This document shows, one piece after another, positions 1-64,000 of a stretch of DNA of 64,000 nt. The notes beneath the pieces were generated by a model that saw nothing but the letters and a program-made list of their open reading frames with translations, did not search any database and was not told the origin of the DNA. Location of the stretch: NCBI GenBank assembly GCA_005772855.1, contig SXIK01000117.1, forward strand, positions 1 to 64,000. Direction: 5' to 3'. Source of the stretch: Planctomycetia bacterium. GTDB lineage: Bacteria; Planctomycetota; UBA8108; SXIK01. Position numbers and translations under genes: made by a program. Positions within the stretch are counted from its first letter, which is position 1, and each line of letters starts with the position of its first letter.

Positions 1-31
1 CCCTCGCTCCACCCTCGCTCCGCTCGGAGGC

Positions 32-146
32 GAGCCGTCGTGGGGGAGGGTCCGCCTCCCCCACCAGCAGAAACGAGCAGCAGACTTGAGATGGTCCTCC
101 TCTGCCCATTCGGAATGTCTCACGTGTGGGCGCGCGAGGTATATAC
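32..146 (+). repeat. Dispersed intergenic element, copy 1
   Basis: Diverged member of a repeat family also found near 22.7, 25.3, 37.4 and 48.0 kb. From left to right it has the G-rich hairpin (GGGGGAGG, then CCTCCCCC), a degenerate middle, and a right part matching the copy at 48.0 kb (GATGGTC, a GAATGTCTCACGTG-type block, then GAGGTATA at the end). The GGCGCC core is not preserved here. It sits just downstream of the SprT-like gene stop. This is the most diverged copy, recognised by eye only. Confidence 0.45.
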
Positions 147-155
147 GGGGGGTAA

Positions 156-1244
156 TTATTCAAGCAGGCGGCCTCGAGTCGTTGATTCGCCGGTCACGCC
201 CTTGCGGATGTTGATGGTGCGGCCATCACGGACGCCGGCATGAAACCCTTCGCCGCGGCTCACGCCGCTTGGCCCGCTTCCACGCTTCGTGGCGGGGTGC
301 ATGTAAGCATAGTAGTCCTTCAGCTGCTGGTCGCCGATCCAGATGAGGCCCTGCTCCTTCGAGAGCTGTTTCGATTGCTCAGCCAGTTTTCTCTCAAGAC
401 CGTGGAGCAGTCCCGCCCAGTATTGGAGTCGCGTTCCGCTCGCCGTGCCATGTTTCTTTCGGTGCGCTTTCCACAATGGATCGAGAAGCCCGAGCAAGTA
501 GTGGTAGACATAATCGGCGATTTCGAGGTTCTCTGGAGTTCCCGACACATTCAGAATTCGTCCCCGCTGATTCTTGATGGGGTCATACGACCATGCGTAG
601 ACCACGAGCACAAAGAAGTGCTCCTGCAGAATGGTGGCAAGAGTGTGCTCGTACTCTTGAAATCGCCCCTGACACTTGCCCAGGAATCGTGTCCCGTATC
701 GACGCGCTGGGCCCAGCTCCCTCAGGTCGAGGTTGTACTTGAGGAGATACTTCTGCGCCATGCGCATGGCATTGGTCGCCTCGTGCTCATTGGGGCTCCC
801 TGCCAGAGCGAGTAGCTCCTTCACTCTTTGCAGCATCTTGTCCCGCTCGGAGGACGACTCCTCGATTCGCCCGAGTGACCCCAACGCAGCTCGGGCCTCG
901 GGCTCAATCCGAAGCTTGTCGCAAGCTCGCGTCCAGGCTTCTCCGTGCGGTGGGCTGTCCGCTTTGAGGACTTCCGACGCATACTGGTGCGCCATCTCGT
1001 GGCGCAGCGTGTCGCAAACCTGATTCCAGGGATGACTCAGAATGTGATATTCGCTGATCGTGATGGTGCGCGCGTTCGGATTCCACTCGCCGAGCTTGCC
1101 CGCGCTCGAGCCGATCACAAAGACAGGAGCCTTCAGTTTCGAGTCGAGGTAGGCATAATTGAAGTAGTTGAAATGAAAGCGCAGGCTGTGGACCCACGCT
1201 ACGTGCAGAGAGGGAGGCACAACGAAGTGCAACGAGTCAGTCAT
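156..1244 (-). CDS. SprT-like zinc metalloprotein with DUF2786 region
   Basis: Protein of 362 residues. The N-terminal third looks like a SprT/zincin domain, with the metal-binding motif RHEMAHQY at residues 81-88 (His82, Glu83, His86). Residues about 133-175 (MLQRVKELLALAGSPNEHEA onward) match the DUF2786 pattern, an arrangement known in SprT-like/DUF2786 proteins. The C-terminal half has no domain I recognise. SprT-family proteases in other organisms act on DNA-protein crosslinks, but the role of this combination is unknown. The start at 1244 lacks a clear Shine-Dalgarno sequence but gives the full SprT fold. It is the last of three minus-strand genes, 87 bases after yceH, and could share its transcript. 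Confidence 0.8.
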   Translation of the reverse strand: MTDSLHFVVPPSLHVAWVHSLRFHFNYFNYAYLDSKLKAPVFVIGSSAGKLGEWNPNARTITISEYHILSHPWNQVCDTLRHEMAHQYASEVLKADSPPHGEAWTRACDKLRIEPEARAALGSLGRIEESSSERDKMLQRVKELLALAGSPNEHEATNAMRMAQKYLLKYNLDLRELGPARRYGTRFLGKCQGRFQEYEHTLATILQEHFFVLVVYAWSYDPIKNQRGRILNVSGTPENLEIADYVYHYLLGLLDPLWKAHRKKHGTASGTRLQYWAGLLHGLERKLAEQSKQLSKEQGLIWIGDQQLKDYYAYMHPATKRGSGPSGVSRGEGFHAGVRDGRTINIRKGVTGESTTRGRLLE

Positions 1245-1331
1245 GAGTTAACTTCGGAGCGCAGAGGTGCAAAGAGATTTCTTGTCACTATCCTCAAAAA
1301 TGTGGCGCGCGGAACATCCTGCAGCCTGAGG

Positions 1332-2075
1332 CTACTTGAGGAACTTTACAAAGGTGGCTTCCAGCTCGGCAACACGATCCTCCAAGGCGTGGACTCTCCG
1401 CTGGAGCTCGGTAATCGCGGGACTCGACACCGCACCGGAGACGTCCTGTGAGGCAGGGGCGATGTAAGCGGAGTTGCCGGGTGCGGGGTGCGGGACAGGT
1501 CTCGCAGCTTGAGCAAGAAGCGTTGGCGAGGCTTCCACCTCCGACGCATCCCGGCTGCCATGCTCCACGGGCGTTTCGGCGGCAGGGTAAAAGCAGTGCG
1601 CATACTTCACGCCTCGGGATCGCCCCTCCGGCCCCATGCGCCTGATGAGCGGATCAGGGCGGGTGAGCAGCCCCTCCAGGAACCGTTCCAGCTCCTCCGA
1701 CGTCTCGACAGGGCGCATCCTGCTTGCGCGCTGGCGCAGCTCGCCCTCCGTTTGCGGTCCTCTCAAGAGGAGCTCGGCCAGAATCGCGACCTCCTTGGAC
1801 TCGAGCGTGAGCACTTCGCCACAGCGGTGTTTCCAGCGATCGACTCGAGAGCCCGCCATCCGGACGAGGATCGAAAAGCCCTTCGCCTGAAGAGATTCCA
1901 GGGTGTCAAGAGCCTTCTCCTCGTCGATGTAGGAGATCGGTTCGCGGCAGCTTTTCTGGTTGGCGCCGACCACGACCGCATTCAAGCTCAACGGGTACTG
2001 CTCGGGCGTCGTGTAACCCTTCTCGATCAGCGTCCCGAGGACGCGGCGCTCGTTGAAGTTCAGTTGGACCGGCAT
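1332..2075 (-). CDS. YceH family protein (DUF480)
   Basis: The 247-residue product begins with the hallmark YceH segment: LNFNERRVLGTLIEKGYTTP, then YPLSLNAVVVGANQKS and RVDRWKHR. DUF480 proteins fold as two winged-helix domains, and their molecular function is not established. Residues about 160-220 are a variable Ala/Pro-rich linker. The last 25 residues (ELQRRVHALEDRVAELEATF) form a short coiled coil, which suggests oligomerisation and is common in this family. The gene starts 18 bases after the antiporter stop, so the two are probably co-transcribed. Assignment to the family is secure; function is not. Confidence 0.9.
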   Translation of the reverse strand: MPVQLNFNERRVLGTLIEKGYTTPEQYPLSLNAVVVGANQKSCREPISYIDEEKALDTLESLQAKGFSILVRMAGSRVDRWKHRCGEVLTLESKEVAILAELLLRGPQTEGELRQRASRMRPVETSEELERFLEGLLTRPDPLIRRMGPEGRSRGVKYAHCFYPAAETPVEHGSRDASEVEASPTLLAQAARPVPHPAPGNSAYIAPASQDVSGAVSSPAITELQRRVHALEDRVAELEATFVKFLK

Positions 2076-2093
2076 TCGTTTCGCCTCCGGATC

Positions 2094-3500
2094 TCAGGAC
2101 AGAAAGAGGAGCATGGCCGTGAAGAAAAGTGGGATCAAGACCACGATGGAGTAAACCATGTAACCGAAGAAGCTTGGCATCTTGACCCCCGCCTGTTCGG
2201 CAATCGTCTTCACCATGAAGTTAGGGCCATTTCCAATGTAGGTGTTGGCTCCCATGAAGACTGAGCCCATGGATACGGCAAGAAGAAGCTGGGTCAAGAT
2301 CAGGCCGTCCTTCACCTTCACGACATCCACCGCCTGTTGGCCGAGGCTCGCCGTGAGAGCCTTGGCCGTCTCGAAGAAGACGACGTAGGTCGGCGCGTTG
2401 TCGAGCACGCTCGAGAGGCTTCCCGAGGCCCAAAAGAAGGCCTGGGAGGTCTTGAGGCCGAGCTTGGGCCCCTCGCTTCTCAGGTATTCGACAGGCGCGC
2501 TCATGCAGATGAAAATCCCGATAAAGAGGCAGCCGACCTCAAGGATTGCCCCGAAGTTGAAGCCATTGCCTGCACGGATCTCCCTGTTCAAGGGAGTTGT
2601 GAACCAGGACAGGGCTGAAAGGAAGAGGAGCGTCCCCTCACGCAGGTAGGGAGGTGGGTTAATTCCCAGGCCGGGTAAAGGGCGACTCGGATCGATGACC
2701 GCGACGCAGCCAATCACGCCGAGGAGCCACAGGAAGTTGATACCGCCCTGAATCGCAAGCGGCCGAACCTGCTGGACGTCTTCAGCGATGTCTCGAGCCT
2801 CCTCGCTCCGGTAAGCGACCGTGTCCCAGATGAAGTAAATCACCAGCAGTGAACCGATCAGGAATAGCATCGGCCCAAGCAAGTGGAGCGTCCACCAAAA
2901 CGGCACCCCCATGAGGTACCCCAGAAAGAGGGGCGGGTCACCCAGTGGTGTGAGCGAGCCGCCGATGTTGGACACCACGAAGATGAAAAAGACGATGGTG
3001 TGAACCTTGTGTTTCCGTTCGGCATTCGTCCGCAGGACGGGTCGGATCAGCAGCATGCTCGCGCCCGTTGTCCCAATAAAGCTGGCAAGCAGCCCGCCCA
3101 GCGCAAGAAACAGGACGTTCGTGCGAGGGGTCGCCTGGATATCCCCCTTGATGAGGATGCCACCGGAGATCGTGTACAGGCTGAAGAGTAGGACGATGAA
3201 GGGCACAAACTCATCCAGCACCGAATGTTGCAGCACGTGGAGCACAGCCGGTAGGCCCTTCAGGAGTTGCCCGTGTTCAGCGTGCGCTCCCTCTGGCCCC
3301 TGCGGGCTCTTGATCCCGTTGTGCATCGTTCCGTAGTAGACCAGCGTCAGCATTGCCAGAAGGAGCGAAACTGCCAGTTTGTTCGAGTTCTTCTCCCAGG
3401 CGTGCGCGAGCTTGTGAATTAGAGGGAAAATGGCGATCGCGAAAAGCAGCGCGATGAACGGGAAAAAACTCCAAACCGGAGGCGGGGCATAGAGGTCCAT
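2094..3500 (-). CDS. NhaD-like sodium:proton antiporter (ion transporter superfamily)
   Basis: The 468-residue product is an integral membrane protein with about 11-12 hydrophobic segments spread along its length. Motifs of the ArsB/NhaD group are visible: FIGTTGASMLLIRPVL, SNIGGSLTPLGDPPLFLGYL, and near the C-terminus GSVFMGANTYIGNGPNFMVK. The repeated glycine-rich Thr/Asn loops are the expected ion-binding re-entrant elements of this superfamily. Sodium/proton exchange is the most likely activity, but related carriers move citrate or arsenite and substrate cannot be read from sequence. It heads the minus-strand group antiporter-yceH-SprT. Upstream lies a 470-base intergenic stretch containing a separate inverted-repeat element. 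Confidence 0.8.
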   Translation of the reverse strand: MDLYAPPPVWSFFPFIALLFAIAIFPLIHKLAHAWEKNSNKLAVSLLLAMLTLVYYGTMHNGIKSPQGPEGAHAEHGQLLKGLPAVLHVLQHSVLDEFVPFIVLLFSLYTISGGILIKGDIQATPRTNVLFLALGGLLASFIGTTGASMLLIRPVLRTNAERKHKVHTIVFFIFVVSNIGGSLTPLGDPPLFLGYLMGVPFWWTLHLLGPMLFLIGSLLVIYFIWDTVAYRSEEARDIAEDVQQVRPLAIQGGINFLWLLGVIGCVAVIDPSRPLPGLGINPPPYLREGTLLFLSALSWFTTPLNREIRAGNGFNFGAILEVGCLFIGIFICMSAPVEYLRSEGPKLGLKTSQAFFWASGSLSSVLDNAPTYVVFFETAKALTASLGQQAVDVVKVKDGLILTQLLLAVSMGSVFMGANTYIGNGPNFMVKTIAEQAGVKMPSFFGYMVYSIVVLIPLFFTAMLLFLS

Positions 3501-3540
3501 GGGCCCAGAGGATGCCCGGTCAAGGTGGTTGCTGCAAGGC

Positions 3541-3749
3541 CTCAGTACCGCACGCCATAAATGGGTGCCTGAGATCTCCTGGAGGCGCGCGGTACTCTTG
3601 AGGGGGTGTCCGATCGTGGCACTCCTTCGGCGGGCCGTGACACCCCCTCAAATCTCCACCTGAGGGGCTGCCCCCCCTCACACTCCCCTTGCCGATTACC
3701 GCCCAAGAGCTGCATTCTCAGGCCCTAACTTACGGTGGGCGGTACTCAG
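3541..3749. repeat. Inverted-terminus element with long hairpin (MITE-like)
   Basis: This is a 209-bp stretch in the 470-base gap between the divergently transcribed antiporter and ychF. Its ends are imperfect inverted repeats: CTCAGTACCGCAC at 3541-3553 and GGGCGGTACTCAG at 3737-3749, matching at 11 of 13 positions when one is complemented. Inside lies a perfect 13-bp inverted repeat, TTGAGGGGGTGTC at 3598-3610 and GACACCCCCTCAA at 3639-3651, around a 28-base loop. There is no T-run, so it is not a typical terminator. Nothing in it looks coding. Whether it is mobile is inference; I saw no clear target duplication. The rest of the gap (3750-3970) holds only the ychF leader. Confidence 0.5.
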
Positions 3750-3970
3750 AATCTGAAGCACAGGCGCAAGCGATGTTGCTGAAACTGGGGCAGAGGTTTT
3801 CGGCTACTTTTCGCAAGCCCGATCTCCGACGGGGGGACAGGTTACAGCGGGACGCCGCCGAAGTGGACTGTGCATTTTCCGGAGGAGACGAGGGCCGCCA
3901 GCTCTGTTATCCTCATTCGTTTTCCTCGGTGGACTCCCCTGCCGAGCACTCTCAGGCCAAGAGCACAACC

Positions 3971-5062
3971 ATGGAAGCTGGAATTGTAGGATTACCCAAC
4001 GTCGGGAAGAGCACACTGTTCAACGCACTGACCGCTGCCGGAATTCCGAGCGCGAATTATCCATTCTGCACCATCGAGCCCAACATTGGTGTCGTACTCG
4101 TGCCTGACCCTCGCCTGGCGGTCATCAACCGCTTTATCAAGACCGACCGGATCGTGCCTGCCATGTTGCACTTGGTGGACATTGCCGGTCTGGTTCGAGG
4201 CGCCTCAAAGGGAGAAGGACTTGGAAACAAGTTTCTTTCCCACATCCGCAATGTCGACGCGGTGCTCCACGTCGTGAGGTGTTTTGAAGATCCGAACATC
4301 ATTCACGTCGAGGGCACGGTCGACCCGATCCGTGACATAGAGACGATCGACACCGAGCTCATGCTTGCCGACCTGCAGGCTGTCGAGGGCGGCATGGACA
4401 AGGCACAGCGCGCCGCACGATCGGGGGACAAGGAAGGCAAGGTGCGTCTCGAGGTGCTGGAGAGATGCCAGCAGCTGCTTGCAGCCGGGAAACCGGTGCG
4501 AGGTCTTGAATTCTCAAACCCGGAGCATGAGAAGGTCTTCAAGTCGCTTCAGCTTCTCACGGCGAAGCGAGTCCTCTACGTGATGAATGTACCCGAGGAT
4601 GACTTGCACGGTCTTGGTCCTCACGCACAGCGGGTCAGGGAACGGGCCGCCGCCGAACGTGGGATGACCGTTCCTGTCTGCGCCAGGCTGGAGAGTGAGA
4701 TTGCTGAGCTTGAAGAAAAAGATCGAAAGGAGTTACTCGAGAGCGTCGGGCTTGAGGTGCCGGCACTTTCGGTGTTGGCTCGTGCTACCTACAAGCTTCT
4801 CGGGCTCCAGAGCTTCTATACGGCCGGCCCGACGGAGATCCGCGCCTGGACGATTCCCACTGGAGCGACCGCGCCCCAGGCCGCAGGAGTGATCCACAGT
4901 GACTTCGAGCGAGGCTTCATCCGTGCAGAGGTTTACAGCGTTGCGGACCTGGAGAAATACAAGACAGAGGCTGCCATTCGCGCCGCGGGTAAGCTGCGGA
5001 TCGAGGGGAAAAGTTGCATCCTTGAGGATAGTGACATATGCCACTTCCTCTTCAATGTTTAG
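3971..5062 (+). CDS. Redox-regulated ATPase/GTPase YchF
   Basis: YchF (Obg family, OLA1 homologue) binds ATP and GTP and associates with ribosomes. The product is 363 residues from the ATG at 3971, the usual family length; the open frame continues further upstream but with non-YchF sequence. Visible motifs are the P-loop GLPNVGKST at the N-terminus, the family signature [10 protein letters not shown] around residue 35, the G3 region [20 protein letters not shown], and a C-terminal TGS domain ending [14 protein letters not shown]. Its stop codon overlaps, by four bases, the stop of the kinase gene on the opposite strand. Function in this organism is inferred from conservation. Confidence 0.97.
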
Positions 5063-6708
5063 TAACCCGCCTTGCGACGCTGGCGGTGGTACTTCCAACC
5101 AGGAATAAAGAAGCAGGCGGCACTGACCAGGCCAAAGATGAGGATGCCGAATTTCGGGAAAATTGTTATCACGATTGCCGTCAGGAAGCTGGCGAACGCT
5201 TGACCATAAAAGACGCCCGTCAAGATTCCGGCCTTCACGAAGAAGACCATGCCGTTGACTAGCGCCAGAATCGGCGAGAGCGTGAGCGCCTCGAGGCCGA
5301 GTAGGCGCTCAACGGGGAATAACACCGAGATCGCCAGAATGCTCGCGCCCCAAACATGCGCGATCTGTTTCTCAACAAAGGTGATGGGGCCTGCACGTCG
5401 CCGGAGCGCCCAGAATATTGCAGCCCAGGCGCTGAAACCTACAGTCCAGATTCCCACGTAGGGTCCAGGGGTCCGGATTCCGGCCCAGTGTAGAAAGTTC
5501 GTGAGCGCGCAGAGCGCCACGAGCACCACGGAGTGCCACATCCACAGTAGCCCCCAGTTCTCCAGAACTGGGGCGTGCACCGTGTCGCGGAGAGCCCGAT
5601 TCACGAGCATGCGCAGGCCCGAGGAGCGAGCCTTGACGGGCTCCCCTTGCAAGTACGCGTTGAGGTCGTCAGCAAGAGCCTGGGCGCTCGGATAGCGCAG
5701 GTCGGGTGGTTTCTGGAGGCATTTGAGCGCAATCATCTCGAGATCGCGATCTGCCCGTGGGTTCAGAAGCCTCGGTGGAAGCGGATCCCGCTCGAGCACC
5801 GAAAGCACGGTTTCGACAGGAGTCGCTGCCTGATGCGGTGGCCGACCGGTCAGCGCATGGTAGAGAATTGCCCCGAGCGCATAGACATCACTGGTGGGTC
5901 CGATTGCACCTCGTTTGCCAGCCGCTTGCTCCGGGGCCATGTAGCTGGGCGTGCCAACAATTGCGCCTGACTGCGTGAGGCCGTCGTCAACCTCCAGGCG
6001 CTTTGCAAGGCCGAAGTCGGTCACGAACGGCGTACCCTTCGCGTCGAGAAGAATGTTCTGAGGCTTCAAGTCACGGTGCAAGACGCCTCGATGGTGAGCG
6101 AAATGGATGGCGTGAGCAACCAGGGCCACAATCCGCGCGGCCTCTCGGGGCTGGAGCGGGCCCTCCAGAAGCTTGCGGGCGAGGGTCGTGCCTTCCACGA
6201 AGCGCATCGTGAAGAAGAGCTCTCCACTGGAACTGCCAACCTCGTAGACCGGCGCTATGTTGGGGTGGTCAAGCCGCGCCGCCGACTCAGCTTCTGCTCG
6301 AAATCGGGCGATATCGACGGCGGATGCCCGGGCGCCCTTGAGCAGCAATTTCATCGCAACGATCCGCCCAAGGCTGCGCTGTCGCGCCTTGTAGACGATA
6401 CCCATCCCACCCCTGCCGAGCTCCTCAAGAACCTCGTAGTCTTCGAGGTTCGGCCTGTGCAAGGGAGCCGCGGCCTTGGCGTTGAGGTCCGCCGCGATCG
6501 TCCTGGCGATCTGCCCCGGGGGTTTTGCCAGCTCCTCCGCGACGAGCAGAGTTCCCCAGAGCTCACGAATGTCCGACTCGAGCCCCGGGTTTGAACGAAC
6601 GACGTCATGGATTCGGACCTCCTTGCCTGCGCGAAAATCCAGGGTCAGGCTCTCCAGGATCTGAGCCAGGATTTCGTCGTGTGCGGGATTCTGGGGAGCA
6701 GTCGTCAT
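5059..6708 (-). CDS. Membrane-anchored serine/threonine protein kinase
   Basis: Protein of 549 residues. An N-terminal helical region (1-85) precedes a complete Hanks-type kinase domain at about 91-352: glycine loop [11 protein letters not shown], invariant lysine in VAMK (Lys120), HRDLKPQN with Asp213, DFGLAK at 231-236 and APE at 258-260. Residues about 385-540 contain five or six hydrophobic segments and end in a basic tail, so the kinase faces the cytoplasm and is anchored by a multispanning module rather than one helix. No extracellular sensor domain is apparent. It lies 182 bases downstream of an ECF sigma gene on the same strand, a pairing frequent in planctomycetes, where the kinase is thought to act with the sigma factor. 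Substrate is unknown. Confidence 0.93.
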
Positions 6709-6890
6709 GAAAGGTTGTCTGGTCCGAGAGCTCCATTAGCTCCTCGAATCGTCCAGGAAGCTACCTCGAATCCCCGCGCCCGGGGCGCCCGCGAGGGCGC
6801 CGAACCTGCCGACGCGGGCAAAGGGGGGCGTGTGCGAAGCCCGGCCGCCATCAGTTTCCCGAGGAAATCGCACAATTCTCTCGACGTTGA

Positions 6891-7535
6891 TCACTGCGGG
6901 CGCTTGTCTGCTTGAGAATCATCGACGCCTATCTTTGCGCGCAGGCGCCGCAGTGCGCGCAGGTATCGCATGCTCGCCGCGGGATCACTCAATTTGAGCG
7001 CCCTGGCAGACTCTTGATTCGAGAGCTGCTCGAAGTGACGCATGAGAAGGATCTCGCGGTCGACCTCCTCGAGCTCTTCCAGTGCCGCGGAGAATTGAGC
7101 CTCCATCTCCTGGCGGATCGCCTGCGTTGCAGGGGTGAGGCCCTCAGACTGCAGCTGGTTCAAGAGCTGAATGGACGAGGCCGACGAAAATCCTGGCCGA
7201 TCGAGAGGTCGCTCTCGCTCGACGCTGCGTCGCCCCGCGGCCCGGTGGCGTCTGTGGGCGTCGATCATGCGGTCCTTCGCAATCTGTCGAATCCAGAGGT
7301 GAAAGGGCATGTCGCTTGAGCGGAGGTAATCGTCAAGGCGTCGCGACGCCTCGACAAGCGTATCCTGCACAATATCGCTGGCGTCGACACGGGCGACAAT
7401 AGCTGGATCAAGCCGAAGCTCGATCATCCGTCGAACGGACTCCCGATGTTCTTCGAAAAGCTTGTTGACGGCATCGCTATCCCCGGCCCGGGCGGCAGAA
7501 AGCAGCTTGTCTGTGCGAGAAGCGTCGGGCCACAT
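6891..7535 (-). CDS. ECF-type RNA polymerase sigma factor
   Basis: The 214-residue product starts at the ATG at 7535 (MWPDASRTDKLLSAARAGDS); the frame runs further upstream but that part looks non-coding. Region 2 is seen in ARVDASDIVQDTLVEASRRL and the following PFHLWIRQIAKDRMIDAHRR. Region 4, the -35 binding helix-turn-helix, is seen in LLMRHFEQLSNQESARALKL. The spacing and the long basic linker match planctomycete ECF sigma factors that are encoded with serine/threonine kinases. The next gene downstream on the same strand is such a kinase. No anti-sigma factor is adjacent, so control by phosphorylation is a reasonable inference. Confidence 0.93.
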   Translation of the reverse strand: MWPDASRTDKLLSAARAGDSDAVNKLFEEHRESVRRMIELRLDPAIVARVDASDIVQDTLVEASRRLDDYLRSSDMPFHLWIRQIAKDRMIDAHRRHRAAGRRSVERERPLDRPGFSSASSIQLLNQLQSEGLTPATQAIRQEMEAQFSAALEELEEVDREILLMRHFEQLSNQESARALKLSDPAASMRYLRALRRLRAKIGVDDSQADKRPQ

Positions 7536-7756
7536 GCCTGGTATTGTAGCAGGTTGGGCAGCCTGGATAAGGTATCCCCGTGCTCGGTCGGACATGAAGT
7601 CGAACCTGCACTCCCGGCGCCACGTCCAGAATGCGGTCTGGATTTCGAAAAATTCTGGGCCAGCGCGCGGCATTGTGGCGTGGAGTGCCCAGGAAGACAC
7701 CGTCGGTGCGTCGGAAAACTTAAACCAGCGGGAAAGGGAGGCATGACTACAGAGTG

Positions 7757-7762
7757 TACAAT
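7757..7762 (+). promoter_or_regulatory. Possible -10 box close to the radical SAM start
   Basis: TACAAT lies 9 bases before the ATG at 7772, with no Shine-Dalgarno sequence between. A transcript starting at the usual distance would have almost no leader. I see no convincing -35 hexamer. The same layout occurs at 40179, 46058 and 59193. Confidence 0.3.
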
Positions 7763-7771
7763 CGTCACACA

Positions 7772-9874
7772 ATGGACCGTCTGCTCCTTCACCCGCCCTT
7801 CGCCGATCCCACGCAGCCTTACCTGAGTCTTCCGACCCTGAAGGGATACCTTCGTGCGCGGCAGCTCGACGCACGGGTTGTCGACTTGAACGTCGAGGCG
7901 GCCCACTTCCTGCTTGATCGTGCGAACGTGGAGGATCTCGCCCGGCAGTTGGGGCTTCGTTTCCTGAAGCTCAACCACTCGGACTCGCTCGACTTCGCCG
8001 AGCAGCGAGAGTACCGGCGGCTCTGCGAGGCGCGAGTCAAGATAGAGGGTTTGCTCGCAGCCGAAACGTCACCCATCGAGGTTTTTCAAAATCGCGAGCG
8101 CTTCTTCGATCCGGCGCAGTACTCCATCGCCCGCAGGCACGTGGAAGTGTTCTTCGAAGCCTTGAACGCCGTCCACTTTCCCTTTCGATTCGACTTCAAC
8201 CAAGCCGGCCACGATGTTCTGCCCTGGAGCTTTGATCTGCTCGAAACCTACCTCGGCGACGCGCTCAGCCCTCTCGATGGTTTCTACCGCAGGGTCTTCG
8301 ACGCGCCCGAGGACTGGGATGCGGTCGCCTCTGGCGCTTTGTGGCTGCCGCTAGATGATGTTGAGTTTGTCGGCATCTCCGTTGTCTTCCCGAGCCAGAT
8401 TCCCGAGGCGCTTTACCTCGCACGTTTCGTGAAGGAGCGTGCTCCGCGTGCCTTCGTGGCGCTCGGAGGGCCGTGCATTCACCAGGTCGTGGTTCACATG
8501 GACTCCGCGCTCCAAGCCAGGGCGCTTGGCTTTGCTGACGCCATCGGCCTCTTCGAGGGCGAGGAAACGCTCACCCAGCTCTTTCCGTGCCTGGAGAGCT
8601 GGCGAGCCGCGGAGGGCGAGGTCGAGCGGTTCCAAGTTCTTGGCGACGTGCCGAACCTGCTCCTCCTGGATCCCGGGACGCGAGAGCCGCGCATGGGGCC
8701 GCGCTCGTCCCTGGATCTTCGGGATTCCCCGGCCCCCGACTACTCGGACCTCGCACTCGACCGCTACCTCGCGCCCAGCCGCACGCTTCTCTATGCGCCC
8801 ACCCGCGGCTGCTACTGGGGCAAGTGTTCTTTTTGCTACTACGGCCTGGCGGAGACGGCCACCGCCGAGTACCGGGAGATTCCTCCCGAACGTGCCGCGG
8901 CAGACCTCGCGCGGCTTTCCCAGCGCCATGGTGTTCGAAACTTCTACATCTCTTGCGACGTGCTTTCTCCTTCCTATGCGGTGAGATTTGCGCAGGCTCT
9001 CATCGAGCGGGGGCTCAAGATCCGTTGGTCCAGCGACCTCAAGATCGAAAAGTACTTCACTCCGGAGCGGTGCGAGCTACTCCACCGATCGGGCCTGCGC
9101 TCGGCGGCGTTTGGCATCGAAAGTGGCTCGGACAGAATCCTGGAGCTCATGCGCAAGGGTTGTGACCGCGCCACGATGACACAAGTGAACAGGGCCTTCC
9201 ACGATGCCGGAATTGCCACGGAGTGGATGACCTTCACTGACCATCCGGACGAGACCGTGGATGAGGCGCTCGAGACCGTCACCTGGCTTGAGGAGGAGAG
9301 CGACCACGTTGATCTATTTATTGTCGGTGAGTTTGGGCTCGAGCGGGGTTCGCACATAGCGCAGGATCCAGGACGCTACGGAATCCAGAAAATCTACTAC
9401 GCCGAGGGAGACGAGCTCCGGATCTATGCGCTCTTCCACCAGAGGATGGGGGAGCGCTCTCAGGAGGAGCGTGAGCGCATCGACCGCGAGATCCGCAAGG
9501 TGAGCGCCAAGTACGAGCACCATCCGTACCCCTGGGCGGGAGCGAACTCGACGCACCACACGTTGCTTCACTTTCTCGAGTTCGGCCCGAAGGTCTTCCG
9601 GACTCACTTTCAGCAGGCGCAAGCGTCCAGCAAGGGCGCCTTGCCCGACTCGCGTCCGTCCCACATCGCGGGGCTCAGAGAGTACGAGAGGTTCTCCGTC
9701 GACACCATTGTCAAGCGTGAGCGGAGCTTCTTCGCCGAGTATCTACCGAGGGCGCTCTACACAACCATCCCTGCCCGTCGTACGGGGGGCGGGGGTGAGC
9801 AGGCACTCCTCTCGCTCGAGCACCTTGAAGCTGCCCAGTCCGGGGTCAAACCCCTCCGGGCCGGTAGACGGTGA
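7772..9874 (+). CDS. B12-binding-domain radical SAM protein
   Basis: The 700-residue product starts at the ATG at 7772 (MDRLLLHPPFADPTQPYLSL). The N-terminal part resembles the cobalamin-binding-like Rossmann region of B12 radical SAM enzymes (VDLNVEAA, then VEFVGISVVFPSQ at about 190-205 and ALGGPCIHQVV). The radical SAM core carries the cluster cysteines in TRGCYWGKCSFCYYG at about 344-358. The spacing is CX4CX2C, one residue longer than the usual CX3CX2C. SAM-binding glycines follow in FGIESGSDRILELMRKG. The C-terminal 200 residues are typical of this class but carry no named domain. The reaction cannot be deduced; methyl transfer or lipid/tetrapyrrole chemistry are options. It is transcribed divergently from the sigma factor. 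Confidence 0.88.
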   Translation: MDRLLLHPPFADPTQPYLSLPTLKGYLRARQLDARVVDLNVEAAHFLLDRANVEDLARQLGLRFLKLNHSDSLDFAEQREYRRLCEARVKIEGLLAAETSPIEVFQNRERFFDPAQYSIARRHVEVFFEALNAVHFPFRFDFNQAGHDVLPWSFDLLETYLGDALSPLDGFYRRVFDAPEDWDAVASGALWLPLDDVEFVGISVVFPSQIPEALYLARFVKERAPRAFVALGGPCIHQVVVHMDSALQARALGFADAIGLFEGEETLTQLFPCLESWRAAEGEVERFQVLGDVPNLLLLDPGTREPRMGPRSSLDLRDSPAPDYSDLALDRYLAPSRTLLYAPTRGCYWGKCSFCYYGLAETATAEYREIPPERAAADLARLSQRHGVRNFYISCDVLSPSYAVRFAQALIERGLKIRWSSDLKIEKYFTPERCELLHRSGLRSAAFGIESGSDRILELMRKGCDRATMTQVNRAFHDAGIATEWMTFTDHPDETVDEALETVTWLEEESDHVDLFIVGEFGLERGSHIAQDPGRYGIQKIYYAEGDELRIYALFHQRMGERSQEERERIDREIRKVSAKYEHHPYPWAGANSTHHTLLHFLEFGPKVFRTHFQQAQASSKGALPDSRPSHIAGLREYERFSVDTIVKRERSFFAEYLPRALYTTIPARRTGGGGEQALLSLEHLEAAQSGVKPLRAGRR

Positions 9875-9889
9875 TGGCCTGGGCCCGAG

Positions 9890-10333
9890 TCAGTTATTCT
9901 GGGGTTCGGCGTTATCCGGCTCGGCGGGGCCCCTGTCTCGAAGCGCAAGGCTCTCGAGCTCGACGCACACGGTCGACGGGTAGGATCGCAAGACTGCGCT
10001 CTGCTCGATATCGATAAAAAAACCAAACGGGGGGATCGCGAGTAGGTTGCCCAGATACCAGTAGTTGAACCCCGGGCCGATTTCCACCTCCGCGGGCTTG
10101 TAACCGTCCTTCAAGAAGGTCAGGGTGACATCGCGATCACTCCGCAGGACGATTCGCGTCGGCGTGGTGACAGTGCGACCGTCCGGAAACTTGGCAATCG
10201 CGCCGGGCGGTGTTGATTCGAGAGTCACAAACGTGCTTGACGGTGAGATGCCATGGCACAGATTCTTGATGTGGGTGGCGCATCCTGCGCCCAGGAGCGA
10301 GGCGCAAGCAGTGAGGGCGGCAAGCATCCGCAT
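9890..10333 (-). CDS. Small PEGA-domain lipoprotein
   Basis: The 147-residue product starts at 10333; AAGGA lies 7 bases upstream of that ATG, and alternative upstream starts lack this. The signal sequence MRMLAALTACASLLGAGC ends in a lipobox with Cys18, so it should be lipid-anchored outside the cytoplasmic membrane. Residues about 35-80 (VTLESTPPGAIAKFPDGRTV, then LTFLKDGYKPAEVEI) match the PEGA pattern found in surface proteins. A hydrophobic stretch YWYLGNLLAIPPFGFFIDI follows, of the kind seen in small PEGA lipoproteins. Its stop is 15 bases from the convergent radical SAM stop. Function unknown. Confidence 0.8.
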   Translation of the reverse strand: MRMLAALTACASLLGAGCATHIKNLCHGISPSSTFVTLESTPPGAIAKFPDGRTVTTPTRIVLRSDRDVTLTFLKDGYKPAEVEIGPGFNYWYLGNLLAIPPFGFFIDIEQSAVLRSYPSTVCVELESLALRDRGPAEPDNAEPQNN

Positions 10334-10564
10334 GATCAAGTCCTTCCGGGGAATCCTTATCGGCCATTGTATGACAACAAATGTTGGTGAAGACCAAGGG
10401 CCCAATTCTATCATCGGCGGCCCAACCGATTTTTCACGATAGCTCTTTCAATTTTTCAATGCTTTCGTCCCTGCGACGAGCCTCCTCTCCAGTCGCATCG
10501 CTGATCCGGGGCCGATAACTGTCGGATAGCTCGGGAAAGCGCAGGGCTCCCAGGTAAATAAATT

Positions 10565-11440
10565 TTACGAATCCCGCCGAAAAATCCCCCCGGGTTGGAT
10601 GCCGAGCCGGCTCCAGTCCTCGGTGGTGTCGGTGGCACGAAGGCACTTCATGCCGATCAAGTTCTCCGACGAGACCGGAAAGGGAATGTGCAAGCCTTCG
10701 ATGAGCCTGAGGGCCAGAAGCGCCGGAGCCATGGGAAATGGCAAAAAAATTGGCTTCTTGCCGAGGTCATCCGCGATCGAGCGCAAGAGCTGGCGCATCT
10801 CAAAAACTCGTGGATGGGCAATCGTGAAGAGTCCCGAAAGCCCCTTCTCGAGCGCTGCCTGGATTGCAAGGCACAGGTCCTCCACCCGGACTGTCTGAAT
10901 CGGCTGACGTCCCCCGCCAAAGAGGGGGATGACCTTCGAATTTTGAACCATTTTGCACATGCGGTGGTAGAGCCCGTCGCCAGACTCCCCCGTCACGAGC
11001 CCGGGGCGAAGGATCACGTCGCGATCGAGGGAGAAGAGCTTCTCGAGCTCGAGCTTGCTCCTCCCGTAGTAGCTCTGGGCCTCCTCGTGGGCCGACTGCG
11101 AGGAAAGGAACACGTATCGCTCGACGCCTGCAGCTTTCCCGGCCGCAAGCAAACGCCGGGTGCCTTCCTCATTGACGTGCCTGGCAGCCTCCAGGTCTGT
11201 GAACCGGGTCATGTACGCGCAGTGAACGACGACTCGCACTCTCTCCAGGGCTTTCGGTTCCATCGTGTCGGGCAGGTCGCATCGAAAGAGCTGCACACCG
11301 GACTCCCTGTACGGATACTTCGACGTGTCCCGCACGAGGCCCCGGACCTCCCAGCCGAGCCTGCGGAAGTGATCGCAGAGGTGGCGCCCAATGAAGCCAT
11401 GGGCGCCAGTGATCGCAATGCATTTGTCATCCGTCGTCAT
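10565..11440 (-). CDS. NAD-dependent epimerase/dehydratase (SDR family)
   Basis: The 291-residue product starts at the ATG at 11440, preceded by GGAGGG. That ATG overlaps the stop of the GMC oxidoreductase gene by four bases, so the two are translationally coupled. The Rossmann motif GAHGFIGRHL is at about residues 11-20, and the catalytic Ser and YGRSK appear mid-protein (SSQSAHEEAQSYYGRSKLEL). These are extended SDR features of sugar-nucleotide epimerases and dehydratases. Pairing with a GMC oxidoreductase at the end of a glycan operon suggests oxidation followed by reduction or epimerisation of a lipid-linked or nucleotide sugar; that is inference. The C-terminus is rather short (ends GIFRRDS). 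It is the last gene of the operon. Confidence 0.88.
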   Translation of the reverse strand: MTTDDKCIAITGAHGFIGRHLCDHFRRLGWEVRGLVRDTSKYPYRESGVQLFRCDLPDTMEPKALERVRVVVHCAYMTRFTDLEAARHVNEEGTRRLLAAGKAAGVERYVFLSSQSAHEEAQSYYGRSKLELEKLFSLDRDVILRPGLVTGESGDGLYHRMCKMVQNSKVIPLFGGGRQPIQTVRVEDLCLAIQAALEKGLSGLFTIAHPRVFEMRQLLRSIADDLGKKPIFLPFPMAPALLALRLIEGLHIPFPVSSENLIGMKCLRATDTTEDWSRLGIQPGGIFRRDS

Positions 11441-13077
11441 GATCGCTGTCCCTCCTTCCACGCAAGTTCCCTGGAGACTCGAACGCCGACGCGCTCCGCG
11501 TTGGCCATCAACGTCAAGGTCAAGGCCTTCGCGGGCAGGTAGGGGAGGACGCTGCCGTCGGCCAGGAAAACCGTGCTCGTTCCCCGCAACTGGCACTCGG
11601 GCGTGGTCGTGAGCTCTCGATCCTCGCTTGTCATCGGCACCGTGCCGCCGTAGTGGATGCTGGCGCCATTTCCGGGGTGGATTCGCTTCAAGGGCCAACA
11701 GCCGAGCTTGCGAAAGGCCTTGAGAAGGACCTTCTCGGCCGACGCCTGCTCCCGCTCGACGTCCTGCGGGTTCTTGTAGCTCACCTCGAGCCGATCGGGG
11801 CCGCCGTCCTTCGCCTTGCGGAGGACACATCGCTTCGTCACGGCCGGGCGGTCCTCGTGGTGAATGCCGAGAATGACGAACGAGTTCATAAGCTCTCGCA
11901 TGACATGGAATCCCTCCGCAACTGGCAAGGGCGCCTCCTTCACGATCTTGAAGAGAAGGAGCGAGCGATAGGAGTAGGCCTGTGCGTGGACACGCCTTGC
12001 GCTCCTTGGGCCCGGCTCAAGGATCACGCCGAACTGGGTCAAGCTGTGGCGGCGGTCCTTGACCGCCTTGCCGAGCATCGGTAAATGGATGCAGGGCACG
12101 TAAGTGTAGGGATTCGAGACGATCGGCACCGGCGTGTCGTAACGCTCGAGGCTGCGAAGCACAATACGAGCCGTCCCCAGCGTGCCCGCGGCAATTACGA
12201 GCCTCCGGGCCTTGAAGGTCTCCCTCCGGCCAGATTCGGTGTGAAGTGCGGCCACTTCGATGCCCTGTCCCCCGTCCGTCTCGCAGAACCGCTCGACGAG
12301 GTAGGGCTTCGCATACACAAAATGGGGGAACTGTCTCAGCTCATCCACCGCGAACGCAGGGCGAAAGACGCTCTGCTCCCTGTCCGAGTAAAAGTCCATG
12401 TCGTGATAGCTCTGGGCGCGTCTCACTCCGAGATCCCTCGAAAGAGCGGCGAGCCGCGCCCGGCCGAGGTAAACCCCCATCTGGTTCATCGCCGCGCGTC
12501 GCTTTTCGTATCGATCGAGGATGGAGGCTCCTAGCGAATCGAGCTCGAGCGGTGGCTGGAGGCACGAGCAGTTACCGTATCGTTCGTGGAGGTCGTCGGC
12601 TGCCCCGGAGACGCCGATACGTGCCGCCACCGACTCATAGTACGGAGCCAGATCCCGGAGTCGAATGGGGAAATCGCGCAGGTCGTGGTCATCAAACTGG
12701 ACGGCGACAGCGCCCCAGCCCGCTCCGAGGCCTCCCTTGGCCAGGCTTTCCACGCCGGCAAACGTGCTTGTGTTCATCGGCGTGAGCCGCTCCGCGTCGC
12801 GCTGGATAAAGCGGCGTGGGGGTGTGAGCTGGGCACCAACCCTCACTTGGCCGAAGGGTACGCCCTCGAAGTCGTCCCCGAGGAAGTAGCGATGTTGGCC
12901 CGGATCGCTCCCTCGAAGCTCGGTGAAGGACTTCTCGGGGATGACGGCTGCGTAGTGATCATCGACGTTGCCGACGTCCAACATGAGGACGGGGATGCCT
13001 GCCCTCACGAGCGGGAATGCTGCCGCGGTCGCGCTGGCGCCGGAGCCGACGACGATCACACCGTCCGTGAGTCTCAT
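11437..13077 (-). CDS. GMC-type FAD-dependent oxidoreductase
   Basis: The 546-residue product starts at 13077 (MRLTDGVIVVGSGASATAAA), with the dinucleotide-binding GSGASA at about residues 11-16. The C-terminal GMC module is visible in HYGGTVPM and then LRGTSTVFLADGSVLPYLPA, the conserved ending with the active-site region. The start overlaps the stop of the upstream small gene by four bases, and its own stop overlaps the epimerase start by four bases. GMC enzymes oxidise alcohols; in envelope operons similar proteins appear to act on sugar or lipid intermediates. The substrate is not known. No signal peptide is seen, so it should work in the cytoplasm. Confidence 0.9.
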   Translation of the reverse strand: MRLTDGVIVVGSGASATAAAFPLVRAGIPVLMLDVGNVDDHYAAVIPEKSFTELRGSDPGQHRYFLGDDFEGVPFGQVRVGAQLTPPRRFIQRDAERLTPMNTSTFAGVESLAKGGLGAGWGAVAVQFDDHDLRDFPIRLRDLAPYYESVAARIGVSGAADDLHERYGNCSCLQPPLELDSLGASILDRYEKRRAAMNQMGVYLGRARLAALSRDLGVRRAQSYHDMDFYSDREQSVFRPAFAVDELRQFPHFVYAKPYLVERFCETDGGQGIEVAALHTESGRRETFKARRLVIAAGTLGTARIVLRSLERYDTPVPIVSNPYTYVPCIHLPMLGKAVKDRRHSLTQFGVILEPGPRSARRVHAQAYSYRSLLLFKIVKEAPLPVAEGFHVMRELMNSFVILGIHHEDRPAVTKRCVLRKAKDGGPDRLEVSYKNPQDVEREQASAEKVLLKAFRKLGCWPLKRIHPGNGASIHYGGTVPMTSEDRELTTTPECQLRGTSTVFLADGSVLPYLPAKALTLTLMANAERVGVRVSRELAWKEGQRS

Positions 13078-13511
13078 GGCGATCTCCGTGCGAACGGGTA
13101 AAGACATACACCTGCGAGCGCCTTGAATCCGCTCGAGATGCCGAGCGCGAGGAGCCTTGCAATCACGACGGCGATGGGTGCTGGCCTGGGTGTGAACGCC
13201 GCCACGTTTTGCGGCATTGCCTCCAGGACTGCGAGCATGAGGAAGAGCTTTTTGCGAAGGAGCGTCTGGGGTTTCAGGATACCGAGAGCAGCGTCGAGGT
13301 AAGGGAGTGACCATGGCCGCCGGGTAACAAAACGGCAGAAAGCGAGATCCTCCGCATTCGAGCCGGCGCCGAAGAGAGCCTCACACCCCGTCTCAAAGCG
13401 CTCGAGCGCATCTCTTGGGACATCACTCGCGCGCAGAAGATAGCGGGCAAGGAGCAGGCCCTCCTGCTCGGATGTGGTGGTTGTTCGGGTGCGCTCGATC
13501 ACGGATGCCAC
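13074..13511 (-). CDS. Small unknown protein of the GMC operon
   Basis: The 145-residue product has no domain I recognise. The first 60 residues are polar and helical; the centre has FCRFVTRRPWSLPYLDAALG; the C-terminal part has two hydrophobic stretches (LLRKKLFLMLAVLEAMP and PIAVVIARLLALGI), so it may be a peripheral or integral membrane protein. It sits directly before the GMC oxidoreductase gene with a four-base overlap, which suggests a partner subunit, as small subunits accompany some GMC dehydrogenases. That analogy is inference; no Tat signal or cofactor motif is present. It follows the GT39 gene by 23 bases. Confidence 0.75.
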   Translation of the reverse strand: MASVIERTRTTTTSEQEGLLLARYLLRASDVPRDALERFETGCEALFGAGSNAEDLAFCRFVTRRPWSLPYLDAALGILKPQTLLRKKLFLMLAVLEAMPQNVAAFTPRPAPIAVVIARLLALGISSGFKALAGVCLYPFARRSP

Positions 13512-13534
13512 GGCTCTTGTCTCGCTTCCAAGCC

Positions 13535-15226
13535 CTACCGGGGCGGTGCTGCGTTTTTCAGTCTGTAGGCGACGAATCGCGGGTCGCCGGGCTCCAGGCC
13601 CGATTTGACCAGCAGCTCGAGTGTGTCAAAGTCACGGGCCCCGTCGAAGAGCTCCGCTCCTTGCTCGGGGCGGCGATCCAGGTAACGTCCCCGGAGGCAA
13701 AGGTATGTCGCGCCGCACCGTCGGCCGTACTCGACCACCCGGGATCGCTCTGCGACGGGTAGCGGCAACCAGCGGCGGCCTGCATGGAACGCGACCTCCG
13801 TATTTGTCGTCATCACCACGGCGTCGGACGGCGTGTTCTTTCTCAACCAGTCGGCGGCTGCCCAGACTTCGTTTTGCTCTGGCTGTTTTCTCAGGAACCG
13901 TCGGTAGCCTTGGTGCGTCTGGTAGGCGCAGACTACCGCGAAAAAAGCCATCAGGGCTATCCGTGCGAAACGCTGGAGGACTTGGCTTCGTCTTGAGCAG
14001 TATTTTTCCATGCCGAGAGCGAACGCGTCCAGGGCGCAACCCGACCAGAGGAGGACCGGGAGCAGAATTCCGTAAAGGAACCGCTCGGTGACGAAAAAAA
14101 CTAGCACGGCCGCAAGCGTACCCATCACCAGAAAGTTCAGGAACTCGGCGCCCGGCCGGCGCCAGATTACGAGCGAGGCGATGAAGCCGATGAGTGCCAG
14201 CGCCATGAGATAACGGCCGCAAATCCAGGGCCGGACGAGCAGGGCCCACACTGTCGAGAGGTTCTTCTGGATGTCCGTGAGCACCCGGTCCTTGTACTTG
14301 CCGGTGAGGAGTTGAAGAAGGCCCTGGTCGAAGCCGTGAGCGAAGTAGTGCACCTCGCCAGAGTCGTCGAGGCCCCAGGTGTCGCGTTGAAAACCCACGC
14401 CGTCCTGGTTGACCAGGGCTCGCGTTGTCGTGTAGCTCGTCATACTCTTCGTATCGAGCGACCATTGTCCGGTATGCGAGTGTAGGTACAGCATGTAGGG
14501 AGCCGCCACCGCAAGGAACATGGCAAGGTAGAGGGCGACCTGAAGGGCACGGCGCCCGAAGTCTCGTGGGCGCGGGAAAAGGCTCAAGCCAACGAGAAAC
14601 GCGAGCCCTGCCAGGAGGTAGACCTGCCCCTCGCTGCGTGTGAGGTTGGCAAGGCCGAGAGAAGCGCCAGCGGCGCTTGCGAATCCGAGGCTCTTCGAGA
14701 TAGCTGCCTTGTAAGTCAACGCGAGGCCGCTGAACATGCAGAGTAGGTAGAGCGGTTCGCTCATCGTCTCGCCGAAGAGCACTCCGACAGCAAAGGCAGG
14801 CATCAGCGCAGTCAACATCGCGGAAATCAAGCCTGCTCGCCGTGAGTACATTAGCTTGCCCAGAAAGTAAACTGGAAGAGGCAGCAGGGCGCCGCAGGCG
14901 ACGTAGGCAGCTCGAGTCACGGCCTCCCAGTCACGGACAATAAAATTGAGCAGGCCGAGCACCAGGGGAAAGAGCGGTGGGAAATGCAGCTCTGGTGTCC
15001 CGGCGTAGTAGGTGTACCCCTGGCCTCCAAAGAGGCTCTGGGCGAGCCAGATGTAGCAGGCCTCGTCACCAAAACAGACATGCTTTGGAATCGCGTAGGC
15101 GAGCCTCAGCGCAAAAGCAATGCCGACAATGACGCCAAGAGCCGCCGCCGTTCCCCTGCTCGAGCCTGACGGCTGCAATAATTGGGATGCTGCTCGACAC
15201 GTCCTTGGTTCAGTCGCCCTGATCAC
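13535..15226 (-). CDS. GT39-like membrane glycosyltransferase
   Basis: The 563-residue product has about 10-12 membrane segments. The first extracytoplasmic loop carries FGDEACYIWLAQSLFGGQGY, the acidic motif typical of the PMT/ArnT glycosyltransferase family 39 fold, followed by the PPLFPLVLGL segment. A soluble C-terminal tail begins near residue 460 (AADWLRKNTPSDAVVMTTN), also usual for this family. Such enzymes transfer sugars from polyprenyl phosphate on the outer side of the membrane. The start is a GTG at 15226 that overlaps the DUF2304 stop by four bases. The neighbouring GT2 probably makes the lipid-linked sugar donor. Acceptor unknown. Confidence 0.88.
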   Translation of the reverse strand: MIRATEPRTCRAASQLLQPSGSSRGTAAALGVIVGIAFALRLAYAIPKHVCFGDEACYIWLAQSLFGGQGYTYYAGTPELHFPPLFPLVLGLLNFIVRDWEAVTRAAYVACGALLPLPVYFLGKLMYSRRAGLISAMLTALMPAFAVGVLFGETMSEPLYLLCMFSGLALTYKAAISKSLGFASAAGASLGLANLTRSEGQVYLLAGLAFLVGLSLFPRPRDFGRRALQVALYLAMFLAVAAPYMLYLHSHTGQWSLDTKSMTSYTTTRALVNQDGVGFQRDTWGLDDSGEVHYFAHGFDQGLLQLLTGKYKDRVLTDIQKNLSTVWALLVRPWICGRYLMALALIGFIASLVIWRRPGAEFLNFLVMGTLAAVLVFFVTERFLYGILLPVLLWSGCALDAFALGMEKYCSRRSQVLQRFARIALMAFFAVVCAYQTHQGYRRFLRKQPEQNEVWAAADWLRKNTPSDAVVMTTNTEVAFHAGRRWLPLPVAERSRVVEYGRRCGATYLCLRGRYLDRRPEQGAELFDGARDFDTLELLVKSGLEPGDPRFVAYRLKNAAPPR

Positions 15227-15633
15227 CGCTTCTCCCCAGGGTTTGCTGCGGCCATCACCGTCTCGTCGTCGGCAGTCTTTCCGGCGAGCTTCTCGAGCGA
15301 TTTCACACGATCTTCCAGGATCGCAAGCCCCTGTACCGTATCGCGGCTGCGCCGCACCAGCGTTGTAATCTCGACAGTAAGCTGAAGAAGGAGGAGTAGA
15401 ATTCCAAGGATCGCGACGAGGAAAAAGAAGCTGGGAGGGTGAGACACACCGATTTGCGTGAGAGTATAGTCGAACACGTCGACGAGGAGGGGTACGAAGA
15501 GGACTCCAAAGCCAATGTAGACCCAGAAGATGGCGTAGCGTTCCCAGATCTTACGCCGCTTCACCATGCGAAGGATGAAGAGGAGCCACAGGAGGCTTAA
15601 CAGGAACACCAGGATGCGGACTTTAATATCCAT
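15223..15633 (-). CDS. DUF2304 membrane protein
   Basis: The 136-residue product has three hydrophobic segments (about residues 5-23, 33-52 and 68-90) and a C-terminal coiled-coil tail (LAILEDRVKSLEKLAG). Length, topology and the basic loop MVKRRKIWERYAIFWVYIGF match DUF2304. Genes of this family are usually found next to GT2 dolichyl-phosphate-type sugar transferases and are thought to assist them in the membrane. Here the GT2 is two genes upstream in the same operon. The start at 15633 lies 11 bases after the deacetylase stop. Biochemical role unproven. Confidence 0.85.
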   Translation of the reverse strand: MDIKVRILVFLLSLLWLLFILRMVKRRKIWERYAIFWVYIGFGVLFVPLLVDVFDYTLTQIGVSHPPSFFFLVAILGILLLLLQLTVEITTLVRRSRDTVQGLAILEDRVKSLEKLAGKTADDETVMAAANPGEKR

Positions 15634-15644
15634 GCTTGTCACAC

Positions 15645-16508
15645 TCAGAAGCGCGATTTTTCGATCACGGAACTCATGGTCGTGAATTGGATCGAGTCCA
15701 GGAGGCGCTCGATCTTCCCGAGCATGCACGAGATACCAGTGTAAGTGGCCCACCTGGCGAATCGAGGCAACTTGAACCGCGGGATGCCGGGATCCGTCTC
15801 CCAGGGGTGTACGTAGAGAAAGAAAGGTCGCTCTCGAAGGACCTTCTTGACAAGCCGTAGGTAAAGGAAAAACGGCATGGCGCGCATGTAAAACCCGCCT
15901 CCAACGGGCACGTTGACTCCCGCGAGGCGCGCTACCGGGGCAGGGAACTCGACGAGCGGCCCCCGTGCGGCCTCCACCATGAGATCGGTAGGAGAGGGGC
16001 AATAGATTTGGAGTGGTGCGCCAGGGCACCCATAAAGTGGCCCCTTTATCGGAACGATGCTCGAGTCGTAAGTGAATCCCTCCTCCACAAGCACCTTCAG
16101 CGCCCATTCGGTGCGCCGGTCCATGGAAAAAGTCGGCGCTCGAAAACCACGGCACGGCACATCCCCCACGGCGTTTCTCAGCGCGGATCTGAACTCCTTG
16201 AGCTCGGCCCGAAACGAGTCCGGCGTCATCTCCCAGAGTGGGAGGTGCGTGTGGGTGTGGCAGCCGACCTCGTGGCCGGCCCGCACGATGCGCTCGATGA
16301 GCTTCGGAGCGCTTCGAACAACTTCGCCCACGATGAAAAACGTGGCCCGCACTCCGCGGCGCTCCAGGATGTCCAGGATTGGCCCCGCCGACGCTTCGAC
16401 CCGGGGCGCGCAGTCTCGAGTCGCCACGTTTCGACGAATCAGCTCCGGGTGATAGTAGTCCTCGAGGTCAACCGAGAATGCGGCCGGAAACCGCTGGAAA
16501 CTACTCAT
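15645..16508 (-). CDS. Polysaccharide deacetylase, DUF3473-like
   Basis: The 287-residue product starts at 16508, overlapping the GT2 stop by four bases. The NodB-type motifs are clear: FSVDLEDYYH (first catalytic Asp pair) at about residues 11-20, GHEVGCHTHTHLPL (metal-binding histidines) and CRGFRAPTFSM. The C-terminal stretch FFLYVHPWETDPGIPRF is characteristic of the deacetylase subgroup with a DUF3473 tail, often found in exopolysaccharide loci linked with exosortase systems. It probably removes acetyl groups from an N-acetylated envelope glycan. No signal peptide is seen. No exosortase gene lies in this window. Confidence 0.92.
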   Translation of the reverse strand: MSSFQRFPAAFSVDLEDYYHPELIRRNVATRDCAPRVEASAGPILDILERRGVRATFFIVGEVVRSAPKLIERIVRAGHEVGCHTHTHLPLWEMTPDSFRAELKEFRSALRNAVGDVPCRGFRAPTFSMDRRTEWALKVLVEEGFTYDSSIVPIKGPLYGCPGAPLQIYCPSPTDLMVEAARGPLVEFPAPVARLAGVNVPVGGGFYMRAMPFFLYLRLVKKVLRERPFFLYVHPWETDPGIPRFKLPRFARWATYTGISCMLGKIERLLDSIQFTTMSSVIEKSRF

Positions 16509-17323
16509 TGGGCCGGAGTGGGCTGGTGAGTGGACGGCACGATGGATCGGGGTCGAGTACGGCAGTGTCTCAGAAGCACCATGAAGATCGCGAGGAACAT
16601 TTTTGCCAGATAATAGACAGTCTGCCACCCGCCATGAATCGAGACTCCGCGCATGCGTGGCCGCATTATTACAGGAACTTCCCGGATCCTGAATCCCGAA
16701 AAGTGCAGCTCGAGGAGGACGTCCGAATCGGGGTAGTCCATGGGGTAGGTGTCGTCGGCATAGAAGCCAAGGACCTTTCGGTTCAGCGCCTGAAATCCCG
16801 ACGTGGGATCGGTGATGGGCTGCTTGATGAAGAAGGAGACCAGGGTTCGGAAAAACGCGATCCCTACCTTGCGCAGCGCCGGAACTTCGTACGTCACTTT
16901 TCCGGTGAAGCGAGAGCCCAGAACGACGTCCGTTTGCCCCTGTACCAGCGGCTCGAGCAGCGCGGGGATCGACTTCGGGTCGTGCTGGCAGTCGCCGTCC
17001 ATCTGGACGACGTATTTGTAGCCGTGAGCCAGCGCGTACTTGAAGCCCGACTGCACGGCGCCGCCGTAGCCCAGGTTCGAGTTCAGGTGGATGCTGCGTT
17101 GCCCCCGGGAATCGAGCACCGCCTGTGTGTGGTCCGTGGAGGCATCGTTGACGACGAGAATGTCGAAGCCGTAGTCCAGACCCAGGAGCTCGTCGAGGAC
17201 GAGCTGGATGTTCTCCTCCTCGTTGTGTGCGGGGATCACGATGAGAATCTGCTTGCGCAAGTCAGCATCCAGGAGGGTGGAGACAGGAAGCGCCTGGGTG
17301 GAGGGAGTTGTGGTGGGAGGCAT
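16505..17323 (-). CDS. Glycosyltransferase family 2 (polyprenyl-phosphate sugar transferase type)
   Basis: Taking the ATG at 17323 gives 272 residues beginning MPPTTTPSTQ; a second ATG at 17365 would overlap the upstream gene. The GT-A fold is clear: ILIVIPAHNEEENIQLVLDE near the N-terminus, DILVVNDASTDHT, GYGGAVQSGFKYAL and the metal-binding MDGDCQHDP. The C-terminal hydrophobic segment (VYYLAKMFLAIFMVLLRH) could anchor it. Enzymes of this type make polyprenyl-phosphate sugars for GT39/GT-C transferases, which fits the GT39 gene in the same operon. It is the first clear gene of a seven-gene run ending at 10565. Confidence 0.9.
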   Translation of the reverse strand: MPPTTTPSTQALPVSTLLDADLRKQILIVIPAHNEEENIQLVLDELLGLDYGFDILVVNDASTDHTQAVLDSRGQRSIHLNSNLGYGGAVQSGFKYALAHGYKYVVQMDGDCQHDPKSIPALLEPLVQGQTDVVLGSRFTGKVTYEVPALRKVGIAFFRTLVSFFIKQPITDPTSGFQALNRKVLGFYADDTYPMDYPDSDVLLELHFSGFRIREVPVIMRPRMRGVSIHGGWQTVYYLAKMFLAIFMVLLRHCRTRPRSIVPSTHQPTPAQ

Positions 17324-17348
17324 GGTTGTAGGGCTGTGGTGCGTCTGA

Positions 17349-19544
17349 TCAAAACTTCCAGCCATCGAGGGGGAGGCCAGTGTTGACGGCTGGAGTGCTC
17401 GTGCTTTGGCCTTCGGCGACAATCGACGTGAGCTGCAACTGGAGATCCTGGGAGCCGCCGCCGCCTCCACCTCCTCCGCTCTTGCAGCCACTGAAGGGCA
17501 GCAAGAGCGCCGTGACCAGGAGGATAGCTGCCGGGGCGAAGCGCACCAGGACATTCCTTCGTCTGCGCAGGAGCCAGGTCGCGGTGACGGCCACGGCAAG
17601 GGCCAGGACGGGGGCTGATTCGGCGCGTTCCCTCAAGGCCACGGCCGCCGGTGTGAACTCCGCCACGACGAAGATGTCCACAGCGGAGTCGTCGGCGACC
17701 GACTCGCGGAAGCCGTCAAAGACCACCGTGCGGATATCGGAGTCGAAGCTGCGCACGTCCCCCAGCTGACGGTCACCCGAATCGTAGGTGGCATTCCCGT
17801 TTGAGTCGGCGAAGAGCTTGAGTTGCGCGATACGTGTGCTCTCGCTGCCGGGGCCGATGGGGCTAAACAGGGCGGCAACGATGTCTTCCCCCTCGCTGCT
17901 GTCCACCGCGATGCGGCCGTGGAATGCGAGCGCGCGGTTCTTGTCGATTCGGTAACCCTCGGGGCGCTCCAGGCTTGTCACCGACGTGCTGCCTCTCAGC
18001 ACGGCTGGTGCACTGGGGAGCTTCCGGAACCGCACGGCGTCGGCCGAGACGCTCTTGTTGCCTTGCGGTGCCGTGATCGTTACCGTGCAGGAGCTCGTGA
18101 GCGGATAGACGCCTAGAGGATGCCACACACCAATACTCTTCGTCTGATCCACAAAGAAGCTGGTCGAGCCGTCAGCGTGCCGCACCTCCACGGGTACCGA
18201 CGTCGCCCGACCCTCTGTAACCGTCCACCACAGGAGCACCTCGTACTGGCCGGCCTCGGGGACGCTCGCTGTCCAGACGTAGCGGGTTCCATCCTTTGAA
18301 AAGAGAGAGCTCTTTCCGAAGGAAAATGGCGTGTCCGAAGGGGCCCAGGGCCCGATGGCCCGGGTGCCTGCGGTGCCGTTGTCGACGATCACGCCAGGGT
18401 TGGCCGTATAGGACAGGTAGACGCTCGCGGTCTCATCGTTTGCGTTGGCGACCACCACGTCCGTGGTGCCGTCCGAGTTGAAGTCCGCAGCCGCGATGCC
18501 AACGGGGGTCGTGCCGGCCTGGATGGCTGAAGGGGTTCCGTAGTCGAAGGCGCCGTGGCTCTGAGGAAAGATGGTAAAAGCGCCGGACTCGGCGTAGGTG
18601 GCGAGAAGGTCGCGGTCGCCGTCGTCGTTCATGTCGGCCTCGGCGAGATAAACTGGCTCGAGAAGAAGGATGCTTGGATTGGTGAATCGAAGAGTGTTGG
18701 CTCCCGAAAAGGTGAGAGAGCCTTCATTTTTCTCGATCGTGATAGTGTGCGACGAGTTGTTGGCGACGACCACGTCATCGAGACCGTCTCCGTTCAAGTC
18801 GGACGCGATCAGAAAGCGTGGCTCATCGCCCACCTCGTGCGGGGTGCCGGGCGTGAAGGTGCCGTCGCCGTTCCCGCTGAGCGGCGTGATGGTGTCGCCG
18901 AAGCGGTTACAGGTCAGCAGGTCCAGGATGCCGTCTGGCGTCAGGTTTGCGACAGCCAACATCTCCGGCGACTTGCCGACCGGAATTGTCGTGGAGATCG
19001 TGAAGTTGCCGTCTGCAGATCCCCGCAAGGACGTGACTTTGTCGTCGTCGTAATCCGAAGTCGCGAGGTCATTGGCGCCATCGCCGTTGAAGTCGCCGGC
19101 AACCACAAAACGTGGTCCGCCAGGAACTGAAAGTAACCTGGGGTTCTCGAACGTGCCATCGCCCTTGCCGAGAAGCACCGAGACGTCGTTGCTCGTAAAG
19201 TTGTTGGTGACTACGTCCAGGTTTGAGTCGCTATCAATGAGCGCGATCGTCACACCTTCGGGGCGCGTTCCGTTCACGGGGAAGTTGCCGGCCCTGGTGA
19301 AGATTCCGGTGCTGTTTCCAAGAAGGACGCTGATCGAGTTGCCGCCTGTTTCGCCGTCGGCGGCCGAGTTGGCCACCACAACGTCGATTTTGCCGTCCCC
19401 GTTCAAGTCGCCAAGAGCGACCGCTTCAGGTACGTGACCGACCTCGTACTGGGTCTCGGGGTCGAAGGCGATCGTCTGCGCCTCGGTGGTTGAGCCGTGG
19501 AGGATGAAACCAATAAACAACAGGCATTGCGCGAGTTTGGGCAT
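17349..19544 (-). CDS. FG-GAP/VCBS repeat surface protein
   Basis: The 731-residue product starts at 19544 with a signal peptide ending near STTEAQ. Residues about 40-385 consist of tandem FG-GAP/VCBS repeats with calcium-binding loops such as DLNGDGKIDVVVAN and DFNGDGANDLATSDYDDD. A beta-rich domain follows (about 400-510, including the ligand-binding-like WWTVTEGRATSVPVEV stretch). Near the C-terminus comes APVLALAVAVTATWLLRRRR, which looks like a membrane-spanning sorting tail. After it, unusually, the frame continues through a second hydrophobic stretch ending in a lipobox (LLLPFSGC, Cys687), a run of eight glycines and 33 more residues. A GTG at 17546 with AAGGA 8 bases upstream could start a separate small lipoprotein. 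It lies just upstream of the glycan operon. Confidence 0.88.
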   Translation of the reverse strand: MPKLAQCLLFIGFILHGSTTEAQTIAFDPETQYEVGHVPEAVALGDLNGDGKIDVVVANSAADGETGGNSISVLLGNSTGIFTRAGNFPVNGTRPEGVTIALIDSDSNLDVVTNNFTSNDVSVLLGKGDGTFENPRLLSVPGGPRFVVAGDFNGDGANDLATSDYDDDKVTSLRGSADGNFTISTTIPVGKSPEMLAVANLTPDGILDLLTCNRFGDTITPLSGNGDGTFTPGTPHEVGDEPRFLIASDLNGDGLDDVVVANNSSHTITIEKNEGSLTFSGANTLRFTNPSILLLEPVYLAEADMNDDGDRDLLATYAESGAFTIFPQSHGAFDYGTPSAIQAGTTPVGIAAADFNSDGTTDVVVANANDETASVYLSYTANPGVIVDNGTAGTRAIGPWAPSDTPFSFGKSSLFSKDGTRYVWTASVPEAGQYEVLLWWTVTEGRATSVPVEVRHADGSTSFFVDQTKSIGVWHPLGVYPLTSSCTVTITAPQGNKSVSADAVRFRKLPSAPAVLRGSTSVTSLERPEGYRIDKNRALAFHGRIAVDSSEGEDIVAALFSPIGPGSESTRIAQLKLFADSNGNATYDSGDRQLGDVRSFDSDIRTVVFDGFRESVADDSAVDIFVVAEFTPAAVALRERAESAPVLALAVAVTATWLLRRRRNVLVRFAPAAILLVTALLLPFSGCKSGGGGGGGGSQDLQLQLTSIVAEGQSTSTPAVNTGLPLDGWKF

Positions 19545-19748
19545 GGTAAGAGAGAGAATGGTTGGGGAGGGGAAGGGTTCCCAATCGTTGGGAAATGGTA
19601 GGCAAAACTCTTGAAGGCTACCACCCTGATTTTGCAGGCGCAAGGGGCAGGCCATCATGCGATTAACCTGTTTTCCTGGAGTTGAGCACAAGACGCATGG
19701 AGCACGCCGTTTGGGAAGGCAGGCACGCGGCTTGCCCTGCGGGGGGCA

Positions 19749-20309
19749 TCAGGGCTCCAGAATCTCCCGGAGCAACTCCCTCCAGCGTGAAAGAGCGGCA
19801 TCACCATACTTCTCGAGCGAGGTCGTGATCTTCTCAAGCGGCTTCTCTTTCCAGAGTTTCTGGGGAGTCTTCGAGAAAAACTTGTCGGCGACGCAGAGGA
19901 TCTTCTCTTCGAGGGAGACAGGCACGTAGTCGGCCTCGGGAAGTGGAAGGCACTGCGCGCGAACGTCTTCTCTTGTGATGCCAGAGCCCGTGTGGCGGGC
20001 GCAAACGAGTGCGTGGCGAGGCAGGCCTTCCGACTCGAGCAGCTCTTGACCCAGGATTCCGTGACGCACATAGGGCTCGGTCCCTTCGCAGAAGATTTCC
20101 GGCGCGTGGCAGAACTTGATCCCGACGTCGTGGAGCATTCCCGCTTCCGTCAAGAAGTCGAGGTCGAGAGCCGCGTTCGGACGTTTAGAGAGATAATCGA
20201 ACGCAATCGCTCGCGCCTTTTGGGTTACCAAGACCGAATGTATGACGAGAATTCGGCTGGCTTCGCTGGAAGGCCGATAATGCTTGTGAATGATCTCGAA
20301 GGGGTTCAC
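19749..20309 (-). CDS. HD-domain phosphohydrolase
   Basis: The 186-residue product has the HD metal ligands: His24 (ILVIHSVLVTQKA), the HD pair in AGMLHDVGIKFCHAPEIF, His in VRHGILGQELLE, and a later Asp in LCVADKFFSK. The order HSVLV-HD-RHG-ARHTG resembles small HDIG proteins that hydrolyse nucleotides or phosphoesters. The C-terminal third is helical. The start at 20309 gives the usual family beginning (MNPFEIIHKHY). It stands between the FG-GAP gene and the RNA methyltransferase, both minus strand, with about 100-200 base gaps. Substrate not deducible. Confidence 0.85.
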   Translation of the reverse strand: MNPFEIIHKHYRPSSEASRILVIHSVLVTQKARAIAFDYLSKRPNAALDLDFLTEAGMLHDVGIKFCHAPEIFCEGTEPYVRHGILGQELLESEGLPRHALVCARHTGSGITREDVRAQCLPLPEADYVPVSLEEKILCVADKFFSKTPQKLWKEKPLEKITTSLEKYGDAALSRWRELLREILEP

Positions 20310-20417
20310 TGGGTAGCAGGCTCCTGGGGGGTTCTGAAAAGGCCCGTGGGGCGAACAGCCACCAGTGAGTGTGCCCCCGTTCGCCCGCCTGGGGTCGCGA
20401 TTCAGCCCTCAGGGTGT

Positions 20418-21899
20418 TCATGGTGACCGACGGATGAGGAGAGCCACGGCCTCGATGTGCGAAGTGTGGGGGAACATGTCGACGGGCTGAATCTTTTCCA
20501 CATCGTAGCCAGCCTCAGCCGCGCGGGCCAGGTCTTCAGCCAGTGCCCTGGGATTGCAGGAGACGTAGACGACTCGGTTCGGCCTCAGTCTTTCCAGAAG
20601 GTACCGCATTGCCTCGGGAGGGCAGCCGTCGCGAGGCGGATCGAGTACGACGACCCCGAACCGGGCGCTGCCCGCATGCAACGCGGCCTCTTTCGCCGCT
20701 TCGCCGAGCCAGTCCTCGACACGTGATCGTACGAACCTGCAGGCATCCGGCGAGACCTTGTTGAAATGCAGGCTCGCGGTTCCGTCACTCACTGCGACTG
20801 GATTTTCCTCCACTGCGATGACGTGCTGCCCGCGCCGGGCGATTGGAATCGAAAAGAGCCCGATGCCGGCGTAGAGGTCGAGCACAGGGCCGCGCTCCGA
20901 TTCCGGCACCCACGAGAGGACGACCTTGAGGAGATTCTCGGTCGAGCGAATGCACGTCTGGAAGAAGGAACGAGGTGAAATCAGGAAGCCCGAGTCGCCC
21001 ACGGGATCAGGCAAGCGGGTGTCGCCATGGAGTTTCGTCGTCACTTTGCCGAAGAGGAAGGGGCCTGCCTTCTCGTTGATATTCAAAAAAAGCCCTGTCG
21101 GAGCCGCCGAACCTGCCGCGATCTCCCTTGTCGCGGCACGGAGCTTGCGCGAGCTGTCCTGCGTCACCACAATGGTGACTTGTGTCTGACCCGTCCGCTC
21201 GCTTGTCCGCGCGACGACGTGGCGTGCAATGCCTTGAAGTGCCTCATCGTCAGATCCAGTGACCTTGTAACGAAGCAGAGCATCGCGAACCCGAAACGCG
21301 GCGCGGTTACCCGCTTCGGCGTGCACGGGGCACTCCTCCACCTCAATGAGCTCGTGAGAGCCGTGTCGGTAGTGGCCCATCGTCAAGCTCTCCCCGTGTT
21401 GGCCTGGGCCGAGGACGAAGTGGACCTTGTTGCGGAATCCCCACGGGGCTCCCGGGTCGTGTGCATTGCCAGACCCGTCGAGGCCGATCGTCTCCTCGAT
21501 ACGAGTCACGGCCGGTGGGTGAGCTGTCTCAAAAAGTGAAACCAGCATCTGACGCTTCAGCCTGAGTTGCTCGTCATAGGCGATGTGCTGCCACCCGCAG
21601 CCTCCGCAGGGCCCGAAGTGCTTGCAGCGAGGCGTAACACGGTGAGGCGAGCGCCGGAGGATCTGGACCACTTGCGCCCGGGCAAACTTGCGATGGGTCG
21701 ACAGGACGCGGGCCCGCACTCGTTCGCCGGGGATCCCGCCCTCGAGGAAAACCACATAGTCTCCCAGGTGCCCCAGAGGGTCGCCATCGAGGGCCATGGC
21801 AGCGACATCAATGTCTATCGCGGCTCCGACACGCAGAGTTTTCCTGGGGTTTGAGACTTCTGGTTCCAAGAATTGAGGAGTCGATTTGGGGCGGCGCAT
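20418..21899 (-). CDS. 23S rRNA (uracil-C5)-methyltransferase, RlmD/RlmCD (RumA) type
   Basis: The 493-residue product has an N-terminal TRAM-like domain (about 24-85), then an iron-sulfur cluster site CKHFGPCGGCGWQH with Cys92, Cys98 and Cys101; the fourth ligand is probably in VEECPVHAEA. The SAM-dependent methyltransferase half follows: PVLDLYAGIGLFSIPIA (motif I), VVLDPPRDG and the catalytic cysteine region VYVSCNPRALAEDLA. These features define the TrmA/RlmC/RlmD family, which methylates uracil C5 in rRNA or tRNA. The site cannot be fixed from sequence; the iron-sulfur motif favours an RlmD-like or RlmCD-like enzyme. About 40-50 residues longer than E. coli RlmD. Confidence 0.9.
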   Translation of the reverse strand: MRRPKSTPQFLEPEVSNPRKTLRVGAAIDIDVAAMALDGDPLGHLGDYVVFLEGGIPGERVRARVLSTHRKFARAQVVQILRRSPHRVTPRCKHFGPCGGCGWQHIAYDEQLRLKRQMLVSLFETAHPPAVTRIEETIGLDGSGNAHDPGAPWGFRNKVHFVLGPGQHGESLTMGHYRHGSHELIEVEECPVHAEAGNRAAFRVRDALLRYKVTGSDDEALQGIARHVVARTSERTGQTQVTIVVTQDSSRKLRAATREIAAGSAAPTGLFLNINEKAGPFLFGKVTTKLHGDTRLPDPVGDSGFLISPRSFFQTCIRSTENLLKVVLSWVPESERGPVLDLYAGIGLFSIPIARRGQHVIAVEENPVAVSDGTASLHFNKVSPDACRFVRSRVEDWLGEAAKEAALHAGSARFGVVVLDPPRDGCPPEAMRYLLERLRPNRVVYVSCNPRALAEDLARAAEAGYDVEKIQPVDMFPHTSHIEAVALLIRRSP

Positions 21900-21924
21900 G
21901 AAGGTTTGAAGCGGCGCAAGAATA

Positions 21925-22251
21925 TCAGTTGTCGAAAAAAAAGTATCGTCTCAAGGTTTCGGGAGTCGGCTGCCTTGTGACGAGGCTCACCGTGATGGTA
22001 ACGAGCCAGGACGCCGACAACGAGAAGAGGAGCGCCATGACCCAGCCGTTCTTGTAGATGAGCGCAGGGAAGCCCATGAAGCTTCCACCGCTGATGGCTG
22101 TCGCCGCGAAAGAGATCGCAAGCACCCAGGCGCCGAGCTGTCGGTTACCGAGAAAACACTCCTTCACGAAGTGCCTGCCGCTCATGAATCGATGCGCGGC
22201 CCAACCAAGCCCGGCGACGCCAAGGAGGTAGATGACAAAAGCGGTCAGCAT
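21925..22251 (-). pseudogene. Internally deleted sodium/solute (PanF-like) symporter
   Basis: The open frame encodes only 108 residues, where the family has about 480. Residues 1-73 are a good N-terminus of a sodium:solute symporter: first helix LTAFVIYLLGVAGLGW, then the conserved CFLGNRQLGAWVLAISFAAT and AISGGSFMGFPALIYKNGW. Residues about 76-105 (SASWLVTITVSLVTRQPTPE, ending TLRRYFF) look like the last helix and tail of the same family. Roughly 370 residues in between are missing without loss of frame. The two ends alone cannot form the ten-plus-helix LeuT fold, so transport is not expected. It follows its usual partner type, a YhdT-like gene, by three bases. An assembly collapse is an alternative explanation. 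Confidence 0.7.
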
Positions 22252-22254
22252 CGT

Positions 22255-22584
22255 TCAGCTCCCGACACTCCTGTCGTCCCGTTCGGCTCCAAGGTCGTCA
22301 TCCTGAAGAATCCACGCTCCAAAGACCAGGGTGACGACCACGGCCGCGAGCCATGGCAGAGCGATTCCCCAGAAGATCCAGCTGGGCAGGCCGGCGCGGA
22401 TCGCAATCTGGGTGGCTTGAGCTCCGCTCGTTTCAGGCAAGACCGGCCGCGCTTCTCCTGCGGCCTGATATCCGAGCAGCGCGCAGCAACCGATGACCCA
22501 GACAAGAAACCCGAGCCAGATTCCGAGCACGACCACGGCTTCTCTGCGAGCATTCTTCAGGAGACGAGAGGCAGGTGTTCCCAT
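22255..22584 (-). CDS. YhdT-like (DUF997) small membrane protein
   Basis: The 109-residue product has two long hydrophobic segments (about residues 16-38 and 68-90), a basic start (LLKNARREAVVVLGIW) and an acidic tail just after the second helix (WILQDDDLG). This is the layout of YhdT/DUF997 proteins, which are encoded beside PanF-type symporters. The following gene, three bases on, is the remnant of such a symporter. If the symporter is dead, this partner is probably drifting too, although its own frame is intact. Family assignment rests on topology, the RRE start and the acidic tail, so it is moderately sure. Confidence 0.65.
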   Translation of the reverse strand: MGTPASRLLKNARREAVVVLGIWLGFLVWVIGCCALLGYQAAGEARPVLPETSGAQATQIAIRAGLPSWIFWGIALPWLAAVVVTLVFGAWILQDDDLGAERDDRSVGS

Positions 22585-22698
22585 TGTGAGGAATGTCGTT
22601 TTCGAGTTTCGGTGTCGTCAGGGACTGAAGCGTAATTTCAAGGCTTCTTGAGTAATGCCAATGAATACCACTCTTCAATTGCCTTGGCACGGGATTGT

Positions 22699-22802
22699 GA
22701 TGCCCTGCGCAGCCATGACTGGGATCGTGACCAATGCTCCCTCACCATCGGCGCCGGAGGCGCCGGGTTCGGGGGAAGTCTACCTCCCCGGCCAGGAGTA
22801 CA
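22699..22802 (-). repeat. Dispersed intergenic element, copy 2
   Basis: Read on the minus strand it starts TGTACTCC, then GGGGAGGTAGACTTCCCC (hairpin), CGGCGCCTCCGGCGCCGAT (core), GAGCATTGGTCACGAT and TCATGGCTGCGCAGGGCA. Each block lines up with copies 3-5. It lies in the 230-base gap between the SRPBCC gene and the YhdT-like gene, with the element's left end toward the SRPBCC stop. Unlike copies 3, 4 and 5, no gene starts just beyond its left end. Confidence 0.65.
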
Positions 22803-22814
22803 GGATTGCGACCG

Positions 22815-23351
22815 TTACTTTCCGCCCTCGGCGAGCGCCTTCAGCCGGTCGAGCCCCTTCTGAAAGTCGGGGCCCATCAGCTTGTCCATGAGCAGGTTGA
22901 AGTAGCGCTTGACGGGGTTCGCTCCAGCGTCGCCCTCATTGGTCCAGGTGACCTTGGTGGCGGCGTCAGCGGCTTCGAATCGGATCGCTCCAGTGGACTT
23001 GTACCTCCCGTTTTCGAAGTCCAGGTCATAGGTAATCCCTTTCGCTGGATCTGCCGAGCTGATCGTGAAGAGTCCCTGGCCCGACTTCTCGCCCTTCCAG
23101 GTCATCTGGGCTCCAGCACCCTTCTCTGCGCCTGAAAATGTGCGATGAAGGGTAGGGTCCATATCCTTGTTCCACGCGGTCCACTCCTCCCAGCGTCTCA
23201 AGTCGGCAACAAGAGCATGAAGCGCCTCTGGTCTTGCATTTACACTGACGGAACGCTCGACATGGTACCTGGATGGGAGCAGAAACGAGGCGCCCACGGC
23301 GATCAAGACGAGCACAACCACAAGGATAAAGAGCTTCTTGAGAAAACGCAC
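22815..23351 (-). CDS. SRPBCC family protein (START/polyketide-cyclase fold)
   Basis: The 178-residue product has an N-terminal hydrophobic signal anchor (LFILVVVLVLIAVGASFLL, residues 7-25) and then the SRPBCC pattern: YHVERSVSVNARPEALHALV, WEEWTAWNKDMDPTL, and a long C-terminal helix MDKLMGPDFQKGLDRLKALA. Proteins of this class bind hydrophobic ligands; many small membrane-anchored versions are uncharacterised. No catalytic residue can be named. The gene stands alone on the minus strand, with an element of the dispersed repeat family directly downstream. Confidence 0.88.
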   Translation of the reverse strand: MRFLKKLFILVVVLVLIAVGASFLLPSRYHVERSVSVNARPEALHALVADLRRWEEWTAWNKDMDPTLHRTFSGAEKGAGAQMTWKGEKSGQGLFTISSADPAKGITYDLDFENGRYKSTGAIRFEAADAATKVTWTNEGDAGANPVKRYFNLLMDKLMGPDFQKGLDRLKALAEGGK

Positions 23352-23540
23352 GACACTCCCTTTCTATACGCGCAAGCCTGTGGACTGAACTCGACAAGGT
23401 TCATCAAGCGCCCGAAAAACTATTGGAGCGTGTTGTGGCTCGCGACGCAAGGATTGAACCTCTGGCTTGGCCACCAGCGTGAAGACGACTTCTCGAAAGT
23501 TCCCATCATGCAAGCACAATGACAAAACACCAGTAATGTA

Positions 23541-23569
23541 TTGACAGACATAACTGTCTGTGCTTACAT
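23541..23569 (+). promoter_or_regulatory. Promoter with palindromic operator
   Basis: A consensus -35 hexamer TTGACA (23541-23546) is followed 17 bases later by TTACAT (23564-23569), a weak -10. Overlapping the -35 and spacer is a perfect inverted repeat with 7-bp arms and a 4-bp centre: ACAGACA-TAAC-TGTCTGT at 23544-23561. This size and position are typical of operators for small dimeric repressors such as the TetR family. The promoter points to the lipoprotein gene at 23646. No regulator gene of that kind is in the window. Confidence 0.55.
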
Positions 23570-23645
23570 TTGGTAATCGTGTTTGGCCTGCCGTGCCGGA
23601 GTTGGCAGGAGAAGTGTTCATGGTGGTCTGACTCAAGGAGGATTC

Positions 23646-25163
23646 ATGCGTCGATATGCCGGCTCCAGAAGTGTTGCCAGATTGGGGCTTACGGGATTGC
23701 TTGGGCTGTTGTTCGGATGCTACTGGACAGAGGAAAGCAGGAAAAAGTTTGAGGATCGCACGCGGGTCGTTTGCTGGGTCGTTGACAAATTTATTACTGA
23801 TGGGGAAGCGGACGCAGAACGCCTCCGAGAAAAGAACCCCGAGAAGGCCACGGAGCTTCTCAGCCAGTACAGCGACAAGGCTGCGGAGCTACGGATAAAG
23901 AAGGTTGCCGCGACTGTTGCGTTTCAAAACTGCAACGGAGAGCGGTTAGAAAGAATCCTGAAGTCGACACTTGATCTGCTGGACAAGGCCATGGAAATGC
24001 TGCCGCAGGCCGAGCAAGTGCTGAAGATTCTTGGTCTCATCGCGGAAGAGTACGACATTGACCTGAGGGGCACCGCCACTCAGGCCCTCGGCGAACAGGG
24101 CGCAGGTGTCCAATTTGAGATAGTACCCTCCGAGGGTGTCATCCTGCGCGGGGCCCAGGGCACGCCTCTGTGGCGCCTCTGGACCTCAGGATCGTTGACC
24201 CTCTCCCGGGAAAGCGGAGGAGACAAGGCCATTACACTCAAGAGCCTGAGGCTCGTTTTCAATCCCGGTTTCGCCGGAGGCCGAGTTTTTGTGATCGAAG
24301 ATAGGGGGGTTGACATGGAGCTCTCGACAAGCAGGGACGATTCGGTCTTTGCGCAGGGCTGGAGGGCGAGATTCTCGGGCGATCTGTGCCTGAAGTTTCT
24401 GAGCGGTGCAGGGGATATCGCTCCTGCGAGGAAACGTGAAACCGCGACCCTTGACTTCTACTTCAATGACAATTTTAGTCGCTGCGCAATCTCCACCCTC
24501 GGTCCTATGCCCGCTGGAAGCCTCTTCCCACGATCTTTGAGGGCTCCCGACACACGCATCTGGGCTTTCTATCCACAGTCGCCGCTTGTGGCGGACGAGG
24601 AGAACTTCTTCGTCGTTGAGAATGGAGTCCCTTTTGCGCGCTGCGAGATCTACACCTCCACAGGTTGGGGTGACGCCGGTGCCAATCTCCATGGCGCCCC
24701 CTGGCAGCTCGACCTCGGGACGCAGGAGCCCCTCGCCCAGATGGATCTGGACGCGGCGGGGAACGGAACGGCTTACTTCACACCTGCCGCGAATGACGTT
24801 GGCAGGATTCGCCTCTTTCAAGGGCTCGTTCGAGGGGCGAGCGGCAGCCGATCCACGGTGGCTTGCGCGGCGAAGGTGTCCAGAGCTTTCCGGCGAGGTG
24901 ATGTCAACGACGATGGGCTGGTCAATCTGGCGGACGCGGTCGGCGGACTGCAATACCTTTTCAGAGGTGGAGCGACTCCGGCGTGTGAGCTCTCGGCGGA
25001 CGCCAACGCCTCGGGGTCCATCGACATCTCCGACTCCATTTTCGCCCTCAACTGGCTCTTCCTGGGAGGCCCCGAGCCGCCGCTTCCCGGCCCCCTTGCT
25101 TGCGGCGCCGCGGACTGGTCATCCGGTGACGGGCTTTCCTGCGATAAGTTCACCAGCTGCTAG
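23646..25163 (+). CDS. Lipoprotein with dockerin-like C-terminus
   Basis: The start at 23646 is fixed by AAGGAGG seven bases before it (505 residues). The signal sequence ends LTGLLGLLFGC, a lipobox, followed by a polar helical region (residues about 30-150, with KKFEDRTRV and ERLREKNPEKATELL). The middle 250 residues are beta-rich and unrecognised. The last 85 residues contain two calcium-loop motifs, GDVNDDGLVNLADAV and DANASGSIDISDSIF, each followed by a hydrophobic helix (YLFRGG, NWLFLGG). This is the dockerin-like module common in planctomycete secreted proteins, where no cohesin is usually known. The product is likely surface-exposed. A palindromic promoter lies upstream. Function unknown. 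Confidence 0.85.
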   Translation: MRRYAGSRSVARLGLTGLLGLLFGCYWTEESRKKFEDRTRVVCWVVDKFITDGEADAERLREKNPEKATELLSQYSDKAAELRIKKVAATVAFQNCNGERLERILKSTLDLLDKAMEMLPQAEQVLKILGLIAEEYDIDLRGTATQALGEQGAGVQFEIVPSEGVILRGAQGTPLWRLWTSGSLTLSRESGGDKAITLKSLRLVFNPGFAGGRVFVIEDRGVDMELSTSRDDSVFAQGWRARFSGDLCLKFLSGAGDIAPARKRETATLDFYFNDNFSRCAISTLGPMPAGSLFPRSLRAPDTRIWAFYPQSPLVADEENFFVVENGVPFARCEIYTSTGWGDAGANLHGAPWQLDLGTQEPLAQMDLDAAGNGTAYFTPAANDVGRIRLFQGLVRGASGSRSTVACAAKVSRAFRRGDVNDDGLVNLADAVGGLQYLFRGGATPACELSADANASGSIDISDSIFALNWLFLGGPEPPLPGPLACGAADWSSGDGLSCDKFTSC

Positions 25164-25247
25164 TCCACAAGTGAAAAAGTTCCCGCGAGTTACAGCAGAC
25201 CCGAGTGCAAGGGCCGCAAGGAGTGAGTCTGGAATCAGCCGCCTGGC

Positions 25248-25343
25248 TACACTCCGCGCGGCCATGATGAGGACATCTTGAGTAACGCCCGCCCACGATC
25301 GGCGCCGGAGGCGCCCGGCGCTTCTCGAGCGCCGAGGAGGATA
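25248..25343 (-). repeat. Dispersed intergenic element, copy 3 (provides a ribosome binding site)
   Basis: On the plus strand it runs from TACACTCCGCGCGGCCATGA through GGACATCTTGAGTAACGC and GATCGGCGCCGGAGGCGCC to GCCGAGGAGGATA. The ends are imperfect inverted repeats (TACACTCC and GGAGGATA). Its left end in the family orientation points to the next gene: GAGGAGG at 25334-25340 lies 8 bases before the ATG at 25349 and is the only plausible Shine-Dalgarno for that gene. It lacks the GGGGAGG hairpin of copies 1, 2, 4 and 5, but its CTCGGCGCTCGAGAAGCGCC part matches an internal piece of copy 4. Confidence 0.65.
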
Positions 25344-25348
25344 GCTTC

Positions 25349-26425
25349 ATGAGTAGGTCACGCATCGACGCCTTCATGGCGGTCGCCAGTGTGCTGTTCC
25401 TCCTGGTGAGCGCATTGTCCGGCTGTGTCTCCGTGCGAGTGACCCCCGAGGCCATCCAGGCCTCGGGGGCTTCCTCGGAGGTCCGGGCCCACGTCGAGAG
25501 CGTGTGGCGCGAAGCCGTAGGCATCCTGAACGATTTTCTTTCCTCGCCTTACAATCTTTCCTTGCCCCGCGGACGGTACGTGCTGGACTATCGAGAAGGG
25601 CTTCGTTTTGAGACGGAGCAAGGTGTTTGGCCCATCACGGTTACTTGCGACTGGCTGGGCGACCTGATTCACCACCTCGGTGGCCAAGCTGCCAGCATGA
25701 GTCGAGGTTTCGTGGTTCCAGGAACTCATGGACCCACGGGGGACCGGACCATCGACAACACTCTGTTTCAGCGCATGAACGGCGAGTGGAAGCCCGCTCA
25801 CAGAGTCGCTTCGGTCACCGTGCATGAGACAGGCCACCTCGTGCATGGCAGGGGAATCTTGAAGAACGTGGGGTACGCTTGCGAGGTGATTTTCCTCTTC
25901 CGGAGGTCCAGCAACTCAGCGGAAACTCGCCCCCGCAGCATCTCTGTCGAGTTTCAAGTCTATTTGCTCGTCAACGGTTACGAGATTCCTGGTCTGAAGG
26001 GTCTCAACGCCGTTGACCTACTGGGATTTGCGGTGCGGGACCTGCTCGAGGGAGAGGGAGGTCACGGACCCTATCTCGAGCCAAGTCCGCAGCCACCTCT
26101 GCCAGGACGCCGAAGCCTTTCTGGACCATCCTCTGCCTGCTTGGCGGTCACGGAGTTCGATCGCTGGATTGCGCACGCTCACCTGGTTTCCGAGTGGTGC
26201 GTCCGGGCTTGTTCCTCGCTGGCCGAAGGGAGACTGCGCACCCAATTTGAACGTCAAAGCGAGGAACTTCTTCGGCTTACTCTGCTGGTCAGTGCGATGC
26301 TGCGTCGGGGTGGTCATGACGTGGCTGAGTTGAGTGAGGCCAGGGCCAGAGTTCTTGAGGCGTTCGAGAGAGCCGACAGAGCTCATCGCTCCCGGCTGGA
26401 CTTCACAGCGGACCAGTCGGAATGA
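25349..26425 (+). CDS. Lipoprotein with HExxH metalloprotease-like motif
   Basis: The 358-residue product has a clear lipoprotein signal (FLLVSALSGC, Cys about 26). Residues about 155-170 read SVTVHETGHLVHGRG, an HExxH zinc-binding motif with a third histidine five residues after the second, in a context where a soluble peptidase domain could fold. No named family fits the flanks, and no downstream Glu/His ligand can be assigned with certainty. The C-terminal 80 residues are helical and charged. It follows another lipoprotein gene; both are plus strand but separated by a repeat element that supplies its ribosome site. A protease role is inference. Confidence 0.7.
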   Translation: MSRSRIDAFMAVASVLFLLVSALSGCVSVRVTPEAIQASGASSEVRAHVESVWREAVGILNDFLSSPYNLSLPRGRYVLDYREGLRFETEQGVWPITVTCDWLGDLIHHLGGQAASMSRGFVVPGTHGPTGDRTIDNTLFQRMNGEWKPAHRVASVTVHETGHLVHGRGILKNVGYACEVIFLFRRSSNSAETRPRSISVEFQVYLLVNGYEIPGLKGLNAVDLLGFAVRDLLEGEGGHGPYLEPSPQPPLPGRRSLSGPSSACLAVTEFDRWIAHAHLVSEWCVRACSSLAEGRLRTQFERQSEELLRLTLLVSAMLRRGGHDVAELSEARARVLEAFERADRAHRSRLDFTADQSE

Positions 26426-26510
26426 CGTGATTTGCCGAAAGCGTGCCAAAAGAAATGCCCGCTCGTCTATAGGTCCAGGGAGGAACATCACGAGTAACCC
26501 ACGGAAGACT

Positions 26511-29500
26511 TCAATCGCAAGCAGGGAAGGATTCGCAGCCGAGGATCTTGCTCACGCCGCAGGCCGGGAAGGGCGCCGGAAGCTGTCGCTTGCCGGCAAA
26601 GAGGAAGTCGAGGATGAGGATCGAGTCCGTAATGTTGAGGCCGCCGCTGGCGTCCGAGTCGGCTGCGTCAAGGCAGGAGAGAATTTTCGTGCCGCTGAAG
26701 AGGTAGTTGAGAATCGCGACCGCGTCCGAGATGTCGATTCTGGCATCTTCGTTGGCATCCCCTCGGATGTAGCTCTCTCCTGAGGGTAGGACGCCAAAAC
26801 TGCTCCAGCTGAACGCTTGCGTTACCAGCGCGTTGGCGCGGCGGTCGGCCTCGACGAAGCCTGCTGTGCCGTCGAGAAGTAGAATGTCGCTCAACGTGAA
26901 GGGGCCGTTTCGATGGGCCTGGTAGATGTCGTTTCCCGAAAAGTAGATGCGTACGGGTGCCGTCTGGGGCCCCGAGAGCCCAAAGAGCGTGCCTCCCTCT
27001 GCCACCACGCTACCTTGCGGATCGAAGAGCTTGCCGGTCACGAGGAAAATACCCGAGGCTCTCGAGACGACCTGGAAGTCCACGTGAATACTCTCGAGCA
27101 CTTCATTGGCGTCGTCGTCGTCAGCCGAGGCTGTGAAACCGCCCGAGAACGCGATCAGATCTGAACGGACCTGGAGCCTCGTCGTGGTCTGACGGCGGTA
27201 GAGCGTGGTCAGCCCGATCGAGGCCGTTGCGGATATTACCACCTCGTGAATTCCCGGCTGATTGCCGGAGGTGACCGCGGCGGTGTAGATTCCATCCCCG
27301 GCAGACTGATCGCTGCCTTGCCCATCGTCGAGGAGTGGCACAATCACAAGGCTGCCATCCGGGCGCCAAACTTGGGCCTCAACCGTCGAGCCCGTTTGGC
27401 CCTGGCCGTTGCGAGTGAGCCGAGCCTGAAGCCTGGCTTCTTCTGGGAGGTCCAGTTCGTCCGGCTCAGCGAGTACACTGAGCGCGAGACCGCTTTCGAT
27501 GTAGGATTCAACCGAGTATTGAAGCGGCTGATTTCCGGCGGGGTTTTCAAGCTGCGCCGTGTAGAGGCCCAGCTCGCAAGGCTCGAACTTGTACGCTTGC
27601 AAGATGTGGCCCTCGCCGTCCCCATAAGTCTGGTACTCGATACCTTGCAAGGCCCCTGCGGCGGGCGGATCAATGGTCTTTCCCGACGGAGTCAGCACCT
27701 TGAATTCGATTCCCCCTGGCTGGTCCGTGTTGAGGATAATGATGATCGACTCGGAGGTGTCCGAGATCATGGGGAAGTTCCCCTGGCCGCCCGGCTCGAG
27801 AACGCCGGAGTAGACGTCACCTGGCGGGTGACTCAAGTCGGCGCCACCCTCTCCGGCCCCGAGCGCCGGGGCATCTCCTTCCAGGTCGTCGCCCCCGCCG
27901 CTGCCCCCCTGAACACTCAAGATTTCCCGGATGAGCGCCACCGAGGAGGCGCCGCGGCCAAGTGCCTCGTGGTCCTCCGGGATCGTGTGCAGCGTGGCCC
28001 CGGGAACGCCACCCAGGGCGCTCGATTCGCACACGCGGTTGTCGTGGGAGGTGCAGCCGAGCACAGGGTCTAGCACGTGCAATCCGCCATTGCCGGCGAT
28101 CAGGTGGGTTCTGGCTCCCCGAAGAAAGGTGACTTTTGAGTTGAACTCATCGAGGTACTCTTGTGTCTGCTCTGCAGCGCTCGAAAAAACAAAAGGCTCG
28201 GTAACGACGCGGCAATCGTCGGCGCCATCTTCGCCAGGTAGTCGAATGGGCTTGCCTGCCAGCTCTGCCTTGGCTTCCAGGTGGCCACGAACCGTGCCCA
28301 GGTTGGGGGTGCCGAGAAGGATCAGCCGCCGCACAGGCTCTCGCGCCGTCCCCGCGAGAAACGCTCGAGCCGAAAGGCCAGCGGCCCCGTACGCGACGAG
28401 ATCCACCGAAGAGGGTGCGCTGCCTAGCTCGGTTCGAAGGTAGTCTCGAACCTCCCCAATGCCCCGAGACAGCGAGTGAGCGCCGCGGGCAATTCCAGCC
28501 GGAAGCACGAGCGCAAAATGAAATGCTTTGCCCTCCAGTTCGGAGCGCAGGAGCCTCCAGCGAGCAGCCGGACCATTCTCCGGGGTCTCGGCACCGCTGG
28601 CAGTCACGAGAAGCACAGGAGGCGGGAGCTCGATAGTGATATCTTCATCGAGCGACCTCGCCTGGGTGCTCACGTCGATTCGCTCGGGAGGCACAGCAAT
28701 AGCGCAGTCAAGAACCCCTGCGCCAAGATTCCCAATGTAGTTGAGCCGATAGCTGGAACGCTCCTGTACGGTGACTTCGAACCTGCCGAGGTTATTTAAC
28801 TGGGCGGAAACACCAAGGCCCTCACCTGTGACGCCGTCGTACACTTTCACTGTTCCGGATCGCACAGGCCCGTCTCCCGTCCATGCGACGCGCCCTCGAA
28901 GGACGGTGCCTCCAGTCGCCTGGACGACGGTCTCACAAACCCGACTGGGCCCTGCATGAAACTCGCGGGTCCACCCGAAGACCTCGTAACGGTGCGGCCC
29001 CGTGGGTACGCCGACATCGAGGTAAGTCGACACGTCTCCGGCGACCTTTCCGATGGGGATTCCGTTCCGCTTGAGGCCATAAATCGCGTAGGTGGGAGAA
29101 GGTTGCCAGTTGAGCCGAACACCCCTCGGCTCCTCAGCCACGCAGGTAAGCCCATCGATCGGCAGAAGCTCGGTCGGGACCACGACAACACGGCAGCGAG
29201 CGCGCTCGCTCACGGGCACTCCCCGCGGGTCATACACCTCGATCAAGTGCTCACCAGGAGTTGTGTTGAACTCGAAGCTCGTGACCTCTGGCGTCAGTAC
29301 GGCGATGCGAACGCCATCGACATTCACGGCCAGGGATTCATATCTGTCCCGGAGCACCCAGCTTGCACGCGCTCGGAGGAGGGCGTCGACCTGATGGCAC
29401 AGGAGATCCTGGACGGGCAGTCCTCGCACCTCGATCTCGGCCAGGTTGGACCGCAAGCCTCTCTCGCCATTTGCCTCGACGAAATAGACATGTTTGCCCC

Positions 29501-31247
29501 TGCCTGGCGCCACGTCCGTGAACTGTTGCAAGTGGCCGGGGAGCAGGCCCCCAATGGAGGTTCCGTCCCGATAGACTTGCAATGAACGGTAGATGGTGGC
29601 GATCGTCCAGCTGAGGCGAACGCGGTCGCCCGACAGTAGACTTGCCTTCAAGTCGCGGGGCGCCAGCGATTCGAGGTCGGCGGGCACGCCCACCTCGAAG
29701 ACAGCTCCGGCCGAGGAGAAGGCTCGTGTTGGGAATCCCGGTGCTCCCAGTGCGAAGTTGCCGAGCGCGTCTCCGTTACGGTCGGGAAGACCGGCCACTG
29801 CGCTCCCCAGGCGTGCCTGCGGAGCGCCGATCCTGAAGACTACCTGCTTTGCCCGCTCTGGCTGCTCGAGGAAAAGGACGCTCCCTGGTGGTGTCCCGTC
29901 GTAAACCAGGTAGGAGGCGCCCCGGCCACCGGCGGCGTTGGGCGCTCCCATCAACGCTTCTGCAACACCGCTCTGATTCAAATCAGGAACAAGTGCGACC
30001 GAGGCGCCAGTCTGCGAGTCGATGCCGCCTCGAAACAGCACACCCGCCTGGCCTGGAACTTCCGCAAGGCCAACATTGCGGAATCGTGGTCCGCCGGGCA
30101 CAAGCACTGCGCCGCCAGCTGCGCCGCCGTCGCGCCTCAAGGTTGGAGCGCCAATGAGCAGGTCGGCGCCCCCATCCCCGGTCGCATCGAGACCGCCGGC
30201 GATGGCGGCGCCGAATCGAGAGCTGCCAAGGCGCGCTCGAAGCTCCACCGCTGTCCGGCCATCGGCCATGGAGAGGTCGATCGGACCCTCTGGGTCAGCT
30301 CGGCCGAAGATTACGAAGGTGGATCCCTCACCGTGGAGAGAAGGCGCCCCGATTGCAAAGTCCAGTATGCCGTCGCGATCGAAATCGCCTGCGGGCGCCA
30401 CGGAGAAGCCCAGCTCACTTTCAACCTCGAAACCCGGGATCTCGAGCGTTGGCGGCGCTTCGGGACGGTCAAGGAGCACCACGTGACCGCCGGTCCGCAA
30501 CGCCTCTCCGCCGAGGACCACGATCACCTTCCCCGTGCGCCGTGCCGTCTCACCGCCCTGGCTTGTCAACCCGCCCGGCATGCCCAGGGCGAAGTCTGCG
30601 AATCCGTCCGCGTTGACATCGCCGATTCCGGCGCCTGCTTGCCCCAGTACGCCTCGGAACTCAAAGGTGGTCAAGAGAACGGCGCGTGTGGAATCCCTGA
30701 AAAGATCAAGAATTTCGGTGAAATGTGGGTCGCCAAATACCAGGAACACGGCTCCATTGGGAAAGACTGGATGGCCGGCGGCAGGTGCTCCGATGAGAAA
30801 ATCGTCGAGGCCGTCCTGGTCGACGTCTCCCGCTCCGGCGACAAAGGCGCCGAATCTGTCCTGGATAGCAGAGCCCGTGAGCAACGTGATTGCAGCTTCA
30901 GGTGGGCCTGGCAGCTCCCGCTTGAGAAGCGCCCCGCCCCGGCCCCCGAGCAGCACGAAGACCCGGCCTGGCGCTCCGACAGCACCGGCGGCCCCGACCA
31001 GCAGATCCGGCTTGCCGTCCGCGTTGATGTCTCCAGCGTGTGCCAGGGAGTGGCCGACATTTGGGGAGTGTTCACTTCCAACGTAAGTGATTCCCCTGAA
31101 ATTTGTCGAATCGACTTGAGTTTCCTCGGGTAACTGCCCCCGAGCCACGGGACCCGCAAAACAACACAGCACAAGTATCCTCGTCACAACACACGTGCAG
31201 CGTGAGCGGTAGCGAAGGCTCGACAGGATCTGTTGCAGTGGTTTCAT
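26511..31247 (-). CDS. Giant secreted FG-GAP / hydrolase-like / dockerin-like protein
   Basis: Using the ATG at 31247 the product is 1578 residues with a signal peptide ending near VARGQ. In order it has: about six FG-GAP/integrin-alpha-like repeats (about 45-525, e.g. DINADGKPDLLVGAAG, DRDGILDFAIGAPS); three or four fibronectin-like segments (about 530-790); a beta-sandwich carboxypeptidase-regulatory-like unit (about 800-870); an alpha/beta-hydrolase-like domain (about 920-1140) where VAYGAAGLSARAFLAG stands in the place of the lipase nucleophile elbow; a domain with the motif LLDDGQGSDQSAGDGIYTA (about 1330); and a C-terminal dockerin-like pair (GDANEDARIDISDAV, DSDASGGLNITDSIL). It is probably a surface or extracellular adhesive protein. 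The hydrolase-like domain lacks the expected serine. Confidence 0.85.
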   Translation of the reverse strand: MKPLQQILSSLRYRSRCTCVVTRILVLCCFAGPVARGQLPEETQVDSTNFRGITYVGSEHSPNVGHSLAHAGDINADGKPDLLVGAAGAVGAPGRVFVLLGGRGGALLKRELPGPPEAAITLLTGSAIQDRFGAFVAGAGDVDQDGLDDFLIGAPAAGHPVFPNGAVFLVFGDPHFTEILDLFRDSTRAVLLTTFEFRGVLGQAGAGIGDVNADGFADFALGMPGGLTSQGGETARRTGKVIVVLGGEALRTGGHVVLLDRPEAPPTLEIPGFEVESELGFSVAPAGDFDRDGILDFAIGAPSLHGEGSTFVIFGRADPEGPIDLSMADGRTAVELRARLGSSRFGAAIAGGLDATGDGGADLLIGAPTLRRDGGAAGGAVLVPGGPRFRNVGLAEVPGQAGVLFRGGIDSQTGASVALVPDLNQSGVAEALMGAPNAAGGRGASYLVYDGTPPGSVLFLEQPERAKQVVFRIGAPQARLGSAVAGLPDRNGDALGNFALGAPGFPTRAFSSAGAVFEVGVPADLESLAPRDLKASLLSGDRVRLSWTIATIYRSLQVYRDGTSIGGLLPGHLQQFTDVAPGRGKHVYFVEANGERGLRSNLAEIEVRGLPVQDLLCHQVDALLRARASWVLRDRYESLAVNVDGVRIAVLTPEVTSFEFNTTPGEHLIEVYDPRGVPVSERARCRVVVVPTELLPIDGLTCVAEEPRGVRLNWQPSPTYAIYGLKRNGIPIGKVAGDVSTYLDVGVPTGPHRYEVFGWTREFHAGPSRVCETVVQATGGTVLRGRVAWTGDGPVRSGTVKVYDGVTGEGLGVSAQLNNLGRFEVTVQERSSYRLNYIGNLGAGVLDCAIAVPPERIDVSTQARSLDEDITIELPPPVLLVTASGAETPENGPAARWRLLRSELEGKAFHFALVLPAGIARGAHSLSRGIGEVRDYLRTELGSAPSSVDLVAYGAAGLSARAFLAGTAREPVRRLILLGTPNLGTVRGHLEAKAELAGKPIRLPGEDGADDCRVVTEPFVFSSAAEQTQEYLDEFNSKVTFLRGARTHLIAGNGGLHVLDPVLGCTSHDNRVCESSALGGVPGATLHTIPEDHEALGRGASSVALIREILSVQGGSGGGDDLEGDAPALGAGEGGADLSHPPGDVYSGVLEPGGQGNFPMISDTSESIIIILNTDQPGGIEFKVLTPSGKTIDPPAAGALQGIEYQTYGDGEGHILQAYKFEPCELGLYTAQLENPAGNQPLQYSVESYIESGLALSVLAEPDELDLPEEARLQARLTRNGQGQTGSTVEAQVWRPDGSLVIVPLLDDGQGSDQSAGDGIYTAAVTSGNQPGIHEVVISATASIGLTTLYRRQTTTRLQVRSDLIAFSGGFTASADDDDANEVLESIHVDFQVVSRASGIFLVTGKLFDPQGSVVAEGGTLFGLSGPQTAPVRIYFSGNDIYQAHRNGPFTLSDILLLDGTAGFVEADRRANALVTQAFSWSSFGVLPSGESYIRGDANEDARIDISDAVAILNYLFSGTKILSCLDAADSDASGGLNITDSILILDFLFAGKRQLPAPFPACGVSKILGCESFPACD

Positions 31248-31337
31248 GGTTCGACAAGCAATCCAGGGCGACGCGGCGGCCGCAAGGAAGGCGAAAAACC
31301 CGGAAAAGCATAGATTATCCCAGCACATCCGGGGCCA

Positions 31338-31376
31338 ACAAAAAAAGGCTCTACAAGCTATTGCCGAGAGCCTTTT
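31338..31376 (-). terminator. Intrinsic terminator (minus strand)
   Basis: A perfect 10-bp inverted repeat, AAAAGGCTCT at 31343-31352 and AGAGCCTTTT at 31367-31376, has a 14-base loop. On the minus strand the stem is followed by seven consecutive T residues (31346-31340). It would end transcription coming from DAHP synthase or from an RNA encoded in the gap, about 90 bases before the start of the giant surface-protein gene. Confidence 0.75.
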
Positions 31377-31993
31377 GAAACCTGAGTTGCCGGTGTCGCC
31401 GAGCCGGTCGTTTTGGAAGAGACCTCACGGGTCGCTCGGGTGGCCTTTGGACCCACTCAGCCTTCGCGACGGACTGAGTAGATCCTTGGGCTCCTCGCGA
31501 CCCGCCTGGCTCGGCTTCACAGGAGGACCGTTGATTCGCTACAACGGCTCACCTGCTAGAACCTTCCTAAAGGTTACCCTTTCAATGGCTTGGGTATGCT
31601 TCCGAGTCTGGGCGGAAGCACCCTTTGGTGAAAAATCAAGGCGGCGAAGAATCAATGGATGTCGGGTCTGTGTTCAAGAACTACTTCAACGCTTTCTTCG
31701 CCCACCCTGGCTCCTCACCTCGGGTCCCAGCCACATGTGAGTTCCCCTCAACGGCGGGCACAAGCCCCTCGAGAGAGGCTTGTCCCAAGGTCCGCAAGAC
31801 AGACAAGCACACAGCGTACCATGCCAAATCAGCTCCAAAGCCACCGAGTTTGACAGCAAGCTTGTCGAATTTAGCGAAATGTACGTATCAAGACTCTGGT
31901 CAGAAACAAACTCTTTGTCGTTCAGCCATCCCACCCCGCCTTTCTCAAGCCTTTTGCCTGTCTTCGTGCTCGAGAGGGCAGGATGGGGAACTC
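31377..31993 (-). other. Structured non-coding gap; possible RNA gene or long 3' UTR
   Basis: No convincing gene lies in these 617 bases. On the minus strand the stretch contains several hairpins: an imperfect 13-14 bp stem at 31756-31786, a perfect 8-bp stem with 8-base loop at 31597-31620 (TGCTTCCG/CGGAAGCA), AACCTT/AAGGTT near 31560, ACTCAG/CTGAGT near 31455-31478, and then the intrinsic terminator. That is what a stable RNA would show, but I could not match it to RNase P, tmRNA, 6S or SRP RNA: the conserved boxes of each are absent. A long 3' untranslated region of DAHP synthase is the alternative. Confidence 0.35.
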
Positions 31994-33343
31994 CTACTTC
32001 GCGTTGATCTTCACGCTGTGGTTGGCGATGAGCATGGCCATCTCGAGGGCTTGCTCATAATTGAGACGTGGATCGACCAGGGTCTTGTAGGCTCTGGGAA
32101 GGTCGGAGGTCTCGACGCCTGACGATCCGCCAATGCACTCGGTGACGTCTTCGCCCGTCAGCTCAAAGTGAACGCCGCCCAGGATAGAGCCCAGCGACTG
32201 GTGGATGTCGAAAGCGTGCTCTAGCTCGGAGCGAATGTTGGCGAAGTCTCGGGTCTTGATGCCGTCACTGGTCGACTCTGTATTGCCATGCATGGGGTCG
32301 CAGACCCACAGAACGGTCTTGCCAGTGCGGCGAACCGCATTGATGAGGGGCGGCAGAGACTGCGCGATTTTTCTGGCGCCGAAGCGGTGGATGAGGGTCA
32401 GGCGCCCGGGCTCATCCGTCGGGTGGAGAATGTCGATCAAGGTCGTCAGCTCCTCCGGAGCGATGGAGTTGCCCACTTTCACGCCGATCGGGTTCACAAT
32501 TCCCCGGAAGTACTCGACATGCGCGCCCTCAAGGTGGCGTGTTCGATCTCCGATCCACGGTAGGTGTGTTGAGAGGTTGTACCAGCCGGGACGACGGGGG
32601 ACTTGCCGCGTTTGCGCCTGCTCGTAGGTCAAGTGCAGGCCTTCGTGACTGGTGAAGAAGTCCACACGATTGATCTCGCCCACGCGGGAGCCCGCCAGGC
32701 TTTCCATGAAACGCAGGGACTCGCCGATCGAAGCCACCATTCGGTGGTACTGTTCGGCCTGAGGGGACTTGACCATGAAGCGCAAGTCCCAGTTCTCGGG
32801 GTGGTGTAAATCGGCAAAGCCGCCTTCAGCAAGCGACCGTACGAAGTTCAAAGTCAAGGCGGCGCGCTCGTATCCGCGGAGGAGGAGCTGCGGATTTGGC
32901 ATGCGGGCCGCTTCGGTGAAGTCGCTCTCGTTCACGAGGTCGCCACGGTAGCTCCAGAGGGTCTTGTCACCCCTTGTTTCCATCTCGGCAGAGCGGGGCT
33001 TCGCGTACTGGCCGGCGATGCGGCCAATGCGAACGACGGGTTTCTTGAGTCCATGCACGAGGACCAGGCTCATCTGGAGCAAGATCTTGAGCTTGTTCGC
33101 GATGCTGCTCGATTCGCAGTCAGCAAAGCTCTCGGCGCAGTCACCTCCTTGAAGCACGAACTGCCTGCCGGCGGCGGCGGCGGCGAGATGGCGCTTCAAG
33201 GCGTCGACTTCCCAGCTCGTCACGAGAGGTGGCAAGCGGGAAAGCCGCTCGACGGTTGCATTCAACTCTCGCAAGTCAGGGTAAAGGGGTTGCTGCGTGG
33301 CGGGTTTGGTTTGCCAGGAGGTTGGGGTCCAGTCGTTCGGCAT
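31994..33343 (-). CDS. 3-deoxy-7-phosphoheptulonate (DAHP) synthase, class II
   Basis: DAHP synthase condenses phosphoenolpyruvate and erythrose 4-phosphate, the first step of the shikimate pathway. The 449-residue product has the class II (plant/actinobacterial type) signatures: WTPTSWQTKPATQQPLYPD at the N-terminus, FVLQGGDCAESF, KPVVRIGRIAGQYAKPRS, the long central SHEGLHLTYE, and WVCDPMHGNTES plus GGVHFELTGEDVTECIGG near the C-terminus. Length is normal for class II. It is a single minus-strand gene, 36 bases divergent from the SMP-30 gene; no other shikimate gene is nearby. Feedback properties cannot be read from sequence. Confidence 0.96.
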   Translation of the reverse strand: MPNDWTPTSWQTKPATQQPLYPDLRELNATVERLSRLPPLVTSWEVDALKRHLAAAAAGRQFVLQGGDCAESFADCESSSIANKLKILLQMSLVLVHGLKKPVVRIGRIAGQYAKPRSAEMETRGDKTLWSYRGDLVNESDFTEAARMPNPQLLLRGYERAALTLNFVRSLAEGGFADLHHPENWDLRFMVKSPQAEQYHRMVASIGESLRFMESLAGSRVGEINRVDFFTSHEGLHLTYEQAQTRQVPRRPGWYNLSTHLPWIGDRTRHLEGAHVEYFRGIVNPIGVKVGNSIAPEELTTLIDILHPTDEPGRLTLIHRFGARKIAQSLPPLINAVRRTGKTVLWVCDPMHGNTESTSDGIKTRDFANIRSELEHAFDIHQSLGSILGGVHFELTGEDVTECIGGSSGVETSDLPRAYKTLVDPRLNYEQALEMAMLIANHSVKINAK

Positions 33344-33379
33344 GGGAGACCATTATAGGCATCTTCTAGAAATGCGGCC

Positions 33380-34423
33380 ATGAGTCTGGCTGATGATAAG
33401 CCTCGCAAGGGCTTGCCATGGCAGAGTCCAAGGCTTACCGTGACCCTCACCATGAATCCCTCGCCAAGCTCTGCTTCCTTGACTCTTCGACCCTGTGACG
33501 CTTCCCTTCCCGCCGGCCTTGTGGAAGCGAGCAGCCGTGTGAGTCCGGCTGCGGTGATCGCCTTCACGGAGGGGCCCGCAGTGGATTTACACGGCAACGT
33601 CTACTTCAGTGATATCCAGAACAACAGGATCTTGCGACTTTCTGCCGCTGGGGAGCTCACCGACTTCCGAGTTGACGCCGGCCGCGCGAACGGCAACCTG
33701 TTCGACCGCGAAGGCCGCCTTCTGACGTGCGAGGGGGGCGAGTTCGGCCCCGGCGGACGGCGCAGGCTCGTGCGCACTGATCTGAGAACCGGTGAGATCA
33801 CTGTGTTGACGGAACGGTTCGAGGGCCAGCGTTACAACAGCCCAAATGACCTCGCGATCGACCCCTGGGGCAACATTTTCTTCACCGATCCTCGCTACGG
33901 TGATCAAGGTGGCCGCGAGATGAGCGTCGAGGGCATCTACAGGATCGACACGCAAAACCATGTGCGCCGCATTCTCAGCCAACCGGAGATCCAGAAGCCC
34001 AACGGCATTGCGGTCACGCCCGACGGCTGCGGGCTCTACGTCGTCGACTCGAACCCGCAAGTCGGTGGGAACCGCAAGATTTGGAGGTTCGATCTGAGTC
34101 CGGACGGGACTCCGTCAGGGCAGCGGCTTGTCTACGACTTTGGCCAGGGCCGGGGTGGCGACGGCATGCGACTTGATGTCGAAGGAAACCTCTGGATTGC
34201 GGCTGGCATCAACGTGCCCCGCGGTCGTCCGGGCGAGACGCTCGATGTGACCGCCGGAATCTACGTCGTCTCCGCCGTGGGCTCTCTGTTGGGGCGAATC
34301 CCAATCCCCGAAGACTTGGTCACCAACCTCACCTTTGGGCCACCCGACCGCCGTACGCTTTACGTGACAGCGGGGCGAAATCTCTACCGCATGCCGATTG
34401 GAGTCTCGGGGTTCGCGGTGTGA
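33380..34423 (+). CDS. SMP-30/gluconolactonase-type six-bladed propeller enzyme
   Basis: The 347-residue product (or 323 from the ATG at 33452; neither start has a clear ribosome site) shows the SMP-30 pattern: AFTEGPAVDLHGNVYFSDIQ, metal-site-associated GEFGPGG, NSPNDLAIDPWGNIFFTDP, KPNGIAVTPDGCGLYVVDSN and GDGMRLDVEGNLWIAAG. Glu, Asn and Asp ligands of the metal-dependent lactonase site are at the expected places. It probably opens a sugar lactone. No signal peptide is seen from either start. Its neighbours, a broken sugar oxidoreductase and a DUF1080 protein, point to sugar catabolism. Confidence 0.9.
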   Translation: MSLADDKPRKGLPWQSPRLTVTLTMNPSPSSASLTLRPCDASLPAGLVEASSRVSPAAVIAFTEGPAVDLHGNVYFSDIQNNRILRLSAAGELTDFRVDAGRANGNLFDREGRLLTCEGGEFGPGGRRRLVRTDLRTGEITVLTERFEGQRYNSPNDLAIDPWGNIFFTDPRYGDQGGREMSVEGIYRIDTQNHVRRILSQPEIQKPNGIAVTPDGCGLYVVDSNPQVGGNRKIWRFDLSPDGTPSGQRLVYDFGQGRGGDGMRLDVEGNLWIAAGINVPRGRPGETLDVTAGIYVVSAVGSLLGRIPIPEDLVTNLTFGPPDRRTLYVTAGRNLYRMPIGVSGFAV

Positions 34424-34432
34424 TGCGCAGCG

Positions 34433-34753
34433 TCACACCACCGGAAGCCTCCACGGCTCACGTCTTTCACGGTCGAGCCACTTGCTGGTGGCCTCGTCGC
34501 CAACCTTCCTTGCATGCTCCCTTCGGGTCTTGTCAACCTCGCAGACACAAAGCGCCTCGACGTCAGGAAAATTGAGCAGCTCCCTGAGGTGATAGTTGTT
34601 TGCGACCTTGCCTGCGCCGATGAAGGCAACTGTGATGCGTTCGCTCGGAGCGGCTCGACCGCCGAGCCCGAACGCGGTGCTCGGGGCGATTGCGGGCGCG
34701 GTGATCGCTGCGGCGGCAGCCTTGAGAAAAGTCCTTCGTGTAAATTGATGCAT
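34433..34753 (-). pseudogene. 5' fragment of a Tat-exported Gfo/Idh/MocA oxidoreductase
   Basis: The 106-residue frame starts MHQFTRRTFLKAAAAAIT, a twin-arginine signal, and continues into the NAD-binding Rossmann strand RITVAFIGAGKVANNYHLRE and ALCVCEVDKTRREHARKVGD. It then leaves the family pattern and ends 20 residues later, 9 bases before the SMP-30 stop on the other strand. Full-length relatives are about 400-450 residues, so three quarters, including the catalytic domain, are missing. It may still make a short exported peptide, but enzyme activity is not expected. Confidence 0.75.
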
Positions 34754-34970
34754 GGCGGTCATTCCGTTTTTCTCCAGGATGCGTGCGGCATCAGAGCCGT
34801 GGATTCCTTGCATCTTTCACCAAGAATGCTGGCCGGAGGCAAGGCGGGTCCAGCAACTCGGCAGGTTCTTGTGCCATCAAATAAGGAGCTGGATCCATCG
34901 TAATTTTGGACCAGTCAGCCGCTGGCGCAGCAAGAAGACGATCGCATATACTTTCTTCGGAGGAATGGTC

Positions 34971-36113
34971 ATGAACCTTCGCTTTCTCCTGGCCAGAATT
35001 GGCCTCAGTTCCCTTTTCTGCTGCGCTTTCGCGTCCTCTCAACAGCCAGACGACGACGGCTTCGTCTCCCTTTTCACTGGCAAGAATCTTTCTGGTTGGC
35101 ACAACGTCAACGGTGCATCCGACACGTGGTCGGTGCGAGACGAGAAGATCATCTGCAGCGGAAAGCCGATCTGCCTCCTACGGACCGTGAAGCAATACCA
35201 GAATTTTGTGCTCGAGCTTGACTGGCTGCACCTCCAGCCGAAAGGGAACTCCGGCTGCTTCGTCTGGTCAGACGCCATCACTGCCAGAGGGCAGCCTTTC
35301 TCGAAGGCGATCGAGTGCCAGATCCTCGACGGACAAGAGACCGAGAACTACACGAGCCACGGCGATGTCTTCGCCATCCACGGAGCGGTCATGACGCCGG
35401 ACCGGCCGCACCCCGCAGGCTGGATGCGTTGTCTTCCCAGTGAGAGGCGCTCGAAGCCCGCTGGCCAGTGGAACCACTACCGTATCTCCTGTGTCGACGG
35501 CACGGTGAAGCTAGAGGTGAATGGCAAGGAGGTCGCGGGCGGAAGCGAAGTCAATCCGCGCAAGGGGTACATCTGCCTCGAGTCGGAAGGTTCGGAGGTG
35601 CATTTTCGAAGGCTGAGAATCAAGGAGCTGCCACCGGCGAAGGAACCCTTGAAGCCAGAGCAAGTCGCGGCCACCGACGTTGGCTTCGAGCGACTCTACA
35701 GCGGAGTCGACCTCTCCGGTTGGCGAGTCGCCGCTCTGGACGCGGCGCACTGGAAGGTGAAGGACTGGAAGCTGGAGTACGACGGCCTGGGTGGCCCGAT
35801 CCTGAGCGAGCGGGAGGTTGGCGATGCGGTTGTGGTTGTTGATTGGCGCTGGACTTCGAAGCCCTCGAGCTCGGCTTTTCCTTTTGACCTTCGCGGTGCC
35901 CTGGTCGCCTCGAAGTTGGAGGCACACGTCAAGGAGGGAGAGTGGAGCCGTTGTGAGATCGCGCTCAGGCAGGACAAGGCGACGATCGTCCTCAATGGGA
36001 AGACTTTGGCGGAAAACGTGCCGCTCCCTGGTCTCCCAGCTCAAGGTTCGATCGTGCTCGGAGGGAAGGCCACCGGCCCCATTCAATTCGCCAACATCTA
36101 CGTGCGCCCTTGA
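34971..36113 (+). CDS. Secreted protein with two DUF1080 domains (3-keto-disaccharide hydrolase family)
   Basis: GGAGGA seven bases before the ATG at 34971 fixes the start (380 residues). A signal peptide ends near FASSQQ. The first DUF1080 domain spans about 27-220: GFVSLFTGKNLSGWHNVNGA, FVLELDWLHLQPKGNSGCFV, ECQILDGQE and RPAGQWNHYRI-type elements. The second, about 235-378, is shorter (FERLYSGVDLSGWRVAALDA, WTSKPSSSAFPFDL). DUF1080 proteins have a lectin-like beta sandwich; members hydrolyse 3-keto-disaccharides made by Gfo/Idh dehydrogenases. A broken Gfo/Idh gene sits next to it. The second, reduced domain may be a binding module. Export to the periplasm is likely. Confidence 0.9.
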   Translation: MNLRFLLARIGLSSLFCCAFASSQQPDDDGFVSLFTGKNLSGWHNVNGASDTWSVRDEKIICSGKPICLLRTVKQYQNFVLELDWLHLQPKGNSGCFVWSDAITARGQPFSKAIECQILDGQETENYTSHGDVFAIHGAVMTPDRPHPAGWMRCLPSERRSKPAGQWNHYRISCVDGTVKLEVNGKEVAGGSEVNPRKGYICLESEGSEVHFRRLRIKELPPAKEPLKPEQVAATDVGFERLYSGVDLSGWRVAALDAAHWKVKDWKLEYDGLGGPILSEREVGDAVVVVDWRWTSKPSSSAFPFDLRGALVASKLEAHVKEGEWSRCEIALRQDKATIVLNGKTLAENVPLPGLPAQGSIVLGGKATGPIQFANIYVRP

Positions 36114-36226
36114 CGGGGGAGGCGTCCCTCGTGGAGTGCACCCCAATACTCGAGACCCACTCCCACCTGGTTTCCGTCGGCAAGTCGCACTTCGCTATCT
36201 GGCGGTTGGCGGTTGGCGGGTGGTAC

Positions 36227-37369
36227 TCAGTGAAGCCGCTCCACAGGTGCCGACGCGCTCGGGCTTGATTGGCCCGGGCCGCCGAAGGCCCAGGAGTAGC
36301 TTACGAGGATCAGGTAGTCGGCGAAGGCGGCGTCACCGTGCCGCTGAGGCTCTGCTCGATCGTCTGGAACGCTGCGCTGGCGGTTTCTGTAGAGCGCGAC
36401 GGGCGCGCTCACTCCCAGGGTATGGCCCTTCCAGCTCCAGGCAATCCCGGGCTCGATCGCAATTGCGTATCCAGGACGACGGAAGCCCTTGGAAGACCCA
36501 ATCAGGTCCCGCACGGGGACGCCTTCGAGGCGGGCGGCGAGGCTGAGGGAGAGCCCGTACTGTTCGAGGAACGGGATCGGTCTTGCCAGGCCCACCTTGG
36601 CGAGATACGCGTCGGTGACGGACATCTCTTGCTCACCAGAGCCGGTCCTGAAAGTTGGTACTCCGTTGGTGGCTCGCGGGTTTAGAAGGTAGCTCCCCTG
36701 AGCAAACCCCGTGAATTTCTCAAAAAAATTGTAAAAACCTTGCATGCCCAGGATGGCCCCGAAGCTGCCGTCGCCCGGCTGGATCGACTGGTCGGCGGTC
36801 CTTACCTCCCGGGTGAAGACGTTCCCCGTGCGAACCGTCGCCTTGTGACGCACGTCGTCCTGGCCAGTCGGTAGCTTCACCCCAAGGCTCAGACCGATGT
36901 TTCCCTTCAGGAACTCTTCCGGGTCAAGGATCCAGCCGCTTCCCTGGATGACCATGTCGCCGATTCCTTCCGCTCGCTGCAAGTCGCGGTCGATAACTTC
37001 GCGTTGAGCGTTGCGGACCGGTGATGATCGGGTCGCAAAGAGAACGGGCAAGCTCACGGATCCGTTGACGCGCTTCGTGAACGCATAGGTGAGGCCGAAG
37101 TCCATCAGATGGACCTTGTTAATCACCTGGCTGTGCTCCCGCTCCCGCTCCTTGTCCTCATGGCTGCCTGTGAAGTGCCGATCGGACTTCTGGTAGCGAT
37201 AACCATAGTTGAACTGCCACGTCCCTGCTTCGAGGTAAGGGCTTCCCTGAGTGCCAAGCACGGGCACCCCCTGGCGGGCAGCCACTCAGCCTTGAGCGTT
37301 GGCCGAAGAGATGGGCAGAAAGGACCCTGCAATGATTCCGCTGACGACGACAAGGACGCGCTGATACAC
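36227..37369 (-). pseudogene. Outer-membrane beta-barrel protein interrupted by a stop after the signal peptide
   Basis: From the GTG at 37369 the frame reads 27 codons of a good signal peptide (VYQRVLVVVSGIIAGSFLPI, then SSANAQG), hits TGA at 37288-37286, and continues in the same frame for 352 residues to 36227. The long part is an aromatic-rich beta-barrel of the phenol-degradation transporter (MetA) type: FNYGYRYQKSDRHFTG, MDFGLTYAFTKRVNGSVSLP, LSLGVKLPTGQDD, ending YLILVSYSWAFGG. A GTG directly after the stop at 37285 could restart translation, but without an export signal. The start codon is inside the inverted end of repeat copy 4. Sequencing error or stop readthrough are alternatives. 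Confidence 0.6.
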
Positions 37370-37588
37370 TCCTCGCAGGGGAGGAAAACCTCCCCCGCAC
37401 CGGCTGCCTGGCGGCGTCCCCTCCGTCCCGCGCTTCGAGCCCGCTCCGGGGGTCAGGGCTCCCGCCTTGGTCGCCCTGAGGCCCCTCCTCGGTGCTCGGC
37501 AAGGGCCGGGCGCCTCGGGCTCCGATTCCGGCGCCGATGATGGGTGAGCCTTGGTCAAGATGCCACAATCATGGCCGTGAGGAGTGTA
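37365..37588 (+). repeat. Dispersed intergenic element, copy 4 (longest, with perfect inverted ends)
   Basis: It starts TACACTCCTC (37365-37374) and ends GAGGAGTGTA (37579-37588), a perfect 10-bp inverted pair. From left to right: hairpin GGGGAGG/CCTCCCC, about 100 bases absent from copies 2 and 5, a piece (CTCCTCGGTGCTCGGCAAGG) that matches the left part of copy 3, then GGCGCCGATGATGGGTGAGC and ATCATGGCC blocks shared with all. Its left end contains the GTG start of the interrupted barrel gene on the minus strand. The combination suggests one element inserted into or merged with another. Confidence 0.7.
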
Positions 37589-38028
37589 GTTCATGAGACG
37601 CGGCACTTGGAGAGGTTGGAAGAGGGATAGGGTTTCGAGGACAAACTTGACCTTTGAGCGTCGATCGGGGGTAAGTGAAACAAGACCTGGACACCCTTCA
37701 AGCACAGGCCATGCCAGTCGCCAAGAAATGCCCGAAGCCCTGGAAAAAGGGAAGTTACGGAACTCTCCGGGTGATTTTTCGGCAGGCTACCCGTAAACCC
37801 ACCGACTGCTGGAAGGATTTGTACGGCCCTGCCATGCCGGCGGGGTCTTGGCCATGCTGGACTCGGTCGCTCACACGCGAGCCCCTCACCAAGGGCTGTT
37901 CTTTTCAGCCTCGACAAAGGGCACATGGAGGAGGTTAACTGAAAAAAGTGTAGCAATGTGTGACCCCGCACACGTGCCTAACTTGCTCGTTAACATCAAT
38001 TATTGGTGCAGTCCAACCAGAAAAGACC
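37589..38028. other. Gap without a recognisable gene
   Basis: This stretch of 440 bases separates repeat copy 4 from pdxH. Short frames exist on both strands but have arbitrary composition and no ribosome sites. A weak hairpin (CGGGT/ACCCG around 37769-37795) and a small GTGTG/CACAC stem near 37959-37974 are the only structures noticed. The part next to pdxH must hold its promoter, but I see no clear hexamers. Confidence 0.4.
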
Positions 38029-38673
38029 ATGCCAAGAAACGTCCTTCGAAGAGCCAGGCAATACCACTTGGGCGAGCTGAGCGAGGACGGCGCGGGCCGA
38101 GATCCGATCCAGCTTTTCCTCCGATGGTTCGCCGAAGCAAAAAAGGCCCGCTTCCTTGAGCCCGAGGCCTTTGCGTTGGCCACCGCGAGCCGGGAGGGGC
38201 GACCTTCCGTCCGTTTTGTTCTCCTGAAGCACTGCGACGAACGCGGATTTGGCTTTTTCACCCATTACGGGAGTCGTAAGGGCCGTGAGCTTGCCGAGAA
38301 TCCGTGGGGGGCGCTGGCCGTTCACTGGGACAAGCTCGAGCGTCAAGTGCGCATCGAGGGGAGAGTCGAGCTTGCCTCGAGTGCCGAATCCGACGAGTAC
38401 TTCCGCTCGAGGCTTCTCGTGAGTCGTCTCGGGACCTGGGCTTCCCGGCAGAGCTCTGTTCTCCGCGGCCGCGCTGTTCTTGAGCGGCGGCTGGAGAACG
38501 CGCGACGCAGGTTTCTGGACGAGGACGTGCCCCGCCCGCCCAATTGGGGAGGCTACAGGCTAGTCCCAGAACGTATTGAGTTCTGGCAAGGCCGTGCCAA
38601 CCGTCTCCACGACCGCCTCCTTTTTACGCGGCGAGCCCGGGGGGGCTGGAAGCGCCAACGGTTGTCGCCCTGA
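38029..38673 (+). CDS. Pyridoxamine 5'-phosphate oxidase
   Basis: PdxH oxidises pyridoxine or pyridoxamine 5'-phosphate to pyridoxal 5'-phosphate with FMN. The 214-residue product has the standard layout: DPIQLFLRWFAEAKKARFLE, the FMN-binding ALATASREGRPSVRFVLLKH and GFGFFTHYGSRKGRELAENP, and the C-terminal family signature PPNWGGYRLVPERIEFWQGR followed by RLHDRLLFTR. Length is typical (about 215-220). It is monocistronic on the plus strand and faces the convergent permease gene 15 bases away. Confidence 0.97.
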   Translation: MPRNVLRRARQYHLGELSEDGAGRDPIQLFLRWFAEAKKARFLEPEAFALATASREGRPSVRFVLLKHCDERGFGFFTHYGSRKGRELAENPWGALAVHWDKLERQVRIEGRVELASSAESDEYFRSRLLVSRLGTWASRQSSVLRGRAVLERRLENARRRFLDEDVPRPPNWGGYRLVPERIEFWQGRANRLHDRLLFTRRARGGWKRQRLSP

Positions 38674-38688
38674 GGCGGCCACGCGCTG

Positions 38689-40125
38689 TTATCCGACGCC
38701 TGTTTGCGGCGGGCGCGGCCGGCGATTCCGGATTACCCAGTAGAACGGGAAGCCAAGGAGGATCAGGCCTGCCGAGATCAAGAGGTAAACGCCATCCTCG
38801 GAGCCGGGAGTTTCTTGAAAGTAACCGGATGCCTTCTGGATCGAGTCCGCCAGGCTGTACATGATGAAGCCGGCCGCGAAGAGCACGAAGACCATCGGCA
38901 GCAGGGGATGGCCCGGTGCACGGAATTTGTCAGATAGGTGAGCGTTGCGGCGACGGAGACGGAAGCAGGCGGTCACTGTCAGCAGGTAGAAAATCCACGC
39001 TGCGAAGACGACCGAGTCCGTGAGCTGGTCGAAGGAGCCCCAGTAGACGTAGGCTGCGCCCATGGCTCCCTGGAGGACGATGGCAAGTAGAGGCGTGCGA
39101 AATCTGGCGTGAACCTCGCCAAAAGGGGTGAAAAATAGGCCGTCCCTCGCCATCGCATACGAGAGGCGCGGTCCGGTGAGGAGGTTGCCATTGCCGGCTC
39201 CGAGCGTCGATCCAACGATGCCAACTGAAAGAAGTGTCAAACCGAGGGGCCCATAGAGCCGGCTGGCGGCCTCCGCCGCCACGCCCCCACCGCTCTTGAA
39301 AAGCGGCATCTCTTCAAGGGGGATCACGCAGAGGTAGGCGACGTTCACGGCGATGTAGGCGCCGATCACGATCAGAATCCCGAGCACGAAGCCCACTGGA
39401 ATATTGCGCCCTGGATTCTTGATTTCGCCACCAGAGAAGCTCAGGAGATACCAGCCGTCGTAGGCCCAGAAGATCGCGAGAAAGACAGCCTTGAAGCCTT
39501 CAAAGACCTGCCGGTTTCCCGGTGAGCCTCGAATTTCCCAGAAGGGTGACAGGTCGGCCCCGTTCGTCTTGCCAGGCAGAAAGAGGCCGCAGATGACCAT
39601 CGCGATCGCCGCAAGCTTGAGCACGGTGAGAGTGTTTTGGATCATGGCACCCCATCGGACGCCGATCAAGTTCGCGAAAGTGAGTGCCCAGATCATGAGG
39701 ACAGGCACGGTCTGGAACCAGTGCGAATCGGTGGCGGGTCGCCTACCTTCCGGCAGCAGGTTGAATGCAAAGCTCGTGGAGACAAAGGCAAGCGCCGCGA
39801 TGCTCGCGGAGTTGATGATGACGAGGTTCGTCCAGCCGAAAAGAAACGCAGTCAAGTCTCCGAAGGCCTCTCTCAAGTACGTGTACTGCCCCCCTGCCCC
39901 GGGGTAATAGGACCCCAGCTCGGCGAACACGAGAGATCCAATCAGGGCCAGCATGCCTGCAGCCACCCAACAAGAGAGGATCCAGGCGGGCGATGGCAAG
40001 GCCTCGGCGATCTTGCCTGGCTTCACAAAGACGCCGCTTCCAATGATGGACCCAATCAGGATGGATGCTGCGCTCCATGCCCCCAGGACCCGTGGCAGTT
40101 CTCGCTGGCTCCCCGACTCTGACAT
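38689..40125 (-). CDS. Amino acid permease (APC superfamily)
   Basis: The 478-residue product starts at 40125 (MSESGSQRELPRVLGAWSAA); an upstream ATG adds only six residues. It has about 12 membrane helices and the APC helix-1 motif SILIGSIIGSGVFVKPG, followed by VFAELGSYYPGAGGQYTYLR in helix 2-3. The sequence resembles the LAT/basic amino acid transporter branch. It should exchange or import amino acids with a LeuT-type fold; specificity is not deducible. Divergent from the lipase gene, with 68 bases between the starts. Confidence 0.92.
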   Translation of the reverse strand: MSESGSQRELPRVLGAWSAASILIGSIIGSGVFVKPGKIAEALPSPAWILSCWVAAGMLALIGSLVFAELGSYYPGAGGQYTYLREAFGDLTAFLFGWTNLVIINSASIAALAFVSTSFAFNLLPEGRRPATDSHWFQTVPVLMIWALTFANLIGVRWGAMIQNTLTVLKLAAIAMVICGLFLPGKTNGADLSPFWEIRGSPGNRQVFEGFKAVFLAIFWAYDGWYLLSFSGGEIKNPGRNIPVGFVLGILIVIGAYIAVNVAYLCVIPLEEMPLFKSGGGVAAEAASRLYGPLGLTLLSVGIVGSTLGAGNGNLLTGPRLSYAMARDGLFFTPFGEVHARFRTPLLAIVLQGAMGAAYVYWGSFDQLTDSVVFAAWIFYLLTVTACFRLRRRNAHLSDKFRAPGHPLLPMVFVLFAAGFIMYSLADSIQKASGYFQETPGSEDGVYLLISAGLILLGFPFYWVIRNRRPRPPQTGVG

Positions 40126-40178
40126 GGGCGCACAAGATAGCACAACGGAGTTGCAGAGGATAGTGCGAGCAATGCACG

Positions 40179-40184
40179 TATAAT
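40179..40184 (+). promoter_or_regulatory. Consensus -10 box just before the lipase start
   Basis: TATAAT lies 9 bases before the ATG at 40194. No Shine-Dalgarno sequence is present. TTGCAG at 40151-40156 is a poor -35 at 22-bp spacing. A transcript starting about 7 bases after the box would be leaderless or nearly so. Confidence 0.45.
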
Positions 40185-40193
40185 CCTTCGGCC

Positions 40194-40883
40194 ATGCGAC
40201 GAGTGCTTGTCTTTCGCCACGGGATCGTGATCAACCGCTACTTCATGCTCGCAATGGAGCGCTACTTTGCCCGGCGAGGTTGGGACGTGCGCAACCGCTC
40301 CTACCCCAGCACGAGAAAGTTTGTCGAGGAGCACGCTCGGGATCTTTCCGAGGAACTGCTCCAGATCGATCAGCAACTCACCCGCCAGGGAGAGCCACAC
40401 GAGATCTACGTTGTCACGCACTCTCTCGGCGGGCTCGTACTGCGCTATGCGCTGACGCACTTCGCCATGCCGCCCATCCGCCGAGCCGTCCTCATGGTTC
40501 CGCCCAACAACGGCTCGATCGCGGCGAGATTTTTCAGGAACTTCCCGCCGTACCGGTGGATCTTTGGAACAAAGGCGGGAAGTCAGCTCTCTGCCGACCT
40601 GCCCGGGATCTTCGTCGAGGCGGGCGTGCCCGAGGGGACCGATATTGGCATCATTGCCGGAACGGTTCCGAGGCGGCGCTGGCCGACGCCGCTGGAGCAG
40701 CCGCACGATGGAGTCGTCACGGTGGCGGAGATGCGACTCGACGCATTTCCACTGAAAGCATTGCCCCACGGCCACACAATGATTCTTTTTTCCCGGTACG
40801 CGTGGGAAGAGGTGGAAAGTTTCCTCGATCGAGGAAACTTCTTGAAGTCGACGACGAATGCGAAAGAGGCCTCTCGTGCGTGA
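40194..40883 (+). CDS. Alpha/beta-hydrolase, lipase-like
   Basis: The 229-residue product has the nucleophile elbow VVTHSLGGLVLRYALTHF with Ser77 and an oxyanion-region motif near the N-terminus (VFRHGIVINRYFML). A late Asp (QPHDGVVTVAEM) and His (LPHGHTMIL) complete a plausible triad. It belongs to the group of small lipases/acyltransferases related to PGAP1-like and triacylglycerol lipases. No signal peptide, so intracellular. The stop overlaps the next gene by 26 bases, suggesting coupled expression with that lipoprotein. The substrate is unknown. Confidence 0.85.
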   Translation: MRRVLVFRHGIVINRYFMLAMERYFARRGWDVRNRSYPSTRKFVEEHARDLSEELLQIDQQLTRQGEPHEIYVVTHSLGGLVLRYALTHFAMPPIRRAVLMVPPNNGSIAARFFRNFPPYRWIFGTKAGSQLSADLPGIFVEAGVPEGTDIGIIAGTVPRRRWPTPLEQPHDGVVTVAEMRLDAFPLKALPHGHTMILFSRYAWEEVESFLDRGNFLKSTTNAKEASRA

Positions 40884-41814
40884 GCTGGGTGTCACCTCCG
40901 GTTTGTTGGCCGCACTGGTAAGCTTCAGCGCCTGCGTACCGCAAGTCGAGAGTACGCCACGGGAGCAGGCAGGACCGATCGCGTTCCTGGCAGGCGAACC
41001 GGTCCAGGCCACGAAGGATCTGCTCCAGTCGCTCCGGGCCGAGGTGATAGAGCTTCTGGCGGCCTTGCCGGGGGAGGCGGAACCCGACGGCATGGCGCTC
41101 CTGCGGCGGGGCGGGAAGCTCTTCTATTGGGGAGTTGACGAGGACCTCCCGAAGGACAATTTTGAGTGGGTGCGTGATGCCTGGGGGCAGCCGGTGATGT
41201 TGCTTTGCGCACAGGGAGAGTCGAGGGACTGGTGCCTTGCATCTGCTGGGCCTGATCGAGCCTGGACAACGGATGGCATGGCTCTTGTGACGAAGGATCC
41301 CGTTAACGCCTCGAAGGAGGTCGAGTTTCTTGAGCGGGCCCCGCACTACCATGGTGAGGAGGAAGCGGCGCTTCGCCAAACGCTTGGCGACGACATTATC
41401 CTCCACTCCACGGGTCTCTTCTTCCGGGCGTACGACGCGCCGGTTCCTCACGCGGACGAAGCCTTCGCATCCCTCCTGGGCCTCCTGCGAGGCCACTCGA
41501 AGGTGTCGATCCAGTCGACCCCTGATCTTGAGGACGAGCTGGGTCAGCTCACTGAGGAGGAGCGCGATCTGGCGATAGCCTTCCTCCGCACCTACGAGCA
41601 CGATTGTGTCCTACGAGAGGACACCTGGAGCCATGAGTGCAAGCGAAGGAATGGTCTGCTTCCGCGCATTTACCTCTGGAACCGAAAGCTCGCCGAGCGG
41701 GCTCAGCCGTTTATCTGGATCGAGCCCAGGGAAGACGGGTGGACGCTCGACTGGGATGTCGACGAGCTCTTCCGTGCTGTCGAGGAGGGCGGGAGAAAGC
41801 CGGGTGCGCGGTAG
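40858..41814 (+). CDS. Uncharacterised lipoprotein
   Basis: The 318-residue product begins with a lipoprotein signal (LLAALVSFSAC, Cys26). I recognise no domain. Conserved-looking parts are GMALLRRGGKLFYWGVDEDL, DAWGQPVMLLCAQ and DWDVDELFRAVEEG. An acidic helical segment (EDELGQLTEEERDLAIAF) lies in the last third. The frame overlaps the upstream lipase gene by 26 bases; the overlap and shared strand suggest the pair is co-expressed. It ends 15 bases from the convergent SPOUT gene. Function unknown. Confidence 0.75.
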   Translation: MRKRPLVRELGVTSGLLAALVSFSACVPQVESTPREQAGPIAFLAGEPVQATKDLLQSLRAEVIELLAALPGEAEPDGMALLRRGGKLFYWGVDEDLPKDNFEWVRDAWGQPVMLLCAQGESRDWCLASAGPDRAWTTDGMALVTKDPVNASKEVEFLERAPHYHGEEEAALRQTLGDDIILHSTGLFFRAYDAPVPHADEAFASLLGLLRGHSKVSIQSTPDLEDELGQLTEEERDLAIAFLRTYEHDCVLREDTWSHECKRRNGLLPRIYLWNRKLAERAQPFIWIEPREDGWTLDWDVDELFRAVEEGGRKPGAR

Positions 41815-41829
41815 GTCCCCACCCCTTAC

Positions 41830-42321
41830 TTACGCCAGCCAGCCGCCCAGCACGAGCGCTGTAGCTTGTCCGACCGTGTAGAAGCGGCCATCGGGGCCGA
41901 GAGGCAGAGTCCAGCGTTCGTCGCAAAGTGAGATATCGCCGGGCTTCAGCCCATGCGTCTCCTCACCGAAGAGAACAGCGAAACGATTGAAATTGCAATC
42001 GGACCAGGGCTGCACGCCGCCCTCGAGGACTGTAGCCGCGATCATGAAATTCTGTGATCGCACCGACTCGGCCCAGGCAAGTACATGGTCAAATCTTTCG
42101 ACTTCAATGCGCTCGGGCTCGTTGGCGAGGCTGGGCCGCCATGACTTCAACTTCCTGAGCACTTTCCAGTGCCTTGAATCGAGGCACTTGCCGACGAGGT
42201 GAACCCGCGCGCCGAATCCAGCTGCAAGGTGGAGCACCTCGGCCAGGTCTCGTGGATCCGTCAGTGTCTTGTAGGCGAGGACGAGGGCAGACTCGGCAGG
42301 TGTGGGTCCGTTACCTTGCAT
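41830..42321 (-). CDS. SPOUT-family (TrmH-like) RNA 2'-O-methyltransferase
   Basis: The 163-residue product has the knotted SPOUT motifs in order: an N-terminal ALVLAYKTLTDPRDLAEVLH, motif 2 FAVLFGEETHGLKPGDI, and motif 3 LPLGPDGRFYTVGQATALVL, which bind SAM and contribute to the trefoil knot. It is short, like TrmL-type enzymes without extra RNA-binding domains. It should methylate a tRNA or rRNA ribose; the exact nucleotide is unknown. Its start region overlaps the ceramidase gene stop by 11 bases on the same strand, so the two are coupled. Confidence 0.88.
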   Translation of the reverse strand: MQGNGPTPAESALVLAYKTLTDPRDLAEVLHLAAGFGARVHLVGKCLDSRHWKVLRKLKSWRPSLANEPERIEVERFDHVLAWAESVRSQNFMIAATVLEGGVQPWSDCNFNRFAVLFGEETHGLKPGDISLCDERWTLPLGPDGRFYTVGQATALVLGGWLA

Positions 42322-44023
42322 CGAGAAAGATCCCTGCCTGTCGCAGGATCACCCCGGCGGCCGCAGGGCCGAGAGACATGGACTCCTCGTAATCCCCCAC
42401 CCGGAAATCGAATGCCGGAATCATGTAGCCGAGCTCGTCATTTCCAAGGCCAACGATCAAGCGTGGATGGCCCTTCATGCGCTCGAGGATTTCGAAGCTC
42501 ACCTCCGGGAGAAGCTCACCGGGCACGCTGATCAGCTGCGACTCGCCGATCCGGATGTGAAACATCTCGCTGATGCTTCGGCCTCGATAGGACGCCGGCC
42601 GGCCCGTGGACATCTCAAAGGCGACCATTCTCGGATTCGTGACCGGAATTTCGATCCTACTCCGATCGACCTTGATCGTCCGAGGCATGGGGGTCGCGAA
42701 ACCGAGAAGCCGCTCAATTTCTCTCGCGAGCCGTCTTCCCTGCCCCTCGGTGTCGGCGTGCGTGCGAGCACGCGTGTCACCGGACACCATCCCACCCAGC
42801 GCGCCGTTCAGAAACACGGCCTGGGCTCCCGTTGACTGCTGCAACGATGCGCAGAGGTACCCGGGGTAGTCCGCGCTCACCTCCAGCGGTTTTCCCTTTG
42901 CGGTCTCGATCCCCTCGGGGTGACACGCGAAGTGGGCAATCGTGACGATGGGTCTTGAGTCGTCGCCGACGGCCTGAATTACCGCAATCTGCGGGTCGAC
43001 GATTCCGGGGTTGCGGGCGTTGCGAGAGAGGCCTTCGACCCTGGCGCCCTCGAGAGAGAGCTCATCGGAAGCTGCGCGTAGCGCTGCCACTCTTCGAACC
43101 TTCGAGACCGCCTCCAGCACTGCCTCAAAGATGCCATTCTGGATTCGCTTTACGAACTTCTCCGGGTAGTGGCCGTAGATTCCGATGGGATCGCCGGCCG
43201 AGTGGACATGCGACATGGCCACGAACAGGTGAGAAATACCCTTTTTCCTGAGTCGTGCCTCGATCGGCTCGATGTCGATACGGCGCATGCCGAAGATATC
43301 GCCGCCCACGAGCGCGAGCTTCACACCACCTTGCGCAAAAACGGCGGCTCGAGCCTTCAAACGATCGTGCACAACGTACTGAACTGGGCCGAGCGCATCG
43401 GGTTCGAGCGGAGTGATGTCAGCCTCGGCCCCGCCTGCGAGGAGCTCTGGATCGCCCTCGGTCTCCCCTGGCGAAGCAGAGAGCGGCTGCGGTCCCTGGC
43501 GAAGGGAACGCAGACTCAAGAAATGACGCTCTCCAGTGTGGACACGGGGGAAGCCGTGCACGAAGTAGGCCGTGCCGATCGTGCGGCCGTTGCCATCAAA
43601 CGTGAGCCGCACACCCCTTGCAGAGTAGTCGGCCAGGGTTTGCCTCGAGAGCTCGAGCAAGAACTCCGGCTCGCCGAGTTTCTCGCGCACCCGCTCGAGC
43701 GTCTCAAAGCCTTCCGGCGCGCCGCACGCCTCGATGCTCCCAATCCTCCGGTTGTCCTGAATGTGGATCGTATCGAAGTGCCCCGGACTGCGTTTCGACG
43801 GAAACGTCATCTTCCATGCGTACCAGGAGGCCTCGTGCTCCGGCTCGCCAAGCTTCATTTTCACGTCGTTCAGGGTTGAGACTCCCGGGACGAGACCCTC
43901 ATACGTGAAGGGCGGAGGGGGAGCGCCCGCGGGCGGGGTCCCTTTCACTGTCTGTGTTCTGAGAGACACGAAGGGTGAGAGAACGAGGACGACCGTGAGG
44001 GCGACTCTTCCTGTAGCGCTCAT
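42311..44023 (-). CDS. Neutral/alkaline ceramidase-type enzyme with N-terminal GEPE repeats
   Basis: The 570-residue product has a signal-like start (VALTVVLVLSPFVSL). Residues about 40-165 contain two similar units, each with a GxP element (VKMKLGEPEHE at 55-65, VREKLGEPEFL at 113-123), resembling SmpA/OmlA-like modules. From about 196 the neutral ceramidase domain follows: GGAEADITPLEP, GGDIFGMRRIDIEPI, FVAMSHVHSAGDPIG (zinc histidines), HFACHPEG and FLNGALGGMVSG. Full-length ceramidases have a further C-terminal beta domain that is lacking here, as in many planctomycete homologues. Probable activity is amide hydrolysis on an extracellular lipid or sugar amide; not certain. Confidence 0.85.
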   Translation of the reverse strand: MSATGRVALTVVLVLSPFVSLRTQTVKGTPPAGAPPPPFTYEGLVPGVSTLNDVKMKLGEPEHEASWYAWKMTFPSKRSPGHFDTIHIQDNRRIGSIEACGAPEGFETLERVREKLGEPEFLLELSRQTLADYSARGVRLTFDGNGRTIGTAYFVHGFPRVHTGERHFLSLRSLRQGPQPLSASPGETEGDPELLAGGAEADITPLEPDALGPVQYVVHDRLKARAAVFAQGGVKLALVGGDIFGMRRIDIEPIEARLRKKGISHLFVAMSHVHSAGDPIGIYGHYPEKFVKRIQNGIFEAVLEAVSKVRRVAALRAASDELSLEGARVEGLSRNARNPGIVDPQIAVIQAVGDDSRPIVTIAHFACHPEGIETAKGKPLEVSADYPGYLCASLQQSTGAQAVFLNGALGGMVSGDTRARTHADTEGQGRRLAREIERLLGFATPMPRTIKVDRSRIEIPVTNPRMVAFEMSTGRPASYRGRSISEMFHIRIGESQLISVPGELLPEVSFEILERMKGHPRLIVGLGNDELGYMIPAFDFRVGDYEESMSLGPAAAGVILRQAGIFLDAR

Positions 44024-44147
44024 TCGGGAGGTCGGAGGGACGTGGAGCTGTCTTGATGGGGAGGAAGCATGGTTGCTCAGTATAAACCACGCCCTGCTGA
44101 CGAAGGACTTGGCTCTGGATCTGTGGGAGAGAGTGTTCCAGGGGTGC

Positions 44148-45197
44148 CTAGAATTCCTTTGCTCGCGTGCCCGTTCGGATTCTCATGAGGTGAAGGCTAC
44201 CCGTGATGTAAAGGACGCTGCCATCGCCGCCCCAGGCGCAGTTGGTGGTGGGTTCGCCAGGGTCAATCGTCCCAAGGTGAGTACCGTCCGGGGCGAAGAC
44301 GTGAACGCCGCCAGGCCCCGTTGCGAAAACATTGCCGTGCCTGTCGACCTTCAAGCCGCCGGGAAGTCCTTTCCTGCCTTCCTTCACCCAGGCAGTGGCG
44401 TCGAAAAAGATCTCTTGATGCACGATCGTTCCGTCGTCCCTGACTTCGAAGACGTACACAACGGCCTCTTCTGGGTTGGCGCACGCAACGTAAAGCTTCT
44501 TCTCGTCGGGCGAAAAAGCGATTCCGTTCGGGTTTGAGACCCCTCTCGTCAGTAGCGTCAGGTCGCCCGAGGTCGAGATGCGGTAGATGCCCTGGGAATC
44601 AAGCTCCCGGGCGGAATCGTCGCTGTGGTTCTCGATTTTGAAGGGCGGATCAGTAAAGAAAATGTCGCCGTTTGATCTCAGTACGGCGTCGTTGGGACCG
44701 TTTAGTTGCTTGCCCTCGAAGCGGTCGGCGAGCGTTGTTTTCTTGCCATCCTTCTCGAGGCGCGAAACGCGTCGGTCGCCGCGTTCGCAAAGAACGAGGC
44801 GGCCCTGGGCTTCCAAAAGGAGCCCGTTCGAGCCGGGCTGGCCACGATCTGCTTCGGACCCTGTGTAGCCGCTGGGTTTCAAGAAGACGCTGGTTCCCTC
44901 TCCCTCCTTCCACTTCATGACGGCGTTACTGGGGATATCAGAGAATAGGACATATCCTCCTGCGCGAATCCACAGGGGTCCTGCCGAGCTCTTGAAGTCG
45001 CTCGTCAACTTTTCAAGTGCAGACGAGGGCGGGATGAGCTTGTCGAATCGCGCATCCTTGCGCACAATCGTGCCGAGCGTCGAAGCAGGAGAATCTGGCA
45101 GTGACTGGTTGCCGTTCCCCCTGGGTGCCTGACATCCCAGGGGGATGAGAGCCAGGACGGATACGTGGAATGGTAGGAGAACGGTGGAATTGAACAT
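44148..45197 (-). CDS. SMP-30/gluconolactonase-like lipoprotein
   Basis: The 349-residue product starts with MFNSTVLLPFHVSVLALIPL and a lipobox Cys22, so it is lipid-anchored outside the membrane. The propeller motifs are LWIRAGGYVLFSDIPSNAVM, GSNGLLLEAQGRLVLCERG, NGPNDAVLRSNGDIFFTDPP, PNGIAFSPDEKKLYVACANP and PGGLKVDRHGNVFATGPGGV. This is the second SMP-30 protein in the window; the first (33.4 kb) is probably cytoplasmic. It is divergent from the next gene with 48 bases between. Lactonase activity is the family expectation. Confidence 0.9.
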   Translation of the reverse strand: MFNSTVLLPFHVSVLALIPLGCQAPRGNGNQSLPDSPASTLGTIVRKDARFDKLIPPSSALEKLTSDFKSSAGPLWIRAGGYVLFSDIPSNAVMKWKEGEGTSVFLKPSGYTGSEADRGQPGSNGLLLEAQGRLVLCERGDRRVSRLEKDGKKTTLADRFEGKQLNGPNDAVLRSNGDIFFTDPPFKIENHSDDSARELDSQGIYRISTSGDLTLLTRGVSNPNGIAFSPDEKKLYVACANPEEAVVYVFEVRDDGTIVHQEIFFDATAWVKEGRKGLPGGLKVDRHGNVFATGPGGVHVFAPDGTHLGTIDPGEPTTNCAWGGDGSVLYITGSLHLMRIRTGTRAKEF

Positions 45198-45245
45198 GCG
45201 GCGAAAGCGTAGACGGAACTCCCGGTGTTTGAAAGGGGAGACCCC

Positions 45246-45836
45246 ATGAGTGAGGATCGCCCTGCGGCGAGCGCGGCGAAGGGTCGCGCCCTCAGATTTT
45301 TTTTTCTCCTGTCCCTTGTCGCGTTTCTCGCCGTCGTCGGGTGGCTGTTCCTTGAGGCCCGATCGGGGAATGAAAGGCAGGTGTCACCGCGAGCGGCAGG
45401 TCCTGTTATCAGAACCCTGAGGCTTGTGAGTGCCTCAAGACCCGATGCACCGATCGTGATCCCGGTCCGTTTTCGCAGCGGCGAGGAGATACTCCTCAAC
45501 TTCACGCTCGAAAAACCGTGCAGGCTTTTTGTGGGTCTCCTCGATGAAAGGGTTGGCCTCTCCGCAATGAGTCCAGTGGCTACGGACGGCGTCGCCGGAA
45601 CCAACAGCCTCGGTCCGTTCGAGGTGGAGGACGGCGCCGGAGGCGAGGCGATGGTCCTCGTTGCCAGTGAGAAGCCCCAGACGACGGCCGATTTCCAGCG
45701 GCTCCTGGCTCGGGCAAGGGAAGCAGTGAGGGGTACGGAGTTGAAGGTCCCGGCGACCCTCCCTGTGATCCTTGAGACCCTACGAGCGCACGAGGGTATT
45801 TCGGCCGAGGCTGTCAAGTACGAGCATGTGAGGTAG
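45246..45836 (+). CDS. Small membrane-anchored protein of unknown function
   Basis: The 196-residue product (start at 45246; a GTG-type start seven codons upstream is possible) has one hydrophobic helix (FFFLLSLVAFLAVVGWLFL) after a short cytoplasmic part, and a roughly 150-residue exported domain that looks like a beta sandwich (VIPVRFRSGEEILLNFTLEK, NSLGPFEVEDGAGGEAMVLV). No family recognised. It shares a strand with the kinase 235 bases downstream, and planctomycete kinases are sometimes encoded near small anchored proteins, but no functional link is shown. Confidence 0.7.
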   Translation: MSEDRPAASAAKGRALRFFFLLSLVAFLAVVGWLFLEARSGNERQVSPRAAGPVIRTLRLVSASRPDAPIVIPVRFRSGEEILLNFTLEKPCRLFVGLLDERVGLSAMSPVATDGVAGTNSLGPFEVEDGAGGEAMVLVASEKPQTTADFQRLLARAREAVRGTELKVPATLPVILETLRAHEGISAEAVKYEHVR

Positions 45837-46057
45837 TTCCGGATCCTCAGTGCCGCCCGGCAGAGAGCCCCGGGTCACGAATTTCGACTGCCCCATGCGG
45901 GGACACCAACGGCCTCGCTCAGCCAGGTCGCCGGCGCCGGTTTCACAACTGGAGGTTCATGTCGAGGCGCACCCGCCGGGCCTCCGCTCGCTGCCCGCAA
46001 TCGAACTTGCATCGTTTTATTCAGGCCTGAAACCCAACGATTCCTATCCACCACGGG

Positions 46058-46063
46058 TACAAT
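46058..46063 (+). promoter_or_regulatory. Possible -10 box before the kinase start
   Basis: TACAAT lies 7 bases before the ATG at 46071, with no Shine-Dalgarno sequence; no -35 recognised. Same layout as at 7757, 40179 and 59193. Confidence 0.3.
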
Positions 46064-46070
46064 CGCGGTC

Positions 46071-46982
46071 ATGCTAGGGGGTCTCCTCCACAACCGATTT
46101 CGCATCCTCAAGAAGCTTGGTGAGGGCCGGACCGGAACGGTCTGGCTGGCGGAGGATACGCTCCTTAAACGCACCGTTGCGCTCAAGCGGGCCCGGGGCA
46201 AGACGGAGCCGGAACGGAAGTCGAGAGGAGTTCGACTTCTGCATGAAGCGGAGTTCCTGGCCAGGATCGATCATCCGAACGTTGTTGGCGTGCACGACTT
46301 CATCGACGGGGAGACGTCGGTTACGCTCGTCATGGAGCTGGTAAAGGGCGTGCCCTTCAAGAGCCTTTACCGGAAGGGGGCGATGGCGCAGCACGAGTAC
46401 TTGCCCTACCTGGAGCAACTCCTCTCGGCGCTAGAGGCTGTTCACAGGGAGGGCATCATTCACCGCGATGTGAACCCCAATAACATCCTCCTGAGCGAAG
46501 CCGGGGTCGTGAAGCTTACCGACTTCGGTCTGGCATGTTCTGCGGACGACGCCGCGCCACGTCGAGGCGGCACGATCGGTTACATGGCGCCTGAGTCGCT
46601 CAGGAAGAGTGCGCGACTCACGTTCGCGGTCGACATTTATGCCCTCGGGTTTCTGTCGTTCCAGGCCTTCCTCGGAAAGCCAGATTTCCAGAAGCTCTAC
46701 GGCGCGTCGAGCTCGCTCGAGTGGGCTCGATGGCTCCTTTCCCGCGAGCGATTCAAGACACTTGACGAGATCGGGAAGCCCGTGTCCCAGGGCCTCTCGG
46801 CGATCGTGGAGCGTATGCTCGAGAAGGCCCCCGGGGACCGTTATGCGATGGTTGCCGACGTGCGGAAGGATCTTGATCGCGTCGCCGGTCATGCCCTCAA
46901 GGCGCCGGAAAGTCTGGGCTTCGCGGCAGGAATGCGTCGGATCTTGCCGTCGCTTCTTTCGCGTGGGCCGGAGGTGGGATGA
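46071..46982 (+). CDS. Soluble serine/threonine kinase with HRDVN catalytic loop
   Basis: The 303-residue product is essentially one kinase domain, with no membrane helix. Glycine loop KLGEGRTGTVW at 15-25, Lys39 in TVALK, and catalytic loop IIHRDVNPNNILL at about 129-141 where the usual lysine after HRD-x is replaced by Asn135. DFGLAC at 151-156 and APE follow in sequence. The Asn/Ser variant of this loop occurs in some bacterial kinases and does not by itself mean inactivity. The 40-residue C-terminal tail is basic. The target is unknown. Its stop is 4 bases from the convergent exporter stop. Confidence 0.9.
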   Translation: MLGGLLHNRFRILKKLGEGRTGTVWLAEDTLLKRTVALKRARGKTEPERKSRGVRLLHEAEFLARIDHPNVVGVHDFIDGETSVTLVMELVKGVPFKSLYRKGAMAQHEYLPYLEQLLSALEAVHREGIIHRDVNPNNILLSEAGVVKLTDFGLACSADDAAPRRGGTIGYMAPESLRKSARLTFAVDIYALGFLSFQAFLGKPDFQKLYGASSSLEWARWLLSRERFKTLDEIGKPVSQGLSAIVERMLEKAPGDRYAMVADVRKDLDRVAGHALKAPESLGFAAGMRRILPSLLSRGPEVG

Positions 46983-46986
46983 TCCC

Positions 46987-47976
46987 TCAGTGGTCGGCAA
47001 TACCGTCCGCGGCGGGGGCTTTCCACTGAGCTGGCTTCTCCTGGTGGGTTCTGTCAGTGGTGATCAAGACGCCGGCAAGAATGATGACCGCCGCCGCCTC
47101 GAAAGTACTCCTGTGGATGGCCTCACCATTCAGAAGCCACCCGAGGAAAAGTGCAATCACGGGGTTGACGTAGGCGTACGTGGACACCTTGGCGGGCGCG
47201 ACGTGCTGAAGCAGCCAGACGTAAGCCATGTAGGCCACCATGGAAACGAGCACCATCAGGTAAAGCATCGACCCCCATGACCTGAGAGGGACGGCTGCGA
47301 GGTCGAACTCCGAGAATTCGTGAAGGAACAGAGCCGCTCCGAGGAGCAGTAGCCCTCCTGCTGCTTGCTGCATTCCGACGTTGAGGATCAAGGAGTCGGG
47401 AAGCTTGGCGGTTCGGCAGTAAGTCGTTCCCAAAGCCCAGGCAACTGGACCCAGAAGTGCCGCGGCGACGGCGTATGGGTCGAGTGAGGATTCGTGGACG
47501 GAGGCACCCACCATGGATGCAGTTTTCGAAAACGCCAGAAGCGCCAGGCCCAGACATCCCGTGAGGAGACCCGAGACGATCCGAAGGCTAGGCCGCTTCC
47601 CTCCCTTGCTGAGCCAGTTGAGCCCAACGATCCACAACGGCGTCGGGGCGATGAAGAGACATGTGACGCCGGAAGGCAGCTTTTGCGATGCCCACGCGAA
47701 GCAACCGTTGCCGAACAAGATGAGCAGAGCGCCTGCGACGAATGCCGAGCGCCACTGAGCAGGCGCCGGCCCGGGGATGCCCCGCCACGATGCGAAGGCG
47801 ATCAACAGGCATCCAGGCACCAAGAATCTCACGCCAGCCATGATCAGCGGAGGAAAGCCATCGAGGGTCCACTTGATCATCAGGTAGGCCGAGCCCCAGA
47901 TGAAGTAGATCGCAGCGAATGCCGCCAGCACCTTCCAGATGGGTGGCCCCGAGCTTCCAGGGAGCGATGCTTTCAC
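46987..47976 (-). CDS. EamA-family drug/metabolite exporter
   Basis: The product of 329 residues from the GTG at 47976 (AAGGA 9 bases upstream) or 340 from a TTG at 48009 has ten hydrophobic segments. It has the two EamA repeats: AAIYFIWGSAYLMIKWTLDG with the family's conserved WGS and SRTP-like loops, and later LYLMVLVSMVAYMAYVWLLQ followed by YAYVNPVIALFLGWLL. It resembles the YedA/RhtA branch exporting amino acids or small metabolites. The gene starts just beyond the left end of repeat copy 5 on the minus strand. Confidence 0.88.
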   Translation of the reverse strand: MKASLPGSSGPPIWKVLAAFAAIYFIWGSAYLMIKWTLDGFPPLIMAGVRFLVPGCLLIAFASWRGIPGPAPAQWRSAFVAGALLILFGNGCFAWASQKLPSGVTCLFIAPTPLWIVGLNWLSKGGKRPSLRIVSGLLTGCLGLALLAFSKTASMVGASVHESSLDPYAVAAALLGPVAWALGTTYCRTAKLPDSLILNVGMQQAAGGLLLLGAALFLHEFSEFDLAAVPLRSWGSMLYLMVLVSMVAYMAYVWLLQHVAPAKVSTYAYVNPVIALFLGWLLNGEAIHRSTFEAAAVIILAGVLITTDRTHQEKPAQWKAPAADGIADH

Positions 47977-48011
47977 CTTGACCGTTCCTTCCTGAAAGAA
48001 AAAGCCCAAAT

Positions 48012-48117
48012 TATACTACTCGCGGGAGAGGAAGTCTTCGCCCGCACCGGGGCGTCGCCGGCGCCGATGGTCGGTGAGCGTTGGCCAGGATGTCCCAATC
48101 GTGGCCGTGCGGTGTAT
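48012..48117 (+). repeat. Dispersed intergenic element, copy 5
   Basis: It starts TATACTACTCGCGGGAGAGG, continues GAAGTCTTCGCCCGCACCGG, the core GCCGGCGCCGATGGTCGGTG and GCCAGGATGTCCCAATCGTG, and ends GCGGTGTATC. Blocks and order match copies 2-4. The ends are degenerate inverted repeats (TATACTAC and GTGTATC). Its left end lies 35 bases from the exporter start on the minus strand. Confidence 0.65.
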
Positions 48118-48324
48118 CTGTCGACCCCGTGAGCCCGCCGGCACAAATAAGCGTGGGCGCGTGGCCTTGAGCGGCTCCCGAAAGTGTCACAGTCTTCGGG
48201 GCACTTCAGCCTTTCCCGGTGCTTGCCCCAGCGTTTCTTCGTCGGACGTGGACGCTTCTTGCTCTCCTTCTTCGCGTTGTGGCATGCAGGGTGAAGTATC
48301 GGCAAGGAGTTGCCTGCGGAAGCA
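48118..48324. other. Gap without a recognisable gene
   Basis: 207 bases lie between repeat copy 5 and the CusA-like stop; the whole interval between genes is 348 bases. A minus-strand frame starting at 48305 encodes a lysine-rich 30-residue stretch and then runs into the repeat; I do not consider it supported. No terminator was seen for the efflux operon. Confidence 0.35.
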
Positions 48325-51300
48325 TCAAGCGCTCACCTTCGGTCTGTTCTTGAGCCGCCGGCACCGCTCGAAGTAAAAGAGGACCGGAATGAAAATGTCG
48401 ATCACCTCGTCAGCCACGAGGATGCCCCCAAGAATCGGGGCCGCCATGGGGCGCATGTATTCGGCGCCCACCCCTGTGGCCCAGAGCATTGGAATCAGGG
48501 CAAGGAGCGTCGTGGCCTCCGTGAGGAGCTTGGGGCGCAAACGGTGCACGGCGCCCTCGATGACGGCCTCGCGAATCTCCTCCTCAGTCTGGATCTTCTC
48601 CATGCCTCCACGTTTCTCGATGGCCTCCCTGAGGTAGACGAGCATGACAATGCTGGTCTCGGTGGCGAGGCCAAAACAAGCAATGTAGCCCACCCAGACC
48701 GCCACGCTGAAGTTGCCGCTCACATCGACGCCCAGTTTCGGGAGCAGGTACTGGAAGAGCGCGCCGCCGGCGACAGCGCCCGGAACGGCGAGAAACATTA
48801 GGAGGGTGTCGGGGAAGTCCTTGTAGGTCCAGTACAGGAGAACGAAAATAATGAGGAGCACGAGTGGAAGGATCAGAGAGAGCGTCTTCTGCGCTCGGAC
48901 TTGATGCTCGAACTGCCCGCTCCACTCGACGTAGAAGCCTTCTGGCAGCTTCACCTTCGATGCCACCTGCTGCTGCGCCTCCTCCACAAAGCCCACAATG
49001 TCACGCTCCCGCACGTTGAGCGAGACGAATGTCCTGAGGAGCCCGTTTTCGCTCTTGATCATGCTCGGGCCTTGCACGATCTTCACGTCGGCCACCAGCG
49101 AGAGTGGAACCTGGCGCAGGCGCGGCCGCGACACGGGCGTCGTGGAAGCCTGAGGCGGGGTCAGCTTCATGGCCGAGGTGCTCGCGTAGGCAGCGCCGCC
49201 CATGCCGCCTCCTGAGCCATCTGCCGTCGGAACACTCGAACTGCTGCCCATGGACCTTCCCGGGCGAGGGGGAGCATCGCGTGTTGGCATGCTCAAGGAC
49301 CCTTCCGAGGCCGTGGCGGGCACCAGGATTCTCTTCACGCTTTCTTCATCCTCCCGCCACTCTCTGGGATAGCGAATGCGGACCGGAAAGCGTCGCCGCC
49401 CCTCCACCGTCATTGTGACGTCCTTGCCCCCCAGCGCGATCTCGATCGTGTTTTGAATGTCATCCACGGCCACTCCGTAGCGCGCGGCCCGCTCTCGATC
49501 GATCAAGATTTCGAGGTAGTTTTCCCCGACGATCTGATCCGGGGTGACATCGGCAGCGCCCGGGACGCTCCGGAGAACCTCGGCGATCTGGTTCGAGACG
49601 GTTTGTAGCCCATCGAGGCTGTTTCCGAACACCTTGACGCCGATTTGCGTGCGAACCCCCGTGGAGAGCATGTCGATGCGATTGATGATCGGCTGCGTCC
49701 AGATGTTGCTCCAGCCGGGCACCTGGAGGTCTGAGTCCAGCTCACGGACCAGGTCACTCTTGAGCTTCCGCCACAAATAGAGACTGCTCCCGAGCGCCTT
49801 TACCCGGTCGGTCCCGATCCTCCCGAGATCATCGGTGCCCGGCTCGCGCACAAGAATCTTCTCGGAATGCGCTCTCGCAACAGCCGCCGTGACGAGCAGC
49901 CTCGTGATGACCTCGGGGGCACGATCCTCGAGCTCCCAGTTGAGCGACCGGATTTTATCTCTGGCGAGCCGCGAGCACTGACTCTCGAGCACTTCGCGCA
50001 AGTCCTCGAACAGGCTCGTCTCCTTCTGGCCGGTCACGACCTGAAAGGGTTCCACGAAACTTGAGAAGAAGGTCGGCGGCTTGACGAAGAGGTCGGGTCG
50101 CCCTTCCATGGCTTCCGACGACGCAAGAACCTTCGCGACCAGGTTGGCAGCCCGCGTCACGTCCTCGAGCAGAATCCACTCGGCGAACTTCGGAGCAAAC
50201 TCCGCAGCCAGGCGCTCCTCGGCGACGGCCCAGCGGGGCTCGTCAAGCGGTCGGGGCAACACCCCCTTCTTCTTCAAGAAGGAAGTGAGCTCATCCTTGA
50301 GTGTGCGCAGAAGCAACCGTGCCCGGAGAGGTTGATGCTCACGGATTCTTTGAGTGCTCAGCTCGCGCATTTGACGATCGAAGAGAGTCGCCGCTTCCAT
50401 CGCTGAGGAGCTCTCAAGATCTCGACGGCGCTCTTCGGGAAGCGCCTGGAGCAGTCCGGTGTCCGTGAGCGCCCGGATCACTGCGCCCGCCTCCTGGAGA
50501 ACTTCGTGGAATTGCAGTTTTCTCTTGGGCCACTCCTCCTTGGGTCGGAGCGTGACGATGGTCTCGACCATGTCAAGGGGCGCTGGATCGGTGGGAGTTT
50601 CGACTCGGCCGAGTTTTCCCACCACCTGGTGTACTTCAGGGAAATCCCGGATGAGGACGTTACGTTCCTTGATATCGCTGGAGGCCTGCGTGATGTTCAC
50701 GCTGGGCTGCGTAATCGGCATGTCCATGATGGACAGCTCGTCGAGGGGCGGCATGAACTCCTCTCCCAGCGGTTTGATGACCTTGAAGCTGACAATTGCG
50801 GCAACAAAGAAGATCGCGAAACAAGCCATCTTTTGCCTGGCAACAAACATCGTCGAGGCGCCAATGAGGAAGGGGGCGCCCGCCACGAAAAAAATCCACG
50901 GCGACTTGTGAGGGAAGATGGGCAGGCTGACGATCAGGAACAATCCCGTGATCACGACGATCACGTCGGGGTGCCTCAAAAAGAGCTCAAGGAGGGGTCT
51001 GTAGATGTTCACGAGCGATCTGACAAGCCAGACCTCCTCCTGCGACTTGAGCCGTCCTCTCACGAAGGTCGGGATCAGCGCAGGAACCAGCGTAATGGCG
51101 AGTAGCGCAACCCCGAGAAGCGCGAACGACTTCGTGTAGGCAAGCGGGTTGAACATCTTGCCCTCGAGACCATCGAGAATGAAGACCGGCGTGAACGAGA
51201 GCAGCATGATCAGGATTGAGAAGAAGAGCGGCCTGCCCACGACCTGGCAGGCATCCAGCACAAGCTGTCGTGTGTCGCCTTCCACCTTGCGACCACGAAA

Positions 51301-52548
51301 ATGCTCCTCCAGGCGGTTGTAGGCGTTCTCCGTCATGACGATCCCGGCGTCCACGAGGACGCCAATCGAGATGGCTATCCCCGAGAGGCTCATGATGTTC
51401 GAGGGGATCTTCATGTAGCGCATGAAGATGAAGGATACGAGCACCGCCAGAGGCAGTGTGACGCAGATGACAAACGCGCTGCGCCAGTGCCACAGGACGA
51501 GAAAGACAACGAGGCTTGCAATCGCGATCTCCTCGATGAGCGTTCGCTTGAGCGTATCAATGGAAGCCTGTATGAGGCCCGTGCGGTCGTAGACTGGCAC
51601 GATGCGTACGCTCTCGGGGAGACCTGCCTGAAGCTGATGAATACGCTCTTTCACACGGTTGATCACCTCGAGTGGGTTCTCCCCGTGACGCATCATGATG
51701 ACACCGCCGACGGCCTCGCGGCCGTCCTTCTCGAGCACCCCACGGCGGAAAGCAGGCCCCAGCTGCACGGTGCCCAGCGCTGCCACCGTGATGGGCACAC
51801 CGTTCCGTTCGGTCACGACGACGTGCCGTAGGTCATCGACGCTTCGAATCCACCCCAGGCCGCGCACAATGTATTCGGCGCCGCCCTTCTGGAGCACCTT
51901 TCCACCCACCGAGGAGTTGGCACCCTGGACTGCGCCAAAAACCTGTCCGAGGCTGACGTCGAAGGCGCGCAGCTTTCCCGGATCGACGTCGATTTGATAC
52001 TCGCGCACGAACCCGCCGATGCTCGCGACCTCGGCCACGCCAGGGACGTAAAGCTGATAGCGTACGTACCAGTCCTGGATCACACGGAGCTCGTCAAGGC
52101 TCTTGCCCTCGCCCTCGACCGTGTACCAGAATATCTGGCCGAGCGCAGTGGAGTCGGCGGCCATGTAGGGGACGACGCCCGAGGGAAGGAAGGTCGCTGC
52201 GGTCGACAGCCGTTCCAGCACTCGTTGCCGCGCGAAATAGAAATCAATGTGCTCGTCGAAAATGAGCGTGATCATGGAGAAGCCAAGCTCACTTGTCGCA
52301 CGGACAGACTTGACCCCGGCCAGGCCCTGGAGGTTAACGCTCAGGGGGTAGGTGATCTGATCCTCCACTTCCCGCGGGCTGCGACCCGACCAGTCCGCCC
52401 ATACAATCACCTGGTTCTCTGAGAGATCCGGGATCGCGTCAACCGGAGTCCTCGTGATGGAGTAGATGCCCCAGCCAGTCAGGGCCAGCGCTCCAAGGAG
52501 CACAAAGGTCCGGTTTTGGACCGAGAACGCTATGATTCTGGCAATCAT
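48325..52548 (-). CDS. CusA-type heavy-metal RND efflux pump with large insertions
   Basis: The 1407-residue product is a CzcA/CusA family inner-membrane proton-driven pump, about 350 residues longer than usual. The N-terminus (DAIPDLSENQVIVWADWSGR), GGVIMMRHGENPLEVINRVK and SGIAISIGVLVDAGIVMTEN are standard. The methionines that bind Cu(I)/Ag(I) in E. coli CusA have counterparts in MDMPITQP (Met610), APLDMVET (Met660) and RIDMLSTG (Met960), so a copper/silver pump is favoured. Additions are a pair of extra membrane segments near 525-590, a charged roughly 255-residue insertion (about 677-932) inside the periplasmic domain, and a Ser/Gly-rich insertion (about 1078-1145). It overlaps the adaptor gene by four bases and ends the operon. 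Confidence 0.93.
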   Translation of the reverse strand: MIARIIAFSVQNRTFVLLGALALTGWGIYSITRTPVDAIPDLSENQVIVWADWSGRSPREVEDQITYPLSVNLQGLAGVKSVRATSELGFSMITLIFDEHIDFYFARQRVLERLSTAATFLPSGVVPYMAADSTALGQIFWYTVEGEGKSLDELRVIQDWYVRYQLYVPGVAEVASIGGFVREYQIDVDPGKLRAFDVSLGQVFGAVQGANSSVGGKVLQKGGAEYIVRGLGWIRSVDDLRHVVVTERNGVPITVAALGTVQLGPAFRRGVLEKDGREAVGGVIMMRHGENPLEVINRVKERIHQLQAGLPESVRIVPVYDRTGLIQASIDTLKRTLIEEIAIASLVVFLVLWHWRSAFVICVTLPLAVLVSFIFMRYMKIPSNIMSLSGIAISIGVLVDAGIVMTENAYNRLEEHFRGRKVEGDTRQLVLDACQVVGRPLFFSILIMLLSFTPVFILDGLEGKMFNPLAYTKSFALLGVALLAITLVPALIPTFVRGRLKSQEEVWLVRSLVNIYRPLLELFLRHPDVIVVITGLFLIVSLPIFPHKSPWIFFVAGAPFLIGASTMFVARQKMACFAIFFVAAIVSFKVIKPLGEEFMPPLDELSIMDMPITQPSVNITQASSDIKERNVLIRDFPEVHQVVGKLGRVETPTDPAPLDMVETIVTLRPKEEWPKRKLQFHEVLQEAGAVIRALTDTGLLQALPEERRRDLESSSAMEAATLFDRQMRELSTQRIREHQPLRARLLLRTLKDELTSFLKKKGVLPRPLDEPRWAVAEERLAAEFAPKFAEWILLEDVTRAANLVAKVLASSEAMEGRPDLFVKPPTFFSSFVEPFQVVTGQKETSLFEDLREVLESQCSRLARDKIRSLNWELEDRAPEVITRLLVTAAVARAHSEKILVREPGTDDLGRIGTDRVKALGSSLYLWRKLKSDLVRELDSDLQVPGWSNIWTQPIINRIDMLSTGVRTQIGVKVFGNSLDGLQTVSNQIAEVLRSVPGAADVTPDQIVGENYLEILIDRERAARYGVAVDDIQNTIEIALGGKDVTMTVEGRRRFPVRIRYPREWREDEESVKRILVPATASEGSLSMPTRDAPPRPGRSMGSSSSVPTADGSGGGMGGAAYASTSAMKLTPPQASTTPVSRPRLRQVPLSLVADVKIVQGPSMIKSENGLLRTFVSLNVRERDIVGFVEEAQQQVASKVKLPEGFYVEWSGQFEHQVRAQKTLSLILPLVLLIIFVLLYWTYKDFPDTLLMFLAVPGAVAGGALFQYLLPKLGVDVSGNFSVAVWVGYIACFGLATETSIVMLVYLREAIEKRGGMEKIQTEEEIREAVIEGAVHRLRPKLLTEATTLLALIPMLWATGVGAEYMRPMAAPILGGILVADEVIDIFIPVLFYFERCRRLKNRPKVSA

Positions 52549-54284
52549 CGGTGTACCTCTTGTCCACTGGCTCCAAAGTAACTGGCCCCTGCGCCTGGGT
52601 TGAGCCGAGCCTCGGCATCGAGAAGGAAAGCCCCGGCAGTCACCACGCGGTCGCCAGCGCCGAGTCCGCGCAGCACCTGATAGTGCTCACCGGAGCGCGG
52701 GCCAATTGAGACGTTAACGGATTCAAACACGCCGCCTGAGCGCTCAATGAAGACCGTCTTGTGCACCCCCGAATCAATGACTGCCGAAAGAGGTACGGCC
52801 AGCACGTTCTCTCGCCGGTAGAGCTTCATCTCGTCCCCGGAGATGGGACAGATCGTCTTGGTGGGCGATGTTCGATCCGGATGGAACGGGCAGGCCCAGA
52901 CGATCTCCGTCTGCACGGGCTCTGCCTCAATTCTGAAAGTGAGCTCCTTGCCGTCCTTCGGGCACATGCCGGGCTTGTCCTGCGAGGCCTCCGGGTGGTC
53001 GGGGCAGGTGTAAACGAGCCGGGAGCCCGGTGGGATCCTGAGCGGCTCGAGCTCCATTTCCCCGCATTGCTCGCACTTGCCGGGCTTGTCGAAGACGAAC
53101 GCCCCGTGCATCTCGCAAACGTAGATCGTGCGCTCGGGCTGCGTGGTGGCGGGAGCCTCCTTCGGCTCGACCCGGGCTGCTGCGGACTCCGGCAGCTCCT
53201 CCATCTTTCCAATGGGGATCTTGAAGAAGGCGCTCACGTACATGCCTTGTTTGAGCTTCTGGTCCTTGTTTTCGACGTTGACGCGCACTTTCACTGTTCG
53301 TGTGGTCAAGTCGATCCCCGACTGCACGTAGGCGACGTCCCCTCGAAACGTCTGGCCCGGGTAGGCTTCGCTTTGAAGCTCGACCGCAAGTCCCGGAGAC
53401 ATGAGGCCGAGGTCGTTCTCGAAGACCTCAGCCTGTACCCAGATGACGGAATCGTCAGCGATGGTGTAAGGATCCTCTCCGACCTGAACGTAGTGTCCCG
53501 CGTGCACATCCTTCTTGTAGACCACTCCGCTCACGGGTGAGTAGATGGTCAGCCGAGAATCGGCCTTGCGGGACTTCTCAAGCTCGGCGATTTGGGCATC
53601 CGTCACCCCCCAGAGCCGGAGACGCTGCTCGGCTGCCTCGGCGAGGCGTCTGGCGCGAGAGCGAGCCTCGCCATCGTGCTGAGGCTGAGCCGTGATTTCC
53701 TCGAGGCTCTTCTTCGCAAGAAGGTACTCTTCCTGCGTGGTCACAAGGTCGGGGCTGTAGATCTTGTAGAGAGGATCGCCAGCCTGGACTCTGGCTCCCT
53801 CGAAATCAACAAAGAGCTGCTCAACCCGCCCCGCGATGCGGACACTCAGGTCGGTGATGCGTCGCTCGTCATACTCGATGACGCCAACCGTGCGGAGCTC
53901 CCGGACGAGGGGCCGGTACTCGATCGCCTCGGTGGCTGCTCTGGCTTGACGGATCCTGTAGGGGGATAGCTGGAGCCTTGAGAGCACGTCAGGAGGAAGC
54001 TCCTCCTTCGAGCCGCGTTTGCGTTGCGAGAGAGCCATCCCACAGGTGGGGCAGTTCGTCTTCTCATTGCGCACGACGGTCGGGTGCATGGGGCAGTACC
54101 ACTCGTATACACTTGTGGCGTCGTGGTCAGTTCGTTTCGCCGGGCGCATCAGGCGATCGGTGAAGTTCAAGATGCGGTCCCAGTTGCCGACGATCGCCCC
54201 TATTGCGATGAACGCGAAGAGAAATCTCAGCCTCACAATGAGAACGCTGAAGATTGAAATCGACCGGGTCCTGTCATTTTTCAT
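52545..54284 (-). CDS. CusB-type periplasmic adaptor with four heavy-metal-binding modules
   Basis: The 579-residue product is the membrane fusion protein of the efflux system. An N-terminal membrane anchor (about 16-36) precedes a metal-binding module YWCPMHP-like at 60-85 (EWYCPMHPTVVRNEKTNCPT, CGM). The adaptor core (hairpin, lipoyl and barrel parts) spans about 100-360. Then, unusually, three more such modules are inserted in tandem: YVCEMHGAFVFDKPGKCEQC (about 388), YTCPDHPEASQDKPGMCPKD (about 425) and WACPFHPDRTSPTKTICPIS (about 463). The C-terminal membrane-proximal domain resumes near 493 (VLAVPLSAVIDSGVHKTVFI). Four-base overlaps join it to both neighbours. Confidence 0.9.
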   Translation of the reverse strand: MKNDRTRSISIFSVLIVRLRFLFAFIAIGAIVGNWDRILNFTDRLMRPAKRTDHDATSVYEWYCPMHPTVVRNEKTNCPTCGMALSQRKRGSKEELPPDVLSRLQLSPYRIRQARAATEAIEYRPLVRELRTVGVIEYDERRITDLSVRIAGRVEQLFVDFEGARVQAGDPLYKIYSPDLVTTQEEYLLAKKSLEEITAQPQHDGEARSRARRLAEAAEQRLRLWGVTDAQIAELEKSRKADSRLTIYSPVSGVVYKKDVHAGHYVQVGEDPYTIADDSVIWVQAEVFENDLGLMSPGLAVELQSEAYPGQTFRGDVAYVQSGIDLTTRTVKVRVNVENKDQKLKQGMYVSAFFKIPIGKMEELPESAAARVEPKEAPATTQPERTIYVCEMHGAFVFDKPGKCEQCGEMELEPLRIPPGSRLVYTCPDHPEASQDKPGMCPKDGKELTFRIEAEPVQTEIVWACPFHPDRTSPTKTICPISGDEMKLYRRENVLAVPLSAVIDSGVHKTVFIERSGGVFESVNVSIGPRSGEHYQVLRGLGAGDRVVTAGAFLLDAEARLNPGAGASYFGASGQEVHR

Positions 54285-55627
54285 CGTGGTTCACTCACAT
54301 TGGATCCTGAAGCCTGCTCGAGGTCGGCACGAGCCGACTCAAACTCGGCGAGGGCTCGGTAGAGGCGGAGCTCGACGTCTCGCAGGGATCGCTCGGCCAC
54401 GATAAGATCGAGAAAGCTCGTCTTGTCGTTCTCGTAGCTCGAACGGGTCACCTCGACGTTTTGCCTGGCCTTCGGGAGCAGCTCTCCCTGAGTCAGCAGG
54501 TACGAGGTGCGGGAAGCCTCGACTCGCAGGTAGGCGTCCCTGATCTCGAAGAAGACTTGCCGGGCGCCGCGATCGGCGGCGAGCTCCTCGGCCCGGAGCT
54601 CGTGGCGGCTCTTGCGGGCCTCGGCGGCTTTCTTGCCACTTAGCCACGGCAAGTTGATGCTCACGAATCCGCCCCAGGCGTCGTCGGAGCGGGGGACTTG
54701 CCAGTAATCGACGCCAGCCATCAGATCAGGTAGCCAGGCGTCCTTCTCCGCGAAGCTCACGGCTGCCCGGGCGGCGGCCACACGGTGTTCGAGAGCGCGA
54801 AGCTCCGGCCGGGTCTCCATGGCCTTCTCCAGGGCAGCCCCGAGATCGACTCGTCCCTCGGTGAGCACGACCTCTCCTGGCTTGCCGAGCGGCGCGTCCA
54901 CTCGCCGGTTGAGCAGAGTGTTGATCTCGGCCTTCGCCGATTCGATTCGCTGCTCGAGCGCGATCACATCATTGTGAAGCATGACAAGCTCGATCTGTGC
55001 CTTGAGAACGTCCTGCTGGAGCGCGGTGCCGTTCCGGAAGCGGGATTCGGTCACGCGCTCGAAGTCCTCGAGCAAAGTCACATGCCGGATGTGGATCTCA
55101 AGCTCCCTTGTGTACATGAAGTAGGCAAAATAGGCCTTCTTCATGCGTTGGATGATCTCGCTCTGCGATGCTCTGAAGAGCTCGTGCTGAGCCTGGGCAC
55201 TTGCAAGTGCCGACTCGGAGCGCGCCCTGAGCTTTCCCGGAAATGGAAAGCTCTGTGAGAATCCAAACATAATGTCTGCCGCTCGATCGAAGCCTAGAGG
55301 CCTTTGAAGCGGCACCGCTTCCACCTCGATCTTGAAGACGGGATCCTCCATCGAGCCTGCGCTCTTGACGTCCTCGAGGGCAGCCCGAGTGCGGGATCTC
55401 GCCTCCCCCAGCCGTGGGTTTTGGCGCAACGCCTCGTCGATGAGCGTATTCAAGTCAACGGTGTGGGCGAAGAGCTCGAGGGTTGCCTGCGGATCGATAA
55501 TGCGGGGAGGCCGGGGTAACGCTGGTTGTTCAAGGCGATCCTCCAGCAAGCTCCGCTCGTTGCGGACAGCGGGCGTGAGGCAGCCACTTGCGAGAACAAA
55601 CGGGAAGAGAACGTGGAGGCGGGGCAT
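54281..55627 (-). CDS. TolC/CusC-type outer membrane efflux protein
   Basis: The 448-residue product begins with a lipoprotein signal (MPRLHVLFPFVLASGC, Cys16), as in CusC-like factors. Long coiled-coil helices dominate: LIDEALRQNPRLGEARSRTR and RTRAALEDVKSAG in the first half, and ALEKAMETRPELRALEHRVA starting the second repeat. This is the duplicated outer-membrane efflux fold. GGAGGG precedes the ATG at 55627. The stop overlaps the adaptor start by four bases, forming the order outer factor-adaptor-pump. Confidence 0.92.
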   Translation of the reverse strand: MPRLHVLFPFVLASGCLTPAVRNERSLLEDRLEQPALPRPPRIIDPQATLELFAHTVDLNTLIDEALRQNPRLGEARSRTRAALEDVKSAGSMEDPVFKIEVEAVPLQRPLGFDRAADIMFGFSQSFPFPGKLRARSESALASAQAQHELFRASQSEIIQRMKKAYFAYFMYTRELEIHIRHVTLLEDFERVTESRFRNGTALQQDVLKAQIELVMLHNDVIALEQRIESAKAEINTLLNRRVDAPLGKPGEVVLTEGRVDLGAALEKAMETRPELRALEHRVAAARAAVSFAEKDAWLPDLMAGVDYWQVPRSDDAWGGFVSINLPWLSGKKAAEARKSRHELRAEELAADRGARQVFFEIRDAYLRVEASRTSYLLTQGELLPKARQNVEVTRSSYENDKTSFLDLIVAERSLRDVELRLYRALAEFESARADLEQASGSNVSEPR

Positions 55628-55682
55628 GAGCCCTCCTGGTAAGAGCAGCGGAAATGAAGCGAACCGAGAGAGCCGATTCGGA

Positions 55683-56126
55683 TCAAATCAGGAGGGCACA
55701 GTGAGCGATGAAAAGGGGAATTCCGCTAACATGAAGCGGTGATCGCTCGTGCCGGGTGGGCTCGTGAAATCGGACAGTGGCCTCGAAAAAGGCGGGGGGG
55801 ATGCAGACGAGGAGTGCGGTCCGAGCGCGGGAGTGTTCCAGCTTGGCCTTCCACGCGGTCTCGCCCGATAGGCGCACCGCGGGGCCCGTCAAGCCCTTCT
55901 TCTCAAGACTGAGGCTGCAGCAAACGCTGCGGATCTCGTGAGTCACGTTCGCACCCGAAGCCTGGAGACCCGAGGTCTCGTCCGGGCACTGTCCGCTGGC
56001 GCTGCAGCAGCACTCGGCTGCGGTTCGCCGACCCGACATTTCGCAGTCGTAGACTGCCGTCACGGAAACGATATTGCCGAGGACGACCGTGAGGGCCAGA
56101 AAATAGGTCACGAGTGCCTGCTGCAT
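55683..56126 (-). CDS. Small secreted cysteine-rich protein upstream of the efflux operon
   Basis: The 147-residue product has a signal peptide (MQQALVTYFLALTVVLGNIV), then a cysteine-dense segment (residues about 28-72: VYDCEMSGRRTAAECCCSAS and SVCCSLSLEK) with seven cysteines in total. No family recognised. It lies 55 bases before the outer-membrane gene on the same strand, so it is probably the first gene of the metal efflux operon; a periplasmic metal-binding or sensing role is inference. The C-terminal 60 residues are unremarkable and may be poorly conserved. A second hydrophobic stretch ends the protein. Confidence 0.65.
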   Translation of the reverse strand: MQQALVTYFLALTVVLGNIVSVTAVYDCEMSGRRTAAECCCSASGQCPDETSGLQASGANVTHEIRSVCCSLSLEKKGLTGPAVRLSGETAWKAKLEHSRARTALLVCIPPAFFEATVRFHEPTRHERSPLHVSGIPLFIAHCALLI

Positions 56127-56323
56127 GAACCATGAATTCTTTGGCCCAGCCTCATGGAAGTCAAGCGCTTGGTTCCAGCTGATTGGGAAGATGACGGATC
56201 GTCAGGGCCGCTATTGTTGAAGAGCTTGAGTTGCCCGGGGTCGAGACGGGCAGACGCGGTGCGCACCTTGCTTGGCCCAATGGAGAAAGCGAGACTTGAT
56301 GGGGCTCCCGGGCGTGTAGCGGG

Positions 56324-58321
56324 CTATTCCCCACGCTTGGCCCGCCGCGTGGCGCTCTTTCGGTGGGGGCGATACCCGCCTGAAGGCTTGCCAGGCAGAC
56401 GATGCACGAAGTCCGCACCGGCCTCCTCGTTCGCGCGCTTTCTCCTCTCCTCGAGTGCGTCTGGAGGCGGCCGTGAGGGGATCAGTGCGTCGCATCCGTC
56501 GCCGATCAGGTTGCCCCGGCCAGCCTCCAGGAGCGCCTTGCGGACCTCGAAGTAATTCTCCGGCTTGAAGAACTGGAGGAGCGACCGCTGCAGCTTGCGC
56601 TCTCGCATTTTCCTGGCGATGTGGACGGGCTTCTTCGTCATGGGATCGATGCCCGTGTAGTACATCGCAGTGGCGACGTCCATGGGTGCGGGGATGAAGT
56701 CCTGCACCTGGTCGGGCCGGTAGCCGTTCCGCTTGAGAAACAGGGCCAGGTCGATCATGGCGTTCAGATCGGAACCGGGATGGCTCGAGATGAAGTAGGG
56801 GATCAAGTACTGCTTCTTCCCGGCCCTCTTCGAGGCCTCATTGAACTGCCTTGCGAAGACTCCGAAGTCGTTGATCGACGGTTTCTTCATCATCGTGAGC
56901 ACCTCCGGGTCCGTGTGCTCCGGGGCGATTTTCAAGTACCCGCCGACGTGGTGTGCAGCCAGCTCCTTGATGTACTCGGGTTCGAGCCTCGCCAGGTCCA
57001 TGCGGATGCCGCTGGCCACGAGGACCTTGCGGATCCCCGGCGTCGTTCGGGCCTGGCGCATGAGGTTCAGGAGCGGACCATGGCTCGTGCCAAGCAGCGG
57101 GCAGATCTTCGGGTGCACGCAGGAGAGCCGGCGGCAGACGGCCTCGATCTCCGGCTTCGTGCAGCGCATCTCGTACATGTTTGCCGTCGGACCGCCGATA
57201 TCGCTCACGACGCCCTTGAAGGAAGGCTCCGCGGCCATCTCTTTGAGCTCCTTGAGCACACTCCCCTCCGAGCGCGACTGGATGGTGCGACCCTGGTGCG
57301 TCGTGATGGAGCAGAAGGTGCACCCGCCGAAGCAGCCCCGCAGAATCGTCACTGAGTCTTTTACCATCTCGTAAGCAGGGATACGTTCCCTGTAGCCCGG
57401 GTGTGGCTTTCGCGTGTATGGGAGGTCGTAAATCTGGTCCATTTCATCCCGTGAGAGTGGGAGGTCGGGCGGGTTCTGGACGACAGCGCGGTCGCTGTGC
57501 CACTGGATGACGACCCGGGCATTGTAAGGGTTTGTCTCGTGGTGGATCATTCGCGTCGCCTCGGCGAATGCGAGTTTGTCGGTCGAGACTTCCTCGAAGC
57601 TGGGGATGGTCACGACGTCCCAACCGTGCTTCCCCGTCGGCGGCGATTCGCTGGCGCCCAGCGCGAACGCGGCGCCCCGAAGATCCCGCAACTCCTTGAG
57701 CGAAGCTCCTGCGTCGAGTCTGCGGGCGATCTCGACGATTTGCCGCTCGCCCATGCCGTAGACGACGAGATCTGCCTTCGAATCAAGCAGGATTGAGCGG
57801 CGCACCTGATCACTCCAGTAGTCGTAGTGCGCTAGCCGCCGGAGCGACGCCTCCACGCCGCCCGCGATGACGGGAACTCCGGGGTATGCCTCCCGGGCAC
57901 GCTGGCAGTAGGGCAAGGTGGCCCTGTCAGGGCGTAGACTGATGCGGCCGCCCGGCGAGTAGGCATCGTCGTTACGCACCTTTCTCGACGCCGTGTAATG
58001 GTTGATCATGGAGTCCATGTTTCCGGCCGAGACGCCGAAGAAGAGCCGTGGTCGTCCGAACGTCCTCCAGGGCTCTGCCGTGCGCCAATCGGGCTGGCTC
58101 AGGATCCCCACCCGGAAGCCAGCGGCCTCGAGCACACGGCCGAGGATGGCCATGGCGAAGCTGGCATGGTCGACGTACGCGTCGCCTGTGACAAATACGA
58201 CGTCGACCTCGCTCCACCCGCGACCCTGCATTTCCTCGCTTGACATGGGGAGAGGCGGCGACGCGCCACGGCCAAAGGTGACGCCGCCGTCGCGAGATTG
58301 GTGCAGCAGCGATGGATTCAT
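56324..58321 (-). CDS. YgiQ family radical SAM protein (UPF0313)
   Basis: The 665-residue product has the YgiQ N-terminus ([40 protein letters not shown]), the radical SAM cluster site [19 protein letters not shown] at about residues 341-359 (CX3CX2C) and the family C-terminus ([20 protein letters not shown]). The function of YgiQ proteins is not known. Starts at 58321 (just beside a palindrome) or, by comparison with relatives, perhaps at 58246 ([11 protein letters not shown]). It stands alone on the minus strand. About 50 residues after the conserved part are basic. Confidence 0.93.
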
Positions 58322-58322
58322 G

Positions 58323-58341
58323 CTCCTGATAGTATCAGGAG
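58323..58341 (-). promoter_or_regulatory. Perfect palindrome masking a ribosome site before ygiQ
   Basis: CTCCTGATA at 58323-58331 and TATCAGGAG at 58333-58341 form a perfect 9-bp inverted repeat around one base, one base from the ATG at 58321. On the minus strand AGGAG, the only Shine-Dalgarno-like sequence, is one arm of the palindrome. In RNA it could form only a short-looped hairpin; as DNA it could be an operator. Confidence 0.45.
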
Positions 58342-58677
58342 ACGCCTTGCAGCGTCAGCTCATGCCTCGAAACCCGGACTCCTGACGGGTGTTGAATGGA
58401 CTGTGCGCTTCCCTCGTGAAGCAGCGCACCGGCAAGCTAGCCAGAGAGTCGGTAGAACCGAGGCTGACCGCACACAGGGCTCTCCTCGGTGACTCAATCT
58501 TCGACAACCGAAACTACACCGCTGGTGCGCCGGAGGTCATTCATCGGCGATGGCGGCCTCCATGCGAGGGTGTATGCTAGTGAACCAGGCGTCGAACGCT
58601 GACGCGCGCTGCGCGCCCGCTGGTTAACGCCACGACGATAGTTGGCTCCACAGCAACCGAAGCCACCGGAGGTCCGC
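58342..58677. other. Divergent intergenic region
   Basis: 336 bases lie between the ygiQ palindrome and the EF-hand gene. A GC palindrome (GCGCGCTGCGCGC near 58605) is present. Short frames look non-coding. Promoters for both neighbouring genes must lie here, but no clear hexamers were found. Confidence 0.35.
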
Positions 58678-59076
58678 ATGTCCACCTGGATCCGAAGATT
58701 CACCCTGTCCGCCGCGTTGGTCTCGTTGTCTCTCCTCCCGGCAGCTCTCCGGGCCGACGGCGAAGATGCCAAGAAAAGTGCCCCGCCGACCAGGAATCGA
58801 CCGACTCGCGAGGAGACCCTGAAGAAATATGACAAGGACGGAGATGGGAAGCTCAACGCGGAGGAGCGCAAGGGCTTGATCGAGGACCAGCGGAAGCTTC
58901 GCGAAGCGGAAATGCTCAAGCGCTTTGACAAGAACGGCGATGGCAAGCTCAGCGACGAGGAGCGCAAGGCCATGCAGAATGCGATGAAGGATCGGACCAA
59001 GGGAAAGAGCGCCAAGGGCAAGGGAGGGGGCGACGGCGATGACAAGAAGCCTGACGAAAAATCAAAGCCCAACTGA
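58678..59076 (+). CDS. Secreted EF-hand protein
   Basis: GGAGG eight bases before the ATG at 58678 fixes the start (132 residues). A signal peptide ends near ALRADG. Two EF-hand-like calcium loops, KKYDKDGDGKLNAEER (about 53-68) and KRFDKNGDGKLSDEER (about 80-95), lie in a helical, highly charged segment. The C-terminus is a low-complexity Lys/Gly/Asp tail (GGGDGDDKKPDEKSKPN). Such proteins are common in planctomycete periplasm or surface; a calcium-buffering or binding role is inference. Confidence 0.85.
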   Translation: MSTWIRRFTLSAALVSLSLLPAALRADGEDAKKSAPPTRNRPTREETLKKYDKDGDGKLNAEERKGLIEDQRKLREAEMLKRFDKNGDGKLSDEERKAMQNAMKDRTKGKSAKGKGGGDGDDKKPDEKSKPN

Positions 59077-59192
59077 GACATCGCTGCCCCACGCGCCTCG
59101 TAGGTTGAGAGAAAAGCGCGTGCGGCTCCTTGCCAGAATTGAGAACGTCGTTTTGAAGTTGCCAGGGTCTTTCCGCTCGGGCAACAGGCGAT

Positions 59193-59198
59193 TAGAAT
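59193..59198 (+). promoter_or_regulatory. Possible -10 box before the aldolase start
   Basis: TAGAAT ends 7 bases before the ATG at 59206; no Shine-Dalgarno sequence in front of that ATG. An alternative ATG at 59197 overlaps the box. Confidence 0.3.
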
Positions 59199-59205
59199 GC
59201 GCGAC

Positions 59206-60267
59206 ATGATCAAATCCTTGCTTGACGTACTGGGCCCTCAGGCAAATGCGCTTCTCCAGCACACTTGCCGGGGCATTCCGAAGGGGGCACTTCACCTGCC
59301 AGGGCCGGACTTCATCGATCGAGTCTGGGCCCTCTCGGACCGCTCGCCGCAGGTCCTGCGAAACTTGCAGTCGATTCTCAGCCACGGACGACTGGGCGGG
59401 ACAGGCTATGTTTCAATCCTCCCCGTGGATCAAGGGATCGAGCATTCCGCCGGCGCTTCTTTCGCGGTGAACCCGATCTACTTTGATCCCGAGGGCATCG
59501 TGCGTCTTGCGATCGAGGGTGGATGCAACGGTGTCGCGTCAACGCTTGGTGTTCTGGGTGCCGTGTCGCGCAAGTACGCCCACAAGATCCCCTTCATCGT
59601 CAAGATCAACCACAACGAGCTTCTCTCGTACCCGAACCGTCACGACCAGATCCTGTTCGCTCGAGTGGAGCAGGCCTACGACCTTGGTGCTGCCGCCGTG
59701 GGCGCGACAATTTACTTTGGATCGGATGAGTCGAGCCGGCAGATCGTGGAAGTGAGCGAGGCCTTCCAGGCGGCGCACGAGCTCGGACTTGCGACCATTC
59801 TCTGGTGCTATCTGCGCAACGAGGCGTTCAAGACGCCCGAGAAGGACTATCACGTCTCGGCCGACTTGACTGGCCAGGCGAACCACCTCGGTGTCACGAT
59901 CCAGGCTGACATTATCAAGCAAAAGCTGCCCGAGAATAATGGTGGGTACAACGCCATCAAGTTCGGCAAGACCGACAAACTTGTCTACGACAGGCTCACG
60001 ACAGAGAATCCGATTGACTGGACCCGCTATCAGGTGGCCAATTGCTACATGGGTCGGGCCGGCCTCATCAACTCGGGCGGCGCCTCGTCCAGGGAGAAGG
60101 GAAAAGACCTCGCCGAGGCGATCCGAACCGCGGTCATCAACAAACGTGCCGGTGGCATGGGATTGATCTCGGGCCGCAAGGCATTCCAGTGCCCCATGGA
60201 GGACGGAGTGAAGCTCTTGAACGCGATTCAAGACGTTTACCTTGCGCCAGAGATCACCGTCGCGTAA
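59206..60267 (+). CDS. Fructose-bisphosphate aldolase class I (FbaB type)
   Basis: FbaB cleaves fructose 1,6-bisphosphate into two triose phosphates through a Schiff-base lysine. From the ATG at 59206 the product is 353 residues, aligning well with the E. coli start; the ATG at 59197 would add three. Visible landmarks are [20 protein letters not shown], the family signature [40 protein letters not shown], and [16 protein letters not shown], where the active-site lysine probably is (inference). The ending [20 protein letters not shown] is the phosphate-binding loop region. It is followed by a small unknown gene 75 bases on. Confidence 0.95.
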
Positions 60268-60342
60268 TCGCCCGGCCAATTATTGCTGCCCCACATGGGT
60301 AGGTAGCCCCAATCCGTTTGGGCATCCTAAACTCTGGGTAGC

Positions 60343-60756
60343 ATGACAGACCCCAGGATTTTGCTAAAGCAGGTGGCCGAGAGGTGCTTTATCGGGCTCG
60401 ATCCCGGCCGTGTCGCCTCCGAGTTACAGCTTGGGTTCGAGGAGGCCCGCGCCGCCGTGGAACGGGTCGAGGCCGTGTTGCTCTTGCTGTCCCGCTCCAT
60501 TCCCGAGGCGTTACTCTCGCGGGGTGCCCGGCTCGAGCCCTGGGAAACCGAGACGATACTCACGGCCGTTCGTGAGAGGCTCGGGGACCCCTCGAGGCTT
60601 GCGGTCGTGGTGGAGGCGCGGAAGCTCAACGACCCGAGACCATTTCAGTCGACGTCCGGGGTTCGCTCTGCGCACCCGGGGCATGAGCTTTCGCTCAACT
60701 CCTCGAGCGAAGAAGCTCTCGATGTCCTGGAATTCTGGGCATCGAAGTGGGAGTGA
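60343..60756 (+). CDS. Small hypothetical protein
   Basis: The 137-residue product is helical and charged (VASELQLGFEEARAAVERVE, TETILTAVRERLGDPSRLAV), with no signal peptide and no family I recognise. Codon use and amino acid composition look like those of real genes in this window. The start has a weak TAAACT -10-like box 9 bases before it and no ribosome site. It lies between fbaB and the glucuronate-isomerase-like gene on the same strand. Confidence 0.55.
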   Translation: MTDPRILLKQVAERCFIGLDPGRVASELQLGFEEARAAVERVEAVLLLLSRSIPEALLSRGARLEPWETETILTAVRERLGDPSRLAVVVEARKLNDPRPFQSTSGVRSAHPGHELSLNSSSEEALDVLEFWASKWE

Positions 60757-60794
60757 GGTTTCGCCGCCGCCGGTGGCCTGGATGAAAAGAGCGA

Positions 60795-60833
60795 CGGTGC
60801 CGGGCAGGCCTGCCTCCCCAGCGAGGAGAATGC
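60795..60833 (-). repeat. Possible partial copy of the dispersed element
   Basis: CGGTGCCGGGCAGGCCTGCC, then TCCCCAGCGAGGAGAATG, matches the hairpin-and-left-end part of the family (as in copy 4, where CCTCCCCTGCGAGGAGTGTA occurs). The GGCGCC core and right part are not seen here. A gene starts on the plus strand 130 bases further on. By-eye match of about 35 bases only. Confidence 0.3.
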
Positions 60834-60965
60834 AATCGGAATTCGCTGGTTCCGAACAACAGCAAGAAGATATAAGCTTCGCAACGCCCCCCGGCAAGGG
60901 GGCCACGCGAGTGTCCAAGATCCGGCCACGGGTTGAGACGAATTCTTCAGGCCGAGAGATGCCGC

Positions 60966-62243
60966 ATGAACCGTGAAACCATTCACTCCGTTGTCACGCG
61001 CGCCCTGGCCTCGCAACCCATCACGGACCTCCACACTCACATCTATTCGCCGCGGTTCGGTGCCTCTCCGCAGCCGGCCGGACTGCTTCTGTGGGGGATT
61101 GATGAGCTCGTCACCTACCACTACCTGATTGCCGAGGTCTACCGTGTCGTGCCTGCCAGCGTGCTTCCGTACGAAAAATTCTGGGCGATGTCAAAAGCTG
61201 CGCAGGCCGACCACATCTGGAAGCACTTGTTCCTCGAGCGCACACCTGTCAGCGAGGCGTGTCGTGGAATCCTCACGACGATCGGAAAGCTTGGCCTTGA
61301 TCCTGGCGAGAAATCACTCGAAAAGCACCGCAAGTGGTTCGCGACACAGGATCCGGACAAGCACGTCGATCGGGTGATGGAGATTGCCAACGTTGACTCG
61401 ATCACGATGACGAACGCCGTCTTCGACGATCGCGAGCGTGAACTTTGGCTCTCCAATTCACAGCTTGGTGGCGATCCACGTTTCAAGGCGGTCCTGCGTA
61501 TTGATCCCATGCTCCGCAACTGGCCGGAGGCGGTCCGGCGCCTCGCTTCGTGGGGCTTCGGCGTGCGGGAGGACTTCTCCGGCAAGACCGTGCGAGAGGC
61601 GCAACGATTCCTCGGTGAGTGGCTGGATCGCATGCGCGCGATCTACGTCGCGGTGAGCCTCTCGCCAGAGTTTCATTTCCCTGATCCCGGGGGTGCGCCG
61701 AGCGATCGAGTCCTCCGGGAAATCTTGTTGCCCCTTCTCGCCGAACGCGGACTGCCCTTCGCGATGATGATCGGCTCGCGCCTCCGGGTAAATCCAGCCC
61801 TTGCCGATGCGGGCGACATGTCGGGCAAGGCCGACATTCTCGCGGTGGCCAATCTTTGCCACGAGTTCCCGCGGAATCGATTCCTCGTCACGATGCTCGC
61901 CCGCGAGAATCAACACGAGCTTTGCGTCGCGGCCCGAAAGTTCGGGAACCTGCTCGTCTTCGGCTGCTGGTGGTTCTTGAATAACCCGTCGCTGATCGAG
62001 GAAATTACACGCATGAGGATCGAGCTTCTGGGGACGAGCTTCGTGCCGCAGCATTCAGACGCTCGCATTCTCGAGCAGCTCCTCTACAAGTGGGAGCACA
62101 CGCGGTCGATCCTCGCCAAGGTGCTCGCCGAGAAGTATGCCGACCTTGCCGCGACTGGATGGCCGCTCCAACCGAGCGACATCCAACGAGACGTGAGGCT
62201 CTATCTTCGCGACACCTTCCACTGCTTTGTGAGGTCAAAATAG
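60966..62243 (+). CDS. Glucuronate isomerase-like amidohydrolase-fold protein
   Basis: The 425-residue product has the uronate isomerase-like amidohydrolase features: metal-binding ITDLHTHIYSPRFG at about residues 19-32, an early helical subdomain (KAAQADHIWKHLFLERTPVS), and late strands RFLVTMLARENQHELCVAAR and LLVFGCWWFLNNPSL with a C-terminal GTSFVPQHSDARILEQLLYK. Planctomycetes often carry such divergent homologues; whether it isomerises uronates or does something else is open. The ATG at 60966 is favoured over one eleven codons earlier because family similarity begins there; no ribosome site resolves it. Confidence 0.82.
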   Translation: MNRETIHSVVTRALASQPITDLHTHIYSPRFGASPQPAGLLLWGIDELVTYHYLIAEVYRVVPASVLPYEKFWAMSKAAQADHIWKHLFLERTPVSEACRGILTTIGKLGLDPGEKSLEKHRKWFATQDPDKHVDRVMEIANVDSITMTNAVFDDRERELWLSNSQLGGDPRFKAVLRIDPMLRNWPEAVRRLASWGFGVREDFSGKTVREAQRFLGEWLDRMRAIYVAVSLSPEFHFPDPGGAPSDRVLREILLPLLAERGLPFAMMIGSRLRVNPALADAGDMSGKADILAVANLCHEFPRNRFLVTMLARENQHELCVAARKFGNLLVFGCWWFLNNPSLIEEITRMRIELLGTSFVPQHSDARILEQLLYKWEHTRSILAKVLAEKYADLAATGWPLQPSDIQRDVRLYLRDTFHCFVRSK

Positions 62244-62295
62244 GCCAGTGGGCAAAGTTCGTACCGAGACGTCGAGTGGGTGCCGGATCTGCGGT

Positions 62296-63253
62296 TCACC
62301 GCCTGTGCCCACGCTTCTTCTCCCCAAAGCGCTCCAGGTCCTCGGCGAGGTCGCCCATGGAATTGTAACGGAGCCTCGGATTCGGTTCGATCGCCTGGCG
62401 GATGATGGAATCGAGGCCCAACGGTAAACGCCGATTGATCTGTCGCGGCGCTGGTACGAATCGGGTCACTTTCAGACGCGCGATCTCTGCCTGGTGGGCC
62501 CTGGGAAAGGGTGAGATACCGGTCACGGCTTCGTACAGGGTCAAGCCCAGAGCGTAAGTGTCAATGATCGGGCTGTAGGGGTCATCATCGGGACCGAACT
62601 GCTCGGGACTCATGTAGCGCAGGGTGCCCCAGGGGCAGCTCTCCAGGACCGGCGAGCGTTCCGAGGAGTCCAGCGCCGAGCCGAAGTCGCCGACGATCAG
62701 TTTCCCGTCGTGCCCGATCAGGAGATTCTCGGGCTTCACATCGCGGTGGACGATTCCGTGGGCGTGAAGCACCTCGAGAGCTCTCGCGACCTCCGAGAAT
62801 TGACGTGCGACGCAATGAAAGAAGTGCTCATCGCTTTTTGGGGCCTGCTGAACGATGCGTTCGGCGGTCTCTCCGCTCTCCAGGCGCATCGCATAGTAGT
62901 AGTGATCCCGCGCTTTCCCGCTTCCGTAGAGTTTGACGATGGATTCATGCTCCACTCGCTCCGCAAAGGCTGCCTCGGCGATGAACCGGATGGCGGCCTC
63001 GGGCTCGCTGGCGAGGTGAGGCGAAAGGACCTTCAGGGCGACCTCGCGATAGCTGCCAGGCCTCATAGACTGTGGCCGTTGCTCCCGCCGCGATCTCTTG
63101 CTCGAGGCGGAAGTCGTCAAGTAGGTCTCCGACTTTGAGGCGTGGGAGAAGGGCTTGAAGCGAAGCCTTCCGCACCCTCTCCGAGCCTTCAAGCAACCTT
63201 GCAGAGGCTGCGGAACGCTGTTGCATTGCGGGAAAGCGGCGTGGATGCTCCAT
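62296..63253 (-). pseudogene. Serine/threonine kinase with a frameshift in its N-terminal lobe
   Basis: Two frames are needed to give a complete kinase. From 63253 the first frame encodes VGDLLDDFRLEQEIAAGATA and TVYEAWQ, the expected glycine-loop strand. Near 63060 the sequence changes frame, and the second frame continues REVALKVLSPHLASEPEAAI to the catalytic loop VHRDVKPENLL, DFGSALD and APEQ-like SPEQFGPDDDP. Four or so codons seem to be lost at the joint. The rest of the domain is intact to 62296. Either a real frameshift (pseudogene) or a sequencing error; both frames are well-conserved, which favours a recent event. Confidence 0.7.
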
Positions 63254-63488
63254 GATCGTGCGGCCCTCTTGACCCCCTCAGGTAAGCGTGAGCAGCCATG
63301 GGCATCGGCATGTTCCGGGAGCTTCCTTGAAGAGATCCAGGAGACTGAACGTTACCGGACGCCAGGGGTCACGGCCCCCTTTTCTCTTGCAAGGTCAGGG
63401 TCCCAGCTGAGGATCACTCTCGCTCCGCGAGCTTGCCGCTGATAAAGATGGCTGCGGAATTCCTGAGCTCAAGAAAGCGAGAAGCCCC

Positions 63489-64000
63489 ATGGACCGCGAG
63501 ACTTTTGAAACCGACGTCCTCCTCGTGGGCGCCGGGCCGGCATCGCTTGCCTGCGCCTATCACCTTTCCCGGCTCTTTGCCGAGGCGGGTGAGAAACGAG
63601 AGATTACAGTGATCGAGAAGGGCGCCGAGGTGGGCCAGCATATCCTCTCGGGCGCTGTGATGGATCCCAGGGGACTCGACGAGCTCTTTCAGGGCAGGTG
63701 GCGTGAAGAGGGTTGTCCTGTCGAGGCGCCCGTTGAGAGCGAGGCGGTCTACTTCCTCACGCGCAAGGGCAAGGTGAGGTTCCCCTTCGTGCCACCCACG
63801 CTTCAAAACCACGGTTGTTTTGTCGTCACACTGAGCCATGTTGTCCGGTGGTTGAAGGAGAAGGTGGAGTCGCAAGGAGTCAACGTCTTCGAGGGGTTCC
63901 CGGGCAAGGAGATCCTCTGGGATGCCGAGGGCAAGCGAGTTGAGGGCGTGCGTACCGTTGATCGAGGTGTCAGTCGCGATGGGCAGCCGAAGGAGAGCTT
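63489..64000 (+). CDS. Electron transfer flavoprotein-ubiquinone oxidoreductase, 5' part
   Basis: The frame runs off the end of the window; 170 codons are visible. The FAD-binding start ETDVLLVGAGPASLACAYHL is followed by the family's VIEKGAEVGQHILSGAVMDP and NHGCFVVTLSHVVRWLKEKV. This is the N-terminal portion of ETF-QO, which passes electrons from ETF (fatty-acid and amino-acid oxidation) to the quinone pool at the inner membrane. It has an iron-sulfur cluster in the part not seen. Divergent from the frameshifted kinase with about 235 bases between. Confidence 0.9.
   Translation, partial: MDRETFETDVLLVGAGPASLACAYHLSRLFAEAGEKREITVIEKGAEVGQHILSGAVMDPRGLDELFQGRWREEGCPVEAPVESEAVYFLTRKGKVRFPFVPPTLQNHGCFVVTLSHVVRWLKEKVESQGVNVFEGFPGKEILWDAEGKRVEGVRTVDRGVSRDGQPKES

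Follow-up and report, generated by a model that had tools for sequence, protein, structure and literature searches.

The start codon of a putative lipoprotein gene in the window (the whole 64,000-nt stretch of planctomycete DNA analysed here) lies just past the end of a dispersed repeat, and the terminus of this repeat appears to provide the only Shine-Dalgarno (SD)-like sequence of the gene. The repeat belongs to a MITE-like family with many copies in the same genome, and one end of the element, the right, stands closely before start codons more often than expected. We consider it likely that the family is a selfish MITE whose terminus forms a portable ribosome-binding site, and that it is tolerated or has been co-opted at a subset of gene starts.

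The lipoprotein gene and copy 3 of the repeat

The original prediction, that copy 3 of the repeat supplies the SD sequence of the lipoprotein gene, was borne out at the sequence level: GAGGAGG occupies 25334–25340 of the forward strand, and the ATG at 25349 begins 8 nt after it, via ATAGCTTC. The features of this locus are as follows.

25164–25247, +: non-element leader of 84 nt, running from the upstream dockerin-containing gene to the element
25248–25343, +: copy 3 of the MITE-like element (nhmmer against the family model, positions 1–93, E 2.1e-24)
25248–25258, +: left terminal inverted repeat of copy 3, TACACTCCGCG (family consensus TATACTCCGCG)
25330–25343, +: right terminus of copy 3, CGCCGAGGAGGATA (family consensus CCGCGAGGAGTATA; matches the terminal repeat CGCGAGGAGTATA)
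25334–25340, +: SD-like GAGGAGG, 8 nt before the ATG (AGGAG peaks 5–11 nt before the ATGs of this genome)
25349–26425, +: gene for a putative HETGH (HExxH) lipoprotein of 358 aa with lipobox LSGC

At 96 nt, copy 3 is a version of the 152-nt element that has lost internal sequence. We read it as an internal deletion because the family model matches only up to position 93, within the internal CGAGGAGG, and the ATA that follows continues the terminal repeat; a deletion between two direct copies of CGAGGAG probably brought the right terminus up against the internal CGAGGAG. The same join, with GAGGAGTACA, is present in another contig (C34:12540).

No Pfam family matched the lipoprotein, and its start was chosen between two in-frame ATGs. 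The gene finder, which used coding score and ignored SD sequences, favoured the ATG at 25376. We regard the ATG at 25349 as the better of the two on sequence grounds, because it is preceded by the SD and adds an SRSR n-region ahead of the lipobox LSGC, both of which the ATG at 25376 lacks. The sequence supports the end of the element as the sole SD-like sequence of the gene. In the predicted mRNA fold most of this SD is paired (unpaired 0.2–0.3), so that it may be a weak initiation site.

A relative from the same family (G001) provides a comparison without the element. Its lipoprotein orthologue (48% identity) lies downstream of the same neighbour gene, and the leader between these two genes is 83 nt long, has a GGAGG of its own ahead of the ATG and lacks the element, as against an 84-nt leader plus the element in the window. 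Because the two leaders are too diverged for alignment, we infer rather than observe where precisely the element inserted at this locus and whether TA was duplicated. The element would here have come to lie between the ancestral leader and the ATG, with the SD supplied by the element.

A family of MITE-like elements

A search of the host genome with 25200–25352 as query found 42 places at E≤0.001, and the right-end 15-mer CTCCCCCGCGAGGAG occurs at 104 sites genome-wide (up to 1 mismatch) versus 5 for the reversed control; the repeat is therefore no chance match. Copies were counted in 2.29 Mb of the 5.03-Mb genome plus seven extra loci from the 25200–25352 query. A family-model search recovered 78 copies with both ends in the 2.29 Mb, which with the 7 from the extra loci makes 85, and extrapolation from about 80 in 2.3 Mb gives roughly 170 full copies genome-wide. 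Copies of 152 and 107 nt are the commonest; all but one of the 85 copies are intergenic (84/85), the remaining one lying within a predicted gene. The element is bounded by terminal inverted repeats, TATACTCCGCG...CGCGAGGAGTATA, with TA at both ends. Its copies are short (below about 400 nt), non-coding, numerous and dispersed, and with these terminal repeats the family is, judged by its sequence, a MITE-like, non-autonomous, TA-ended mobile element. The most conserved stretch is internal, GGGACATC.TGACCAA (alignment columns 25–40), rather than in the terminal repeats, and may be a candidate protein-binding site.

The window holds further members of the family:

22699–22802, +: further copy, 104 nt, right end toward the stop of a gene
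37365–37588, −: copy 4, 224-nt form with internal insertion; GTG 37285 lies 79 nt past its right end
48012–48118, −: copy 5, 107-nt form; likely start GTG 47976, 35 nt past its end, with its own AGGAAGGA
60795–60832, +: right-end fragment of the same family (model match E 0.0045 in the window)

It had been proposed that a gene begins immediately beyond the same end of copies 3, 4 and 5. Once element ends and gene starts were corrected, this geometry held for copy 3 and was lost for the other two. The full copy 4 element reaches 37365, not 37484, and its gene starts 79 nt past that end. At copy 5 the proposal is weak: a TTG at 2 nt is probably not a start, and the GTG at 47976 opens a normal EamA-transporter N-terminus.

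Gene starts at the right end of the element

SD sequences are evidently used in this genome, as SD 5-mers occur in 21% of unambiguous ATG leaders versus 5% of control positions. For the positional analysis, genes were called by coding score alone, without SD information. The copies have no overall orientation relative to gene starts: reading outward from the right end, 55 starts and 29 stops are met (n=84), and from the left end 61 and 22 (n=83). Within short distances the right end stands out. A start codon lies 2–10 nt past it in 11 of 85 copies (copy 5 was counted here and later reclassified), when 2.34 are expected over all intergenic positions (p 2e-5); the same band past the left end holds 3/85. 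This band was picked after the first sample had been seen, and the p-values are descriptive. In that first sample, starts concentrate 4–6 nt past the right end (6 versus 0.4 expected), a spacing that sets AGGAG 8–10 nt before the ATG, inside the SD peak of the genome.

The excess was recovered without the window and with model-aligned right ends only (7/64, p 0.0019; 8 with locus L005, p 0.0004). L005, with a GTG at 5 nt, had been missed by the script, which counted only an ATG or a predicted start. The contrast between right and left ends taken alone gives p 0.05 to 0.08, or p 0.085 without the window and fuzzy ends. Held-out contigs plus the extra loci (23 copies) yielded 0 such starts by script and 1 GTG start by eye, where 0.6 would be expected at the null rate and about 5 at the rate of the first batch. 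The batches are heterogeneous and the effect size is uncertain, because 10/44 copies in the first contigs and 1/41 in the rest carry such starts. A whole-genome pattern count gave a modest peak, with 5 of 27 right-end matches at 9–10 nt spacing, one of the five in a contig outside the sample (C157); the left end has no such peak.

The genes at right ends are conserved. They encode oxygen-dependent coproporphyrinogen oxidase (hemF), an FAD oxidoreductase, glycerol-3-phosphate dehydrogenase (gpsA), purine nucleoside phosphorylase (PNP), a HinT/HIT protein, phosphoglycolate phosphatase, MutS2 (mutS2), a choline-kinase-like protein, a family 2 glycosyltransferase (GT2), a protein without an assigned family and the lipoprotein. 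In the nine of these proteins with family matches, the family profiles begin at residues 2–11, and since the profiles match from the first residues, protein sequence independently confirms the start codons. In addition, GAGGAG is intact at 9/11 right ends near starts versus 32/74 of the others (p 0.023), and left ends have no difference in GAGGAG retention by proximity to a start.

These figures bear on the possibility that the copies are passive debris, whose SD-like end happens to precede a few starts and is used by genes that have no alternative, with no real enrichment. About 87% of copies are not at a start, the script found none among the held-out copies, and overall orientation bias is absent, all of which fit this account. 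We nevertheless consider it unlikely, given 11 starts against 2.3 expected, their clustering at 4–6 nt, their restriction to one end, the retained GAGGAG, and a value of p 0.002 without the window and fuzzy ends.

The left end has an excess of its own, further out: starts lie 11–19 nt beyond it in 7 cases versus 2.2 expected (p 0.007; for example C93:145519, C205:29453 and C77:12364), too far for GGAG to serve as a normal SD. This weak excess, the TA-rich ends of the element and the insertion of a second family at TATA (below) would suit transposition with a preference for TA sites a short way ahead of start codons, the SD being incidental. Such a target-site preference strikes us as a distinctly poor prospect: the right-end excess persists under a null restricted to TA sites (10 versus 1.5, p 2e-6), and the end that shows it is the one whose SD is stronger, an outcome not expected from target choice alone.

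The element as a possible leader RNA

The original prediction had also raised an oriented 5' untranslated regulatory element. In this account the repeat would be a cis-regulatory RNA, similar to a riboswitch or leader, with the SD as its expression platform and with a regulon of 5' UTRs in one orientation. The consensus does fold strongly, the SD would be hidden in a terminal stem of TATACTCC with GGAGTATA, and the interior is highly conserved. However, this reading fails because the copies have no overall orientation toward gene starts; many face gene stops, and most lie away from starts. Their size and modules vary, the element is built like a MITE, the covariation term is unfavourable (+1.2 kcal/mol, 22 copies), with a double change in 6/36 pairs, and the copy 3 fold is no better than shuffles (z −0.91). 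An Rfam scan of the window gave no match. We regard the leader reading as already largely refuted and give it very little credence.

The idea that the element brings expression signals holds in part. Translation signals are supported by the SD end and its excess at starts; for transcription, a promoter search of the left part of the element gave no sigma-70-type match.

Transposition and related elements

The flanks of the copies show no match above shuffles at 2–9 nt that would indicate a target-site duplication, a test to which TA at both ends would be invisible. No cognate transposase with matching ends was found in the host genome (96% complete, fragmented), with ends compared for one DDE_3 element; DDE_Tnp_1 matched two places and DDE_Tnp_1_2 none. 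An IS630-type (DDE_3) element in contig C126 was rejected as a partner, its 35-nt terminal repeats (AGTGCCGTCTTTCATAAGTTCCTGTGCATTTCG) being unrelated; it is the only one of its kind, and its reading frame is seemingly shifted or disrupted in the first third. A REP/REPIN system with RAYT was also rejected, the Y1 transposase (PF01797) having 0 matches in the host genome. A TA-targeting DDE transposase would presumably have moved the element.

A second, related family (B; about 180–382 nt, TATACCGCACG...GCGCGAGGTATA) has the same TA ends as the family described above (A), and at several sites it lies directly against, or interrupts, the terminal TATA of a family A copy. Insertion of B at the TA of an A end is a suggestive hint of TA target-site duplication, and family B is apparently the younger. 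It probably breaks the assembly, since it is often found at contig ends. Near-identical family B ends (TATACCGCACGCGGGCAGTGATGAG...CTCACGTGTGGGCGCGCGAGGTATA) occur at C211:7574, C239:18392, C29:33842, C44:5360 and other sites.

An exact left-half pattern of family A had no match in other public species, and a right-core pattern matched in Planctomycetota MAGs only, which places the host among the planctomycetes. In a genome of the same order (G007), the hairpin core sits inside an element whose terminal repeat differs (GGCGTGGTTC), as if the internal core were a reusable module.

A proposed portable ribosome-binding site

Together, these observations suggest the following course of events. A TA-ended, non-autonomous MITE would have colonised the intergenic DNA of this planctomycete. 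The right terminal repeat of the element, read outward as CGAGGAGTATA, would be by accident a strong SD sequence. Where landing or internal deletion sets the right end about 4–6 nt (range 2–10) before a start codon, the end would displace the native ribosome-binding site and supply a new one. Such insertions would be tolerated or favoured, with GAGGAG kept, and other copies would be ordinary debris. Ribosomes would then use the SD at copy ends, and selection would account for the excess. In its full form, this proposal states that a mobile repeat carries a portable ribosome-binding site, that well-spaced insertions survive or are favoured, that translation initiation of at least 10 conserved genes has been taken over, and that selection keeps the SD; to this stronger version we give slightly less than even weight.

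A portable ribosome-binding site would account for the ability of a MITE to insert directly ahead of a conserved gene and leave it active, and would offer a testable case of selfish DNA rewiring translation in a phylum with little genetics. A caution also follows: where a repeat has conserved ends in front of start codons, these can be misread as motifs of regulatory RNA.

Comparison with known repeat systems

Mobile elements are well known as carriers of promoters and terminators. A ribosome-binding site brought by a mobile element is hardly documented in the open-access literature, and a 2024 review of the functions of prokaryotic MITEs (PMC10969869) mentions neither ribosome binding, nor Shine-Dalgarno sequences, nor start codons.

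The present family resembles REP/REPIN palindromes in being of very high copy number, palindromic and intergenic, but REPs are 20–40 nt long with GTAG or CGTC tags, and the host genome has no Y1 transposase. Like the pneumococcal BOX and SPRITE repeats it is modular and dispersed. SPRITEs occur preferentially at the ends of genes and are presumed to have been recruited as terminators (PMC3049150); co-option among BOX and SPRITE concerns terminators or start codons, and the BOX-encoded ORFs lack good Shine-Dalgarno candidates (PMC3049150). The family also resembles bacterial MITEs with 5'-TA-3' ends and short inverted repeats, a known class that includes Correia/NEMIS, RUP and ERIC (Delihas 2007, PMC2229807). 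These share with the present family a length of 100–200 nt, short terminal inverted repeats, TA termini, a mainly intergenic location and high copy number, and, also counted as a likeness, stable predicted stem-loops and effects on neighbouring transcripts. The planctomycete family differs in having no shown sequence relation to them and no demonstrated target-site duplication, and in a terminus that doubles as a Shine-Dalgarno sequence.
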